Shown piece after piece: positions 1 through 54,912 of a stretch of 54,912 nt of DNA. The notes beneath the pieces were generated by a model, which worked only from the letters and a program-made list of their open reading frames with translations, did no database searches and was not told the origin of the DNA. The stretch is from positions 1-54,912 of the forward strand of contig CAMCHP010000010.1 in the NCBI GenBank assembly GCA_945874695.1, read 5' to 3'. Source of the DNA: Chryseobacterium gleum (GTDB lineage Bacteria; Bacteroidota; Bacteroidia; Flavobacteriales_D; Sanyastnellaceae). Every line of letters begins with the position of its first letter. Position 1 is the first letter of the stretch. Made by a program: the position numbers and the translations under genes.

Positions 1-705
1 GATGAGATCACTGTGACGTGCTTGCGTGCGGATTGACTCGGCGAGTTGCGCATCGCCAGGACCTCCAAGGATAAAAATTCGATACGAAGCGCAAGCTTGA
101 ATAAGTTGAATCCACGCTTCAATGGGCCATGCTTTGGTTTGCCAAACCGAGGCTGGAGCAATGCAAATGTATTCGGCTTTTTCAGCTTGGTCAAAGAGCG
201 CGCGCGCAGCGGATGAAGTTGAAATTAATTCGGGATAGAGCCGCGGGCGATGGGCGCGGTTTGGACAAAGTTTTGCGATGAGCGCGTAGTTGCGTTCAAT
301 TTCATGCGTGAAGTTGCCATTCACATCGGCACCAATGCGGTGGGGAAAGCGCTGTGTGAAGGCAAATGACAGGGGATTTTTGTCAAATCCAACTGTTGTT
401 TTCGCACCTGAAAATGCGGTTAAAATGCCGCTTGATGCGAAGCGGTGGAGGTTCACAACGAGTTGGTACTTTTCTTTTCGAATTGCACCAAGGAGGTTGA
501 AGAGGGAGCGGTATTTCCCTGATTTTTTATCCCACTCAATCACCCGGTTGAGGAAGGGGTGTTGATCGTAAACTGCACCATTGCCTTTCCGCACAAGGAT
601 GTGTAACGCGGCATTTGGGAATTCACTGTGCAACGCTTCAAGCACGCCAGCGGCGAGAATTGCATCGCCAATGAAGGCGGTTTGTATGACGAGGATTTTG
701 TGCAG
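1..705 (-). CDS. Glycosyltransferase family 9 (heptosyltransferase-like), 3' end outside window
   Basis: Translating the reverse strand gives an open frame of 235 codons running off the window edge. It begins near HKILVIQTAFIGDAILAAGV, the Rossmann-type N-terminus of GT9 / ADP-heptose:LPS heptosyltransferases, and continues to a second Rossmann segment with IAPASVWQTKAWP and FILGGPGD, where this family binds the nucleotide sugar. These enzymes add heptose or related sugars to the lipopolysaccharide core on the cytoplasmic face of the inner membrane. No ATG, GTG or TTG lies in frame after the upstream stop. The best start is CTG at 705 just before HKILV; an ATT at 729 is the alternative and would overlap the end of yebC. 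The family call is firm; the sugar specificity is not visible. Confidence 0.85.
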   Translation of the reverse strand, partial: MHKILVIQTAFIGDAILAAGVLEALHSEFPNAALHILVRKGNGAVYDQHPFLNRVIEWDKKSGKYRSLFNLLGAIRKEKYQLVVNLHRFASSGILTAFSGAKTTVGFDKNPLSFAFTQRFPHRIGADVNGNFTHEIERNYALIAKLCPNRAHRPRLYPELISTSSAARALFDQAEKAEYICIAPASVWQTKAWPIEAWIQLIQACASYRIFILGGPGDAQLAESIRTQARHSDLI

Positions 706-710
706 TGGTG

Positions 711-1421
711 TTAAGCGATATTGGTGAATACGGCTTGCACATCGTCGTCGTCTTCGAGTTTGTCGAGCATTTTTTCGATGTCAATCAGTTGGTCATCGGT
801 GAACTCGGCGGGCGCGTTCGCGATGCGTTTCAAGGCTGCGTTTTTCACTTCAATTCCTCGTTCTTCGAGGGCAGCACTGAGGCTACCAAAAGTGGTATAG
901 TCGCCATAGAGGTAGGCCATATCTTCATTGACTTCGATTTCGTCGAGACCGGCATCAATGAGTTCGAGTTCAAGTTCTTCAACGTTCACTTTGTCGGTAA
1001 GTTCAACCTCAAACACAGCTTTACGGGTGAACATGAATTCGAGTGAGCCTGTAGGAACCAGACCGCCCCCAGATTTGCCGAAGTATGCTTTTACGTTGGC
1101 AACGGTTCGGTTGTTATTGTCGGTAGCACATTCAACCACCACAAGCACTCCATGCGGACCTTTACCTTCGAAGAGTACTTCGGTGAAGTTGGCTGCATCT
1201 TTGCCATTGGCGCGCTTGATCGCCGCTTCAATGTTGTCTTTGGGCATGTTTTGCGCCTTGGCATTTTGAATAGCCGTGCGCAATTTGCCGTTAGTTTCAG
1301 GGTCTTCACCGCCTTCTTTCGCTGCTACGGTAATGGCTTTAGCCAATTTGGGAAACACACGTGACATGTGATCCCAACGTTTTTCTTTCGCTGCTCTGCG
1401 GTATTCAAATGCTCTTCCCAT
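711..1421 (-). CDS. yebC: YebC/PmpR-family DNA-binding regulator or translation factor
   Basis: A 236-residue protein of normal family length. The N-terminus [20 protein letters not shown] and the following segment [32 protein letters not shown] and [19 protein letters not shown] are the YebC signature. YebC proteins are cytoplasmic. They are described as transcriptional regulators (PmpR) and, for some members, as factors that relieve ribosome stalling; the sequence does not say which applies here. The C-terminus is acidic ([11 protein letters not shown]). A TATCTTTG box lies 17 bases upstream of the ATG, so the gene has its own promoter, and the GT9 gene probably follows in the same transcript. 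Confidence 0.95.
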
Positions 1422-1438
1422 ACGACACGATTTGCGTG

Positions 1439-1446
1439 CAAAGATA
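1439..1446 (-). promoter_or_regulatory. -7 box (TATCTTTG) of yebC
   Basis: On the minus strand the sequence reads TATCTTTGCACGC, matching the Bacteroidota primary sigma -7 consensus TAnnTTTG, 17 nt before the yebC ATG. No convincing -33 TTTG element was picked out. Confidence 0.6.
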
Positions 1447-1468
1447 AAATACTTCCTTACTTCTTGGC

Positions 1469-4400
1469 TTAGCTCTTTGCAGGAATGGCCTCAGATTCGA
1501 TTTTTAGGAAATTCCGCATGACTTCGCGCAATTCTTCGGTTGAAATGGGCTTGCTGAGGTAATCGTTCATGCCGGCAGCCAAGCAGCGTTCACGTTCGCC
1601 TAAGATGATGCCTGCAGTGAGTGCAACAATGGGAACATCCACTAAATTCAGCTGGTTGCGGATGTGCTGTGTGGCTTCGTAACCGCTCATTTCGGGCATT
1701 TGAACATCCATGAATACCAAATCAACTTGATTTTTTTTCAGGAATTCAATGGCCTTTTCACCGCTGTCAACTTCAGTGATTTTTACTTTGGGGAGCATGG
1801 TTTGCACGATGCTTCGGGCGAGCACGAGGTTCATGACGCTGTCGTCGACCAAGAGAATATCGAAAGTTTGTTCAGAGAGCACGCTTTTTAGCGCATCACT
1901 TGGTTTTGATTTACCCTTCAAGAGCTCTATTTCATTGGCTTTCGCGCGTGTGAGCTGCACAGCGAAGTAGAATGTGCTGCCAATGCCAGGTGTGCTCTCA
2001 ATCTTTAATTCCCCCCCCATGAGCTCGATGAGTTTCTTCGAAATGGCCAGTCCGAGGCCAGTGCCACCGAATCGGCGGGTCACACTAATGTCTTCTTGCG
2101 AGAAGGCTTCAAGAATCGATGCTTGCTTTTCTTTATTGATACCAATCCCTGTGTCTTGAACCATGAATCGTATGCGGTGTTCTTCTTGGGTGACCTCCAT
2201 TTGGCTAATGCTGAGTTCAACATGACCAGAAGAGGTGAATTTCACAGCGTTACCAACAAGGTTGATCAAGATTTGCCGAATACGTAGTACATCGCCTTTC
2301 AAAAAATGTGGTACATCGAAATCGCTGCTGAATAGGAGTTTTATGCCCTTTTGTTTGGCGCGTTGGTTAAAAACAACATTAAGGTTGTTTTCTAATTCAG
2401 TGATTTCGAATGCTGAGTTTTCGATTTCGAGTTTGCCTGCTTCGATTTTCGAAAGGTCAAGAATATCGTTGATGGTGTCGAGCAATACTCGTCCTGACGT
2501 GTCGATCGAGTTGAGGTAGCGCTGCTGTTGTGGTTCGAGGCTGGTGGTAGAGAGAAGCTCTGAGAATCCGATAATGCTGTTGAGGGGCGTTCGAATTTCG
2601 TGGCTCATATTGGCCAAGAATTGTGACTTGGCGGCGCTGGCTTTTTCCGCGTCGATTTTAGCGAGGGTTAGTTCGTTTTCAACTGCTTTCAATTTTGTTA
2701 CATCCGTAGTAAACAAGTTGATGTCGCCATCAGCTTGCGAACGACGCGCCTCGATCAAGAGTACTTCTTTGTCACTGGTGACTTCTGTGATGAGGGGTTT
2801 GGTTGACCCGTGCATCTCAGTTGCGATTTGGGCGAAGAAATCACGGTCAGTCATTCGTTTTCCACGGAAAACAAATTCAGTGATGCCATTGGCTGCGGGG
2901 TTGCGCATTTTGATTTCGCCCGTGTTGTCGATACGAATGATCGGACTCGGGTTTTCTTCAGGGAAACGGGCCATTTCACTGAGTTTTCGAGCGTTCTCGT
3001 CCCTGTCTAGCGCACTGGCAATGCTTGAGCTAAAACTCCGAAGCAAGGAAAGCTCAGCAGGCGTCCAAATGCGTTCACTTTTACAATCGTCAAAGCCAAC
3101 AAACCCCCAAAACTCACCATTTACAATGATCGGAATTATTAAGATCGACAGAATTCCTTGCATTTGAAGCACGGCTTTCAATTCTGAGGAATCAGGTAAG
3201 TTTCGAATCAGGTAGTCGAAAGGTTCGCCATCGTGAATCTTTTCATCGAAAAGCGGGTCAGAAGGAGAGTCTTGCAGTTCGGGAACCTCGAGTTGAGACT
3301 CTATGCCTTCATTGCACCATTCGAGTCGTTGCTTGAGGCGTAATTCTGAATTGCGGTAGAATGCTGTGAAAAGATACGTTCGATCGACTTGAGCTGCTTG
3401 GCCGAGCCATCCGAGTGATTTGTTAACTGCACTAAACAGATCATGCTCAGAGAGCAGTGCGGTTGTCGATTGGGCAACTGCCATTAACATGCGTTCTTTG
3501 CGGTCAAGTGCTCGCTGACTGGTTATACGGTCATTTATGTTACGAATAATGCACAAGAATTCGTTCGCATTCACCTTAACCAGCCGCGCTTCAAACCATA
3601 CAGAGTCATTTTGTATCATGACGCTGTACTCTAGCATAACTAGCGGCTTGCCAGCATGGAGGTCGTTAATTCCTTCAGATAATCGTTCGACGAGATGTGC
3701 TGGCAAAAGATCTTTTGCATTGGCCCCGACGATTTTGTCTGGAGAAGCTAAAAGGTCTCCTGTGGTTTTGGTATGACAGTATGTGAAGGTGAGTTCATTA
3801 TTTAAGCGAAGCACAATGTCTGGTAACGCATTCACAACTGAACTCAGGGTTTCAGATAAATTTCTCAGTTGCGCTTCATTCTCAAGTCGCTTTCGAATGT
3901 CTCTTGAGATGGCTATTACATGAAAATGGCCGTTTATATCTTCTCCGCTGACTGTTACTTCAACGGGTACCGTTTTTCCATTTTGATTGTTAATATTGAC
4001 GCTTTCAATTACCATTCTTCCCGCCGTGCGCAATTCAGCAATATGGTCTTTCCATGCCTCACCGTCACTGAACATAGTCTCGAAATCTGAAACGTTGTAG
4101 TCAGAGCAACGCTCTATTGGAATGCCCGTTCTACGTGATGCCTCCTTGTTGAGGTAAATGATTCGGCCGGATTCATCACTTACCTGTACAGCGTCTCGCA
4201 CACCTTCAATCAAGCTCTCAAGCAATGAAAGGCGCGAAATGACTTCACGCATTTTTACTTCACTTTCAATGCGTCGACGGATCTCCAGCGCTAGGTTGAG
4301 TGCTTTACCGAGGTGTATCACGACGTTTTTTAACTCATTGCTCAGATAAACCGAGAAAGCATCAACACGTCCGAGCACAAGCCAGCCGTAACCCTCCATG

Positions 4401-4705
4401 GGATAGGCATAGTAGTGGGTTGCATCGTGCAGTTTATAAATTAAATCGCCATGTTTGGGTGTTGAACGACTGAGTTCGTTCGTAATGAGCTTCCAATGGG
4501 GATCTTCGATGTATATCCGTGGTACAACGTGCGCATCTTCGTGAGGCGAAGTAGCTTTGATCACGGCTACCATAATGCAGTTGAGTTTGCGCAGATACAT
4601 GGGGAGTGATTTCTCCAAGATCGCATGCTCTTCAGTTTCACCAGTTACGGCAAAGGTAAGTTCTAGAAAAAGCTGATCGAACGGTATGCCTTCAATGCCT
4701 TTCAT
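1469..4705 (-). CDS. Hybrid sensor histidine kinase with PAS/GAF sensors and C-terminal receiver
   Basis: A 1078-residue cytoplasmic-looking multidomain kinase with no membrane segment. Order seen: an N-terminal GAF-like region (1-150), two PAS domains (about 165-275 and 285-395), a GAF domain (about 410-560), a third PAS (about 570-670), HisKA with the phospho-acceptor motif [19 protein letters not shown] (near 705), an ATPase domain with N, G1 (QDTGIGI) and G2 ([10 protein letters not shown]) boxes, and a receiver domain starting DILLVDDS with the phospho-aspartate in [15 protein letters not shown]. It would sense cytoplasmic signals and relay phosphate internally to its receiver. The ATG overlaps the stop of the FIST gene (ATGA), so the two are translationally coupled; FIST proteins often partner with such kinases. 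The output partner is not in the window. Confidence 0.95.
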
Positions 4706-5874
4706 AGTCGAGCAACTACCACTGTTTTGTTAAAGAGTTCGAGGTAACTGCCTCCTGTATTTGCGATTTCACCGATGCTCAATATACCAAACATTTGATC
4801 GTTCCCTGAAATGGCCTGCAATTCTTCATTGAATTCTTGGCCTAAGAACAAGGAGCGTGAAATGCAGTCGATGCAAAAGATTTGGTGATGTTGACTCAAG
4901 TCAGCCTCGCGTGCAAGTTGTGATGCAGCGCGTGCACCTGCGAGTAAGCTGGCCTTTTGACCGTGCATGACATGCAAAAATTCACCTTCATGCACTTCAT
5001 CAACCAACGAAATTGAAGCTCGGTCGGTCGCAAATGGATCACGTATCACAAACTCTCCTTGTACGAGCGCTTTGCCGAAAGGGTACGATTTCGCTAAATT
5101 AAAGAAGGGCATATCATCAAAAGACTTCAAGGCATGGGTTTCTACAATTTCGCGGTACACTTCAAAGGCAGGACGCCAGTTCAATGAAATGAGCTCACGG
5201 CCGCGGGCTTCGGTCACTTTGAAGGCTTCTGAAATGGCTTCCCATCCATGGGCAACGCCAATGGAGATTGGATTTTTGCACCATGCAATCACTGCACTGT
5301 CTATGCTGATGCCGCGATTCGAGAGCACGCATGGAATTTGTTTGAAGGACAATGATCCAGCACCCCCACCCATATACCGAATTTTCGTGCCGTACTGATT
5401 ATACATCGCCTCAATAAAGGTACCCTTGCCTTCAGCGAGGGCATCAACAAATGTGATCAATGCACCTTGGTTATTTTCAACAAATGAATGTCTGGCTTGA
5501 CCAATACTCGTGTTAATCGCTGAACGATTACCGAGTGGAATGTGTTGTACATCAAGCTCATTGCGCAAGCCAATAATCACAAAGCCAGTCGTGAATGATG
5601 CTTTGTTAAAGATCAATCCTGGGAAGATTCCGCCAATTAACTGCAAGCGGCTTGCAGCCAACCTAGCATTTAAGAAAGCGATAGGCAAATCCCCGTCGGC
5701 AATGAACACCAATGCTGAATTCGCTCGAAAGTTATTTTCGAGCACTTTTAAGGCTGCATCGAAGCCTTCAAACGAAAATTCTTGTTCAAATAGTACTTGC
5801 TCCATGGCCGTTTCATTACGATCAAGAGGTTCACTTGGGGCAAATACGTCGACCGGCACGTTCAAACGCTTCAT
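4702..5874 (-). CDS. FIST N/C-domain sensory protein
   Basis: A 390-residue soluble protein with an N-terminal FIST domain (about 30-230, including the glycine-rich MGGGAGSL and GVAHGWEAI segments) and a FIST C domain (about 245-380, ending GILSIGEIANTGGSYLELFNKT). FIST domains are ligand-sensing modules, proposed to bind small molecules such as amino acids. The gene is directly upstream of, and overlaps by 4 bp (ATGA), a hybrid histidine kinase, so I infer that this protein feeds a ligand signal to that kinase. Family assignment is by recognisable motifs and gene context; the ligand is unknown. Confidence 0.88.
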   Translation of the reverse strand: MKRLNVPVDVFAPSEPLDRNETAMEQVLFEQEFSFEGFDAALKVLENNFRANSALVFIADGDLPIAFLNARLAASRLQLIGGIFPGLIFNKASFTTGFVIIGLRNELDVQHIPLGNRSAINTSIGQARHSFVENNQGALITFVDALAEGKGTFIEAMYNQYGTKIRYMGGGAGSLSFKQIPCVLSNRGISIDSAVIAWCKNPISIGVAHGWEAISEAFKVTEARGRELISLNWRPAFEVYREIVETHALKSFDDMPFFNLAKSYPFGKALVQGEFVIRDPFATDRASISLVDEVHEGEFLHVMHGQKASLLAGARAASQLAREADLSQHHQIFCIDCISRSLFLGQEFNEELQAISGNDQMFGILSIGEIANTGGSYLELFNKTVVVARL

Positions 5875-5954
5875 ACCTTTTTAAAAAGGATGAACGATTG
5901 AACCTCGGCAAAGTTACTGTTTTTTAGTTTCTCGGAATTGTCCTACAATCAAGA

Positions 5955-6773
5955 TCAAACTGCCACTTCATGCGACCGAAGTGCTTCATTGAGCGATGTC
6001 TTCAAATCGGTGCTAGCTTTGCGCTGCCCAATGATCAACGCGCAAGGTACTTGGTAATCTCCTGCAGCAAATGATTTGGTGTAGCTGCCCGGGATAACAA
6101 CTGCCCGCTCTGGAACTTCTCCATTATAAGTAATGGGTTGATTACCTGACACATCGATGATGTGTGTGCTCTTTGTAAGCACCACATTTGCGCCCAAAAC
6201 CGCTTCTTTGCGCACCCGCACGCCATCAACCACAATGCAACGCGAGCCGATAAAACAGCCGTCTTCAATAATAACTGGTGAAGCTTGCAAGGGTTCAAGC
6301 ACCCCGCCAATACCGACTCCCCCGCTGAGGTGTACGTTTTTACCGATTTGTGCGCATGAACCGACGGTGGCCCAAGTGTCAACCATCGTTCCACTATCGA
6401 CAAATGCACCGATGTTCACATACGAAGGCATGAGAATCGTTCCAGAGGCAATATAGGCGCCATAGCGCGCAACTGCCGGTGGCACCACACGAACACCTAA
6501 GCTGCTGTAGTCGGTTTTAAGCCGCATTTTATCATGAAATTCGAACGGACCCACTTCAATGGTTTCCATCTTTCGAATTGGAAAATACATGACAACAGCC
6601 TTCTTGACCCATTCATTTACTTGCCATTCACCTGTACTGAGCGGCTCTGCGACACGCAAATGACCCTTATCGAGCGCCTCTATTACGGCTTCAATTGACG
6701 CAACGGTCGTTGCATCTTCGAGCAATTTCCGGTTTTCCCAAGCGGCTTCAATGTGTACTTTGTGATCTTGCAT
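5955..6773 (-). CDS. dapD: 2,3,4,5-tetrahydropyridine-2,6-dicarboxylate N-succinyltransferase
   Basis: A 272-residue protein with the trimeric left-handed beta-helix hexapeptide-repeat core (about 95-220: VRVVPPAVARYGAYI, MPSYVNIGAFVDSGTMVDTW, GVGIGGVLEPLQASP). It transfers succinate from succinyl-CoA to tetrahydrodipicolinate in the succinylase branch of lysine and diaminopimelate synthesis, supplying peptidoglycan precursor and lysine. Length and motifs match DapD throughout. It lies 18 bp downstream of the fused E1 dehydrogenase gene on the same strand, so co-transcription is plausible, although the pathways are not obviously linked. Confidence 0.96.
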   Translation of the reverse strand: MQDHKVHIEAAWENRKLLEDATTVASIEAVIEALDKGHLRVAEPLSTGEWQVNEWVKKAVVMYFPIRKMETIEVGPFEFHDKMRLKTDYSSLGVRVVPPAVARYGAYIASGTILMPSYVNIGAFVDSGTMVDTWATVGSCAQIGKNVHLSGGVGIGGVLEPLQASPVIIEDGCFIGSRCIVVDGVRVRKEAVLGANVVLTKSTHIIDVSGNQPITYNGEVPERAVVIPGSYTKSFAAGDYQVPCALIIGQRKASTDLKTSLNEALRSHEVAV

Positions 6774-6791
6774 TTCTAGAATGATTGCGCA

Positions 6792-8870
6792 TTAGTAGTT
6801 TAACAGTTCGCGTAATTTCACCTCGACCTTTTCTGCATTGGGCAGAAGGGCGGCCTCTAAAGTGCTATTCAAAGGTATAGCGGGCGTTTCGATTGAGCCG
6901 TAAGTCATCACCGGCGCATCAAGGTATTCAAAACATTTTTGACTAATTCGTCCTGACAGTGCTTGTGCAAACCCATTGTTTGCGGGCTCTTCAGTAAGTA
7001 CCAAACATCGACCACACTTGATAACTGCGTCGAGAATCGCAGCTTCATCGAGCGGAGCTAAGGTGCGTAAATCCACAAGTTCGATCCTGCCGGGGAAAGC
7101 TTTTGCTGCCGCTTGCGCCCAATATACCCCCATACCGTAAGTGATCACAGCAACGCACGCATCCGGCGATTGAGCCGAAAGCACAGTTCTTGCCTTGCCT
7201 AATGGAACCACATAATCACGCGAAGGCTCAATGGTTTTAGCATCTTCAGTGCCTTGAATCTTCGACCAGTAGAGGCCTTTATGTTCGAGCATTACCACCG
7301 GATTCGGGTCGTAGAATGCGGCTTTCATGAGTCCTTTCAGGTCGGCTCCGGTACTGGGGTAACACACTTTAATGCCGCGAATGTTGGTCAAAATAGACTC
7401 TACACTGGAGCTGTGGTACGGACCTCCACTGCCATAAGCGCCAATGGGAACGCGAATTACAGCGTTCACAGGCCATTGTCCGTTTGAAAGGTAATAGCTG
7501 CGACTGGCTTCGGTGAACAGCTGGTTCAATCCAGGCCAAATGTAATCGGCAAATTGCACCTCAACAATGGGTTTGCAACCTGCAGCACTCATGCCCACCG
7601 TACTGCCAATGATGAAAGCCTCTTGAATGGGGGTGTTGAACACGCGGTCGTCGCCAAATTTTTGCGCCAAGGTCGCGGCCTCGCGAAATACACCGCCTAA
7701 GCGTCCGCCGACATCTTGCCCGTATAACAAGCTTTCAGGGTGCTCCTCCAACAGTTCTTGCACCGCAAAAAGTGCGCAATCAACCATCAGGGTAGGGGCT
7801 TTGTCTTTCGGACTTCTTTCGCCGCGTTCTTCGGTGATTGGGGTAGGGGCGTAAGCGTGCTTAAGCAAGTCTTCAGGTTTCGGATCTTCAGCTGCTTTGG
7901 CTTTTTCGAAATCTCTTAAAACCGTTTCGCGTGCCGCAGTTTCTATCGTGTTGAGCTCGTCGACTTCAAAGCCCAAATCGAGCAGGGCTTGTTTGAATTT
8001 TGGAAACGGATCGCGCAATTGGTGCTCGGCCAAGTCGTGGCGGTACCACTCGCGCCGCACCCCACTGGTATGATGACCGAGCAAGGGCACGTTGGCGTGC
8101 ACCAAAAACGGACGACGCTCTGTTCGCGCTAAATGCAATACCTCATTCAGGGTGTTGTAAGCGAGCACGAAATCGGTGCCGTCGATTGAGCGCACTTCAA
8201 TCCCCGGAAAAGCACGCGCAAACACGGTTGCATCGCCAAAGCGAATTTCATCCGCGTGTGCGCTGATATCCCATTCGTTGTCTTGCACCACATACACAAT
8301 CGGGAATTGCTTTAAAGCCGCCATGTGAAAGGCCTCTGCCACTTCGCCTTCAGTCATTGCGGCATCACCAATGGAGCAAACCACCACCGGCGCACCTTCG
8401 GGAGCTAATTTCTGCTGCTCGAGGTATTGCACGCCCATGGCTACGCCGGTTGCGGGAATAACTTGCATGCCTGTGGCCGATGATTGATGCGGAATTTTTG
8501 GGAAACCTTCACGCTTTAAACTCGGATGACTATAGTAGGTGCGGCCTCCCGAAAATGGATCCTCGCGCTTAGCCATCAACTGCAACATCAACTCGTAGGG
8601 CTCCATGCCAATGCCGAGCAAGATTGAATCGTCGCGGTAGTAAGCGCTCAAATAGTCAAGCGCCGTCAATTGCATGCCAACCGCAAGCTGAATGGCTTCA
8701 TGTCCGCGTGACGTCGCATGCACGTACTTCGAAGTCATCTTCGCATGCTCTTCATACAAATCTGACATGGCACGGGCAGTCGACATAAGCCGGTATGCGT
8801 TGAGGAGAATATCAGATGAGAGTTGTTGCGCGTTCATTCCTTTTTTTACGGTCTCAGCAGGGGCATCCAT
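6792..8870 (-). CDS. Fused alpha/beta E1 subunit of a 2-oxo-acid (branched-chain type) dehydrogenase
   Basis: A 692-residue fusion. Residues about 15-340 are the E1 alpha part, with the thiamine-diphosphate motif starting at GDAAMTEGEV and ending QDNEW, and the phosphorylation-loop-like YYSHPSLKREG region. Residues about 355-692 are the E1 beta part (LLYGQDVGGRLGGVF, PIVEVQFADYIWPGLNQL, PNPVVMLEHKGLYW, VDLRTLAPLDEAAIL). E1 decarboxylates 2-oxo acids and passes the acyl group to lipoyl-E2; by similarity the substrates are branched-chain 2-oxo acids, which feed iso-fatty-acid synthesis, but pyruvate-type use cannot be excluded. The alpha-beta fusion is common in Bacteroidota. No E2 or E3 gene lies in the window. 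Confidence 0.92.
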   Translation of the reverse strand: MDAPAETVKKGMNAQQLSSDILLNAYRLMSTARAMSDLYEEHAKMTSKYVHATSRGHEAIQLAVGMQLTALDYLSAYYRDDSILLGIGMEPYELMLQLMAKREDPFSGGRTYYSHPSLKREGFPKIPHQSSATGMQVIPATGVAMGVQYLEQQKLAPEGAPVVVCSIGDAAMTEGEVAEAFHMAALKQFPIVYVVQDNEWDISAHADEIRFGDATVFARAFPGIEVRSIDGTDFVLAYNTLNEVLHLARTERRPFLVHANVPLLGHHTSGVRREWYRHDLAEHQLRDPFPKFKQALLDLGFEVDELNTIETAARETVLRDFEKAKAAEDPKPEDLLKHAYAPTPITEERGERSPKDKAPTLMVDCALFAVQELLEEHPESLLYGQDVGGRLGGVFREAATLAQKFGDDRVFNTPIQEAFIIGSTVGMSAAGCKPIVEVQFADYIWPGLNQLFTEASRSYYLSNGQWPVNAVIRVPIGAYGSGGPYHSSSVESILTNIRGIKVCYPSTGADLKGLMKAAFYDPNPVVMLEHKGLYWSKIQGTEDAKTIEPSRDYVVPLGKARTVLSAQSPDACVAVITYGMGVYWAQAAAKAFPGRIELVDLRTLAPLDEAAILDAVIKCGRCLVLTEEPANNGFAQALSGRISQKCFEYLDAPVMTYGSIETPAIPLNSTLEAALLPNAEKVEVKLRELLNY
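7160..7180 (-). repeat. Degenerate palindromic repeat copy (in E1 dehydrogenase gene)
   Basis: Minus strand: TTT, CGGC, six-base TCAATC, GCCG, GATG; 17 of 21 positions match the majority form. The innermost pair is lost. Could be chance. Confidence 0.35.
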
Positions 8871-8937
8871 TGCAGGTAAATTTGAGCTCGCAAGTTACAC
8901 ATTCGAACTTTCTCGGCTGTAGGTCTGTTCTAAGGTC

Positions 8938-9105
8938 ATGTTCGGATTATTTAAAAAAGACCCCCTGGCGAAGTTGCAAAAGCAACACCGTCACCTGCTC
9001 GCAGAATCATTTCGCTTGAGCAAAATCGACCGTAAAAAGTCAGATGAACTGATGGCGCAAGCCGATGCGATTGAGCAAGAAATCGCCAAACTCACCCACT
9101 CATGA
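8938..9105 (+). CDS. Lacal_2735-family small protein
   Basis: A 55-residue ORF starting MFGLFKKDPLAKLQKQHRHL and ending EQEIAKLTHS. The FGLFKK start, the LQKQ.R.L..E...LS..DRKKSDEL segment and the closing helix match the small conserved Lacal_2735 family of flavobacteria. It looks like a short, charged helical protein with no signal peptide or membrane segment. Its TGA overlaps the ATG of the SDR gene (ATGA), so it is the first gene of a three-gene coupled unit. Function is unknown. Confidence 0.85.
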   Translation: MFGLFKKDPLAKLQKQHRHLLAESFRLSKIDRKKSDELMAQADAIEQEIAKLTHS

Positions 9106-9797
9106 GTACCATTGCAGTAATCGGCGATAGCCGCGGTATTGGTGCTGCATTGCGCCTACAACTTCTCGAACAAGGGCATTCCGTCGTGGGTGTGTCACGC
9201 TCTGGGAGCGGATTCACTCATCCGCGATACAGCGAGATGCTGCACGATGCGGTAGCTTCAGCGGTTGATTTGAGCGCCTCCGCAGAGGTGCTTGACGGAT
9301 TGGTTTACTGCCCAGGCAGCATCACCCTCAAACCGTTCACCTCGCTGCGTGAAGAGCATGTAATGCACGATCTGCGGGTGAATTATCTTGGGGCGTTTTT
9401 GAACATTCAACAAAACCTCAAGCTGCTGAAAAAGAGCGCTGCACCTTCGATCGTACTCTTTAGTACAGTAGCTGTTGGTTCAGGGATGCCGTTTCACAGC
9501 TCGATCTCGGGTGCAAAAGCAGCGGTAGAAGGATTAACCCGATCGCTTGCAGCCGAGCTCTCACCGCTCATTCGCGTGAATGCAATTGCACCGTCGCTGA
9601 CTGACACGTCACTGGCTGAACCACTTTTGAACAACGAGAAAAAGCAAGAAGCTGCAGCCTTGCGCCATCCCCTGAAGCGGGTCGGAACGGCCGAAGAGCT
9701 TGCGGGTGCTGCGGCATTTCTGTTAAGTCCGGCTGCCGGCTGGATGACCGGACAAATCATAGGTGTCGATGGGGGCATGTCAACTTTAAGGATATGA
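9102..9797 (+). CDS. Short-chain dehydrogenase/reductase (SDR)
   Basis: A 231-residue classical SDR. The N-terminal nucleotide-binding turn is IGDSRGIGAAL (about 7-17). Further on are an LVYCPGS segment in place of NNAG, a catalytic serine region VLFSTVAVGSGMPFHSSISGAKAAVEGL in which the usual Tyr of YxxxK is replaced by Ser (SISGAK), the PG-like APSLTDT and the C-terminal GWMTGQIIGVDGG. The missing catalytic Tyr is notable and may mean altered or lost oxidoreductase activity. The gene overlaps the genes on both sides by ATGA. Similar SDRs are known near photolyase and flavin-reductase genes in flavobacteria, which fits the local context. Confidence 0.9.
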   Translation: MSTIAVIGDSRGIGAALRLQLLEQGHSVVGVSRSGSGFTHPRYSEMLHDAVASAVDLSASAEVLDGLVYCPGSITLKPFTSLREEHVMHDLRVNYLGAFLNIQQNLKLLKKSAAPSIVLFSTVAVGSGMPFHSSISGAKAAVEGLTRSLAAELSPLIRVNAIAPSLTDTSLAEPLLNNEKKQEAAALRHPLKRVGTAEELAGAAAFLLSPAAGWMTGQIIGVDGGMSTLRI

Positions 9798-10423
9798 GTA
9801 TCAAACGCTTTGAAATCGACGATATCGATGCCTTGCCGCAACGGTTTCGGGCTGCTTTCATGAACAGCGTGAGCGGCTTCAAGAGTGCGAATGTAATCGG
9901 CACGGTTGACACGCAAGGAAACACCAATTTGAGCATCGTGAGTTCAGTGGTGCATCTGGGTTCTAACCCGCCGCTGCTCGGCTTTGTGCAACGTCCGCCC
10001 TCCGTTGAGCGGCACACCTATGATAATATTCTCGCTACGAGATCATATACCATCAACCATGTGCACCACGATTGGGTGGCGAAAGCGCATCAAACAAGTG
10101 CGCGTTACCCTGCTGAGGTTAGTGAGTTTGATGCTGTCGGCCTAACGGCCGGATACCGTGAAAATTTCGTGGCACCGCTGGTCGAAGAGGCGCGTATTCG
10201 GATGGGTATGCGTTTGATTCGCGATCTTCCCATTGAAGAAAACGGCACCCGTTTGATGATCGGTCAGGTGGTTTGGATCGAAATTCCAGATGAGGTTTTG
10301 GCCGAAGACGGTTATGTTGACCTGGAGTCAGCAGGCACAGTTACCATTTCAGGTTTAGATGCCTATCACAGCACCCAGCGTTTGGCGCGCTTGCCCTATG
10401 CGAAGGTGGGACAAGAAAGCTAA
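9794..10423 (+). CDS. Flavin reductase-like FMN-binding protein
   Basis: A 209-residue protein of the flavin-reductase-like split-barrel family (VIGTVDTQGNTNLSIVSSVVHLGSNPPLLGFVQRPPS, then YTINHVHHDWVAKAH). Such proteins bind FMN and reduce it, or use it as cofactor. Its ATG overlaps the SDR stop. It contains one copy of the palindromic repeat at 10135-10155, read as VGLTAGY. Together with the SDR it could act in cofactor or pigment redox chemistry; reduced flavin is also the cofactor of the photolyases encoded 8 kb away, which is inference. Confidence 0.88.
   Translation: MSIKRFEIDDIDALPQRFRAAFMNSVSGFKSANVIGTVDTQGNTNLSIVSSVVHLGSNPPLLGFVQRPPSVERHTYDNILATRSYTINHVHHDWVAKAHQTSARYPAEVSEFDAVGLTAGYRENFVAPLVEEARIRMGMRLIRDLPIEENGTRLMIGQVVWIEIPDEVLAEDGYVDLESAGTVTISGLDAYHSTQRLARLPYAKVGQES
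10135..10155 (+). repeat. Palindromic repeat copy (in flavin reductase gene)
   Basis: Arms CGGCC (10138-10142) and GGCCG (10147-10151) around loop TAAC, followed by GATA. Sense orientation within the gene. Confidence 0.75.
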
Positions 10424-10433
10424 ATCACCCTTT

Positions 10434-10724
10434 TTACCGCTTCGAAATCTTATTGTTTGAAACGCTTCGCTGCCGCGAACACCTATGTCGGCCTTCAGTA
10501 AAGGTGCGCTTTGCGGCATGCTTGGTACTGCGCCCTTGCACACGTTCGCGCCACATCCGCCAGCTTGAAGGCTTCATTTCGCGACGCATGAGGGCAATGA
10601 CCTCGGCTTCGCTCAATCCGAATTGCGCCGTGATGGCATCGAATGGGGTACGGTCTTCCCACGCCATTTCAATGATGCGGTCAATGTCTTGCTCGGTGAG
10701 TTCAGGTGCAGGCGACTTTTTCAT
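10434..10724 (-). CDS. TIGR03643 (DUF2805) family protein
   Basis: A 96-residue protein from ATG 10724 (MKKSPAPELTEQDIDRIIEM). The segment AWEDRTPFDAITAQFGLSEAEVIALMRREMKPSSWRMWRERVQGRSTKH is the hallmark of the TIGR03643/DUF2805 family, which looks like a small helix-turn-helix fold. An upstream start at 10742 would add six unlikely residues. The gene converges on the flavin reductase. Members are recurrently seen near photolyase/cryptochrome clusters in flavobacteria; here such a cluster lies at 17.6-21 kb. Molecular function is unknown. Confidence 0.85.
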   Translation of the reverse strand: MKKSPAPELTEQDIDRIIEMAWEDRTPFDAITAQFGLSEAEVIALMRREMKPSSWRMWRERVQGRSTKHAAKRTFTEGRHRCSRQRSVSNNKISKR

Positions 10725-10768
10725 GAAGCAATAACAATGCAACTGTCTTTCGGTTCGCGGTGGTGGAA

Positions 10769-13180
10769 TTACCGCACCACAATCACACTGCCGGTAAGCC
10801 GCTTCACGTTCGCCTCAAATCCCTCCATCTCGAGCACCCACACGTAAACGCCGTCGGGTGAGTAATGCGCACCGCCATTCACTGAGCCGTTCCAGAATTC
10901 GTCGGCGCGATCGGTGAAAAACACTTCTTCACCCCACCGATTGAAGACCCGAAAGGTGAATTCTTTCACGCCGATGAGCGAGAAATTGAATACATCATTC
11001 AGCCCATCATTGTCGGGGGTAAACACGTTCGGAACATAAGCGGTCATGAACGGTGGTAATACCTGACGACTTTGCGCTACACACCCCTGTTCACTGGTTA
11101 CCGTGAGTGTGACGTAGGTCGTAAATGACAAGTCACTGTACGTATGCGTCGGATCAATCTCAATGCTGGTTGCGCCATCACCAAACGACCAGAAATTGCT
11201 GTCGTTATTGAATGAGAGGTTGGTAAAGGCAACCTCAGAAATGCCGATGTAATCAAAACTAAAGTCTGCTGCAACCCGGTACACGAACACCGTAATTTCT
11301 TCTTCATAAGTTTCTCCGCAACCGTTAGTGATCGTGTATAGATAGGTACGATCGGCACCCGGACCCACGGTGTTGCTCCACGAAGTGCTGCCATCGTGCT
11401 CCCATAAAATAGTGTGCGGACCGTATCCGCCTTCCAATGAAACCGTCAGTGGAAGGAGCGCACCGAAGCACATTTCAGGATCAATCGGCGCAGTAATTTC
11501 CAAAGGAGGGTGATCAACTAGCAACAAATCAATGGGTTGAACGGTCACCAAATTGCAGGCATCGGTGATTACGAAATCAATGACCGTATTTTCGCTTACC
11601 CATACATCCACGTTTTGCATGTCACTCACGGTCGTGCCATCGAGCACCCATTCAAAGGTATAAGGCTGATACCCACCTCCAACCATAGGTTGCAACGCTT
11701 GAAAGCCCGGGCAGTTCAATAGCTCCAGCTCGAGCATTACCTCAATCGGATCAGGTATCGGAACCACAACCGTGTGCGTTGTCGATTCTTCAATGCCGCA
11801 TGCGTCAACCACGGTTAGGGTCACTGTTTCAGTCACGGCAAAACCGCCAACGTGTTCAGCTTCAGTGCTTCCCGTGCTCCATGCGTAAGTGTAGGGTTCA
11901 ACGCCACCCAATACAGTCGATTCAATGGTAATGACTTCGCTCGGACAATCAGGCTGCGGACCGCTGGCTGAAATATCCAACGCTTCATCACTCAAGAAAA
12001 GCGAAAAAGTTGAAGCCTCGCCATTGCAACCCGAGGCAATCACCTCGATAATGAGCTCCTCCAATCCCTCCAAAACCCCATCAACGATAGGGTTCGCAAA
12101 AAACGATACCGTGTTCTCCCCGGCAGGAAACGTAATGGATGTGGGCAAAGGTTCGAAGTCGAGTTGGGCATCAGCCGTGCCGTAGTAATTGATGGTCAAA
12201 TCGAAGGCCTCGGCGGTGTTTCCGACGCGTTCAAAGGTGATTTCAGCCCCTCCGCAATTTTCGTGAATGGTATTATCGTCGATAGTGTTGGTGAGATTGG
12301 CCGAAATGAGAATGCCCGGACTGTCAAAGCTGCCTTGTTCTAAGAATACAGCCGAATCCCAAGCCGTATCGCCTCCGTCGGCCAAGGCGATTTTGATGTG
12401 GTACATGCCATTGCAAATCACATCGGCTTGCGCCGTAAGCACCACGGTTAATCCATCAAATTGAATCGATTGCGGCGTAACCCCGACTGTGTTGTCAATG
12501 AAGTACGCAGCGTTTTGATTCCAATCGGGCGAAACGTCGATGCAATTTTGTACAATGCCCGACGTGCCCACATTTCCGTTGTTGACGGTATTGATAGTAA
12601 CCGGGATGTCGGTGTCTGGAATGCGCGCGAGATTGATGGCATTTTGGCTGAACGGACCGTTGATGCCAGGGCCACTGAGGAAGAATCCGAAAGCATCATT
12701 GACACTGCCACATACAAACTCGTTGTATTCTTCCGATGCGAAAACGTAATCAAATTGAATCGACTCTCCCAAAGCGATGAAATCAAATTCAAGAATTACA
12801 GCATCGTGGGTAGCAAAACCTGAAACCAACGTCAAATCGGGGTCGCCCGCGCCAAAATTTCCACCGCCTAAGGTTCCACTGCCTTCATCATTCCCACCTG
12901 AACCCACACCATCACCGCCGGTTTCAGCCAAATTTACGTTGCCCGAACCAAGGATCACGCCGCCAGCCATGCCCACATTGGAGTTCACGCCGATGAAGCT
13001 GCCAATCTGATCCGGATTTCCCGAAAATTGAACATTGAACACTTGAACTCCATTTCCTAGTAAGATTTCTAGCGCTTGCTCAGGCGTAGTGGTGTTGTCG
13101 ACATTGATTTGCGCACGCCCAACGGCAGCGCAACTCACGACGAAAGAGAAAATAAACAACAGACGTCTCAATACAATCAT
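10769..13180 (-). CDS. T9SS type B secreted adhesin-like protein with choice-of-anchor L and PKD domains
   Basis: An 803-residue exported protein from MIVLRRLLFIFSF; an upstream start at 13204 would add eight residues before the signal peptide. After a Sec signal (cleavage near GRAQ) comes a choice-of-anchor L domain (about 15-260: TTPEQALEILLGNGVQVFNVQ, GVILGSGN, FVFASEEYNEFV). Then follow several Ig-like/SprB-like repeats, a PKD domain (NFWSFGDGATSIEIDPTHTYSD, about 675-730) and a C-terminal gliding-motility-associated type B sorting domain (YVPNVFTPDNDGLND, FNRWGEEVF, SPDGVYVW). The protein should be exported by Sec, pass the outer membrane through the T9SS and be displayed or released. 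Likely an adhesin or surface-layer protein; the ligand is unknown. Confidence 0.92.
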   Translation of the reverse strand: MIVLRRLLFIFSFVVSCAAVGRAQINVDNTTTPEQALEILLGNGVQVFNVQFSGNPDQIGSFIGVNSNVGMAGGVILGSGNVNLAETGGDGVGSGGNDEGSGTLGGGNFGAGDPDLTLVSGFATHDAVILEFDFIALGESIQFDYVFASEEYNEFVCGSVNDAFGFFLSGPGINGPFSQNAINLARIPDTDIPVTINTVNNGNVGTSGIVQNCIDVSPDWNQNAAYFIDNTVGVTPQSIQFDGLTVVLTAQADVICNGMYHIKIALADGGDTAWDSAVFLEQGSFDSPGILISANLTNTIDDNTIHENCGGAEITFERVGNTAEAFDLTINYYGTADAQLDFEPLPTSITFPAGENTVSFFANPIVDGVLEGLEELIIEVIASGCNGEASTFSLFLSDEALDISASGPQPDCPSEVITIESTVLGGVEPYTYAWSTGSTEAEHVGGFAVTETVTLTVVDACGIEESTTHTVVVPIPDPIEVMLELELLNCPGFQALQPMVGGGYQPYTFEWVLDGTTVSDMQNVDVWVSENTVIDFVITDACNLVTVQPIDLLLVDHPPLEITAPIDPEMCFGALLPLTVSLEGGYGPHTILWEHDGSTSWSNTVGPGADRTYLYTITNGCGETYEEEITVFVYRVAADFSFDYIGISEVAFTNLSFNNDSNFWSFGDGATSIEIDPTHTYSDLSFTTYVTLTVTSEQGCVAQSRQVLPPFMTAYVPNVFTPDNDGLNDVFNFSLIGVKEFTFRVFNRWGEEVFFTDRADEFWNGSVNGGAHYSPDGVYVWVLEMEGFEANVKRLTGSVIVVR

Positions 13181-13351
13181 ACAAAGCAGCTTGTGCGCAA
13201 GCACAACGGTTAGTTTTGGAGAAACTCAATTCAGTCCCTAAAGATGACGATTTATTCTGATCAATCTGTTTGCCCTGCACGTAAAGAACGCCCGAAACTT
13301 GGAAAGGGTTGCGTCAATTTGCTTGTATTCCTAAAGGTATAAACCGTGTTG

Positions 13352-13374
13352 TTTTCCGCCTAAACGGCGGGATT
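13352..13374 (+). repeat. Palindromic repeat copy (intergenic)
   Basis: TTTT, arm CCGCC (13356-13360), loop TAAAC, arm GGCGG (13366-13370), then GATT. The 13205-13481 gap between the T9SS gene and cutC holds this copy, a second one at 13460-13480 and no recognisable gene. Confidence 0.75.
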
Positions 13375-13459
13375 CACGTCGTGCGAAGTGGGGCTATCTG
13401 TGCACTCCTGAAAGGGGAGATTGCATTGATGGATTGATTCCGAACTCGGTGGGCTCGTC

Positions 13460-13480
13460 CATCCCCCGGAGGGGCAAAAA
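13460..13480 (-). repeat. Palindromic repeat copy, short-arm variant, after cutC
   Basis: On the minus strand: T-run, G, arm CCCC, loop TCC, arm GGGG, then GATG, starting two bases after the cutC stop. The T-run precedes the hairpin rather than following it, so it is not a normal rho-independent terminator for cutC. Confidence 0.6.
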
Positions 13481-13481
13481 A

Positions 13482-14180
13482 CTAAATCAAACGCACCAAA
13501 TTGGGGTCGACTTTGAAATAGTCCATCGCGAAACAATCCGATTGCTGGGACGACGTAACCAACATTTTCGCGCTGTGGTGGTACTCAACAATGTTTTTGT
13601 TTTCAAGCAAACGGGCGATGTTGCCTTTGTTGACGCCTCCACCGGGTATTACGCGCACATGGGCTTCGGCCGCGTGATCAGCCATTTGGTGAATCATTGC
13701 AATTGCAGCATCGTCAACCACAGGTCGTCCGCCACTGGTGAGAATCCGCGAGCAGCCTGTCTCAATCACGTCATTTATAGCTTGCAAAGGGCTGCGGCAC
13801 ACGTCAATCGCGCGATGGAAGGTTACGGGTTTGCCTGCCGCGGCCTTCACAAATTGCGTCATGTGTTCCACGTCAACTTCGCCATCGGTGGTATTCATTC
13901 CGCAGACAAATCCGTCGGCGCCCGCATCAAGAAAGCGTTGCACATCGTCGAGCATCACGCGGCGTTCAGCGGCTGAATACACAAAATTACCCTCCCGCAC
14001 GCGGATGAGCACAAACAACGGCATACTGACACTTTGGCGAATGGCGGCAAAGAGCGCGAGGGAAGGGGTAATGCCTCCGACGGCCAATGCCGAGCAGATT
14101 TCCAATCGGTCAGCGCCACCGCGTTGCGCATCGAGCGCATCTTCAGGTCGCGTGGCGATAATTTCAACGGTGTGTTTCAT
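13482..14180 (-). CDS. cutC: CutC family protein (copper homeostasis)
   Basis: A 232-residue TIM-barrel protein starting MKHTVEIIATRPEDALDAQRGG, with ADRLEICSALAVGGITPS, VLIRVREGNFVYS, GADGFVCGMNTTDGEVD, VTFHRAIDVCRSP and ILTSGGRPVV, matching CutC throughout. CutC is linked genetically to copper homeostasis, but its biochemical activity is unsettled. A TACCTTCA box ends 4 nt before the ATG on the minus strand, suggesting a nearly leaderless transcript. No copper transporter or sensor lies nearby. Confidence 0.95.
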   Translation of the reverse strand: MKHTVEIIATRPEDALDAQRGGADRLEICSALAVGGITPSLALFAAIRQSVSMPLFVLIRVREGNFVYSAAERRVMLDDVQRFLDAGADGFVCGMNTTDGEVDVEHMTQFVKAAAGKPVTFHRAIDVCRSPLQAINDVIETGCSRILTSGGRPVVDDAAIAMIHQMADHAAEAHVRVIPGGGVNKGNIARLLENKNIVEYHHSAKMLVTSSQQSDCFAMDYFKVDPNLVRLI

Positions 14181-14184
14181 GCTG

Positions 14185-14192
14185 TGAAGGTA
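14185..14192 (-). promoter_or_regulatory. -7 box (TACCTTCA) immediately upstream of cutC
   Basis: The minus strand reads TACCTTCACAGC and then the ATG, leaving 4 nt between box and start codon. One base differs from TAnnTTTG in the T-run and one at the last G. Confidence 0.4.
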
Positions 14193-14229
14193 AGGGGTTA
14201 TGTTAATCCTTCATTACAGGGGGCTAAGG

Positions 14230-14252
14230 TTTTCGGCCTAAACGGCCGGATG
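14230..14252 (+). repeat. Palindromic repeat copy (intergenic, upstream of cutC)
   Basis: TTTT, arm CGGCC (14234-14238), loop TAAAC, arm GGCCG (14244-14248), GATG. Identical in sequence to the copy at 33250-33272, which is inside a gene. Confidence 0.8.
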
Positions 14253-14293
14253 GGGGACAAGCAGATTTGGTATGCGCGGTGATTTCAGCGCGC

Positions 14294-15193
14294 CTACAAA
14301 AACCTGATTTGCAGATTTAAATTGAAGAAAAGGCTTTCATTTTTTGAATAAATCATACCAAACCCGTGTCTGGTGCTACTTGCTGTTTCAAGCTTGGTAT
14401 TGTTGAACAAATAGTTCTCAAAGTCGTTTCGGTTGTAGACGTGGTAGCACAAGATTTCCCCGTCTTTTTTGACCACTAAATATCCGCCCGTGGCGTCGAG
14501 TTCTCCAGTCCAAACTTTCGAAGGCATCATCCCAAGTGCAACATCCGTTAAAAAGCGCTTTATTTTATATGCATAGAAGGAGTGTGAGAACTGCGTATCG
14601 TAACCTAGCGGATTTTCTTGATTCAAATGTTCGGTTAAAGCCCGCATTGAGCTTTGGGTACTGGTATAAAATTGCTTCAACAGTTCAGCGAGCAGATTTG
14701 GCAACAAGCTGTCAATGAGTGTGAGGTTATTTTTGAAGATGTCTTGTTCGAGCGCATGGAATTTTAACGAGCCGCCAAGCTTTTTGATCGCCTCCAAGCG
14801 GTCTTTAATTTTACTTCGAGAGTCAATGGCATTGATTCGCTCAATGTCAATAACCGTGCCTTCAAACCCTTCAATTTGAAAAATGAAATTGGTTGTTTTG
14901 CCTGCGTTTAGTAAAGTTGAATCGCTCCCGACTTGCGATTTAATGCTAAACCCGAGCTCAGCTGCTTGATTAATTTGTGGGTCGTGGATGACGATGGTAA
15001 TTTCAGACTCAGTGCTTGGCTTTTCTTTTAGCGTAGTGCAGTTTATTGAATTGATAAACGCTTGCCTGTCTTCGATTGTCTTGAACGCAAACCTCTTGTG
15101 GTGTTTCGGCCTTTCCTGTGCAATCAAAGGTTTACCTTCATGGGCTTTAGGCGCATGAGCCGTGCCAAATATTGCATGTACGGTGTGGTGCAT
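14294..15193 (-). CDS. HpaII-family type II restriction endonuclease, apparently truncated at the N-terminus
   Basis: A 299-residue protein. The body from about residue 65 matches the HpaII family: ITIVIHDPQINQAAELGFSI followed by KSQVGSDSTLLNAGKTTNF, and the C-terminal GGYLVVKKDGEILCYHVYNR, LETASSTRHGFGMIY and NLNLQIRFL. HpaII cleaves CCGG. The first ~35 residues (MHHTVHAIFGTAHAPKAHEG) do not look like the family, whose members are about 350 residues and begin with a GNKGEWSE-type motif I cannot find here. The same frame stays open for 56 more codons upstream to a TGA but offers no ATG, GTG or TTG. I read this as a 5'-truncated, possibly inactive nuclease. No cognate CCGG methylase is visible. 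The gene is A+T-richer than the flanking core genes. Confidence 0.8.
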   Translation of the reverse strand: MHHTVHAIFGTAHAPKAHEGKPLIAQERPKHHKRFAFKTIEDRQAFINSINCTTLKEKPSTESEITIVIHDPQINQAAELGFSIKSQVGSDSTLLNAGKTTNFIFQIEGFEGTVIDIERINAIDSRSKIKDRLEAIKKLGGSLKFHALEQDIFKNNLTLIDSLLPNLLAELLKQFYTSTQSSMRALTEHLNQENPLGYDTQFSHSFYAYKIKRFLTDVALGMMPSKVWTGELDATGGYLVVKKDGEILCYHVYNRNDFENYLFNNTKLETASSTRHGFGMIYSKNESLFFNLNLQIRFL

Positions 15194-15311
15194 GAGGGTA
15201 GTTTTTTTAGTATCAACGGGGAAGATATAAAGAGATATGAACCTTTTTAATTTTTCAAAGTCATTGTTAATTACTTCTTGAGAATCGATTTGCGAAATTG
15301 ATTTTTGGCTG

Positions 15312-15319
15312 TAGATTTG
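15312..15319 (+). promoter_or_regulatory. Possible -7 box (TAGATTTG) of the methyltransferase gene
   Basis: TAGATTTG lies 31 nt before the ATG at 15351, in the divergent gap between the two restriction-modification genes. The methyltransferase's own HTH domain could act on this region; that is inference. Confidence 0.4.
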
Positions 15320-15350
15320 TAACCCATGTGTAAGGTTATTTAACTTGGTT

Positions 15351-16589
15351 ATGAAGAAATATTTAACACTTGCCGAAGCGTCTCAAATTCTTGGGAGAAG
15401 CAAAGAAACGCTTCGTCGTTGGGACAGAGAGGGAAAGTTAATCGCAGTTCGCGATCCAATGAGTAATTACCGTGTTTATCCAAGAGAACAGGTAGAAACG
15501 CTCTTTGGTGATTTTTTCGATCAAGCGAGCCAGAATGTAGTGTCCAACTATGTAGAACCTCATAACGACTACACAGTTTTGGAATTGTTTGCTGGGGCAG
15601 GTGGACTAGCTGTGGGCTTAGAAAGAGCAGGTTTAAATTGCGTAGCTTTAAACGAGATAGACAAATGGGCGTGTCAAACATTGCGGAGAAACCGTCCAAC
15701 TTGGAACGTTCTTGAAGGCGATGTACGATCTTTTGATTTTTCGGAATACAAGAATTTGGTGGACGTAGTTACGGGTGGTTTTCCTTGTCAAGCATTCAGC
15801 TATGCCGGAAAAAAGTTGGGGTTGGCGGATGCGAGGGGGACACTGTTTTACGAATTTGCACGGGTGGTTCAAGAAGTAAATCCACCACTCTGTATAGGTG
15901 AAAATGTTCGTGGTCTTCTGAGCCACGACAATGGCAAGACTCTACAGGGTATGATCTCGATTCTTGACGAAATAGGATATAATGTGGTTCCGGTACAAGT
16001 ATTGAAGGCTATTAATTTTCGAGTTCCTCAAAAACGGGAAAGGCTTATACTTGTGGGGGTTCGAAAGGATATTGATTTGAATTATGAATATCCGAAAGCA
16101 CATGCGAAAATATATAATTTGCGCGATGCCTTGACTGCAGGAGATCTCTATGGGACGGATGTGCCAAAATCTGTTGGAGCAAAGTATCCTCAGAGTAAGA
16201 AAGCCATTTTAGAGTTAGTTCCTCAAAAGGGATATTGGAGAGATTTGCCACTTGATGTCCAAAAAGAATTTATGGGGGGCAGTTTTTACTTGGGAGGAGG
16301 TAAAACAGGAATTGCACGTAGGATTGGATGGGATGAACCTTGCCTTACGCTGACGTGCAGCCCAGCTCAGAAACAAACCGAAAGGTGTCATCCAGAAGAG
16401 ACAAGACCTTTCACCGTTCGCGAATATGCCCGAATCCAAACATTCCCTGATGATTGGCAATTCGAAGGCTCAATGGCTCAGCAATACAAGCAAATTGGAA
16501 ATGCAGTCCCTGTGAACTTAGGAACGGAAGTCGGCCATTCTATTGTGAAGTTTTTGAACCAGTATTATAACTTATCAAAACCAAGATAA
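15351..16589 (+). CDS. DNA cytosine-C5 methyltransferase (Eco47II/Sau96I type) with N-terminal MerR-like HTH
   Basis: A 412-residue enzyme. Residues 1-55 (MKKYLTLAEASQILGRSKET, RRWDREGKLIAVRD, YRVYPREQVETLF) form a MerR/excisionase-type helix-turn-helix that is not part of the catalytic fold. The methylase follows: motif I ELFAGAGGLAVGLE (about 78), motif IV GGFPCQAFS with catalytic Cys near 146, motif VI ENVRGLL, motif VIII QKRERL, the target-recognition segment GYWRDLPLDVQKEF / SFYLGGGKTGIARRI, and motif X QYKQIGNAVPVN. The pattern is that of GGNCC/GGWCC methylases, so it should protect against the Eco47II-like nuclease next door. I chose ATG 15351; a TTG at 15345 is possible. The gene overlaps the convergent nuclease gene by 25 bp. 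Confidence 0.92.
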   Translation: MKKYLTLAEASQILGRSKETLRRWDREGKLIAVRDPMSNYRVYPREQVETLFGDFFDQASQNVVSNYVEPHNDYTVLELFAGAGGLAVGLERAGLNCVALNEIDKWACQTLRRNRPTWNVLEGDVRSFDFSEYKNLVDVVTGGFPCQAFSYAGKKLGLADARGTLFYEFARVVQEVNPPLCIGENVRGLLSHDNGKTLQGMISILDEIGYNVVPVQVLKAINFRVPQKRERLILVGVRKDIDLNYEYPKAHAKIYNLRDALTAGDLYGTDVPKSVGAKYPQSKKAILELVPQKGYWRDLPLDVQKEFMGGSFYLGGGKTGIARRIGWDEPCLTLTCSPAQKQTERCHPEETRPFTVREYARIQTFPDDWQFEGSMAQQYKQIGNAVPVNLGTEVGHSIVKFLNQYYNLSKPR

Positions 16590-17329
16590 TAGCTATAGTT
16601 CTCAAAAGTAATTTGGTTCAAAATACTCCGCTTACTAGTCTTCGTTCCTGCTTTTAGCTCCTCAAGCGCAGAATTTTCGGTTATAGCTTCATTTTTTTGG
16701 ACAGATTTAAGGTAATCATTTATCGCCACGGGCAAAGACCTATAGAGTTGCAACAACGCATCTTTTTGCCCAGATAGCAGCGCGTAAAATTGGTCTCCAG
16801 AAATCTTATAAACTCTACTATGACTGTATTCCTTACCGTTGATATCCCCGCTCCATAATTCACAAAAACTCCCTTTTGCTAATATTTGCACCCAATAACA
16901 CTTCGCTTGTTTATGATCGTCTGCATAACGGGCTAGTTTTTGGAAAAGCGCTTCAGCGGCGCTGCTATTCATGGTATTATGCTTATTCTTCACGTCAGCA
17001 AATAGAGTGTCATCTTTAGCTTTAATATCATAACCGCTCAAATTGCCGGTTTCGTAACCTAAAATACCGCCCAAAATTTGTTCGTGAAACGTTCCAATCG
17101 AGTTATTTATTGATTTGTCGATTTGCCTTAGAATCTCAGATTGAATTAGGCTTTCTTCATCAATTGCGTTAAACTGAGCGTCAAAGGTCAGTTTAATAGT
17201 ATCGACCTTGTTGGAGTATAGGTTCTTCTTGTTAATATTATTTTTTGCCTTCAGATACGCTCCATGCAAATTCGCTATGCACTGCAATAAGTGTTCATCT
17301 GAGATAAAGTTGACATACTTGTGTTTCAT
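16565..17329 (-). CDS. Eco47II-family type II restriction endonuclease
   Basis: A 254-residue nuclease matching the Eco47II family (MKHKYVNFISDEHLLQCIAN, SIGTFHEQILGGILGYETG, GYDIKAKDDTLFADVKNKHN, CYWVQILAKGSFCELWSGDI). The D...DVKNK segment near residue 130 fits a PD-(D/E)xK catalytic core. Eco47II recognises GGNCC and relatives cut GGWCC. Its 3' end overlaps the 3' end of the convergent methylase gene by 25 bp, an arrangement that also gives antisense transcripts. Unlike its neighbours it has a strong Shine-Dalgarno (GGAGG, 6 nt before the ATG), which suggests origin outside the Bacteroidota. Confidence 0.92.
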   Translation of the reverse strand: MKHKYVNFISDEHLLQCIANLHGAYLKAKNNINKKNLYSNKVDTIKLTFDAQFNAIDEESLIQSEILRQIDKSINNSIGTFHEQILGGILGYETGNLSGYDIKAKDDTLFADVKNKHNTMNSSAAEALFQKLARYADDHKQAKCYWVQILAKGSFCELWSGDINGKEYSHSRVYKISGDQFYALLSGQKDALLQLYRSLPVAINDYLKSVQKNEAITENSALEELKAGTKTSKRSILNQITFENYSYYLGFDKL

Positions 17330-17335
17330 TCAATT

Positions 17336-17340
17336 CCTCC
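17336..17340 (-). promoter_or_regulatory. Shine-Dalgarno GGAGG of the Eco47II-like gene
   Basis: Minus strand reads GGAGG, AATTGA, ATG. Strong SD sequences are otherwise almost absent in this window. Confidence 0.7.
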
Positions 17341-17354
17341 GCGATTGACAGCGC

Positions 17355-17362
17355 TAAAGATA
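17355..17362 (-). promoter_or_regulatory. Possible -7 box (TATCTTTA) of the Eco47II-like gene
   Basis: TATCTTTA on the minus strand, 25 nt before the ATG. One base off the TAnnTTTG consensus. Confidence 0.4.
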
Positions 17363-17585
17363 GATAAAAGTCAACTTCCTATTCAGTTAGAAAAACTTGG
17401 ATTGTGCGCTTTAAACAACCAAAGTAATGAGTACACGATGGTGAACTCTCGAATCAAGTCAATGAGACAAAAGAATTACGCCATAGTCAGTCGGTGTGAA
17501 ATAGCAAGGCTTAAGCCAGTTCAACAGCTTCTATTCCAAGCTTATCAAATCTGCCTCACGCCAGACGCCCCAACACGTTACACTG

Positions 17586-17610
17586 CCCCCCCCCCAAACA
17601 TTCCCCCCCC
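17586..17610. repeat. Two poly-C tracts (C10 and C8) between the R-M island and the photolyase operon
   Basis: A run of ten C (17586-17595) and a run of eight C (17603-17610) separated by seven bases. They lie in the otherwise gene-free stretch 17330-17628, about 20 nt before the DUF2256 start, and could vary in length by slippage. The remainder of this gap shows no gene beyond the promoter/SD of the nuclease gene. Confidence 0.85.
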
Positions 17611-17628
17611 TCCATCGGTTATTCACAC

Positions 17629-17766
17629 GTGAAAAAACAACACCTCCCTTCCAAAACCTGCGTCACCTGCCACAAGCCCTTCAACTGGCGCAAGAAATGG
17701 GAGAAGGTGTGGGATGATGTCAAATACTGCAGCGAACGTTGCCGAAGAAACCGCGCGACGCCATGA
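17629..17766 (+). CDS. DUF2256 small zinc-ribbon-like protein
   Basis: A 45-residue ORF starting with [48 protein letters not shown]. The CxxC...[19 protein letters not shown] pattern is diagnostic of DUF2256, probably binding one metal through four cysteines (CVTC and CSERC). Its TGA overlaps the ATG of the photolyase gene (ATGA). DUF2256 genes are typically adjacent to FeS-type cryptochrome/photolyase genes; the role is unknown. Confidence 0.9.
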
Positions 17767-19310
17767 ACCAAAAAATCAAAACGCTGCGATTCATCCTCGG
17801 CGATCAACTCAACATCAATCACCCGTGGTTCGCTGAAGGGCCAACATCCGATGTCATGTACGCCATGGCTGAAATGCACGTCGAAACCAATTACGTCGAA
17901 CACCACATCCAAAAGGTGGTGGCCTTCTTTCTCGCGATGCGCAACTTCGCCGAAACGCTGCGCCAATTGAACCACAAGGTGGTCTACCTCACCCTCGATC
18001 AAACCGACAAAAACGCTGATGTCGTCCAAATCATCTCCGCGCTGGTTGATAAGCACAATCCCGAGCAGATTGAATACTTGCTCCCCGATGAGTACCGCCT
18101 CGATCAAGCCTTCCAGCGTTTGCAGTCTGCCGTGAATATCCCCGTTGTCGCATGCGATACGCACCATTTTTATACGACCCGCGATGAACTGGCGACCTTC
18201 TTCAAAGGCAAAAAGACCTTCTTGATGGAGAACTTCTACCGGGCCATGCGAAGAAAACACGGGGTACTCATGGAGGGACCTGAACCGGTAACCGGTCGGT
18301 GGAACTACGACGAAGAAAACCGTAAAAAACTACCTCCCAAACTGCTGCCACCTCCAGCAAAGATTTACCCCAAACAGGTACACGAGCTGGTGGCGATGAT
18401 TGAACAAGCGGGGGTGAAAACGATCGGACGAATTAACGCTAACCAATTCATCTGGCCCGTCACCCGCGATGAGGCACTCGATTTACTCAACCACTTCGTA
18501 GAGCACCTGCTGCCATGCTTCGGTACCTACCAAGATGCCCTCACCACGGTCGATTGGTCGCTTTTTCACTCGCGCCTGTCGTTCGCAATGAATGTGAAAC
18601 TCATCGGTCCCAACGAGGTCGTGAACGCTGTAACTGCCCGCTGGCATGCCGATCCTAACCATGCACACATCGCACAAGCGGAGGGCTTCGTGCGGCAAAT
18701 CCTCGGCTGGCGCGAATACATGCGCGGCATCTACTGGGCCAAAATGCCCGAATTCGCAACGCTCAATTTTTTCAACCACGATCGGGCGCTTCCACAGTGG
18801 TTTTGGACGGGCGAAACGCGCATGAAATGCCTCAGCCACAGCATCAACCAATCGCTCGATTTCGCCTATGCCCACCATATTCAGCGCCTCATGGTTACAG
18901 GCAATTTCGCACTCCTGGCGGGCATCCACCCCGATGAACTCGACCGCTGGTACCTCGGCATTTACATCGATGCCATCGAATGGGTCGAAATCACCAACAC
19001 CCGCGGCATGAGCCAGTTCGCCGATGGGGGCATCGTGGGCAGCAAACCCTACGTGTCAAGCGCAAATTACCTGCACAAACAAGGCCATTATTGCGGGTCG
19101 TGTGCCTACAAACACGATGTGCGGGTGGGGGATAAGGCATGCCCTTTCAACAGTTTATACTGGCATTTTTACCAACGCAACCGTACCTTACTCGAACGCA
19201 ATCCGCGCATCGGCATGATGTACCGCACGTGGGATAAAATGGAGGCGCACCAGCAAGCCGCGCTCCTCGATCAAGCTGAATATTACCTCAACCGAATCAA
19301 CGATTTGTAA
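17763..19310 (+). CDS. FeS-type bacterial cryptochrome/(6-4) photolyase family protein
   Basis: A 515-residue member of the deoxyribodipyrimidine photolyase-related family (COG3046/PhrB-like). It starts [17 protein letters not shown], has the helical FAD domain with [38 protein letters not shown] and [20 protein letters not shown], and ends with [20 protein letters not shown]. Three cysteines there plus one upstream (MKCLSHS) fit the 4Fe-4S cluster ligands of this class. Such enzymes repair UV (6-4) photoproducts with light, or act as photoreceptors. ATG 17763 overlaps the DUF2256 stop; the last base overlaps the next ATG (TAATG). The operon is therefore translationally coupled. Confidence 0.93.
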
Positions 19311-20581
19311 TGAAACGCTCCATCATTTGGTTCAGAAACGATTTGCGCACGACCGATCACCCTGCGCTCCATCAAGCAGCGGAAAATGGACACGCAATAG
19401 TCGCCGTCTACATTTTTGACGAGCGCAATTGGCAGCCCGATCCCTACGGTTTGCCGAAAACGGGCGTACATCGCACCCAATTCTTGCTCGAAAGTGTACG
19501 CGATTTAGATGATTCGCTCGCTTCGCTCGGATGCACCCTCTTAACCGCAAAGGGTAATCCGGCCGTGATTTTGACTGACCTCGCCGCGAAGTACAATTGT
19601 TCGACGGTTTATGCAACCAAAGAACACACCCGCGAGGAAGTCGACCGCGAAGCCGAAGTGGCTGCGGTGCTGTCCCTCCAACTACTCGAGGGCCTCACAC
19701 TCATCCACCCCGATGACCTGCCGTTTGACCTCGAACGCCTGCCCGATGTCTTCACGCAGTTTCGCAACGGGGTCGAAAAACGCAGTGCGGTGCGTGCGCC
19801 GCTTCCCGAGCCTGAACAACTTCATTGTTTGGTGACTGAACGAAGCAGCTTCCCAACATTGGCCGATTTTGGATACGAAACCGCTCCATCTGATCCGCGC
19901 CAAGTACTTGCGTTCGTGGGTGGCGCCCTCCCCGCTTGGGATCGCCTCGATCACTATTTCTGGGAAACGAAAGCGCTCAGCACCTACAAAGAAACCCGAA
20001 ACGGACTCCTCGGTGCCGATTATTCGAGCAAATTCAGTCCGTGGTTGGCCAATGGCTGCATTTCACCCCGTGAAATTTGGGCCGAGGTCAAACGCTACGA
20101 GGCTGAAAACGGGGGCAATGAGAGCACGTATTGGTTGCTGTTTGAGTTGCTGTGGCGCGACTACTTTCGCTTCGTCGCCATGAAGTATGGCGATCGCATC
20201 TTCTACCGCACGGGCATCAAGCGCCAAGCGCCACGCAGCCGCAACGATGCGCGTACGTTCACGGCATGGGCCGAGGGCAACACGCCCGAACCTTTTGTGA
20301 ATGCCAATATGAAAGAGTTGGTCGCGACCGGATTCATGAGCAACCGCGGCCGGCAAAACGTGGCTAGTTATTTGGTGCACGATTTGGGCATCGACTGGCG
20401 GCGCGGAGCAGCCTTCTTTGAACACCATTTGATCGATTACGATCCGGCAAGCAACTACGGCAACTGGATTTATATCGCTGGTGTTGGCAATGACCCGCGC
20501 GAAAACCGCAAGTTCAACATCGCGCGTCAAGCTGATATGTACGACGCCGAAGGAGCGTACCAAAAAACATGGCTGGCATGA
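19310..20581 (+). CDS. Cryptochrome DASH / deoxyribodipyrimidine photolyase
   Basis: A 423-residue protein beginning SIIWFRNDLRTTDHPALH, with the DASH-type FTQFRNGVEKRSAVR segment, and the FAD-binding domain (YKETRNGLLGADYSSKFSPWLANGCIS, WLLFELLWRDYFRF, MKELVATGFMSNRGRQNVASYL, DPASNYGNWIYIAGVGNDPR). DASH proteins repair cyclobutane pyrimidine dimers, mainly in single-stranded DNA, and bind FAD plus an antenna folate. It is the third gene of the coupled operon, and its TGA overlaps the next gene by ATGA. Confidence 0.94.
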   Translation: MKRSIIWFRNDLRTTDHPALHQAAENGHAIVAVYIFDERNWQPDPYGLPKTGVHRTQFLLESVRDLDDSLASLGCTLLTAKGNPAVILTDLAAKYNCSTVYATKEHTREEVDREAEVAAVLSLQLLEGLTLIHPDDLPFDLERLPDVFTQFRNGVEKRSAVRAPLPEPEQLHCLVTERSSFPTLADFGYETAPSDPRQVLAFVGGALPAWDRLDHYFWETKALSTYKETRNGLLGADYSSKFSPWLANGCISPREIWAEVKRYEAENGGNESTYWLLFELLWRDYFRFVAMKYGDRIFYRTGIKRQAPRSRNDARTFTAWAEGNTPEPFVNANMKELVATGFMSNRGRQNVASYLVHDLGIDWRRGAAFFEHHLIDYDPASNYGNWIYIAGVGNDPRENRKFNIARQADMYDAEGAYQKTWLA

Positions 20582-20997
20582 AATTCTGGAATTTAACCTA
20601 CAACGATCCCGGTCGGTGGGCCGAGGTGCACGCCATCAGTGGCAAACCACTCAATTTCTGGGAAACACTCAAAAGCGGGGGCAGTGGTTCGCCTCGCGGG
20701 GTGATGCTCACCTTCCCAGGCGGAGATGGATTGCTCACTGAGACATCCAACATGAAGTACTGCAACGCGCAGCGCATGCGTTCGGGGGTGGTACTTTACT
20801 TTAAGGTCAGACTTGAAGTGTATGGCATCCCATTGCAAAGGGGTTCGGTACTGCGTATTGAGACATCCCGCCGGCAGGCGGAGAGCTTTCCCGCACAACT
20901 TCGCATTGTCATGCGCAATCACAGCTGCATTGACCTCGCATGTTCCGAGAACAATGCGGCGGTGTGGCTCCGTTTTTTGAATGCCGCATTGCTATAA
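20578..20997 (+). CDS. Uncharacterised protein, fourth gene of the photolyase operon
   Basis: A 139-residue protein from ATG 20578 (MKFWNLTYNDPGRWAEVHAI), chosen because it forms an ATGA overlap with the photolyase stop like the other junctions; a start at 20569 is possible. It has no signal peptide, no transmembrane segment and no motif I recognise. It is rich in aromatic and Gly/Ser residues (SGKPLNFWETLKSGGSGSPRG) with two Cys-containing segments near the end. A palindromic repeat copy lies inside it in antisense orientation. The operon position suggests a role tied to light-driven DNA repair or flavin/antenna supply, but this is context only. Confidence 0.7.
   Translation: MKFWNLTYNDPGRWAEVHAISGKPLNFWETLKSGGSGSPRGVMLTFPGGDGLLTETSNMKYCNAQRMRSGVVLYFKVRLEVYGIPLQRGSVLRIETSRRQAESFPAQLRIVMRNHSCIDLACSENNAAVWLRFLNAALL
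20864..20884 (-). repeat. Palindromic repeat copy (in 139-aa operon gene)
   Basis: On the minus strand: TCT, arm CCGCC, loop TGCC, arm GGCGG, GATG. Antisense to the gene; the 14-base core recurs in forward orientation at 22840-22853. Confidence 0.7.
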
Positions 20998-21028
20998 AAA
21001 AAGCCGCACTCGTTGAAGTGCGGCTTTC
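20996..21028. terminator. Bidirectional rho-independent terminator
   Basis: An 11-bp hairpin (arm AAAGCCGCACT 21000-21010, loop CGTTGA, arm AGTGCGGCTTT) between the convergent photolyase operon and the T9SS redoxin gene. Confidence 0.9.
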
Positions 21029-21048
21029 AAAGCATATTTTTTCGTCGC

Positions 21049-21867
21049 TTAGCGAACCACCACGCGGTGTGTCATCGGACGTCCGCCGATATCAGAAACC
21101 AGCATGTAAATTCCCGCAGGGAATGCGCTGAAATCAAAGTTCACTTGGTGCTCACCCGCTGCTTGATTGTTGTGGCTGATGGTCGCCACTTTCTCACCGA
21201 TAAGGTTGTACAATGCAATGCGCACTGTAGCCGCTTTGTTGAGGGTGTAGCTCATCGTTGCAATGCCTTGGGTAGGGTTTGGGTAAACGCCATTCCAAGT
21301 CATGCCTGTTTTGACTTCATCAACACCTACACTGCACGCCATTACTTCGATACCTGATCCATTCGGGAAGGTCGCTTCGAAGGTTCCTACATTGGCAATC
21401 GGCCAAATGTCGGTTTCAAGCATGTTATTGTTTGGCCCGATAAGGGTAAAAGTTGGGTAAGCCGCAATACCAAAATTGCTTGTTACCGCACCTGCTCCAC
21501 CATCAGCACTCACTGCTGCCGCATGGTTAAATGAACCACCAAAGGTGTCTTCAAACGTGATCACTTGTGCGTCGGTGTCTGAACCGCTGTTCATTGAAAT
21601 ACAAATCAAATCACCCGCATTGCAGCCGTATTTGTCGTGCAGTTCATTGAAAATAGGAGTGGTTTGCTGACAAGGCACACACGCTACGAAAAAGAAGTCG
21701 AGTATAACATACTTGCCAGCAGCTGTGTACGCATACAGGTCGTGTGTTACACCGTCGGTGTCAGTCACAGTGAAGTTGTCAACGGTTTCGCCGACATTGT
21801 AGTTAAGTACCTGAGCCTGCGCGGCTACAACCATACTTAACGCGAATAGGAGTGCATAGATTTTTTT
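21049..21867 (-). CDS. Secreted redoxin-domain protein with T9SS type A sorting signal
   Basis: A 272-residue protein from MKKIYALLFALSMVVAAQAQ, a Sec signal peptide; an upstream start at 21909 would place 14 residues before it. Residues about 25-165 are a TlpA/AhpC-type thioredoxin fold with a redox motif FVACVPCQQTTPIF and the cis-Pro region AAYPTFTLIG. The C-terminus (NGVYPNPTQGIATMSYTLNK, LYNLIGEKV, FPAGIYMLV, THRVVVR) is a type A T9SS sorting domain. It should be exported beyond the outer membrane, unusual for a thiol protein. It might handle extracellular disulfides or peroxides. Confidence 0.88.
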   Translation of the reverse strand, partial: KKIYALLFALSMVVAAQAQVLNYNVGETVDNFTVTDTDGVTHDLYAYTAAGKYVILDFFFVACVPCQQTTPIFNELHDKYGCNAGDLICISMNSGSDTDAQVITFEDTFGGSFNHAAAVSADGGAGAVTSNFGIAAYPTFTLIGPNNNMLETDIWPIANVGTFEATFPNGSGIEVMACSVGVDEVKTGMTWNGVYPNPTQGIATMSYTLNKAATVRIALYNLIGEKVATISHNNQAAGEHQVNFDFSAFPAGIYMLVSDIGGRPMTHRVVVR

Positions 21868-22049
21868 CATGGTTTCAAAATTTTCTAGGTCTAAGATAAT
21901 GAATTCCAATGGATTTTTTGCGGCAAATCTTTAAAATACGCTTGTTCTCTGATGCTGCTTAAGAATAAGATTCCAAGAATCGTGCCCTAATTTTCAGGCC
22001 GATGAATACGGCTGAGAAGTTGTAATTTCACGACCTCAGCGCTAAACCT

Positions 22050-23033
22050 ATGAAGCAGCAATCAAAGTTCGTTCTCGTTTTGCACGGCGGTGCAGGTACC
22101 TTACTCAAGTCGCAAATGACGGCTGAAAAAGAAGCGCGTTACCGCGAAGCCTTGCTGCATGCGCTGCGCGCAGGGGAGCAGGTTTTGAAAAAGGGAGGTT
22201 CTGCTTTAGACGCCGTAGTGGCCACGGTGGTCGAGCTGGAGTCGTGTGAACTATTCAACGCAGGAAAAGGTGCCGTGTACACCCACGAAGGGCACCATGA
22301 ACTCGATGCGACACTCATGAATGGTGCCGACCGCAAAGCGGGGGCCGTGTGTGCAGTACGGCACATCGAGCATCCCATTGCAGTGTGTCGCAAGGTGATG
22401 GATTCTGAGTTCGTGATGCTCAATGGCGCAGGAGCCGAAGAATTTGCTGTGGCTCACGGTTTCTCCCTCGTTGAAAATAGTTTCTTCTCAACCGATTTCC
22501 GCAAAGAGCAACTGGCGCAAGCCATTGAACGCGGAGTGGTGCAGCTTGACCATGCCGACGATGCAGACCAAGATGAGAAAACACAAGGCAATCGCTACGG
22601 CACGGTGGGCGCGGTCGCCATCGATATGCAAGGAAATTTGGCAGCGGCCACCTCAACCGGGGGTATGACCAATAAGCGGTACGGACGTGTAGGCGATTCG
22701 GCCCTCATTGGCGCGGGCACCTGGGCCGATAACCGCAGTTGTGCAGTGAGTGCCACGGGGCATGGCGAGTATTTCATTCGCTCAGGCGTTGCAGCTCGCA
22801 TTTCAGCCATGCTCGAGTTTGGCGATGTTGACTTGGTTACCGCCTGCCGGCGGATGATGCACGAAGAAGTTGAACCCCTCGGAGGCGATGGTGGGGTAAT
22901 CGCTATCGACGCGTTCGGAAACCTCAGCATGACATTTAACTCGGATGGCATGTACCGTGCATGGGTGCGCGAAGGCGAACCCGCCTGCACTGCAATTTTT
23001 ACGGATGATGTGATCGCGCACGACGCGCTTTAA
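22050..23033 (+). CDS. Isoaspartyl peptidase / L-asparaginase (Ntn hydrolase)
   Basis: A 327-residue plant-type asparaginase. It starts LVLHGGAGTLLKSQM, has ELFNAGKGAVYTHEGHHELD, and contains the autocleavage site GNRYGTVGAVAIDMQGNLAA with the nucleophile Thr (about residue 187), then TSTGGMTNKRYGRVGDSALIGAGTWADN. After self-cleavage these enzymes hydrolyse beta-aspartyl dipeptides and asparagine. Beta-Asp-Arg is what cyanophycinases release, so it may complement the two cyanophycinase-like genes at 33.1-35.3 kb. No signal peptide, so cytoplasmic. The 3' end overlaps the next convergent gene by 35 bp. Confidence 0.93.
   Translation: MKQQSKFVLVLHGGAGTLLKSQMTAEKEARYREALLHALRAGEQVLKKGGSALDAVVATVVELESCELFNAGKGAVYTHEGHHELDATLMNGADRKAGAVCAVRHIEHPIAVCRKVMDSEFVMLNGAGAEEFAVAHGFSLVENSFFSTDFRKEQLAQAIERGVVQLDHADDADQDEKTQGNRYGTVGAVAIDMQGNLAAATSTGGMTNKRYGRVGDSALIGAGTWADNRSCAVSATGHGEYFIRSGVAARISAMLEFGDVDLVTACRRMMHEEVEPLGGDGGVIAIDAFGNLSMTFNSDGMYRAWVREGEPACTAIFTDDVIAHDAL
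22837..22856 (+). repeat. Palindromic repeat copy (in isoaspartyl peptidase gene)
   Basis: Arm CCGCC (22840-22844), loop TGCC, arm GGCGG (22849-22853), ATG. Sense; read as TACRRM. The leading T-run is absent. Confidence 0.6.
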
Positions 23034-23562
23034 TGCGCTGTCGCTCCCGCGCAATCATTACTTCAGCGGCTGCCGGGTCACGCTGCAAACATTGGAGCAA
23101 TCGTCCAACGTCGATCACCTCAGCGGCTTTTACGGGTGCATCAAGCGGAGCAATGTGTGCCGAGAGCACGTCAAATTGCTCTTCAAAGGCGAGCTGAACG
23201 GCGACCAACTGCTCGGCTGCCCATCCAACATCCAAAGGGTGCAGCCGTTGCGCCATATATAAACGCAGCGTATTTATACGGTCGGCATAGGCGTGCAGGA
23301 GCTCATCCATCCTGCCGTTAGGCAGAAATAATGCTTCAAAATCAGGGTGTTCAAGTGCAGAAAGTGCGAGTCCAAGTGCCTCGGCAGCTGCGTGCAGCCG
23401 CTCTAAACGCTGAATGCGCGTGCGATACACTTCAGGTACAATGGCTTGCCGCAGCAAATAATCGCGCACGGTAAAAACCTGCTCTTCCAATGCTTCGGCC
23501 ACAACGGCCAAAGGCGGCGAAAGCTCGAAGTCAAATACATGAAGGGCCATTTCGCGGTTCAT
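22999..23562 (-). CDS. Uncharacterised alpha-helical protein
   Basis: A 187-residue protein from ATG 23562 (MNREMALHVFDFELSPPLAV). It is strongly helical and charged, with no signal peptide, and ends in basic residues (ARERQRIKARRARSHHP). I do not recognise a family. It fills an otherwise gene-free stretch and overlaps the convergent asparaginase 3' end by 35 bp. A palindromic repeat at 23308-23329 is in its sense orientation and read as FLPNGRM. A GTG at 23589 could add nine residues. Confidence that it is coding is moderate. Confidence 0.55.
   Translation of the reverse strand: MNREMALHVFDFELSPPLAVVAEALEEQVFTVRDYLLRQAIVPEVYRTRIQRLERLHAAAEALGLALSALEHPDFEALFLPNGRMDELLHAYADRINTLRLYMAQRLHPLDVGWAAEQLVAVQLAFEEQFDVLSAHIAPLDAPVKAAEVIDVGRLLQCLQRDPAAAEVMIARERQRIKARRARSHHP
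23308..23329 (-). repeat. Palindromic repeat copy with CTGCC/GGCAG arms
   Basis: Minus strand: ATTT, arm CTGCC, loop TAAC, arm GGCAG, GATG. Same flanks and loop as the CGGCC/GGCCG copies with a compensated pair change. Confidence 0.75.
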
Positions 23563-23606
23563 GACACGAAGTTGTGAAAAACTATGCACAGTTTTTGAAG
23601 GTTAGG

Positions 23607-23614
23607 TATATTTG
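23607..23614 (+). promoter_or_regulatory. -7 box (TATATTTG) upstream of the TlpA-like lipoprotein gene
   Basis: TATATTTG matches the consensus, 26 nt before the ATG at 23641. An out-of-frame ATG at 23615 directly follows it and opens a 28-codon overlapping ORF, probably without meaning. Confidence 0.55.
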
Positions 23615-23640
23615 CATGAAATCCTTGAAAATTTTAGAAA

Positions 23641-25077
23641 ATGATGAATCAATTGTTGCTAAGTCTGTTGAGCATTGTGGCAATGGCAGGCTGTTCGGCT
23701 GATGCTCCCTCGAATGCGCCTGCTGATGAAACCACCAACGTTGAAGTAGTGCAAGATGCGCAACCTGCGAATTATGTGAACGGAATCACCGCGCAAAACG
23801 CAGGTGACAAAACCGGCCCCATTCACTTGCACGGTGTAATGCGCGCTGCACCGCCCGGAGCAAAACTCTTCCTTTATGAAACCGAGGGGAAAACCAATTT
23901 TGTAATCGATAGCACAGCCATCAATGGCACCGTCTGGGATTTTGGAACGAAAGACTATGCACGCGGGTTTTACATGATCGGCTTCAATGGCGATTTGAAC
24001 AACATGATGCCTGTAATTCTCAACCCAGATGAAGCAGATGTGAATATAACCTTCAACTCAAGCCGCGTGAACGGGAACCATACGTCGCCTGGGTCTAAAG
24101 AAAATGAAGGGTTTTTCGCCTACTGGGCTGAAGACAAGCGCATCGAACGCGATATTACAGCGCTTCGCAAACAACGCGGTGAATCGTCGTTCAAAGAGCG
24201 GGTTGACCAAGACATTGCCAACAAAGAAGCCGAGCTACGCACCATTCAGGCCGACTTCATTGGACGCTACCCGAATACCTACCTCGCGAAGTTCTTGACG
24301 TGGAAACGCTCACCCTTCCCAGGCGATAAAGGCAAATACTGGTCTGACATTGACTTTAACGACAATTCAATCGTTCGTTCGCCGATCCTCAACGATCGCA
24401 TTCAAGAATTCATGCGCACCCACAGCGGGGGCGAACCAGCGGGCTTCATGGCCTGCATCGATTTGCTCAAGGCTGAAGCTGAAGAAAATCCACGGGTGTT
24501 GGAATTCGTGTTGTACACCATGCTCGATGGCTTTTACCAGAGCAACATGGAAGATTTGTCGATGTACATTCTCGACAATTACATTTTCGATGACGATTGC
24601 GGGGCAAACCTCAGCGATGTGGTGAAGCAACGTGCACAAGGCATCGTGAATCTGCAAATTGGTAAAACGCCACCCAACTTCAAGATCGAAAAATCAACAG
24701 GAGGCACACTCGAATTGATGGCTGAAGTGAAGAAGCACGAGTATACCTTGGTGATGTTTTGGGCATCTTGGTGCCACAAGTGTGAGCAAGAAATGCCCGT
24801 GTTAAGCCAAGTTCATACGGCATACAAAGGCCGCGGGTTCGGTGTGGTAGGCGTTTCAGTCGATAACAGCCGCGATCAATGGCTAGCGGCGATCGAAAGC
24901 AAAGGTGCCCAAGGTTGGCCCAACGTATCGCAACTGCTGTCATGGGATTCGCCGGTGGCCAAAGACTACCGTATTACGCAAACCCCAACGCTGTTTTTGT
25001 TGAACAAAAAGGGCGAAATCGTACTTAAGCCGAAGCGCATTTTTGAGGTTGAAAACTTCCTCAAGCAGAACTTATAA
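23641..25077 (+). CDS. TlpA-family thioredoxin-like lipoprotein
   Basis: A 478-residue protein with a lipoprotein signal (MMNQLLLSLLSIVAMAGCSA; lipobox Cys near 18). Residues about 55-340 form the DUF4369/DUF5106-type N-terminal region common to Bacteroidota TlpA lipoproteins. The C-terminal thioredoxin fold (about 345-478) has LVMFWASWCHKCEQEMPVLS with a CxxC pair, GVVGVSVD and ITQTPTLFLL. It would be anchored to a membrane facing the periplasm and reduce or shuffle disulfides. It is followed after 2 bp by the glycerophosphodiesterase gene, probably one transcript. Confidence 0.9.
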   Translation: MMNQLLLSLLSIVAMAGCSADAPSNAPADETTNVEVVQDAQPANYVNGITAQNAGDKTGPIHLHGVMRAAPPGAKLFLYETEGKTNFVIDSTAINGTVWDFGTKDYARGFYMIGFNGDLNNMMPVILNPDEADVNITFNSSRVNGNHTSPGSKENEGFFAYWAEDKRIERDITALRKQRGESSFKERVDQDIANKEAELRTIQADFIGRYPNTYLAKFLTWKRSPFPGDKGKYWSDIDFNDNSIVRSPILNDRIQEFMRTHSGGEPAGFMACIDLLKAEAEENPRVLEFVLYTMLDGFYQSNMEDLSMYILDNYIFDDDCGANLSDVVKQRAQGIVNLQIGKTPPNFKIEKSTGGTLELMAEVKKHEYTLVMFWASWCHKCEQEMPVLSQVHTAYKGRGFGVVGVSVDNSRDQWLAAIESKGAQGWPNVSQLLSWDSPVAKDYRITQTPTLFLLNKKGEIVLKPKRIFEVENFLKQNL

Positions 25078-25079
25078 GC

Positions 25080-25922
25080 ATGTTGCATGATCAACCGTTG
25101 ATCATTCAAGGGCACCGGGGTTGCCGATTGCGTTACCCCGAAAACAGTATCGAAGGCGTCGTGGCGGCATTTGCCCACGGCGCCTTCGCTGTTGAAATCG
25201 ATGTGTGGTTGAGTGCCGATCACATGCCCATGGTGGTGCACGATCCGGTTTTGGTTTCGCCTGATTTCGGCCTAACGGCCGGATGCACTGCACTGACCGT
25301 TTACGCGCATTCAGCTGAAGAGGTGCGTGCGATCCATTTCGGCGCTTCCGATTCGCCGCGCTTTGCCCACTTGCGACCGGATGCCGGAGTGCCTGCGCGC
25401 TGTTATATACCTGACCTTGGGAGCTTGCTCGACCATCCCGGCGTTCAGCCGGAAAAAATCAACCTCGAAATTAAAAGTGATGCGCGGTTCGATGGCGCTT
25501 GGCAGCCTGATCCGTCAAGCTACGCCCGCACCGTGGTACACTTTGTTGAACGTCGCAATTGGTTGCCGTGGCGCGTGAAGAGTTTTGATTTGCGCGTCCT
25601 CGATGCGCTCGCTGAGCTTCGGCCTGATTGGCCTTTGCATGCCCTCAGCGAGGCCTTACCTGCCGATATCGATGCGGCTTTTGCATGGTGCCAAAAGCGA
25701 CAGGTCTTAGCTTCTACGGGTATTTCGGTTGATGAGGTGGCAGTTGACCAAGCCTTGGTGCATCGGGCTGCCGACGCAGGTTTGCACCTCAGTGTGTACA
25801 CCGTGAATGCGGTTGATCGCATGTTGACTTTGCATGCTTTGGGCGTTCGCGACATCATCACCGACGATCCGATGCATTTGCGTGGGGCGGCCGCCGCTGC
25901 TGGCTTGCAGCTGGCTGAGTGA
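25080..25922 (+). CDS. Glycerophosphodiester phosphodiesterase family protein
   Basis: A 280-residue GDPD-type TIM barrel: IIQGHRGCRLRYPENSIEGV, AVEIDVWLSADHMPMVVHDP, INLEIKSDAR, VKSFDLRVLDALAELRPDW and the closing VYTVNAVDRML / IITDDPM. Catalytic His, Glu and Asp positions are present. It hydrolyses glycerophosphodiesters from phospholipid turnover to glycerol-3-phosphate and alcohols. There is no signal peptide. The gene contains two palindromic-repeat copies in opposite orientations (25264-25285 and 25434-25456), and the stretch around the first, DFGLTAGCTALTVYAHSAEE, falls in the usual insertion region of the family. Confidence 0.93.
   Translation: MLHDQPLIIQGHRGCRLRYPENSIEGVVAAFAHGAFAVEIDVWLSADHMPMVVHDPVLVSPDFGLTAGCTALTVYAHSAEEVRAIHFGASDSPRFAHLRPDAGVPARCYIPDLGSLLDHPGVQPEKINLEIKSDARFDGAWQPDPSSYARTVVHFVERRNWLPWRVKSFDLRVLDALAELRPDWPLHALSEALPADIDAAFAWCQKRQVLASTGISVDEVAVDQALVHRAADAGLHLSVYTVNAVDRMLTLHALGVRDIITDDPMHLRGAAAAAGLQLAE
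25264..25285 (+). repeat. Palindromic repeat copy (in GDPD gene, sense)
   Basis: ATTT, arm CGGCC (25268-25272), loop TAAC, arm GGCCG (25277-25281), GATG. Read as FGLTAGC. Confidence 0.8.
25434..25456 (-). repeat. Palindromic repeat copy (in GDPD gene, antisense)
   Basis: Minus strand: T-run, arm CCGGC, loop TGAAC, arm GCCGG, GATG. Arm pairs differ from the first copy 150 bp away. Confidence 0.7.
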
Positions 25923-25927
25923 TGCGT

Positions 25928-26812
25928 TTAGGCTTTGTTTTTTAATTCGTTATACAGGCGAACGATAATGCCGTCAGCCAAGCCAATGCGCGGAACCATT
26001 ACGTCTTCAATGCCCGCATGCTCGAGCATATGCAGGTAAATTTGTCCAGCGTTCACAATCACATCGGCACGATCTCGCTTTAAACCGAGTTTTTCCATGC
26101 GCTCTTCAAACGAGTAGCCGGCAACGGTTTCATAAATTTCGCGAAGCTCTAAGGTGGTAATGAGTTCACCAAAGGTTCGGCGACTCATTTTATACAAGCG
26201 ATTGATGTTGCCACCCGTGGCAATTCCGATGAGCTTTTCTTCACTTTTCTTCACGGCTTTGAGCCAGTCTTTCGCTTCTTCCCAATCGTTGTTTTTCACC
26301 TGGTCTTTGAGCATGCGCACCGTACCTATTGAAAAGGAGCGCGACTTCTCACGCTGTCCGTTTTTAATGAGGGTAAGCTCAGTTGAACCACCACCTACGT
26401 CGATATAGAGGTAATTGGTGCTGTGATCAATGCGTTGCACCGAGAAGTTGCCGAAAATCGCATCGGCTTCGTCTTCGCCACTCATGATTTGGATTTCGAT
26501 ACCCGCTTCGCGTTTCACAAGATCAATGATGTCGCGATTGTTTGCGGCTTCACGCATCGCGCTGGTGGCGTAGCATCTGAAGGCGGTGATGTCATGTACA
26601 TCCATCAAATACCAAAATGCGCGCATCACCTTGGTGAGCTGTACCGCTTTTTGATGGCTGATGTGGCCAAATTCAAATACATCATCACCCAACCGCAAGG
26701 GGATGCGCGTGAATGACACCTTTTGAGAGCGGTAGCTCTCTCCGTCTTCAAATATTTCTTCAATCAGCAAACGCACAGCGTTCGAGCCAATGTCGATGGC
26801 AGCGAGTTTCAA
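25928..26812 (-). CDS. Ppx/GppA-family phosphatase (short form)
   Basis: A 294-residue protein with the actin-like ATPase fold of exopolyphosphatase / pppGpp phosphatase: KLAAIDIGSNAVRLLIEE (1-20), CYATSAMREAANN, LYIDVGGGSTELTLI, IGTVRM and IATGGNINRLYKM. It comprises only the catalytic two-domain part, lacking the C-terminal HD-like domain of longer Ppx proteins. It removes terminal phosphates from polyphosphate or from pppGpp. Polyphosphate kinase is encoded 10 kb away (36.3 kb). The gene converges with GDPD across a 5-bp gap. Confidence 0.92.
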   Translation of the reverse strand: MKLAAIDIGSNAVRLLIEEIFEDGESYRSQKVSFTRIPLRLGDDVFEFGHISHQKAVQLTKVMRAFWYLMDVHDITAFRCYATSAMREAANNRDIIDLVKREAGIEIQIMSGEDEADAIFGNFSVQRIDHSTNYLYIDVGGGSTELTLIKNGQREKSRSFSIGTVRMLKDQVKNNDWEEAKDWLKAVKKSEEKLIGIATGGNINRLYKMSRRTFGELITTLELREIYETVAGYSFEERMEKLGLKRDRADVIVNAGQIYLHMLEHAGIEDVMVPRIGLADGIIVRLYNELKNKA

Positions 26813-26864
26813 AGTCTTCAGATTTGGTTGCTCAATTTACGCTTTCGCTTCTTCTTCTCAAGGC

Positions 26865-26906
26865 AAAAATGCTAGCGGCGCCACAACGCAGCGCCGCTAG
26901 AACTTT
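26865..26906. terminator. Strong terminator downstream of aconitase
   Basis: Hairpin with 10-bp arms CTAGCGGCGC (26872-26881) and GCGCCGCTAG (26891-26900). On the minus strand it is followed by CATTTTTGCC; on the plus strand by AACTTTTT. Sits 60 bp past the acn stop. Confidence 0.85.
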
Positions 26907-26961
26907 TTAATGTTCGTATTGATGATGTAAAGGCTTCGCCTTCAATGCATAAGCCCTTGGC

Positions 26962-29226
26962 TTATTGTTGACCCAATTTGATCAAGTTGAGTGCTGAACC
27001 GGCCTTAAACCATTCAATTTGCTGCGCGTTGTAGGTGTGATTGCTTGCAATCACATCTTTGCTGCCATCTGCATGAACAAATTCAAGGTTGAGCGCCTGA
27101 CCCGGTGCAAAACGATCGAGGTCGAGGAAATTGATGGTGTCGTTTTCCTGAATTTTCTCGTAATCGGCTTCGTTGGCAAAGGTCAAGGCCAGCATGCCTT
27201 GCTTCTTCAAGTTGGTTTCGTGAATACGTGCAAACGACTTCACCAAAACGGCCACAACGCCGAGGTGACGTGGCTGCATCGCTGCGTGTTCGCGGCTTGA
27301 ACCTTCACCATAGTTGCTATCACCCACAACCAAGGTTGGAATTCCGGCAGCTTTATAAGCGCGCTGTACTGCAGGCACTTCGCCATACTCGCCCGTGAGT
27401 TGGTTTTTTACGCTGTTGGTTTGTCCGTTGAAAGCGTTTGTGGCACCTGTGAGGGTGTTGTTCGCAATGTTGTCGAGGTGACCACGGTAGCGCAACCATG
27501 GACCCGCCATAGAAATGTGGTCAGTTGTGCATTTGCCAGCTGCTTTGATAAGCAATTTCGCACCAATGATGTTGTTGCCGTTCCACGGTTTGAATTCTTC
27601 AAGCAATTGCAAACGGTCGCTACCTTCTTTCACAACTACTTGCACACTGCTGCCGTCGGCAGCAGGAGCTACATAGCCCGCATCCTCAACGGCGAAGCCA
27701 TTCTTTGGCAATTCGTCACCCGTTGGCGCATCGAGTTTAACCGCTTCACCGTTTGCATTCACAAGTGTGTCTGTAAGCGGGTTAAATTCGAGGGTTCCGG
27801 CAATTGCAAGTGCGGTAACCAATTCAGGTGAGCCTACAAATGCGTGGGTATTGGGGTTGCCATCGGCACGCTTCGCAAAGTTGCGGTTGAAAGAGTGTAC
27901 AATGGTGTTTGTTTCTTTGTTCTCAGCACCTTCACGCGCCCACTGCCCAATGCAGGGTCCGCATGCGTTTGCAAAAACACTCGCACCCATGGCGTCGAAG
28001 GTTTGAATGAAACCGTCACGCTCAATGGTGTAGCGTACCTGTTCTGAACCCGGTGTAATGGTGAATTTTGCTTTTGGTGTGATGTGCTTGTCAACAGCTT
28101 GCTTCGCAATGGATGCAGAGCGCGCAATGTCTTCGTAGCTCGAATTGGTGCATGAACCAATCAAACCAACTTCAATCTTCAAGGGCCAACCGTGCTTTTT
28201 CGCTTCAGTGGCCATTTGTGAAATTGGCGTTGCAATGTCTGGACTAAATGGTCCATTCAAATGGGGCTCGAGGGTGTCGAGATTGATTTCGATAACTTGA
28301 TCGAAGTAGTTTTGTGGGTTGGCGTAAACATCGGCATCTGCAGTGAGGTGCTCAGCAACGCCATTGGCGAGGTCAGCCACTTCCGCGCGACCTGTTGCAC
28401 GGAGGTAGCGATCCATTGACGCATCGTAACCAAAGGTTGAAGTGGTTGCGCCAATTTCAGCGCCCATGTTGCAAATGGTGCCTTTACCGGTGCAGCTCAT
28501 TGAAATGGCTCCGTCGCCGAAGTATTCAACAATTGCGCCTGTTCCGCCTTTCACGGTTAAGATGCCCGCTACTTTCAGAATCACATCCTTCGCACTGGTC
28601 CAACCGTTCATTTTCCCAGTGAGTTTCACCCCAATCAGTTTCGGGAATTTCAACTCCCATGCCATGCCGGCCATTACGTCAACTGCATCTGCACCGCCAA
28701 CGCCAATGGCAACCATCCCCAAGCCGCCTGCGTTCACGGTGTGCGAATCGGTGCCGATCATCATTCCACCAGGGAAAGCATAATTTTCGAGCACCACTTG
28801 GTGAATGATTCCTGCGCCAGGCTTCCAAAAGCCAATGCCGTATTTGTTCGAAACCGACTGCAAGAAGTTAAATACTTCGTTGTTCTTATTGATTGACTCT
28901 TGCAAGTCTTTGCCCGCCCCAATACGCGCTTGAATCAAGTGGTCACAGTGCACGGTTGAAGGAACGGCAGCGGTGCTGCGACCTGCTTGCATAAACTGCA
29001 AAAGTGCCATTTGCGCCGTTGCATCTTGCATTGCTACACGGTCAGGTGCGAAATCAACATATGACTTTCCGCGCTCGTATGCTTGGGTGGCGTCGCCATC
29101 CCACAAGTGAGCGTAAAGAATTTTCTCAGAAAGTGTGAGTGGACGGCCCACAACCTCACGCGCTTTAGCCACACGTGATGGGAGTTTCGCATATACGTCG
29201 CGAATCATGTCGATATCGAATACCAT
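26962..29226 (-). CDS. acn: Aconitate hydratase
   Basis: A 754-residue aconitase of mitochondrial-like type. Seen are [20 protein letters not shown] (about 160), the Fe-S ligand Cys in [11 protein letters not shown], then ACGPCIGQW carrying the other two, and the C-terminal swivel domain with [20 protein letters not shown]. It interconverts citrate and isocitrate in the TCA cycle through a labile 4Fe-4S cluster. It is monocistronic: own -7 box upstream and strong terminator downstream. The next TCA enzyme, icd, is at 51.8 kb. Confidence 0.97.
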
Positions 29227-29270
29227 AGTACCGTTTTTGGGTGTTATAATGAACGTTCTTTTAGGGGGTG

Positions 29271-29278
29271 CAAAGATA
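29271..29278 (-). promoter_or_regulatory. -7 box (TATCTTTG) of acn
   Basis: Minus strand TATCTTTGCACC, 44 nt before the ATG. Identical to the box before the peroxiredoxin gene. Confidence 0.65.
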
Positions 29279-29358
29279 CGAAACTTGTGTAAGAGTGCCG
29301 AACATCACCATCGGTTCGCCGCTCATGTAATTTTATAGCCTGCGATAAGTGCTTTGTT

Positions 29359-29366
29359 TACCTTTG
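29359..29366 (+). promoter_or_regulatory. -7 box (TACCTTTG) 4 nt before the permease ATG
   Basis: TACCTTTG, then AAGC and ATG 29371; expected transcription start is at or next to the A of ATG. Confidence 0.6.
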
Positions 29367-29370
29367 AAGC

Positions 29371-30609
29371 ATGACCCGCGCAATGATCGTTGAGAATTTT
29401 AAGGTTTCGGTGGCCGCCATCCGAAGCCAATTGCTGCGCACGGTGCTCACGGTGTCAATTATCGGCATTGGAATTACCGCGCTGATCTCAATGGTTACGG
29501 CGACTGAATCGCTGAAATCGAATATCGCGCAAGAATTTTCTTCGCTCGGTACCAACACCTTCAGCGTGCGCGCTAAACGAGGGGGCGGACGACAGCGCGG
29601 TCGGGTAGAGCAGGAGGGTGAGCCAATTACCTACCGCCAATCGATCGATTTCAAACGCAACTACGACTATGATGCCAAGGTATCACTATCGGCATTTGGC
29701 TCAGGTGCCGCGACACTCAAACGCGACCAAGAGAAAACCAATCCAAACGTCCAAATCTTAGGCATCGACGAAAACTACCTAACCATATCAGGCTACGAGC
29801 TCGAGAATGGGAGGGGGTTTACGCAAAACGACGTCGAAAGTCCGCAGAATTTGATCATTCTGGGGGTAGATATCGTCAACAAGCTGTTCAAAGAATATGA
29901 AAACCCCGTAGGACAAACCGTCTCAATCGGAAGCTATCCGTATTTGGTCGCCGGGGTGCTCAAATCGAAAGGTCAAGTGATGGGCATGTCGCAAGACAAT
30001 CAATGCTTCATCACCCTGAGTAATCTCCGCAAGCAGTTTGCAACGCCAACAACCGATTACCGCATCAGTGTGATGGTGAACGGTGCGAATAGCCTCGAAG
30101 ATGCCATTTCAGAGGCCTTCGGTACAATGCGTGTGACGCGCAGCGATGGCATCGGAGAAGCAGCCAGTTTTGAAATCCAACAGAGCAGTGCAATGGTTGA
30201 AACCATGCTAAGCGGCATGGACATGGTCACCGTGGCGGCGTCTATCATCGGCATTATAACCTTGTTCGGAGCGGGCATCGGTTTGATGAACATCATGCTC
30301 GTAAGCGTGACCGAGCGGACGCGTGAAATTGGCGTACGGAAGGCCATCGGAGCCAGTAACGCCATCATTCGTATGCAATTCTTTATTGAAGCGATTTTAA
30401 TTGGTCAATTGGGCGGTTTGATGGGCATTCTCGTGGGCCTTTTGATTGGGAACGCCGTCGCAAATTACTTTGGCACGCCCTTCATTATTCCGTGGTTTTG
30501 GATCATCATTGGGGTTACACTGTGCCTCATCACCAGCGTCTTGAGTGGGTACTATCCTGCAAAACGCGCCGCCGCACTCGACCCGATAGACGCCTTGCGC
30601 CACGAGTGA
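29371..30609 (+). CDS. MacB/FtsX-type ABC transporter permease
   Basis: A 412-residue membrane protein. An N-terminal helix (about 15-45, LLRTVLTVSIIGIGITALISMV) is followed by a MacB-type periplasmic domain (about 50-270), then three C-terminal helices (about 285-400) with the signature MLVSVTERTREIGVRKAIGAS. Such permeases work with a separate ATPase to export peptides, toxins or lipoproteins or to signal across the membrane. No ATPase gene is adjacent; it must be encoded elsewhere. The -7 box lies 4 nt before the start, suggesting a leaderless transcript. Confidence 0.9.
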   Translation: MTRAMIVENFKVSVAAIRSQLLRTVLTVSIIGIGITALISMVTATESLKSNIAQEFSSLGTNTFSVRAKRGGGRQRGRVEQEGEPITYRQSIDFKRNYDYDAKVSLSAFGSGAATLKRDQEKTNPNVQILGIDENYLTISGYELENGRGFTQNDVESPQNLIILGVDIVNKLFKEYENPVGQTVSIGSYPYLVAGVLKSKGQVMGMSQDNQCFITLSNLRKQFATPTTDYRISVMVNGANSLEDAISEAFGTMRVTRSDGIGEAASFEIQQSSAMVETMLSGMDMVTVAASIIGIITLFGAGIGLMNIMLVSVTERTREIGVRKAIGASNAIIRMQFFIEAILIGQLGGLMGILVGLLIGNAVANYFGTPFIIPWFWIIIGVTLCLITSVLSGYYPAKRAAALDPIDALRHE

Positions 30610-30771
30610 TTCAGCGCAGTGCATCCATTTTTTCTTCGGCTACAAAAGATAGCCTACCATTTACAAAGTTCAGTCTGAACGTTGTCTGCTATTTGCTGTG
30701 TTTCACATTCCTTTGCAGCGCTGAAAGGCCAAACCGATGTCTGTCGGTTGAGCAGGCCTGTGCAGAATACT

Positions 30772-30779
30772 TAACTTTA
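30772..30779 (+). promoter_or_regulatory. -7 box (TAACTTTA) 4 nt before the helicase ATG
   Basis: TAACTTTA, TGCC, ATG 30784. One mismatch to TAnnTTTG. Confidence 0.5.
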
Positions 30780-30783
30780 TGCC

Positions 30784-33144
30784 ATGGAGACGATCACCAC
30801 CGAACTGATTGATCTGGCTGCTGATTTTATCAATCGCACCAATCAACACGTTTACCTTACCGGAAAAGCAGGAACGGGTAAAACCACCTTCCTACACCGA
30901 TTGGTTGAAACGACCCACAAGAAATTTGTGATTGTCGCACCCACTGGCATCGCTGCATTGAATGCAAAGGGTGTTACGATTCACTCGCAGTTTTTGCTAC
31001 CTCCAGGGACCTTCATTCCCGATCGCAATTACAATGGCTTGCGACCGAGTAATCATTTGGTTTACACGCCCAATGATCTCGTCCGCCAGCATCCACTCAA
31101 TGCTGTTCGCCGCCAAGTGCTGCGTGACCTCGACGTGCTCATCATCGACGAGGTAAGTATGCTCCGGGCCGACCTCCTCGATGCCATCGACTACCGTCTG
31201 CGTTATGTGAAGCGAAACTATGATGTACCGTTCGGCGGTGTTCAAGTACTCATGATCGGCGATCTGTACCAACTACCGCCGGTCATTCGCGAAAATGAGC
31301 GCAGCTTCATGACCCCTTATTATACCACCGGCTTCTTCTTTGAAGCGCAGGCGCTTCAAACGGCGAACTTTGTGTACATCGAACTGGATCGCATTTTCAG
31401 ACAAAGTGATCCTACCTTCATTAACCTGCTGAATAACCTCCGCAACAACCGTGTAACGCCTTCCGATATTGAACTCCTCAATACGTTTTATCAACCGAAT
31501 TTAGACGTCACGAAGCTCGAAGAGGTCATCACACTCACCACGCACAATTACAAAGCGGAACAAATGAACAGCGATGCGCTAAACGCTTTGCCTGGACAGA
31601 AAACCCGCTTTATTGCTAAAATCGAAGGCGAATTCCCTGAATCCATGTTTCCTGTGAGTGCCTCGCTCGACTTGAAGGTGGGCGCGCAAGTGATGTTCAT
31701 CAAAAACGATTCACTCAGCGGCAAATATTTCAATGGCAAATTGGCCAAAGTGGTTGAATGCAATGAAGACGATGAAATCATTGTCGAAATGGCTGGCGAT
31801 CATGCACGTTTGGCCCTAACCCGCGAAACATGGGAGAACAAGCGTTACACGGTCAACGAAACGTCACGCGAACAGCAAGAAGAAGTACTCGGTAGTTTCA
31901 CTCATTTTCCAATCAAACTCGCGTGGGCCATCACGGTGCACAAAAGCCAAGGTCTCACGTTTGAACGGGCCGTCATTGATGTTGGACACGCCTTTGCACC
32001 CGGACAGGTGTACGTGGCGCTATCACGCTTGCGTGCACTTGAAGGATTGATCCTTCTCACCAAAGTTCATCCCGGCATCATCGCAACCGACCCGCAAGTT
32101 GTCGGGTTCTCGAGTCGCCAACCCGCGAAAGAAACCTTGCCTGAATTGCTACAAAGTAAGCAATTCGACTTTTTGCGAATCACTTTGCACGCAGCATTCA
32201 GTTTTGAAACAGAACTGCGTGAAATTGATGAGGTAATGCGCGGAAAAGTGCAGTTTGAATCGTTTGAAGATCCTGAAATGCGAAACTTGCTGCCTACGAT
32301 GCGAGCCGCATTTGCCAATGAATTCAGTAATCTGGTGACTTTCCGTCGCCAAATCGATGCGCTGCTGCATCAAGGCAATACCGGTGTGCTCCTTGAGCGA
32401 CTCACCAAAGCCACGAGTTATTACGATGATTTCTTGCGTGAGCAATTGAAGAAGCTGCTCGTTCATATTGAAGTTGTGAAACGCTTGGTGCGCACCAAAA
32501 CATACCTCAATGCCATGGGCGAGGTTGATTTGTTAATCACTAACAAGCGTGAAGCCATTGGTAAATCTGCCTATTTGGCGGCTTGCATCCTTGGGGGTGA
32601 CCCCATTGCTCGGCTTAATGACGCCGTTGTGCAACGCAAAAAAGACCGCGTTGTGCTGCTCGATTTTGCGCGTGAACACGCGGCCGCTATTCAATTGAAA
32701 ACTTCAAATAAATCGGGTGTAAAGCGCGGTACAAAGAAAAAGGTGCCCCAAACTTTTGAAGAAGAGATGCAAGCTGTTGAAGACTACATTGCTGGCGTTT
32801 CTAAGAAGGCTATGCCGAAGCGGACTAAATCCAAATCGAGTGGTTCAAAGCCGGATACCTTCCAAATTACCTTCGAGCGGTATAAAATGGGTGAGTCGAT
32901 TGCTGATATTGCTCGCGAACGCGGCTTATCGGCTTCAACCATCGAGAATCATGTCATCCGCGGAATTTCGGAGGGCGTGCTCTCCAAGTCAGGCTTTCTG
33001 CCAGAAAACGCTGAACTCGAAATTCGCAATGCCATCGCAGATATGCAGCCATCGGAAGGTACGAAAGTGGTATTCGAGGCGCTCGAAAAGCGCTTCACCT
33101 ATGCACAAATCCGTTTGGTACGCGACCTAATGGCCTCAGAATAA
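30784..33144 (+). CDS. Pif1-like superfamily 1B helicase with C-terminal HTH domain
   Basis: A 786-residue protein. Residues about 1-440 are a Pif1/RecD-like helicase: Walker A YLTGKAGTGKTTFLH, motif Ia VAPTGIAALNAKGVTIHSQF, Walker B DVLIIDEVSMLR, and C-terminal motifs ITVHKSQGLTFERAVID and QVYVALSRLRALEGL. A helical linker region follows, then a basic stretch (KRTKSKSSGSKP) and a helix-turn-helix of the HTH_40 type near 700 (YKMGESIADIARERGLSASTIENHV). Such helicases unwind 5'-tailed DNA in replication and repair, for example G-quadruplex structures. The gene ends 9 bp inside the convergent cyanophycinase gene. Confidence 0.92.
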   Translation: METITTELIDLAADFINRTNQHVYLTGKAGTGKTTFLHRLVETTHKKFVIVAPTGIAALNAKGVTIHSQFLLPPGTFIPDRNYNGLRPSNHLVYTPNDLVRQHPLNAVRRQVLRDLDVLIIDEVSMLRADLLDAIDYRLRYVKRNYDVPFGGVQVLMIGDLYQLPPVIRENERSFMTPYYTTGFFFEAQALQTANFVYIELDRIFRQSDPTFINLLNNLRNNRVTPSDIELLNTFYQPNLDVTKLEEVITLTTHNYKAEQMNSDALNALPGQKTRFIAKIEGEFPESMFPVSASLDLKVGAQVMFIKNDSLSGKYFNGKLAKVVECNEDDEIIVEMAGDHARLALTRETWENKRYTVNETSREQQEEVLGSFTHFPIKLAWAITVHKSQGLTFERAVIDVGHAFAPGQVYVALSRLRALEGLILLTKVHPGIIATDPQVVGFSSRQPAKETLPELLQSKQFDFLRITLHAAFSFETELREIDEVMRGKVQFESFEDPEMRNLLPTMRAAFANEFSNLVTFRRQIDALLHQGNTGVLLERLTKATSYYDDFLREQLKKLLVHIEVVKRLVRTKTYLNAMGEVDLLITNKREAIGKSAYLAACILGGDPIARLNDAVVQRKKDRVVLLDFAREHAAAIQLKTSNKSGVKRGTKKKVPQTFEEEMQAVEDYIAGVSKKAMPKRTKSKSSGSKPDTFQITFERYKMGESIADIARERGLSASTIENHVIRGISEGVLSKSGFLPENAELEIRNAIADMQPSEGTKVVFEALEKRFTYAQIRLVRDLMASE

Positions 33145-34413
33145 GAGAATCCGAACTTGGCCTTGTGTTGCTTTTAATACATACACCCCAGCAGGCAGAT
33201 GCCTCAAATCCAATGTGGTATTTGAAGCGGTCAATGTGGTTTGAAAGACCATCCGGCCGTTTAGGCCGAAAACATAAACCTCACCCCGAGGGTCGCCCTC
33301 AAGCGTAATTTGGCCACTTGAGGGATTGGGATACACTTGAATTGCTGCATTTTTCGAAAGCGTTTCGCCGACCGAAATCGGCGTACATAAAGGTGCTTCA
33401 CCTTCCGATTCGATTAAGGTGCCATTGTCAACCACCCAATCGAACCAAGCTCCGCCGTTGTGGGTGGTCCAGTCGCTCAAATCAAAAGTGATGGAGCCAT
33501 CAGCCGTGGCAGCTACACGCAAGGCTTTCAGGGCCTGGCCGTTGTGATTCCAGAGCAAAGGCTGATTTGGTTCACAAACGTTTGGTGTACTTGGTACATC
33601 GCAGGCAGGCCGAACGAAATAAACATAATCTTCAAATTCGGGGGCTTCACCGAAGCAGCGTGCAATACCGTCAGCGTCGATACATACCGCGCCATATTCG
33701 TCGCAAGCAATGCCGAGCGCATCAATGCCCAAGTCAGTAGCCATGCGCGCCATGAATGCAATATGGCGGCCACGGCGGTCGGGGTCATCGTAGTGGGTAT
33801 CGGTAACTACATTGTGTAGAAAAGGAGCGTTTAAAAAATCATTGTGCCCGAGCTGAACCGCATTGGCGTAAGGGTTTGCTAAGGCCGCAGCACTCGTGAC
33901 GGTGCCATTTTGAGCACTGAAATAGGTGCCTCCGAGCACGGCCATGCCGGCGCTAATTCCGCCAACTACACCTCCGCGAACATTGAGCAGGTCATTGATG
34001 GCTTGTCCAATGGCGTTGTCTTGCCAATAACTGACGTAGTTCCACTGGTCGCCTCCTGCCATCCAAATCGCTTCGGCTTGCTGCACACGTTGAATCACGT
34101 AAGGGTCAGAAGCCGCTTCAGCACTATGAAACACAATGCTTTCAACGGAATTGACGCTGACGCCCAAATCGCTGTAGAGGTAGTCGTTATAGCCATCTGA
34201 ACCACTGGCACGCAAAACCACGACATCTCCGCCATTGGCGCGTTCGAGAAACCAGGTCATGGCGTTGTCGTCTTCGCCGGCTCCGCCCATCAGTACAATG
34301 CCAAATTCAGGCTGAACGTCGGCATCTACATTGGTTCCTGTGAGGTAGCTGGTATAGCTTTGCGCATGTAAAGCGCCGGCGATGAAGCAAAGAAAGAGAG
34401 AAAGAATGCGCAT
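33136..34413 (-). CDS. Secreted cyanophycinase-like S51 peptidase with T9SS type A domain
   Basis: A 425-residue protein with Sec signal (MRILSLFLCFIAGALHAQSY). Residues about 25-270 are a peptidase S51/cyanophycinase fold: IVLMGGAGEDDNAMTWFLER, IWMAGGDQWNYVSYW, and the nucleophile Ser in GGVVGGISAGMAVLGG. The C-terminus (about 350-425, YPNPSSGQITLEG, GLNGRMVFQTTL, LPAGVYVLK) is a T9SS type A sorting domain. Cyanophycinases cut multi-L-arginyl-poly-aspartate into beta-Asp-Arg dipeptides; T9SS export would place the activity outside the cell. The sequence GLNGRM in the sorting domain is encoded by a palindromic-repeat copy (33250-33272). Confidence 0.88.
   Translation of the reverse strand: MRILSLFLCFIAGALHAQSYTSYLTGTNVDADVQPEFGIVLMGGAGEDDNAMTWFLERANGGDVVVLRASGSDGYNDYLYSDLGVSVNSVESIVFHSAEAASDPYVIQRVQQAEAIWMAGGDQWNYVSYWQDNAIGQAINDLLNVRGGVVGGISAGMAVLGGTYFSAQNGTVTSAAALANPYANAVQLGHNDFLNAPFLHNVVTDTHYDDPDRRGRHIAFMARMATDLGIDALGIACDEYGAVCIDADGIARCFGEAPEFEDYVYFVRPACDVPSTPNVCEPNQPLLWNHNGQALKALRVAATADGSITFDLSDWTTHNGGAWFDWVVDNGTLIESEGEAPLCTPISVGETLSKNAAIQVYPNPSSGQITLEGDPRGEVYVFGLNGRMVFQTTLTASNTTLDLRHLPAGVYVLKATQGQVRILLF
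33250..33272 (-). repeat. Palindromic repeat copy (in T9SS sorting-domain coding region)
   Basis: Minus strand: TTTT, arm CGGCC, loop TAAAC, arm GGCCG, GATG; sense, read as VFGLNGRM. Same sequence as the intergenic copy at 14230-14252. Confidence 0.8.
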
Positions 34414-34427
34414 CGTGTTCTTTTTTT

Positions 34428-34435
34428 CAAAGATA
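34428..34435 (-). promoter_or_regulatory. -7 box (TATCTTTG) of the T9SS cyanophycinase gene
   Basis: Minus strand TTATCTTTG, 14 nt before ATG 34413, lying in the 45-bp gap after the upstream cyanophycinase gene, so the two genes can be transcribed separately. Confidence 0.55.
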
Positions 34436-34458
34436 ATGATCGCTGCGAAACATGTCGA

Positions 34459-35331
34459 TCAGGGTTTGCTCCCTTGAAAAATTTGCATCACAACGCGTCC
34501 GCCAATACGCCCCAAACTGTCAGCAGACAGCGCTGCAGGTTCGAAGAGCACGACTTGTCCGTCGCCAACAACCTCCATGCCTTGGCTTGAAAGCACCAAG
34601 GCTGTGGCTTCACCAATGCCAAAAACAGGAAGTGAAGGGTGGTCATGCAATGCCGTTACGGCGCGGTTATAACGGCTGCGTTCGATGAAATGCTGGTCAA
34701 CAATGGCGTGCTCTAGCAAGCCCAAACCTTCGGTGTACACCGCATTTCGAGCCCTTAAGCGACTGTAGGTTGATTCGTATTCAGGCTCCAACCGCTGTCC
34801 GCCGGTAATCATGGTTTTGCTCATGACCGCAGCGCCAGCACTTGTGCCTGCGATTACGCTTCCGTTCGTGAATGCGTTTTTTATTTTCTGCCGAATGGCA
34901 GGATGTGCGGCTACCTCCATAAAGCGGTTTTGGTCACCTCCGCAGATGTAGATCATGTCAGCTGCGGCAACGCTGTCAAGTTTCGCTCCCAAGGTATCAG
35001 CCAAGGTGAGGTTGAAGGTTTTGATGTGCTGATGTCCGAGCTCAAGAAATTGGCGATGGGTATACCAAGCCGCTGTATCAGGTTCTTCGCTGGCCATGGG
35101 CAACACCGCGATGAGTCCGTCGGGTTTGCGCATGCGCCCGAGCAGGTCACGCAAAAGGTGAGGTGGACGTTCACCGCCGCCAATAATGAACAAGGTGCCT
35201 TCGCCTTGAGGGAGAACGGTTGCAATATCGAATGTTGGTTGCTGGTCAATGTCTGGGTTTTGCGCCGTTGGCGGATGGCAGCTCCAGGTAATCGCCAGTG
35301 TCACAATGAGAAGAAGGTGCTTGCTTTTCAT
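34459..35331 (-). CDS. Cyanophycinase (peptidase S51), lipoprotein
   Basis: A 290-residue protein with a lipoprotein-type signal (MKSKHLLLIVTLAITWSC). It has the S51 core: LFIIGGGERPPHLLRDLL, GLIAVLPMASEEPDTAAWY, MIYICGGDQNRFME, the nucleophile motif GSVIAGTSAGAAVMSKTMI, and TYSRLRARNAVYTEGLGLLE / VDQHFIERSRYNR. This is closer to genuine cyanophycinase than its T9SS neighbour. It should be membrane-anchored and act on cyanophycin outside or in the periplasm, releasing beta-Asp-Arg. Two palindromic-repeat copies lie in antisense, one at the signal-peptide junction (35258-35277) and one at 34884-34905. Confidence 0.9.
   Translation of the reverse strand: MKSKHLLLIVTLAITWSCHPPTAQNPDIDQQPTFDIATVLPQGEGTLFIIGGGERPPHLLRDLLGRMRKPDGLIAVLPMASEEPDTAAWYTHRQFLELGHQHIKTFNLTLADTLGAKLDSVAAADMIYICGGDQNRFMEVAAHPAIRQKIKNAFTNGSVIAGTSAGAAVMSKTMITGGQRLEPEYESTYSRLRARNAVYTEGLGLLEHAIVDQHFIERSRYNRAVTALHDHPSLPVFGIGEATALVLSSQGMEVVGDGQVVLFEPAALSADSLGRIGGRVVMQIFQGSKP
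34884..34905 (+). repeat. Palindromic repeat copy (antisense in cyanophycinase)
   Basis: TTTT, arm CTGCC (34888-34892), loop GAAT, arm GGCAG (34897-34901), GATG. Shares arms with the copy at 23308-23329 but a different loop. Confidence 0.7.
35258..35277 (+). repeat. Palindromic repeat copy, short-arm variant, at the lipoprotein junction
   Basis: TTTT, G, arm CGCC (35263-35266), loop GTT, arm GGCG (35270-35273), GATG. Antisense; overlaps codons for HPPTAQN directly after the lipobox Cys. Confidence 0.6.
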
Positions 35332-35346
35332 TTACGAAAGATGCAC

Positions 35347-35377
35347 AAAAAAAAGGCCACCCCGCAGGATGGCCTTC
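35347..35377 (-). terminator. Terminator of the peroxiredoxin gene
   Basis: Minus strand hairpin AAGGCCATCC-TGCG-GGGTGGCCTT followed by an uninterrupted T-run. Separates peroxiredoxin from the cyanophycinase gene. Confidence 0.85.
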
Positions 35378-35394
35378 GTTTGAATAAGTATGGC

Positions 35395-36024
35395 TTAGTG
35401 GGCCGCTAGGTAATCAGCTACACCGCTAAAGGTCGCTTTCATCGCGTCTTCACCTTCTTTCCAGTTTGCAGGACAAACCTCTCCTTTGTCTTCAAAGTGA
35501 CGGAGGGCATCAACCATGCGAATGGCTTCATCGACGTTACGACCCAATGGGAAGTTATTGATCAACTGGTGCTGAACGATACCTGCTTTGTCAATCAAGA
35601 ACAAACCGCGGTATGCGATCATTGGTCCGTCAGTGATCAATTCACCATTTTCATTGTAGTCGTAGTCGCCCGCGATTACACCGTAGTTGGTTGCGATGGT
35701 TTTTGTGCCATCGGCAACAACAGGGTAAGTTACGCCTTGAATGCCACCTTTGTCTTTCGGCATTTGCAACCAAGAGTAGTGTGATTCAGCCGTATCGGTT
35801 GAACAAGCAACAACTACTGTGTCGCGTTGAGCGAATGCCTCAAGCTTTGCTTGAAACGCATGAAGTTCAGTAGGGCAAACGAAGGTGAAATCTTTTGGAT
35901 AAAAGAAAAACACAACATACTTCTTGCCGAGGTATTGATCAAGTGAAAAATTATCGACGATTTCATTTCCGTTGATAACGGTCGGTGCTGAAAAGTGCAC
36001 TGCTTTTTTTCCTACGAGTGACAT
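35395..36024 (-). CDS. Peroxiredoxin (2-Cys, AhpC/Prx1-type)
   Basis: A 209-residue protein from MSLVGKKAVHFSAPTVINGN; a start at 36054 would add ten residues that include the promoter spacer. The peroxidatic Cys is in KDFTFVCPTELHAF and the resolving Cys in VCPANWKEG (about 175), the typical 2-Cys arrangement. It reduces peroxides in the cytoplasm using thioredoxin-like donors. The gene has its own TATCTTTG box and terminator. No redox regulator is adjacent. Confidence 0.95.
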   Translation of the reverse strand: MSLVGKKAVHFSAPTVINGNEIVDNFSLDQYLGKKYVVFFFYPKDFTFVCPTELHAFQAKLEAFAQRDTVVVACSTDTAESHYSWLQMPKDKGGIQGVTYPVVADGTKTIATNYGVIAGDYDYNENGELITDGPMIAYRGLFLIDKAGIVQHQLINNFPLGRNVDEAIRMVDALRHFEDKGEVCPANWKEGEDAMKATFSGVADYLAAH

Positions 36025-36067
36025 ATGGTAAACACTTAAAAGATTAGACTTCAATTAAATTTCGGTG

Positions 36068-36075
36068 CAAAGATA
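36068..36075 (-). promoter_or_regulatory. -7 box (TATCTTTG) of the peroxiredoxin gene
   Basis: Minus strand TATCTTTGCACC, 43 nt before the ATG. The 36055-36279 gap between peroxiredoxin and ppk1 holds this and the ppk1 box; nothing else recognised. Confidence 0.65.
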
Positions 36076-36252
36076 CAATCTACTTCGAAGAGCTGTGGTG
36101 AAACGATGTTAACAGATCGTCGTTTTCTCATTGATTTTATTTATCCCCGATAAATCTTGCGATGCCGTGGCAGTGCCTGCAGCAGGGTATTTTAACGAGA
36201 TTTAGCTTCCTGATTCTGGTCAAGATGTTCAAATAAACCGCTGAACTTAACC

Positions 36253-36260
36253 TATTTTTG
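36253..36260 (+). promoter_or_regulatory. -7 box (TATTTTTG) of ppk1
   Basis: TATTTTTG, 19 nt before ATG 36280. Confidence 0.6.
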
Positions 36261-36279
36261 TTCGACCAATCACACACCC

Positions 36280-38388
36280 ATGCCCAATTTACAGAACGAC
36301 GAGTTCATAAACCGGGAAATAAGCTGGCTCGCTTTCAACGAACGCGTGCTGCAAGAAGCACAAGATCCTACTGTACCGTTGATCGAGCGGATGCGTTTTC
36401 TCGGGATTTTCTCGAACAATTTAGACGAGTTTTTTCGGGTCCGCATTGCCTCACTGCGTCGCCGCCTTGCTTTTAATCCGAAAGGCTTAACCGATTTGAA
36501 CTTCACCCCGGCTGAGACCATGGTGTCGATCAAACGAAAAGTCGTGGCCTTACAAAAAGCATACAACCAAACCTTTGACGCATTGGTAGAGGCTTTGCGC
36601 GATGAGCAAATCTATTTTCTCAATCCAGAAGACATTACCAATGCGCAATACGACTTTGCCACGCAGTATTTCAAGTCTGAAATCAGACCGAACTTGGTGC
36701 CAATCATGCTCGGTGGTGGCAATGCATTTCCTGAATTGCGCGACCAGTCGGTGAACTTAACCGTGCGCATGATTTCAGGCAAGGGCGATCAAGCGAAACA
36801 GCGCTATGCACTCATCGAAGTGCCCGATCACTTGCCCCGATTTATTGTGCTGCCCAGTGAAGGGGAGAAGTCGTATGTGATGTTTATCGAAGATGTGATT
36901 CGACTGCGCTTGCGCAAGCTCTTCGCGATTTTTGATCCAACCGATCTCGAGGCATATACCATCAAAATTACCCGCGACGCCGAACTTGATATCGATGACG
37001 ACATCGAGAAATCGATCGTTGCCAAAATGCAGAAAAGTCTCGATAAGCGGAAGAAAGGCGAGTATGTGCGTTTTGTTTACGATGCCCGAATGCCTCAAGA
37101 TATGTTCGATTACCTGATGCGCAAGATGCGCATCAAAGACAAGGAGAACATTATCGCAGGCAGCCGCTACCATAACAAACGCGACTTGATGGGCTTCCCA
37201 GATTTCGGACGAAAAGACTTATGCTTCAAACCGCTTCCTCCGCAACCACATCCAGATTTGATCAATCGAACCAGCTTAATCGAGCAAATCAAGAACCGTG
37301 ACGTTTTGATGCAATACCCGTATCAACAGTTTACGAATTTCGTCGATCTCTTGCGTGAGGCGGCCATCGACCCCGATGTTAAAGAAATCAAGATTTGCAT
37401 TTACCGCGTGGCGAAGAAATCGCACATCGTCAATGCACTTGAGAACGCGGCTCGCAATGGAAAAGAAGTCGTGGTTGTGATCGAATTGCAGGCGCGTTTC
37501 GACGAAAAGAACAACATCAAAGCTGCTGAGAAGCTCCAAGAAGCAGGTGCGCGTGTGGTTTTTGGTGTACCCGGCTTGAAGGTTCACGCGAAGATCGCAC
37601 TGATCACACGAAAAGAGGGGCGAGCCATCAACCAATATGCCCACATCGGTACCGGTAACTTTCACGGGGGCACTGCGGCAATCTACAGCGATACAGCCTT
37701 GCTTACCAGTGATGTTCGCATAACCCGTGAAATCAGTCGTTTGTTTGAGTTTTTTGACGACAACTATTTGCGATTTACGTTTCGACATATCATGGTTTCG
37801 CCATACAATACCCGTCGGCGGTTTGTTGATTTAATTGCGCGCGAAATCGAGTTCGCTGAACGTGGAAAACCAGCTTCGATCACCATTAAAATCAACAATT
37901 TGGTTGATGCGGGAATGATCCGAAAATTGTACGAAGCAAGCCAGGCTGGGGTGAAAATTAAGCTCATTATTCGCGGCATCTGCTCGTTGATTCCAGGGGT
38001 GAAAGGCATGAGCGAGAACATTGAGGTTTTCAGCATTGTCGGCCGATACCTCGAGCATTCACGCATTTTTGTATTCGCCAACGGTGGTGATCCTGAATAT
38101 TTCATCAGCAGCGCCGATTGGATGACTCGAAACCTCGATCACCGCGTTGAGGTGAGCGTACCCATCTTTGACGAACGCTTGAAACGTGACCTCGATCAGT
38201 ACCTCACCATGCAACTGAACGACAATGTAAAACTTCGCAGCATTACCAAAGACCTCAAGAACAAATATGTCGAGGCACAGAAAACAGAAGAACCTTTCAA
38301 CGCGCAAGAACGCTTGTACGCATGGTTTCAGCAGCGCGCAGAAGAAAGTCAGGTACATACTACGCAAGCGATAAATCCGTTACCTTAG
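36280..38388 (+). CDS. ppk1: Polyphosphate kinase 1
   Basis: A 702-residue protein of standard PPK1 length. Signature parts: NREISWLAFNERVLQEA at the N-terminus, the middle domain, the autophosphorylation region GLKVHAKIALITRKEG (phospho-His near 430), HIGTGNFHGGTAAIYSDTAL, IRGICSLIPGVKGMSENIEVFSIVGRYLEHSR and ISSADWMTRNLDHRVE. It reversibly builds inorganic polyphosphate from ATP. Own -7 box upstream; the outer-membrane-protein gene follows after 20 bp, so readthrough is possible. Confidence 0.97.
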   Translation: MPNLQNDEFINREISWLAFNERVLQEAQDPTVPLIERMRFLGIFSNNLDEFFRVRIASLRRRLAFNPKGLTDLNFTPAETMVSIKRKVVALQKAYNQTFDALVEALRDEQIYFLNPEDITNAQYDFATQYFKSEIRPNLVPIMLGGGNAFPELRDQSVNLTVRMISGKGDQAKQRYALIEVPDHLPRFIVLPSEGEKSYVMFIEDVIRLRLRKLFAIFDPTDLEAYTIKITRDAELDIDDDIEKSIVAKMQKSLDKRKKGEYVRFVYDARMPQDMFDYLMRKMRIKDKENIIAGSRYHNKRDLMGFPDFGRKDLCFKPLPPQPHPDLINRTSLIEQIKNRDVLMQYPYQQFTNFVDLLREAAIDPDVKEIKICIYRVAKKSHIVNALENAARNGKEVVVVIELQARFDEKNNIKAAEKLQEAGARVVFGVPGLKVHAKIALITRKEGRAINQYAHIGTGNFHGGTAAIYSDTALLTSDVRITREISRLFEFFDDNYLRFTFRHIMVSPYNTRRRFVDLIAREIEFAERGKPASITIKINNLVDAGMIRKLYEASQAGVKIKLIIRGICSLIPGVKGMSENIEVFSIVGRYLEHSRIFVFANGGDPEYFISSADWMTRNLDHRVEVSVPIFDERLKRDLDQYLTMQLNDNVKLRSITKDLKNKYVEAQKTEEPFNAQERLYAWFQQRAEESQVHTTQAINPLP

Positions 38389-38408
38389 ATTAATAAATCG
38401 CTATATCT

Positions 38409-39059
38409 ATGAAATCCAAACTCACGCTTTGTGTCTTATTTGTTGCCTTGTTTGCTTCGAGCGTTTTAGCCCAAACTGAACCCGTGAAATCGAAGTCTGA
38501 AGCACGCAACTTGGTCAAACTTAATTTTGACGGGTTGTTTGAAGGCCGTTATCAGTTTGCCTATGAGCGCGTTGTAGGTGATTTTATCTCGGTGCAAGGT
38601 TCGGTGGGTATCATCTTTGATTACGAATTCAGTGAGTCTGCGAATGCTGTTGATTTAACTGATTACCAAAAGAACGGCTTCGTTTTTACGCCTGAAATGC
38701 GGGTTTACCTGAGCGAATTTACCAATGATAATCCACCCAAAGGATTTTATGTCGGCGCTTTTGCGCGGTACCGCACCTTTGCTGAAAACGACATTTTTCG
38801 CAGTGAGCTCGAATACCGAAAGTACACGAATGATGTAACAACCGTTGGCGCTGGCCTGCATCTCGGTATTCAATACTACACCTCATTTGGCGTAGGGTTT
38901 GATGCATGGGTCGGTCCTGAGTTCCGCTACCGTACGCAAAACTCAACCGAAGAATTTGATTTTTCACCCTCAGGAGGTGGATCTGGCACCAGCAGCCGTC
39001 GAGAAAAGGTGAACGAAACGGTTGTGTTCGCAGGAATTGGCGTGGTTTACGCATTCTAA
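38409..39059 (+). CDS. Outer membrane beta-barrel protein (paralogue 1)
   Basis: A 216-residue exported protein with signal MKSKLTLCVLFVALFASSVLAQ. The rest shows alternating hydrophobic/polar beta strands (VKLNFDGLFEGRYQFAYERV, GFVFTPEMRVYLSEF, GFYVGAFARYRTF, GIQYYTSFGVGFDAWVGPEFRYRT) and ends in an aromatic residue (VVYAF), typical of small outer-membrane barrels, DUF3575-like. The next gene is a divergent paralogue 12 bp downstream, sharing the layout of YLSEF...GxYVG strands. Substrate or role is unknown. Confidence 0.8.
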   Translation: MKSKLTLCVLFVALFASSVLAQTEPVKSKSEARNLVKLNFDGLFEGRYQFAYERVVGDFISVQGSVGIIFDYEFSESANAVDLTDYQKNGFVFTPEMRVYLSEFTNDNPPKGFYVGAFARYRTFAENDIFRSELEYRKYTNDVTTVGAGLHLGIQYYTSFGVGFDAWVGPEFRYRTQNSTEEFDFSPSGGGSGTSSRREKVNETVVFAGIGVVYAF

Positions 39060-39071
39060 AACTTGGCTCCA

Positions 39072-39764
39072 ATGAAGTACATTTTCATCGTGCTTGCAAC
39101 GGCTTGCTCTTTCGGACAAGCATTTGGGCAGCTTCGGCTTGATTTGAACACCTATGAACATGTTTTCAAGTTTGACATTCTCAGCGCAGTGGTTAACAAT
39201 GAGTATACCGCATCGTATGAATACGCGATCGGCGAAGATTTCTCCTTGGTATTGACCGCTGGAATCCTCCATCGAAATTTCGAGCTTACAGAAACCTTTA
39301 GCAATGGCACAACGCGAGATCAATTCAATAACACTTCAGGTTGGTTGATTCAGCCTGAAGCGCGCTTTTATTTGTCAGAGTTTACCGGTGGTAGGCAGCC
39401 TGGGGCCTATGTGGGTGTTTATCCATTTTACCGCACAGAATTGGAAGAATTTCAAGGGGGGGCAGATCGCTATCCGTTCGCTCCAGTCGCCAATTTCGAA
39501 TCTGGTGATTTGCTTTGGGCCGACTATGAATCAAAATTCGATCAGTTTGGAATTGGCTTTAACGCGGGCTTCCAGTTATATACTGAGCACCAGTTGGGCT
39601 TCGAAATGCAGTTCTTCGTCAACATTCAATACAGCGACCTTGAGGTTCAGGGCGATGAGTACTATGCCAATGTCGTAGTTCCTATTGATCGCAGTCAGTT
39701 CAACCGCGACTTTACCTCAGGATTGCGCTTGTTTATTTTGTTCGGGAGCAAGCCAAAGGCCTAG
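39072..39764 (+). CDS. Outer membrane beta-barrel protein (paralogue 2)
   Basis: A 230-residue protein from MKYIFIVLATACSFGQAFGQ (signal peptide). Barrel strands correspond to those of the upstream gene: TASYEYAIGEDFSLVLTAG, WLIQPEARFYLSEFTGG, GAYVGVYPFYRTELEEF, GIGFNAGFQLYTEHQLGFEM. Tandem duplication with divergence is the simplest reading. A terminator follows. No function assigned. Confidence 0.78.
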   Translation: MKYIFIVLATACSFGQAFGQLRLDLNTYEHVFKFDILSAVVNNEYTASYEYAIGEDFSLVLTAGILHRNFELTETFSNGTTRDQFNNTSGWLIQPEARFYLSEFTGGRQPGAYVGVYPFYRTELEEFQGGADRYPFAPVANFESGDLLWADYESKFDQFGIGFNAGFQLYTEHQLGFEMQFFVNIQYSDLEVQGDEYYANVVVPIDRSQFNRDFTSGLRLFILFGSKPKA

Positions 39765-39785
39765 AATCGATCACGTTTGGGCATG

Positions 39786-39815
39786 AAAAAGCCCCTTGAT
39801 GAGGAGGGGCTTCTT
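39786..39815. terminator. Bidirectional terminator after the outer-membrane protein pair
   Basis: Hairpin arms AAGCCCCT (39789-39796) and AGGGGCTT (39805-39812) between the convergent genes. Confidence 0.8.
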
Positions 39816-39843
39816 CTAACCAAAACAAATACATGAGCGCGTT

Positions 39844-40218
39844 TTACCGCGATGAATCCATCGATTTGAACGTGAAGCGAACGTGGTGTAAAGCGCCATC
39901 TCCTGAAGCGATGCGCAGCGTTGAAAGCCGCTTCAATACATACGCTTCAAAATCTTTATTGCTGGCGTTTGATTCTACAACAGTTAGCATACCACACGCT
40001 TCGGCGCGAAAACTCACAAGCACAATTTCTTGTTCGTGAACGGCCTTGAGTTGATTCGGGTAGCTCACAGCACGCATCACTTCCCGAGTTACACTACTGC
40101 TTTTGGCAGTTACTTTGGTGACCGAATCAGGTTCGGTTTCACCGTTGCCAGCCCATCCTGAGGTAGAGAGAAGGATGACCATGGCCATGGTTAAAAGTTG
40201 TTGAGTCAGCGTTTTCAC
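39844..40218 (-). CDS. Small secreted protein with TonB-C-like fold
   Basis: A 124-residue protein from GTG 40218 (MKTLTQQLLTMAMVILLSTS), a Sec signal peptide. A TTG start at 40242 would lie inside the likely promoter box, so I prefer GTG. The mature part REVMRAVSYPNQLKAVHEQE, IVLVSFRAEACGMLTVVESN, FEAYVLKRLSTL resembles the TonB C-terminal pattern (YP..L, V.V.F.....G.....V..S, ..L...L..L). There is no membrane anchor or Pro-rich spacer, so it is not a TonB energy transducer. Similar small proteins are widespread and unassigned in Bacteroidota. Confidence 0.65.
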   Translation of the reverse strand: MKTLTQQLLTMAMVILLSTSGWAGNGETEPDSVTKVTAKSSSVTREVMRAVSYPNQLKAVHEQEIVLVSFRAEACGMLTVVESNASNKDFEAYVLKRLSTLRIASGDGALHHVRFTFKSMDSSR

Positions 40219-40343
40219 AGTTTTTCGTTTTTGATGGTGCAAATTTCGACTACAAGTTCTGTGATGACTTTAAGCCTAAGTGAATCTTAGGTTGTGATGT
40301 AGCATTCGTGTGTTAACATGATGTAGGCTTTGTTAAGTCGCGG

Positions 40344-40351
40344 TATCTTTG
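40344..40351 (+). promoter_or_regulatory. -7 box (TATCTTTG) 6 nt before pdeM
   Basis: TATCTTTG, CACTCC, ATG 40358. Confidence 0.65.
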
Positions 40352-40357
40352 CACTCC

Positions 40358-41029
40358 ATGATGGATGCCGCGTTTAAACCACCGCTTGCGCTCCCTGAAA
40401 GTGCCTTCGACCTGCTGCCAGATAAGGCTTTGCTTTGGCATGCCTCGAAAACACTCATCGTGAGTGACATTCACATCGGAAAGGCTGCTCACTTTCGAAA
40501 GAATGGGATCGCATTGCCAAAGGCTGTGAACAGCGAAAACCTTTGGCGTTTGGCCAACCTCCTCCTCGATACCCAAGCGAGCCGCTTACTCATTTTGGGA
40601 GACTTGGTGCACAGCACGCACAATCAGGAATGGGAGCAATTCGTCGATTTTAGAGCAAATTTTCCTCACGTTGAGGTCGTGCTTGTGCGTGGAAACCACG
40701 ACATCCTGCCTGATCATCACTATCAAAATGCCGATATCAACTGCGTAACCGAGTTGTCTGAAGACGGGTTTTATTTTACCCATGACCCCGCATCCGACCG
40801 AAGGGAGCAAAACCTTACCAGCGAGAATTACCACCTCTGCGGACACTTGCACCCCGCTGTAATCTTACGTGGAACGGCCCGACAAGCCATGCGTTTACCT
40901 TGTTTTTGGTTTGGAATTCACCAGGGGGTACTGCCTGCTTTTGGAAGCTTCACAGGCACCAAAACAATTCGTTCTGAGAAGCAAGATCGGGTGTACGCTA
41001 TTGGCGCAGGAAAGGTGTTTAGCGTTTAG
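40358..41029 (+). CDS. pdeM: Ligase-associated DNA damage response endonuclease PdeM
   Basis: A 223-residue calcineurin-like metallophosphoesterase. Metal-binding motifs: IVSDIHIGKAAHFRKNGIALP, LLILGDLVHS, VLVRGNHD and CGHLHPAV. This matches PdeM, usually encoded with LigB/Lhr-type partners in the 'ligase-associated' DNA repair set. Those partners are not adjacent here. The protein should be cytoplasmic with DNA endonuclease/phosphodiesterase activity. The 3' end overlaps the convergent YwqK-like gene by 11 bp. The promoter box ends 6 nt before the start. Confidence 0.9.
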   Translation: MMDAAFKPPLALPESAFDLLPDKALLWHASKTLIVSDIHIGKAAHFRKNGIALPKAVNSENLWRLANLLLDTQASRLLILGDLVHSTHNQEWEQFVDFRANFPHVEVVLVRGNHDILPDHHYQNADINCVTELSEDGFYFTHDPASDRREQNLTSENYHLCGHLHPAVILRGTARQAMRLPCFWFGIHQGVLPAFGSFTGTKTIRSEKQDRVYAIGAGKVFSV

Positions 41030-41408
41030 CTGCTAACTCGATTTCTCGCAAAAGAATGCCCTTGCGATAAAAGAACTCTTTGGTGCGGCGTCCCAGTGAA
41101 TCACACTCGTAATGCAGGCCTTCTTCCCGTCCTTTATCGTATAATTCATAACTCTTTAAACGGCCGTTTTCCCAATAATAGCGCCATTCGCCGTGTTCTA
41201 TGCCGTTCTTGTAGTGGCCAACATAATCGATGTTGCCGTTGGTGAAAAACAACTCTTCTTTCACCTTTTCATGGTGCGCACCGTGGGTGTAAACAACCAC
41301 ATACGGTTTGCCGTTTTTATGACTGCGAACCACATGCCGCGTGAGCGCATCATTTTGAAGCGCTAAGGGCGAAATCAGACAAAGCAATACGAGTGCGTGC
41401 TTGATCAT
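41019..41408 (-). CDS. Exported YwqK/MORN-repeat-like protein
   Basis: A 129-residue protein with a short N-terminal hydrophobic signal (MIKHALVLLCLISPLALQ). It contains MORN-variant repeats: EELFFTNGNIDYVGHYKNGI, EHGEWRYYWENGRLKSYELY, KGREEGLHYECDSLGRRTKEF. Proteins of this type are often labelled YwqK-family antitoxin; here a structural or binding role outside the cytoplasm is more plausible given the signal peptide. No toxin partner is visible. Confidence 0.7.
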   Translation of the reverse strand: MIKHALVLLCLISPLALQNDALTRHVVRSHKNGKPYVVVYTHGAHHEKVKEELFFTNGNIDYVGHYKNGIEHGEWRYYWENGRLKSYELYDKGREEGLHYECDSLGRRTKEFFYRKGILLREIELAAKR

Positions 41409-41537
41409 GAGGTTTGAAATGTCGAGTTCATCACGCTTTTGTACGTTTGCGCCATTGCAGGGTTACTTCCGTTCATCGAAACTTCGCATGCAATTTCACG
41501 TACAAGGAAGCGTGCATGTACGCATGCCAAGTTTCTT

Positions 41538-43055
41538 ATGCGAAGGAAGGTTCAAATCGTGTTTGCTGTTGGCTTGATTCTCGTTGCACATGCATGGGGC
41601 AATCTCGCGTGGGCGCAAAACTCAATGTGGCATACAGCTACGGTTTCGGCCGAAGGCTATAGGTCAGATTTTGAGCTGCTGGAGGCAACCCTAAAGGCCA
41701 CGCATGGCGGATTGACAAAATACACCTCGGCTGAAGAATTGCAGGCACTTGCAGATGCGTTGAAAACAGCTGACCATGACATCACCCTTCACCTAGCCTA
41801 CGCAAAACTTGCGCAGTACATCGACGCAATTCGCGATGGGCACACATGGATCATGCCCGCCGAGGTCCAAGCCCATGAAATTTTGAGCCAAGCCTTTTTG
41901 CCATTTACGGTGAAAGTGCAAGGCTTCGACGTGTGCATTGATCAAAATTACAGCGACTGCCACGACCTCAAACCTGGAACCGTTTTGACGGCGATCGACG
42001 GTCGCCCCGTGCGGAACATCGTGCGCGAATTGCTGCCGTATTTTACGGCTGACGGACATTCACTCTCGGGTAAACTTGGCGGCCTAGAAAGTCAATTTTG
42101 GTGGTACTACGGCTTGCATTTCGGATTTCATAAGACCCACGAGGTGGCTTTTAAACGGGTCGATGGATTCGCTGATGTGCGCACCGTTGCCGCCTTGCGT
42201 ATGAACGATCGCATCAACGATTTAAATGAGATTTACACGCGCTACAATGACCATGATGCGCCCGTTGCGTGGTCAATTCACGGAGAAGCAGCGCTTTTAC
42301 AGGTGCATTCGTTCAGCAGCATGTCATTGAACCAGTACCGCAAGCAATTTAGCTCGGCCATGGCTGCTTTTAAAGCCGCAGGCTGCAACTTTATGGTGAT
42401 TGATGTCCGCGGTAATGGGGGCGGCCGTGAAGGGGTCGAGAACCTTTTGCTGGCTTGTTTGGGCCAAAGCTGTGAAGAAAAATACGATGCGGTTGAAATC
42501 TGTGCGCCGTATGCACCACATTATCGCCACTTTAAACAAGGCTTCAAACGTCGGACGGAAGATTGGATATACACAGCCGTCGAATTCAGGCGCAATGCCT
42601 CGCAAAAATGGGAACGCCGCGATCGTTTCAAACGCAGTTTCGACGGCATTGATCAACCGTTCACCGGTCCGGTGAGCATTCTCATTGACCGCAATACATT
42701 TTCAGGAGCGTCTGAATTTGCAGCGCTCGTGCGTGATAATGTTCCGATGAGTATATTGATTGGCGAAGAAACTTGCGGCGGTTACCAAGGCCATACCAGT
42801 GGGTACGCTTACGAACTCGTTCTCCCGAATACGGGTTTCATCATTCACATTCCCCGCATTTGGTTTGATTTGAACGTGCCAGGCAGCGATACCGGTGGCG
42901 TGCGGCCACATGTGAACATAACCTCCGAAGGGCATGCCGGGGAAGTTGATCATGTTTTGAATTTCGCCCTAACGGGCGGATGGGTGCAGACGCTCCATGA
43001 CGCTACACCACAAACAACATCACAGTCAATGCAGCACGAAACGCTGAAACCTTAA
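41538..43055 (+). CDS. S41-family (C-terminal processing type) peptidase
   Basis: A 505-residue protein from MRRKVQIVFAVGLILVAHAW (signal peptide); an upstream GTG/TTG start at 41439 would add 33 residues ahead of the signal. Residues about 250-430 carry the S41 core: FMVIDVRGNGGGREGVENLL, the nucleophile region ILIDRNTFSGASEFAALVRD and ILIGEETCGGYQGHTSG. Periplasmic or surface-exposed protease. The C-terminal ALTGGWVQ sequence is encoded by a palindromic-repeat copy (42961-42982). Overlaps the convergent lipoprotein gene by 4 bp. Confidence 0.88.
   Translation: MRRKVQIVFAVGLILVAHAWGNLAWAQNSMWHTATVSAEGYRSDFELLEATLKATHGGLTKYTSAEELQALADALKTADHDITLHLAYAKLAQYIDAIRDGHTWIMPAEVQAHEILSQAFLPFTVKVQGFDVCIDQNYSDCHDLKPGTVLTAIDGRPVRNIVRELLPYFTADGHSLSGKLGGLESQFWWYYGLHFGFHKTHEVAFKRVDGFADVRTVAALRMNDRINDLNEIYTRYNDHDAPVAWSIHGEAALLQVHSFSSMSLNQYRKQFSSAMAAFKAAGCNFMVIDVRGNGGGREGVENLLLACLGQSCEEKYDAVEICAPYAPHYRHFKQGFKRRTEDWIYTAVEFRRNASQKWERRDRFKRSFDGIDQPFTGPVSILIDRNTFSGASEFAALVRDNVPMSILIGEETCGGYQGHTSGYAYELVLPNTGFIIHIPRIWFDLNVPGSDTGGVRPHVNITSEGHAGEVDHVLNFALTGGWVQTLHDATPQTTSQSMQHETLKP
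42961..42982 (+). repeat. Palindromic repeat copy (in S41 peptidase gene)
   Basis: ATTT, arm CGCCC (42965-42969), loop TAAC, arm GGGCG (42974-42978), GATG; sense, read as FALTGGW. Arm pairs swapped relative to the CGGCC/GGCCG copies. Confidence 0.8.
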
Positions 43056-43567
43056 AATTCGATATCGACACTAAAGCTCCCTGATACGGGGATGTCGAAC
43101 CCAACCAATGCACCGTCAACGGTTTCTCTCAGAATCATTTGAAAACTTACCGATTCGGTTCCACCGAGGATAGCAGGTGTGACGTTGATTACGCCATTTG
43201 TGCAAGCATAGGTGCGGTAAGGCAAAAGCTGATCGCCATTGTTCACCTCTTCGAAGAGGTTGAAAACATCATTTTCAGGAATGTAGAACACACTGCCACC
43301 TAAACTATCGATGCCGATTTGAATGCTCAAGTTGTGGGTTTCGGTTTCACCTTCGCCACGCAAATCAGCGGTAAGATAATACCGACGTGAAAAGATATCT
43401 TCGGGATTGGCTCTTACATAATCCGCCATCAAGAGCGGGTAGGTTTCACCACCCCATTTTACTGAACCACAGTCGCAGTCGTAAAGCGGGTTCGTGAATT
43501 CTTCAGACTTCTTGCAACCTGCAAAAACAAGAGCAACAAAGGCAAGCAGTAATATGAAGGTTCTCAT
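43052..43567 (-). CDS. Uncharacterised lipoprotein
   Basis: A 171-residue protein from ATG 43567 (MRTFILLLAFVALVFAGC, lipobox before Cys 18). Further upstream ATG 43612 would place 15 residues ahead of the signal. After the Cys comes a KKSEEFTNPLYDCDCGSVKW segment with two close Cys and then beta-rich sequence. No family recognised. A TAACTTTC-like box is visible upstream (43586-43593). Confidence 0.75.
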   Translation of the reverse strand: MRTFILLLAFVALVFAGCKKSEEFTNPLYDCDCGSVKWGGETYPLLMADYVRANPEDIFSRRYYLTADLRGEGETETHNLSIQIGIDSLGGSVFYIPENDVFNLFEEVNNGDQLLPYRTYACTNGVINVTPAILGGTESVSFQMILRETVDGALVGFDIPVSGSFSVDIEF

Positions 43568-43703
43568 AATGGGCAATTCAGAGTGGAAAGTTAGGGATTT
43601 TTGCGATTTCAACCCCTACATCTCAGGCAGCGAATTGTGCAACTATGCATTTCTTAAAATACAGCGCTCGAATTCTCGGCGCGTTTTTTGATCTTCGCAC
43701 TGC

Positions 43704-44915
43704 ATGAGAGTTACCGCACTTTTAATTTTATTTCCCCTGTTTGTCGCTGCACAGCTTCGCATTGAACCGGCGAAACAGAACCTGCTGAAGGTCAGTAACA
43801 CAATTCGCACGGGTGCCCAACAAACAGAGGTTTATTTACCATTGCTGGATGGCAAGCGTGTGGGGGTCGTTGGTAACCACACTTCCATGGTTGATGAGGT
43901 TCACTTGGTTGATTTGTTGATTGCTAATCGCATCACTGTAGCTGCTGTGTACGCGCCCGAGCATGGCTTCCGTGGCGATGCAGGTGCCGGCGAAACAATT
44001 CGCGACGGGCGTGATGCAAAAACAGGGCTACCTATTTTTTCACTGTACGGGAGCACCAAGAAACCCACACCGAAAATGCTGGAGGGCATTGATTTGCTGG
44101 TGTTTGACATGCAAGATGTGGGCGCGCGTTTTTATACCTACCTCTCTACCTTGCATTATGTGATGGAGGCTGCGGCAGAGCAAAAGATTCCGGTTGTGGT
44201 GCTTGATCGTCCTAATCCGAACGGATTTTATACCGATGGGCCAATACTCAATCCGGCTTTTGCTTCGTTTGTTGGCATGCACCCCATTCCATTAGTTCAC
44301 GGCATGACTTTGGGCGAGCTGGCTCAAATGATCAATGGCGAAGGGTGGTTGAAAGGAAAAGTCAAAGCCGAGCTCACCGTTGTGCCATGTGCAAACTATC
44401 GGAAAAGCGATTTATTTATACTCGAAACGGATCCGAGTCCGAACCTTACAAGCATGGACGCTGTGTACCTCTATCCATCGCTGTGTTTATTTGAGCCCAC
44501 CGTTGTAAGCATTGGTCGCGGCACCGATACGCCCTTTGAAATATACGGGCACCCCGAGGTGCGTTTTGGAAACTATCAGTTTACGCCTGAAAGCCGTCAA
44601 GGCAAAGCACCCAATCCAAAGCACAAAGGCAAACTGTGTTACGGTCAAGACGTTTCAAGCTTTGGTAGTTTCTACCCTCAAACCCACCGCCAACTCTATC
44701 TCGATTGGTTGTTGGCGACTTACGCAAAGTACACGGCTGAAAAGGGCGCGGGCTTTTTCACAGAACCTGATTTCTTTGATAAACTCGCTGGAACGGATGC
44801 ATTGCGTAAGCAGATTATTGCGGGGAAAACAGCCGATGAAATTCGCGCGTCGTGGGCACAAGGCTTGATAGATTTCGAGGTGCAGCGAATGCCATACCTG
44901 CTCTACCCCGGGTAG
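43704..44915 (+). CDS. namZ: DUF1343 / exo-beta-N-acetylmuramidase NamZ family protein
   Basis: A 403-residue protein beginning with a short signal (MRVTALLILFPLFVAAQ). Segments typical of DUF1343/NamZ: GKRVGVVGNHTSMV, AVYAPEHGFRGDAGAGETIRDG, KTGLPIFSLYGSTKKPTPKML, VFDMQDVGARFYTYLSTLHY, VVVLDRPNPNGF and LYPSLCLFEPTVVSIGRGTDTPFE. NamZ removes N-acetylmuramic acid from peptidoglycan fragments, a recycling or muropeptide-scavenging enzyme. Gene symbol is given by family; a different sugar target cannot be excluded. Confidence 0.88.
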   Translation: MRVTALLILFPLFVAAQLRIEPAKQNLLKVSNTIRTGAQQTEVYLPLLDGKRVGVVGNHTSMVDEVHLVDLLIANRITVAAVYAPEHGFRGDAGAGETIRDGRDAKTGLPIFSLYGSTKKPTPKMLEGIDLLVFDMQDVGARFYTYLSTLHYVMEAAAEQKIPVVVLDRPNPNGFYTDGPILNPAFASFVGMHPIPLVHGMTLGELAQMINGEGWLKGKVKAELTVVPCANYRKSDLFILETDPSPNLTSMDAVYLYPSLCLFEPTVVSIGRGTDTPFEIYGHPEVRFGNYQFTPESRQGKAPNPKHKGKLCYGQDVSSFGSFYPQTHRQLYLDWLLATYAKYTAEKGAGFFTEPDFFDKLAGTDALRKQIIAGKTADEIRASWAQGLIDFEVQRMPYLLYPG

Positions 44916-44958
44916 TGTAACTCTTTGATTCATCCTGCGACGGCGAGCGAAGAACTGT

Positions 44959-44966
44959 TATCTTCG
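44959..44966 (+). promoter_or_regulatory. -7 box (TATCTTCG) 4 nt before the LolC/E-like gene
   Basis: TATCTTCG, CAGC, ATG 44971. Confidence 0.55.
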
Positions 44967-44970
44967 CAGC

Positions 44971-46479
44971 ATGATCGTACGCTTCATTGCCTCGCGTATG
45001 GCCGGTTCAGGACAAAACCGGTTGTCGAAACCCATTGTGTTCATTGCAACCTTAGGTGTTGCGATCGGTGTGGCGTTGATGATCTTATCTGTTGCCATTG
45101 TTACAGGCTTTCAACAAGAGGTGCGCGAGAAAGTGATTGGCTTTGGTGCGCACTATCAAATTTCTGAGGCGAATCAGTACTACAGCAAAGAGAGCAGCCG
45201 CATTGAACGCCGGCAAGATTTTTACAATGACCTTCCTAAAGTGCCCGGTATACGCCATGTGCAGGTGTTTGCAACCAAACCGGGGATCATTGAAACAGCT
45301 GAGAATTTGCAAGGCTGCATCATCAAAGGCGTTGGAGCTGATTTTGACTGGGGGTTCTTTGGCGATAAAATAACTTACGGAGATCCGCTCGCAATTGGTG
45401 ATTCTGCAGCAAGCGATCAAATCATGATATCGAACTTCACCGCACGTCGGTTGGAGTTGGAGCCCGGTGACCTCGTGACCTTGTACTTCGTACTGCAAGA
45501 CGGGGATATTCGTCCGCGAAATTTTAAGGTAACGACCCTCTACAGCACCGGCTTGAAGGAGTTTGATGAGCAATTTGTCTTTGTCGACATTGCCCACATT
45601 CAACGCATCAACCAGTGGGGTATTGAAGCCCAACTCTTGGTCTCAGACTCGTGCATCGGGGGGTATTCAGGCATGGAGGCTTTTGGCTATGGCGGACAAA
45701 AAGACCTGACCTACCGTTGGCCCGGCACTGAACTTGAAGGGCGTGGTCCGCACCTGTTCAACTTGCGCGGCGACACAACATTCATGGTTGTTGTAGAAGA
45801 CGGAAACCGCAGTTTCGCAGATACCGCCGTAGCTCAAATTCGCTTTGCTCACCCCGATAGCATTCCATGCACGTACACGGTAACGGTAACAACCTCTGGT
45901 GGCAGTTGGCGCCATTATGTCGGGGGCTTTGAAGTGCTGATTGACCGCTATGAAGACTTAACCTTACTTGATGAAGAAGTGATGCAGCATGTGCCTTACT
46001 TTCTGCAAGTGTTGAACGTGGCTGACCGAAATCCGGAGATTTTCTCGTGGCTCGAAATGCTCGACTTGAATGTTGAGCTCATCATCTACATGATGATTTT
46101 GATTGCTGTGGTGAATATGACGTCGGCTTTACTCATCATTATTTTGGAGCGCACAAACATGATCGGGCTCTTGAAGGCATTTGGCATGCGCGATCGCGAT
46201 GTAGTACTCATATTTGTTCGGCACGCAGCGCGTATCATTGGATGGGGCATGCTCTTGGGCAATGTTCTTGGATTTGGGATAGCGGGCCTTCAGAAAGCCT
46301 TCGGCTTGGTGAAACTGAATCCAGAAAGTTATTATGTAGACTATGTGCCGATTCGTTTTGATTTGATGTACATCGCTAAAATTGAATTGATTACTTTCTT
46401 TATTTGCGTCGTCTTTATGCTGGTTCCGGCAATGTATACCGCAAGAATCCGTCCGGTGAAGGCCATACGCTTCGACTAG
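44971..46479 (+). CDS. LolC/LolE-like FtsX-domain permease with inserted periplasmic domain
   Basis: A 502-residue protein, longer than the usual ~400. N-terminal helix (about 22-45, KPIVFIATLGVAIGVALMIL), a periplasmic domain, and three C-terminal helices (about 370-500) with VNMTSALLIIILERTNMIGL and LKAFGMRDRDVVLIFV. The usual LolE periplasmic segment (VGGFEVLIDRYEDL, about 317) is preceded by an insert of about 95 residues (221-315) containing two cysteines and an Ig/PKD-like strand pattern (TYRWPGTE, FMVVVEDGNRSFADTAVAQI). LolCDE moves lipoproteins from the inner membrane to LolA. The ATPase is not encoded here. -7 box 4 nt upstream. Confidence 0.85.
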   Translation: MIVRFIASRMAGSGQNRLSKPIVFIATLGVAIGVALMILSVAIVTGFQQEVREKVIGFGAHYQISEANQYYSKESSRIERRQDFYNDLPKVPGIRHVQVFATKPGIIETAENLQGCIIKGVGADFDWGFFGDKITYGDPLAIGDSAASDQIMISNFTARRLELEPGDLVTLYFVLQDGDIRPRNFKVTTLYSTGLKEFDEQFVFVDIAHIQRINQWGIEAQLLVSDSCIGGYSGMEAFGYGGQKDLTYRWPGTELEGRGPHLFNLRGDTTFMVVVEDGNRSFADTAVAQIRFAHPDSIPCTYTVTVTTSGGSWRHYVGGFEVLIDRYEDLTLLDEEVMQHVPYFLQVLNVADRNPEIFSWLEMLDLNVELIIYMMILIAVVNMTSALLIIILERTNMIGLLKAFGMRDRDVVLIFVRHAARIIGWGMLLGNVLGFGIAGLQKAFGLVKLNPESYYVDYVPIRFDLMYIAKIELITFFICVVFMLVPAMYTARIRPVKAIRFD

Positions 46480-46486
46480 AACTTCC

Positions 46487-46494
46487 TAACTTTG
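46487..46494 (+). promoter_or_regulatory. -7 box (TAACTTTG) 6 nt before the CBS-like gene
   Basis: TAACTTTG, CAATCT, ATG 46501. Confidence 0.6.
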
Positions 46495-46500
46495 CAATCT

Positions 46501-47868
46501 ATGAGCAAACGCATTTACGATTCAATTCTTGAAGCCATTGGCAACACGCCAATGATTCGCCTCAATAAAATTGCTGAAGACCTGCCAGGTACGGTGCTGG
46601 CTAAGGTAGAGTATTTCAATCCGGGCAACTCGGTTAAAGATCGAATGGCGCTGAAAATGATTGAAGATGCTGAGAAAGATGGCCGTTTAAAACAAGGTGG
46701 TACAGTCATTGAATGCACTTCAGGCAATACAGGTATGGGCCTGGCTTTGGCGTGCATCGTGAAAGGGTACAAGCTCATTTGCACCTCCAACGACAAGCAG
46801 TCGAAAGAAAAGTTTGACGTGCTTCGTGCGATGGGAGCACAGGTGTACGTTTGCCCGACGAACGTGGCACCTGATCACCCAGACAGCTATTACTCGGTGG
46901 CTGCAAGGCTTTCAAAAGAGATCCCAAACAGCTTTTGGTGCAATCAATACGACAACCTTTCGAACCGTGAGGCGCACTACGAAAGCACAGGACCTGAGAT
47001 TTGGGAACAAACCGAAGGTAAAATCACGCACTTCGTCGTGGGCGTTGGAACTGGAGGTACGATTTCCGGTGTTGCCAAATACCTCAAAGAGCGCAATCCG
47101 AACATCAAAATTTGGGGAATCGATACCTATGGTTCAGTATTCAAGAAATACCTAGAGACCGGAGAATTCGATGAGAAAGAGATTTACCCATACATCACCG
47201 AAGGCATCGGCGAAGACATCTTGCCGAAGAATGTTGATTTTAGCTTGATCGATCGCTTTGAAAAGGTGACTGATAAAGACGGTGCATTGGCAACCCGTGA
47301 ATTGGCGCGTAAAGAGGGCTTGTTCTTGGGGTACTCTTGCGGTTCTGCATTTCAAGGCTTGCGCCAATTGAAGCATGAGTTAACGCCTGATTCAGTGGTG
47401 GTAGTGCTATTCCATGATCACGGTTCACGTTATGTAGGTAAAGTATACAACGACGACTGGATGCGCGATCGCGGGTTCATCAGTGAGGCACCGAAAACGG
47501 CTCGCGACTTGATTCACGGCCACCGCAATTTGCCCTTGGTGTCGTGCTATTCTACCGAGCCGGTTGAAACTGCGATTCGCAAGCTGAAGCAGTTCAACAT
47601 CAGCCAAATGCCCATCATGGAAGAGGGGAAAATCGTGGGCTCAATCGACGATCGCACTTTGTTTGAAGAATTGTGCGGCGAACGCAGCATCATGAAAGAC
47701 CCGGTTTCAGCTTATATGGGAGCTGCATACCCTGTCGTTCAAGAGTCGACCCCGATTGCTGAAATCTCAACGTTGGTGAGCAAAGACCAAGCGGCAGTTT
47801 TGGTTGCTTTAGACGAAGGTGGATTCCACATCATTACACGCCATGACCTGATCGCCGGTATGAAATAA
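46501..47868 (+). CDS. Cystathionine beta-synthase-like PLP enzyme with CBS domains
   Basis: A 455-residue protein from MSKRIYDSILEAIGNTPMIR. Residues about 1-325 form the fold II PLP core: the PLP lysine in FNPGNSVKDRMA, the GNTGMGLA and SGNTG loop, TGGTISG phosphate cup, and SCGSAFQGL. Residues about 335-455 carry two CBS domains (LVSCYSTEPVETAIRKLKQF, ISQMPIMEEGKIVGSIDD, YPVVQESTPIAEISTLV). CBS domains would sense S-adenosylmethionine or another adenosyl ligand. It condenses serine with homocysteine or makes cysteine from O-acetylserine; the exact reaction is not decided by sequence. Confidence 0.9.
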   Translation: MSKRIYDSILEAIGNTPMIRLNKIAEDLPGTVLAKVEYFNPGNSVKDRMALKMIEDAEKDGRLKQGGTVIECTSGNTGMGLALACIVKGYKLICTSNDKQSKEKFDVLRAMGAQVYVCPTNVAPDHPDSYYSVAARLSKEIPNSFWCNQYDNLSNREAHYESTGPEIWEQTEGKITHFVVGVGTGGTISGVAKYLKERNPNIKIWGIDTYGSVFKKYLETGEFDEKEIYPYITEGIGEDILPKNVDFSLIDRFEKVTDKDGALATRELARKEGLFLGYSCGSAFQGLRQLKHELTPDSVVVVLFHDHGSRYVGKVYNDDWMRDRGFISEAPKTARDLIHGHRNLPLVSCYSTEPVETAIRKLKQFNISQMPIMEEGKIVGSIDDRTLFEELCGERSIMKDPVSAYMGAAYPVVQESTPIAEISTLVSKDQAAVLVALDEGGFHIITRHDLIAGMK

Positions 47869-47897
47869 TGGCACAATTTTGGTGCTAAGTATAAAGT

Positions 47898-48956
47898 ATG
47901 GCACTGCGCATCCTCATCTTTCTTTTTTGTTTTGCGCCTTCGGCGGATGGGTTGTTTGCGCAAAAGAATTTGAGAATAGCTGTTCCTGTTCGGGTTGAGG
48001 CGGGTTGGAATTTTGCTCAAATGGCTCCCGGAAGCTCGAATTGGTTTCAAAGACCAGGAACGGCATTTACGGTGGGGAGCGGAATCGGCTTGCGTCTCAA
48101 GGAGCGGTTGACATTCAGCATCGAAGGCGGAGCCTTATTTGATACCTACGGCTTCAACAACCAAATTGACGAGTACGTTTTAACGAATTTTCTCTTTGAG
48201 ACCCGTGTCAACCTGGGGTACATGTTTCCGTTTAAAAAAGATCCGAGTTTTGCTTTGGGTGTAGGGTTTGATTATGGGCATACTTATTATGTGCCCGATG
48301 TGTCAGAACGCACTGTTGCTGGAACTTCGATTACGGCGCGCGCCTTTGGCGGTACTTCATCGCTTTACAGTCCTGAAATAGGCGTTTATCGACGTGGGAA
48401 GTACTTGCAAATGAGTTTCATGCTGACCTATGTCTATCACGATCGATCAACACCTTCGATTGCCATAGAATTTAACGCGCCCAATGGCGACGTTGAAGCT
48501 TTGGCTGAATCAAAAGGTGACTACCTCGGATTTCGATACCGTGCGATGTTCGACATTTGGGGCCATAAACCCTTGGTTCAAAAGGTGGTAGCTGAACCTC
48601 CCGTCGAGGTTGTTTCGGCCTTCAATGAACGCCCCGTTCGGGTGCGTGAGACGATTACATCCAAGCGGCAGCGCATGGTGTTGCGTTTTTGGGATAACGC
48701 CGATGTGGATGGCGACTCAATCAGTGTAAGTGTGAACGGACGATTCGTGCTTTCAAATCATGCACTTGATAAAGCCAAAAAACGCGTTGTTGTCATTCTT
48801 GAACCCGGTGAGAATGTGATCACGGTCTATGCTCACAATGAAGGAAGCGTACCTCCGAACACCTCCGCATGCTCAATTCGCACAGGATTCTTTCGCAAGT
48901 CGCTCGTTTTTTCTACCGGTATGAACCGAAACGAGTCCTTGATCGTGAACTATTAA
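47898..48956 (+). CDS. Uncharacterised exported protein with barrel-like N-terminus
   Basis: A 352-residue protein with signal MALRILIFLFCFAPSADGLF (cleavage near FAQ). Residues about 25-220 show beta strands of an outer-membrane barrel type (TFTVGSGIGLRLKERLTFSI, ETRVNLGYMFPF, GVGFDYGHTYYV, MSFMLTYVYHD). The rest (about 235-352: KRQRMVLRFWDNADVDGDSIS, VVVILEPGENVITVYAHNEG) looks like a separate beta-sandwich domain. No family recognised. A palindromic-repeat copy (47930-47949) encodes the PSADG part of the signal peptide. Confidence 0.75.
   Translation: MALRILIFLFCFAPSADGLFAQKNLRIAVPVRVEAGWNFAQMAPGSSNWFQRPGTAFTVGSGIGLRLKERLTFSIEGGALFDTYGFNNQIDEYVLTNFLFETRVNLGYMFPFKKDPSFALGVGFDYGHTYYVPDVSERTVAGTSITARAFGGTSSLYSPEIGVYRRGKYLQMSFMLTYVYHDRSTPSIAIEFNAPNGDVEALAESKGDYLGFRYRAMFDIWGHKPLVQKVVAEPPVEVVSAFNERPVRVRETITSKRQRMVLRFWDNADVDGDSISVSVNGRFVLSNHALDKAKKRVVVILEPGENVITVYAHNEGSVPPNTSACSIRTGFFRKSLVFSTGMNRNESLIVNY
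47930..47949 (+). repeat. Palindromic repeat copy, short-arm variant, in signal-peptide codons
   Basis: TTTT, G, arm CGCC (47935-47938), loop TTC, arm GGCG (47942-47945), GATG; sense, read as APSADG. Same arms as the copy at 35258-35277. Confidence 0.6.
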
Positions 48957-48960
48957 GTGA

Positions 48961-50250
48961 TTACGCCTTCGGATGTGCCAAAAAGGTTTTGCGGATAATG
49001 GCCACACATTCAAGCAACTGATCGGTCGTCATCACCAAAGGAGGGGCAAAGCGAATGATGTTCCCATGTGTGGGTTTGGCTAACAGTCCGTTCTCAGCAA
49101 GACTTACGCAAAGATCCCAAGCGGTCGAGCTTTCAGGGGTGTCATTTACCACGACGGCGTTCAAGAGACCTTTGCCTCGCACCAAGGTAATGAGAGCGGT
49201 CTCCGCTTGAAGTTTTCTCATTTCATCGCGGAACAGGTAGCCCAGTTTTCGGGCGTTTTGAGCTAATTTTTCATCGCGAACGACATCCAATGCGGCCATT
49301 GCCACTGCTCCAGCGATCGGATTTCCTCCGAAGGTCGATCCGTGCTCACCGGGTTTGATCACATCCATGATGGGATTGTCAGCGAGTACTGCCGATACCG
49401 GGTAGCATCCGCCCGACAGGGCTTTACCTAAAATAAGAATGTCAGGGCGGACATATGTTTTTTGCTGTTCGCAGTGCCCTTCACAGTTGCAATTGCCGCA
49501 AACAGCGAGCAAAGAACCGGTACGCGCGATGCCTGTTTGGATTTCATCAGCGATGAACAGCACCTTGCGATCACGGCAAAGGGCGGCCGATTCTGCGAGG
49601 TAATTGTCGGCTGGGGTATTCACGCCCGCTTCACCTTGAATGGGTTCAACCAAGAAACCAACGACGGTAGGGTCGTTGAGCGCGTCGCGCAAAGCATCTA
49701 CATCGTTGTAAGGAATGCTCACAAAACCAGGCGTAAATGGTCCGAAATTGTTTTTCGAATCGGGATCGCTTGAAAACGAAACGATGGTGGTTGTGCGGCC
49801 ATGAAAGTTTTGCGAGGCCACCACAATTTTTGCCTGATCGTCAGCCACCCCTTTAACTTCATAGCCCCACTTGCGGCTAATTTTGATTGCGGTTTCAACG
49901 GCTTCTGCTCCTGAATTCATGGGGAGCACTTTATCAAAGCGGAAGTAATCAGTGAGGTACTTTTCATAAGGACCCAACACACTGTTGTAGAAGGCGCGTG
50001 AAGTGAGGCACAACTTTGCGGCTTGCGCTTGCATTGCACCAACAATTTTTGGGTGACAATGGCCTTGATTCACAGCAGAGTAGGCTGAGAGAAAGTCGAA
50101 GTAGCGTTTGCCTTCCAGATCCCAAACAAAAACTCCCTCACCCCGATCAAGCACCACAGGCAAGGGGTGGTAGTTGTGCGCGCCGTAGCGATTTTCGAGG
50201 TTCATTGCTTCTTGCGAAGATAATTTCTGGGTCGACGGATTGGTGGTCAT
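48961..50250 (-). CDS. rocD: Ornithine aminotransferase
   Basis: A 429-residue class III PLP aminotransferase close to ornithine-oxo-acid transaminase: [79 protein letters not shown] and the PLP Lys (276) in [17 protein letters not shown]. It converts ornithine to glutamate semialdehyde, a step of arginine use. Between ARTG and the PLP region sits a four-cysteine loop (Cys 251, 254, 256, 260) not in the classic enzymes. Own TAACTTTG box upstream. Fits downstream of cyanophycin or arginine breakdown. Confidence 0.93.
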
Positions 50251-50287
50251 GGAAGATGTTTTGAAGTTCGCCGGAGAGACATTGTTA

Positions 50288-50295
50288 CAAAGTTA
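50288..50295 (-). promoter_or_regulatory. -7 box (TAACTTTG) of rocD
   Basis: Minus strand TAACTTTG, 37 nt before ATG 50250, in the divergent gap with the RecD-like gene. Confidence 0.55.
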
Positions 50296-50330
50296 CAGAT
50301 TTTCAAACGAAGGCACATGCTGCGATGATG

Positions 50331-50338
50331 TAACTTCG
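50331..50338 (+). promoter_or_regulatory. -7 box (TAACTTCG) 5 nt before the RecD-like gene
   Basis: TAACTTCG, GGGCG, ATG 50344. Confidence 0.5.
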
Positions 50339-50343
50339 GGGCG

Positions 50344-51795
50344 ATGAAATTGAAGAGCAAGTCTGAACTGGAGGTTGAATTTGAGGAGCAATTGCGTTCT
50401 CAATTTACCTACGACCCTACGGAGGGGCAAGACCGGTTGATTCGGTTTTTATCTAAGTTCATGTATTCAGACAAGCCGCAGTGCACCCTGATCATTCGCG
50501 GATATGCGGGTACCGGCAAAACAACCATGACGGGCGCTTTGGTTCAGGTATTGCGAGGGATGAAGCAAAAAGTGGTGCTGATGGCGCCAACGGGCCGTGC
50601 GGCCAAGGTATTGGCAGGATTTGCCAATCACCCCGCATTTACCATTCACCGCACCATTTATGTGAAAGACAGCAACCAAGCATCGGTTAGTTTTCGTTTA
50701 GCGAGCAACCGCCGCAAAGGCACTGTTTTCATTGTGGATGAGGCCTCAATGATTGGCGAAAGCTCAGGCGCAGAAACGCAAGGATGGGGCGAACCGCGTG
50801 ACTTACTCGATGACCTTATGACATTTGTGTTCTCGGGTGAAGATTGTCGGTTGATCTTGATCGGAGATAATGCACAGTTGCCACCTGTAGGCAGTGATGA
50901 TAGTCCGGCCCTGCGGGTCAAAGAACTGGCCAATCAGTTTAATTTGACAGCGGGTGAAGTGGAGTTGAAGGAGGTTGTGCGGCAAGAACTCGATTCAGGC
51001 ATATTGTTCAACGCAAATACCTTGCGCATGCAGCTGATGGGCGAGGGGCGCGGGTTTCCGCATTTGAGTTTAGATGGTTTCACCGATGTGCAGCGCATCA
51101 CCGGCGACATTCTTCCTGATGTGATTGAAACGATGTACAGCAGATATACTGACCAAGGCACCGTCATCATTACCCGGTCAAACAAGCGGGCCAATTTATT
51201 CAACAAGCATGTGCGTGAGCGTATTTTCATGCGCGAAGACCAGATCACAGGTGGCGACCTGCTGATGGTGGTGCGCAACAACTACTTTTGGCTCGACGGT
51301 TTCAAAGATGCACCAACGTCATTCATTGCCAACGGCGACACCTTGGAGGTTGAGCGGGTGATTCGTTACCAAGAGCGTTATGGACTGCGCTTTGTCGATG
51401 TTCAGGTTCGGATGGTTGACTACCCCGATTTCATTTCGTTCGAAGTAAAGATTATGCTCGATGTTATTGAAAGCGAGCAAGCGAACTTAGGTTTTGAGCG
51501 GCAGAAGTTGTTGTATGATGCTGTTGCTGCCGACTATTTGCACTTGGGGGTGAAGCGGCAAATCGTGGAGGCCATTCACAAAGATCCCTTTTACAATGCG
51601 CTTCAAGTGAAGTTTGCCTATGCCGTGACCTGCCATAAGTCGCAAGGCGGGCAATGGCCGGCGGTGATTGTTGACCAGGGATACCTCACTGAAGACATGC
51701 TTGACACCTCGCTTTTGCGCTGGTTTTATACAGCCTTCACGCGTGCACAGCGCGAACTCTACTTCCTGAATTTTGCAGACGAGTTTTTTGGTTAA
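50344..51795 (+). CDS. RecD/UvrD-like superfamily 1 helicase (AAA ATPase)
   Basis: A 483-residue ATPase: Walker A IIRGYAGTGKTTMTG, motif VLMAPTGRAAKVLAGF, Walker B TVFIVDEASMIGE, LILIGDNAQLPPVGS and the C-terminal UvrD-like motif AVTCHKSQGGQWPAVIVDQG / LLRWFYTAFTRAQRELY. It resembles RecD2-type 5'-3' DNA helicases without the long N-terminal domain. Likely DNA repair or replication. It differs from the Pif1-like protein at 30.8 kb. A terminator follows. Confidence 0.9.
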   Translation: MKLKSKSELEVEFEEQLRSQFTYDPTEGQDRLIRFLSKFMYSDKPQCTLIIRGYAGTGKTTMTGALVQVLRGMKQKVVLMAPTGRAAKVLAGFANHPAFTIHRTIYVKDSNQASVSFRLASNRRKGTVFIVDEASMIGESSGAETQGWGEPRDLLDDLMTFVFSGEDCRLILIGDNAQLPPVGSDDSPALRVKELANQFNLTAGEVELKEVVRQELDSGILFNANTLRMQLMGEGRGFPHLSLDGFTDVQRITGDILPDVIETMYSRYTDQGTVIITRSNKRANLFNKHVRERIFMREDQITGGDLLMVVRNNYFWLDGFKDAPTSFIANGDTLEVERVIRYQERYGLRFVDVQVRMVDYPDFISFEVKIMLDVIESEQANLGFERQKLLYDAVAADYLHLGVKRQIVEAIHKDPFYNALQVKFAYAVTCHKSQGGQWPAVIVDQGYLTEDMLDTSLLRWFYTAFTRAQRELYFLNFADEFFG

Positions 51796-51828
51796 AAAAA
51801 GGCCGATGTTTTTCGCATCGGCCTCTCT
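51796..51828. terminator. Terminator between the helicase and icd
   Basis: Hairpin arms AGGCCGATG (51800-51808) and CATCGGCCT (51816-51824). The A-run before it becomes a T-run on the minus strand, serving icd; it can also stop the plus-strand helicase transcript. Confidence 0.85.
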
Positions 51829-51843
51829 GGTATAGGAATCAGT

Positions 51844-53067
51844 TTACCCCATGCGGGTTTTGAGTTCTGCATCAAGTGCATCCAAAAAGTCTTCGGTGCT
51901 GAGGTAATGCTCCGGTTTGGTAGCATCACCGTGAATGAGCATCGCGAGGTCTTTTGTCATTTTACCGTTCTCAACAACATCAACGCAAACCGCTTCGAGG
52001 GTTTGTGCGAAGTTGCGCAGTGCGTCATTCCCGTCGAGCTTACCGCGGAAGTCAAGACCACGCGTCCAGGCGAAAATTGATGCGATCGGGTTAGTCGATG
52101 TTTTCTTGCCTTGTTGGTGCTGGCGGAAGTGGCGCGTCACGGTGCCGTGGGCGGCTTCTGCTTCCATTACTTTTCCGTCTGGGGTAATCAAAACTGAAGT
52201 CATGAGGCCGAGTGACCCGAAGCCTTGTGCTACGGTATCTGATTGAACGTCGCCATCGTAGTTTTTGCAGGCCCACACGAAACCACCTTCCCACTTCAAG
52301 GCCGCAGCAACCATATCGTCGATGAGGCGGTGTTCGTAGGTGATTCCTGCGTCTGCAAAGCTTGTTTTGAACTCGTTTTGGTACACTTCTTCGAAGATGT
52401 CTTTAAACCGACCATCGTAGGCCTTCAAAATGGTGTTCTTCGTAGAAAGGTAAAGGGGCCATTTCTTGGTTAAGGCCATATTGAAGCATGAACGCGCGAA
52501 CCCATATATTGATTCGTCGGTGTTGTACATGGCCATGCCAACGCCATCTCCTTTGAAGTTGAACACCTCCCAAGTTTGCACCTCCCCATTTTCAGCAGTG
52601 AAGGTCATGGTAAGCTTGCCTTTGCCTTTCAATACGACATCGGTTGCTTTGTATTGATCGCCGTGTGCATGGCGACCGATGCAAATCGGTTTAGTCCAAC
52701 CGGGAACCAAACGCGGCACATTTGAAATCATAATGGGTTCACGGAATACGGTTCCATCCACAATGTTGCGAATGGTGCCGTTCGGTGATTTCCACATTTT
52801 TTTTAGGCCAAATTCTTTAACCCGTTCTTCATCGGGAGTGATGGTAGCGCATTTGATGCCAACCTGATATTTCTTAATTGCTTCAGCCGCATCAATGGTT
52901 ATTTGGTCGTTGGTTTCGTCGCGTTTTTCGATCCCGAGGTCGTAGTATTTGATATCGAGTTCGAGGTAGGGAAGGATCAATTTATCTTTGATTAATTTCC
53001 AGATGACGCGTGTCATTTCATCGCCGTCGAGTTCAACAACCGGGTTGGCAACCTTGATTTTCTGCAT
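51844..53067 (-). CDS. icd: NADP-dependent isocitrate dehydrogenase (eukaryote-like type)
   Basis: A 407-residue protein of the homodimeric type-II NADP-IDH class: [100 protein letters not shown] and [17 protein letters not shown]. It decarboxylates isocitrate to 2-oxoglutarate, making NADPH. Together with acn at 27-29 kb it covers consecutive TCA steps. Terminators on both sides make it monocistronic. Confidence 0.97.
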
Positions 53068-53090
53068 GATGATATATATTGAAAGAATCT

Positions 53091-53122
53091 AAAAGAAGAA
53101 CACCCGCTTGTGGCGGGTGTTC
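53091..53122 (-). terminator. Terminator of ndk
   Basis: Hairpin arms GAACACCCGC (53098-53107) and GCGGGTGTTC (53113-53122), loop TTGTG, followed on the minus strand by TTCTTTT. Confidence 0.85.
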
Positions 53123-53137
53123 GTTGCAAATTCGGTA

Positions 53138-53557
53138 TTAAACCATTTCGCGACCGCTGAAGAAGAATGCAGCTTCAATGGCTGCGTTCTCAGCGCTGTC
53201 AGAACCATGCACTGCGTTGGCAGCGATTGAATCAGCGAAATCGCGACGGATGGTGCCTTCGGCAGCTTGTTTTGGATCAGTTGCACCGATCAAAGTGCGG
53301 AAGTCTTCAACAGCATTGTCTTTTTCAAGAACTGCGGCAACAATTGGTCCAGAGATCATGTACTCAACAAGTTCGTCGAAGAATGAACGCTCGCTGTGAA
53401 CCGCGTAAAATGCCTCTGCATCTTTGCGAGAGAGTTGAACCAATTTCATTGCACGAAGGTTGAAGCCTGCGCCAATGATGCGGTCAATAATTTTTCCTGT
53501 GTGACCAGCTCCGGTAGCATCGGGCTTGATCATGGTAAATGTGATGTTTGTGGCCAT
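53138..53557 (-). CDS. ndk: Nucleoside-diphosphate kinase
   Basis: A 139-residue enzyme of standard length: [80 protein letters not shown] and the active-site His in [12 protein letters not shown]. It equilibrates nucleoside di- and triphosphate pools. A TAATTTTG box and the hairpin downstream delimit a single-gene transcript. Confidence 0.97.
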
Positions 53558-53588
53558 GGGCTGTATTGGTTTCTAAAAAAAATCGGTG

Positions 53589-53596
53589 CAAAATTA
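53589..53596 (-). promoter_or_regulatory. -7 box (TAATTTTG) of ndk
   Basis: Minus strand TAATTTTGCACC, 31 nt before the ATG; shares the trailing GCACC with the acn and peroxiredoxin boxes. Confidence 0.55.
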
Positions 53597-53714
53597 CGGA
53601 TTTCCATCGAAGTAGGCAGGGTAGAATTGGTCTTGCTTACGTATGAGCGAGAAAATGGGGTTAAAAACGTGATTTTAGGAGAATTTTCGAGTTTTCTTGA
53701 ACTGTAAAAAATCG

Positions 53715-53722
53715 TAAGTTTG
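53715..53722 (+). promoter_or_regulatory. -7 box (TAAGTTTG) upstream of the 292-aa membrane protein gene
   Basis: TAAGTTTG, 40 nt before ATG 53763. Confidence 0.45.
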
Positions 53723-53762
53723 TCCCCGGCAGTTTTGACCACCTGCCCTTAATACCTGTCGC

Positions 53763-54641
53763 ATGGACCAACTTGGAAAGAAACTCAGCCAGTACGTTAT
53801 CACACTGATTTTGATCGCTTTTGGTATTCTCTTTTTGGCGAAATACCTCAGTGGTGATGAGATTGAAAGTCAACCCGTTACAATGCTTTATGCAGCACTG
53901 TTTCTCATTTTGGTTGGAGTGCTTGCCGCTCCTCCTGTGATGGCGAAATTTTCAGTGAGTCTGGTGAAAATTCTAGGCGTTTTAGGTATTGCGATTGGTG
54001 CATTTTTGGCTTACCAAGTGTGGTACTCGGTTGACGAGGAAATTGAATTTCAAGCTGAGCGCGATCGCATCAATGCGGTGGTTGTTCAGCGTTTGAAAGA
54101 CATTCGCGAAGCGCAAGAAGCCTATGCTGAATTCAACGGCAAGTACACGAGTAACTTTGACTCATTGATCGCTTGGATTCAGCAACCGGTGTTGGCTATT
54201 CCATTCCGTATGGGAACTTTTCACGACACCTTGAACGAAGAACGTTCGGTAGAATTGGGCTATGTGATTGACCGAAACGGTATTGATTCGGTAGCTCAAG
54301 TTCTAGGCCGAGACGTAGCGTCATTTACAGCAGACATCAACGAGAACCGCACGGCTTACAAAGTAATCGATACCGTGTACACCTCGTTCTACGCGGAGAA
54401 TTTTGCCCCCGAGCAACGCCGTGCAAAAAAGTTGCCTGAGGTAAGTCTCGACTCGTTGCCGTTTTCACCGCTTCGAGGTGAGCGATTCTTCATTCGCACA
54501 GGAACTATTGATAAGGCAGGTTTGAAACTTCCTACCATTTTGGTGCAAGATCCGACGCCTTTTGGACGTGACAAAGTGAAGAAAGATACCCTCCGTTTCG
54601 GTTCACTCGATGAGCCCATCACCGATGGTAACTGGAAGTAA
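53763..54641 (+). CDS. Conserved-looking membrane protein of unknown function
   Basis: A 292-residue protein with three N-terminal membrane helices (about 10-30, 40-60 and 65-87) and a large periplasmic or cytoplasmic remainder. The helical segment right after the membrane part (INAVVVQRLKDIREAQEAYA, EFNGKYTSNFDSLIAWI) resembles the N-terminal stalk and first strand of pilin/pseudopilin-like proteins, but no prepilin cleavage motif is seen. The C-terminal half has no recognised motif. Its last 17 bp overlap the following DUF3822 gene. Not assigned a function. Confidence 0.8.
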   Translation: MDQLGKKLSQYVITLILIAFGILFLAKYLSGDEIESQPVTMLYAALFLILVGVLAAPPVMAKFSVSLVKILGVLGIAIGAFLAYQVWYSVDEEIEFQAERDRINAVVVQRLKDIREAQEAYAEFNGKYTSNFDSLIAWIQQPVLAIPFRMGTFHDTLNEERSVELGYVIDRNGIDSVAQVLGRDVASFTADINENRTAYKVIDTVYTSFYAENFAPEQRRAKKLPEVSLDSLPFSPLRGERFFIRTGTIDKAGLKLPTILVQDPTPFGRDKVKKDTLRFGSLDEPITDGNWK

Positions 54642-54912
54642 TTCCGAAATCTTCTTCTCTGATCCGGCGCTAACCGCAGATCATGCCTTAAATTGCCATT
54701 TGAGTGTTTTGCTTGATCGCGACACCCTGTCGTGGTGTGTAGTCGACCAATCGAACGCCCTGCATTTGGAGGTTGGACGTGTTGCACTTGACAAGTTCGA
54801 ACTTGCTGATTTAACGCTTAATGATCCTTGGCGCACAGCCATCCAAAAAAGACGTTATGCGTCATCTTCGATTGCAGTACGAAGCTGTCCATACAGCTTA
54901 ATGCCCAAATCG
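54625..54912 (+). CDS. DUF3822 family protein, 3' end outside window
   Basis: An open frame of 96 codons from ATG 54625, overlapping the upstream gene by 17 bp: MVTGSNSEIFFSDPALTADH, ALNCHLSVLLDRDTLSWCVV, DLTLNDPWRTAIQ, SIAVRSCPYSLMPKS at the edge. The pattern of L.L.L..D.LSW.V.D and a late F/Y.L.P segment matches DUF3822, a Bacteroidota family with an actin-like (pilM-type) fold. It likely pairs with the upstream membrane protein. Role unknown. Confidence 0.75.
   Translation, partial: MVTGSNSEIFFSDPALTADHALNCHLSVLLDRDTLSWCVVDQSNALHLEVGRVALDKFELADLTLNDPWRTAIQKRRYASSSIAVRSCPYSLMPKS

What the first reader, a model, noticed from the sequence alone, without database searches (positions are those of the whole stretch)
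14294..15350. Orphan, apparently truncated HpaII-like nuclease beside a GGNCC system
The nuclease lacks the family N-terminus and no CCGG methylase is present; the neighbouring methylase has GGNCC-type motifs and would not protect CCGG. The window holds many CCGG sites, so an active enzyme would need a methylase elsewhere. The upstream in-frame 56 codons without a start codon look like a decayed 5' end.
Basis: partly seen in the sequence, partly recalled or inferred. Interest (0 to 1): 0.5.

Follow-up and report, generated by a model that had tools for sequence, protein, structure and literature searches.

The report
Dead fragment of HpaII restriction enzyme
A bacterial chromosome carries the tail end of a CCGG-cutting enzyme without the partner that would protect the cell from it, lying beside a different and complete restriction system; it is most likely an ordinary inactive leftover rather than a new kind of system.

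Summary
Window 14294-15193(-) encodes a PF09561 (HpaII) protein matching only profile positions 92-359. The N-terminus, with residues invariant in 86 of 86 aligned homologues, is missing and leaves no detectable remnant in the window. The 97%-complete assembly has one C5 methylase over the cut-off, the neighbour, and none of PF01555. The neighbour and a convergent Eco47II-family nuclease form a GGNCC-type cassette with 78-88% identical copies in three other genomes. The 'decayed 5' end' is not supported: HpaII homology stops at about 15079, the cassette starts at about 15300, and the 225 bp between resemble neither. An Asp invariant in 86 of 86 homologues, probably catalytic, is Glu here. In 68 of 80 relatives a methylase frame abuts the nuclease. 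Best reading: an inactive remnant of an imported CCGG system that lost its methylase and the nuclease's 5' end, now beside a different cassette. Truncated solitary nucleases are documented (PMC3488263). Unexplained: all five departures from near-invariant positions lie within 26 residues of the break.

The parts
14297..15079 (-). HpaII-family C-terminal part, residues 39-299 of the ORF; open frame without stop
15002..15004 (-). codon for Glu64 where 86 of 86 aligned homologues have Asp (L003 D122), the probable catalytic metal ligand
   Evidence: catalytic role inferred
15080..15193 (-). first 38 codons of the called ORF, without HpaII similarity
15194..15304 (.). rest of a roughly 225 bp segment (15080-15304) that matches neither HpaII nor the GGNCC cassette; single copy in the assembly, no match in 113 other genomes of the family, no plasmid match
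15312..15350 (+). conserved block before the methylase: TAGATTTG (-7-like) then GTAACC...GGTTA, shared with four other copies; probable promoter/operator
   Evidence: regulatory role inferred
15345..16589 (+). C5-cytosine methylase of the GGNCC type with N-terminal HTH domain (TTG at 15345 or ATG at 15351)
16565..17329 (-). Eco47II-family restriction endonuclease, convergent with the methylase

Best explanation
The ORF is an inactive 3' remnant of a horizontally acquired HpaII-type (CCGG) restriction-modification operon. The operon's methylase and about the first 95 codons of the nuclease were removed, and their place is now taken by a short unidentified segment and a complete GGNCC-type cassette (methylase plus Eco47II-like nuclease), which is probably the working system here. 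Without the N-terminal segment and with the invariant Asp changed to Glu, the remnant should not cut DNA, so the cell needs no CCGG methylase. Shown: the truncation, the missing partner in the assembly, the substitutions, the neighbouring cassette. Inferred: lack of activity, the catalytic role of the Asp, the horizontal origin, and that arrival of the cassette and loss of the 5' part were one event or linked events.
For: Profile match only from 92 or 95. In 68 of 80 relatives a C5 methylase frame abuts or overlaps the nuclease frame; in 11 one lies 274-1494 bp upstream; in 1 none was found, the nuclease lying at the contig start (specificity of those methylases not tested). The remnant is nested in a clade of 11 rows (100/90) whose ten other loci all have a methylase frame upstream, two of them about 1 kb away. 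Asp invariant in 86 of 86 homologues, E here; K or R in 86 of 86, E here (two of the 86 rows are contigs fetched twice). GC 0.39-0.41 over 14297-17377 against 0.49 for the window. Of 399 genomes of the order 15 match the ORF; its own is the only match of its family. GGNCC is the most avoided of 16 XXNXX palindromes in a 355 kb sample (0.70).
Against: The remaining frame is clean: no stop, and 0 of 83 columns conserved at 98% or more are changed beyond residue 66, so decay is not visible in most of it. The 225 bp between the two homologies means that a one-step replacement is not shown. The AlphaFold model of the intact relative is weak in the catalytic core (pLDDT under 50 at 111-123 and 139-146) and fold matches are weak, so the role of the Asp is not proved by structure. 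Only PF00145 and PF01555 methylases and one M.HpaII-like query were searched in the assembly.
Confidence: 0.86

Rival explanations
1. The C-terminal 235 residues are still selected for, as a non-cutting CCGG-binding or otherwise repurposed protein.
For: 0 of 83 near-invariant columns changed beyond residue 66 while 5 of 8 changed in residues 39-66; end branch 0.42, like the intact sister L009 at 0.38; open frame. Solitary HpaII-like proteins in Bacteroides without a found methylase, one without activity, are reported, and a change of function is suggested there (PMC3488263, section 19 read).
Against: A recent truncation gives the same picture for the distal part. No TANNTTTG on the minus strand between the ORF start and 16602 (a consensus scan only). 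No other lineage with this form among the relatives fetched.
Confidence: 0.08
2. An active truncated CCGG nuclease, protected by a methylase missing from the assembly or of a family not searched.
For: Assembly is 96.99% complete in 128 contigs; CCGG is somewhat scarce (0.79 of expectation, third lowest of 16 tetramer palindromes).
Against: Missing N-terminus and changed invariant Asp; no second C5 methylase over the cut-off, no PF01555 methylase; 963 CCGG sites in the 355 kb sampled (1926 over both strands).
Confidence: 0.03
3. Assembly chimaera at the junction.
For: Unnamed draft genome in 128 contigs; sharp junctions.
Against: Genes on the two outer sides belong together: the photolyase pair (17739-20581) lies near homologues of the dehydrogenase or flavin reductase genes of 9102-10423 in 5 of 15 genomes looked at, with unequal flanks.
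Confidence: 0.03

Closest known systems
HpaII-type Type II restriction endonucleases (PF09561), as in flavobacterial HpaII-like systems
   Same: 73% protein identity to the best relative (Algoriphagus, L003) over residues 39-299; shared GFSIKS, TNF and C-terminal motifs
   Different: No N-terminal 95 residues, invariant Asp changed to Glu, no methylase partner found
'Probably truncated' solitary restriction enzymes of Ershova et al. 2012 (PMC3488263)
   Same: A solitary, shortened Type II nuclease without cognate methylase; the paper counts 99 of 272 solitary genes as likely fragments, 16 of them Type II
   Different: Here a complete R-M cassette of other specificity lies where the lost part would be
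Eco47II-type GGNCC cassettes
   Same: Neighbouring methylase and nuclease in the same convergent layout as in three other genomes
   Different: One side borders the HpaII remnant; no HpaII match around the other three copies

Membership tests
HpaII restriction endonuclease (PF09561) | Sequence match over the curated cut-off | tested here: met
   355.9 bits against 25
HpaII restriction endonuclease (PF09561) | N-terminal GEWSE.Y segment | tested here: not met
   W, second E and Y invariant in 86 of 86 homologues, absent here
HpaII restriction endonuclease (PF09561) | Invariant Asp before the GFSIKS strand | tested here: not met
   D in 86 of 86, E here
HpaII restriction endonuclease (PF09561) | SxK of GFSIKS | tested here: met
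   S83 and K85 kept
PD-(D/E)XK fold | Fold match of an intact relative | tested here: inconclusive
   Best VIA-align row HinP1I (1ynm), Z 3.1, rmsd 6.3, 170 aligned; Foldseek nothing at E<=0.001
CCGG restriction-modification system | Cognate CCGG methylase | tested here: not met
   None found in the 97% complete assembly by PF00145, PF01555 or an M.HpaII-like query
CCGG restriction-modification system | CCGG cleavage and methylation | not testable with these tools
   Needs bench work or long-read data
Eco47II-type GGNCC system (neighbour) | C5 methylase plus PF09553 nuclease side by side | tested here: met
   Of 5 plasmid relatives of the methylase looked at, 4 (H1, H2, H3, H16; 51-54% identity) lie beside an annotated Eco47II-family nuclease; in the stretch shown for H4 none was annotated
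Eco47II-type GGNCC system (neighbour) | GGNCC specificity | tested here: inconclusive
   Inferred from the nuclease family and from GGNCC avoidance; not measured

The most novel reading that the evidence does not exclude
After losing its N-terminal part, the HpaII C-terminal portion is retained by selection as a non-cutting DNA-binding protein beside the R-M cassette that took its partner's place; the cluster of substitutions next to the break would then be adaptation or disarming, not decay.
Probability: 0.07. Interest if true: 0.5.

Novelty: new member of a known kind. Interest (0 to 1): 0.2.

Why it matters
It is a readable case of one restriction system dismantled at a site now held by another, showing which parts went (methylase plus the nuclease's start). 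It also warns annotators that a strong PF09561 hit on a long open frame can be a remnant and should not by itself be taken to predict CCGG restriction.

Tried and rejected
Decayed N-terminus: rejected by profile search in six frames. Mobile repeat at the junction: one full copy in the assembly, other hits 17-21 bases at E 0.12 or more; no match in 113 other genomes of the family; no plasmid match to 14200-15345; no unusual single-strand fold (z 0.22). RNA families and tRNAs in the window: none. Viral carriage of close HpaII relatives: none confirmed (pattern-based, close relatives only). Structure: models of the intact relative and of the remnant had mean pLDDT 71 and 68, weak where it mattered; fold searches gave no decisive match, and the profile against PDB sequences gave only chance-level hits. 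My recollection that HinP1I uses an Asp and a QxK with the spacing of D122...S141-I142-K143 is recall, not a tool result; the paper is not held.

Results that weaken the reading or its controls: CCGG at 0.79 of Markov expectation is third lowest of 16 tetramer palindromes, so only weak evidence of past CCGG restriction; one relative (G405) also has few GGNCC sites (16 against 43 expected, both strands of one 17 kb stretch), so that avoidance is not specific to this genome. The cut at residue 66 was chosen after seeing the departures, so its p-value is too small by an unknown factor; with looser columns (95%, 90%) departures are 6 of 9 and 7 of 12 near the break, 1 of 103 and 3 of 119 beyond. 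The bootstrap of the tree had not settled. Three CCGG sites lie in the GGNCC cassette, none in the remnant.

Rows dropped: of 92 loci with a nuclease hit, 6 (own copies and fragments) were left out of the full-length set of 86, and 4 of these lacked the exact motif and were left out of the local model (82 rows) but put back. One search scored 80 homologues, leaving out L085-L088, L090 and L091. The structure alignments used 51 of the 77 listed relatives. Only 61 of 80 loci entered the CCGG count inside intact operons (54 sites in 143,193 bases, 0.38 per kb, flanks 1.14).

Full report
The ORF at 14294-15193 on the minus strand is a member of PF09561 by sequence, but only of its C-terminal three quarters: the Pfam match covers profile positions 92-359, and a model built here from 82 relatives starts matching at position 95. 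Homology begins at about residue 39 of the called ORF, base 15079. The first 38 codons and the open frame above the ATG show no HpaII similarity; a model of the N-terminal 94 positions found only noise in six frames of the window (best E 0.85), and a PF09561 search that included the whole assembly gave the one match at 92-359. The total open frame happens to be as long as an intact gene's (362 codons, as in L003), which may be why it looked like a decayed 5' end.

The missing part matters. In 86 aligned homologues the W, second E and Y of the GEWSE.Y segment are invariant. In the part that remains, residue 64 is D in 86 of 86 and E here; residue 62 is K or R in 86 of 86 and E here. I infer that the D is the first metal ligand of a PD-(D/E)XK site together with the SxK of GFSIKS, from its place before that strand; the model of an intact relative was too weak there to prove it, and the best solved-structure match, HinP1I, is weak (Z 3.1).

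Departures from near-invariant positions are oddly placed: 5 of 91 such columns differ, more than in any of the 80 homologues scored (0 to 4), and all five lie at residues 41-64. With the cut at 66 it is 5 of 8 near the break and 0 of 83 beyond; with looser columns a few appear beyond (1 of 103, 3 of 119, cut chosen after the fact). In a tree of the part from residue 71 on, the end branch is ordinary, 0.42 against 0.38 for its sister, and the remnant sits inside a clade of 11 whose ten other loci carry a methylase frame upstream of the nuclease. So the distal part has changed little under relaxed constraint, or is still constrained; the cluster near the break is unexplained (error-prone repair at the junction, or disarming, are guesses).

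The partner is gone. Of 80 relatives fetched from genome contigs (121 found, best 80 kept), 68 have a C5 methylase frame abutting or overlapping the nuclease frame, 11 have one 274-1494 bp upstream, and for 1, at a contig start, none was found. Here the assembly has a single PF00145 match over the cut-off; the one weaker match lies in what looks like rsmD (my recognition). There is no PF01555 methylase, and an M.HpaII-like query finds only the neighbour. The assembly is 96.99% complete, so absence is likely but not certain.

The neighbour belongs to another system. In all, 6 of 395 genomes of the phylum have PF09553. DNA homology to the three copies ends at 15258-15305 and 17329-17377 in window coordinates. 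A block with a -7-like TAGATTTG and GTAACC...GGTTA before the methylase is shared with these and a fourth, more distant copy. Of five plasmid relatives of the methylase, four lie beside an annotated Eco47II-family nuclease. GGNCC is the most avoided of 16 XXNXX palindromes in a 355 kb sample, and the cassette holds no GGNCC. A GGNCC specificity is well supported, though not measured.

The stretch 14297-17377 has GC of 0.39-0.41 against 0.49 for the window. In 5 of 15 genomes looked at, the photolyase pair of 17739-20581 lies near homologues of the dehydrogenase or flavin reductase of 9102-10423 (flanks unequal), so the island seems to have entered such a neighbourhood. Among 399 genomes of the order 15 match the ORF; besides its own, 11 have frames of 358-367 codons and 3 only short pieces, all of them outside its family.

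In print, a survey of solitary restriction enzymes counts 99 of 272 as likely fragments, 16 of them Type II, and describes solitary HpaII-like proteins in Bacteroides, one without activity (PMC3488263; abstract, passages and section 19 read). Three distant HpaII-like genes found here (L085-L087) have the lysine of the SxK changed to arginine; whether they are the published group was not tested. HpaII-like systems of flavobacterial type are reported as active or as barriers to DNA transfer (PMC8099122 and PMC11837570, passages read). For replacement of one R-M system by another I saw one search listing only, so I claim nothing about whether this arrangement is in print.

Verdict: most likely an ordinary, inactive remnant next to a cassette of another specificity; modest interest for the sharp junction and the clustered substitutions.

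Noticed in passing
15312-15350: Conserved block GTAACC...GGTTA just before the start of the GGNCC methylase, shared by five copies; with the methylase's N-terminal HTH domain this looks like self-regulation.
   Followed up: partly
L085, L086, L087: Distant HpaII-like proteins with no hit to the window's methylase in their 4 kb loci and the SxK lysine replaced by arginine, although the invariant Asp is kept: perhaps inactive full-length relatives.
   Followed up: partly
residues 41-64 of the ORF, 15002-15073: All five departures from columns conserved at 98% or more lie within 26 residues of the junction; none in the other 83 such columns.
   Followed up: partly
15080-15304: About 225 bp of unknown origin between the HpaII remnant and the GGNCC cassette.
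   Followed up: partly
17739-20581: Two adjacent photolyase-family genes, adjacent also in 12 of 15 related loci.
   Followed up: no
10769-13204: Large protein with PKD and CHU_C type IX secretion signal domains, inside the stretch that separates the photolyase pair from the dehydrogenase and flavin reductase genes.
   Followed up: no
L180, L181: Two genomes of the order with only about 45 C-terminal residues of an HpaII-like protein, one of them at a contig start.
   Followed up: no
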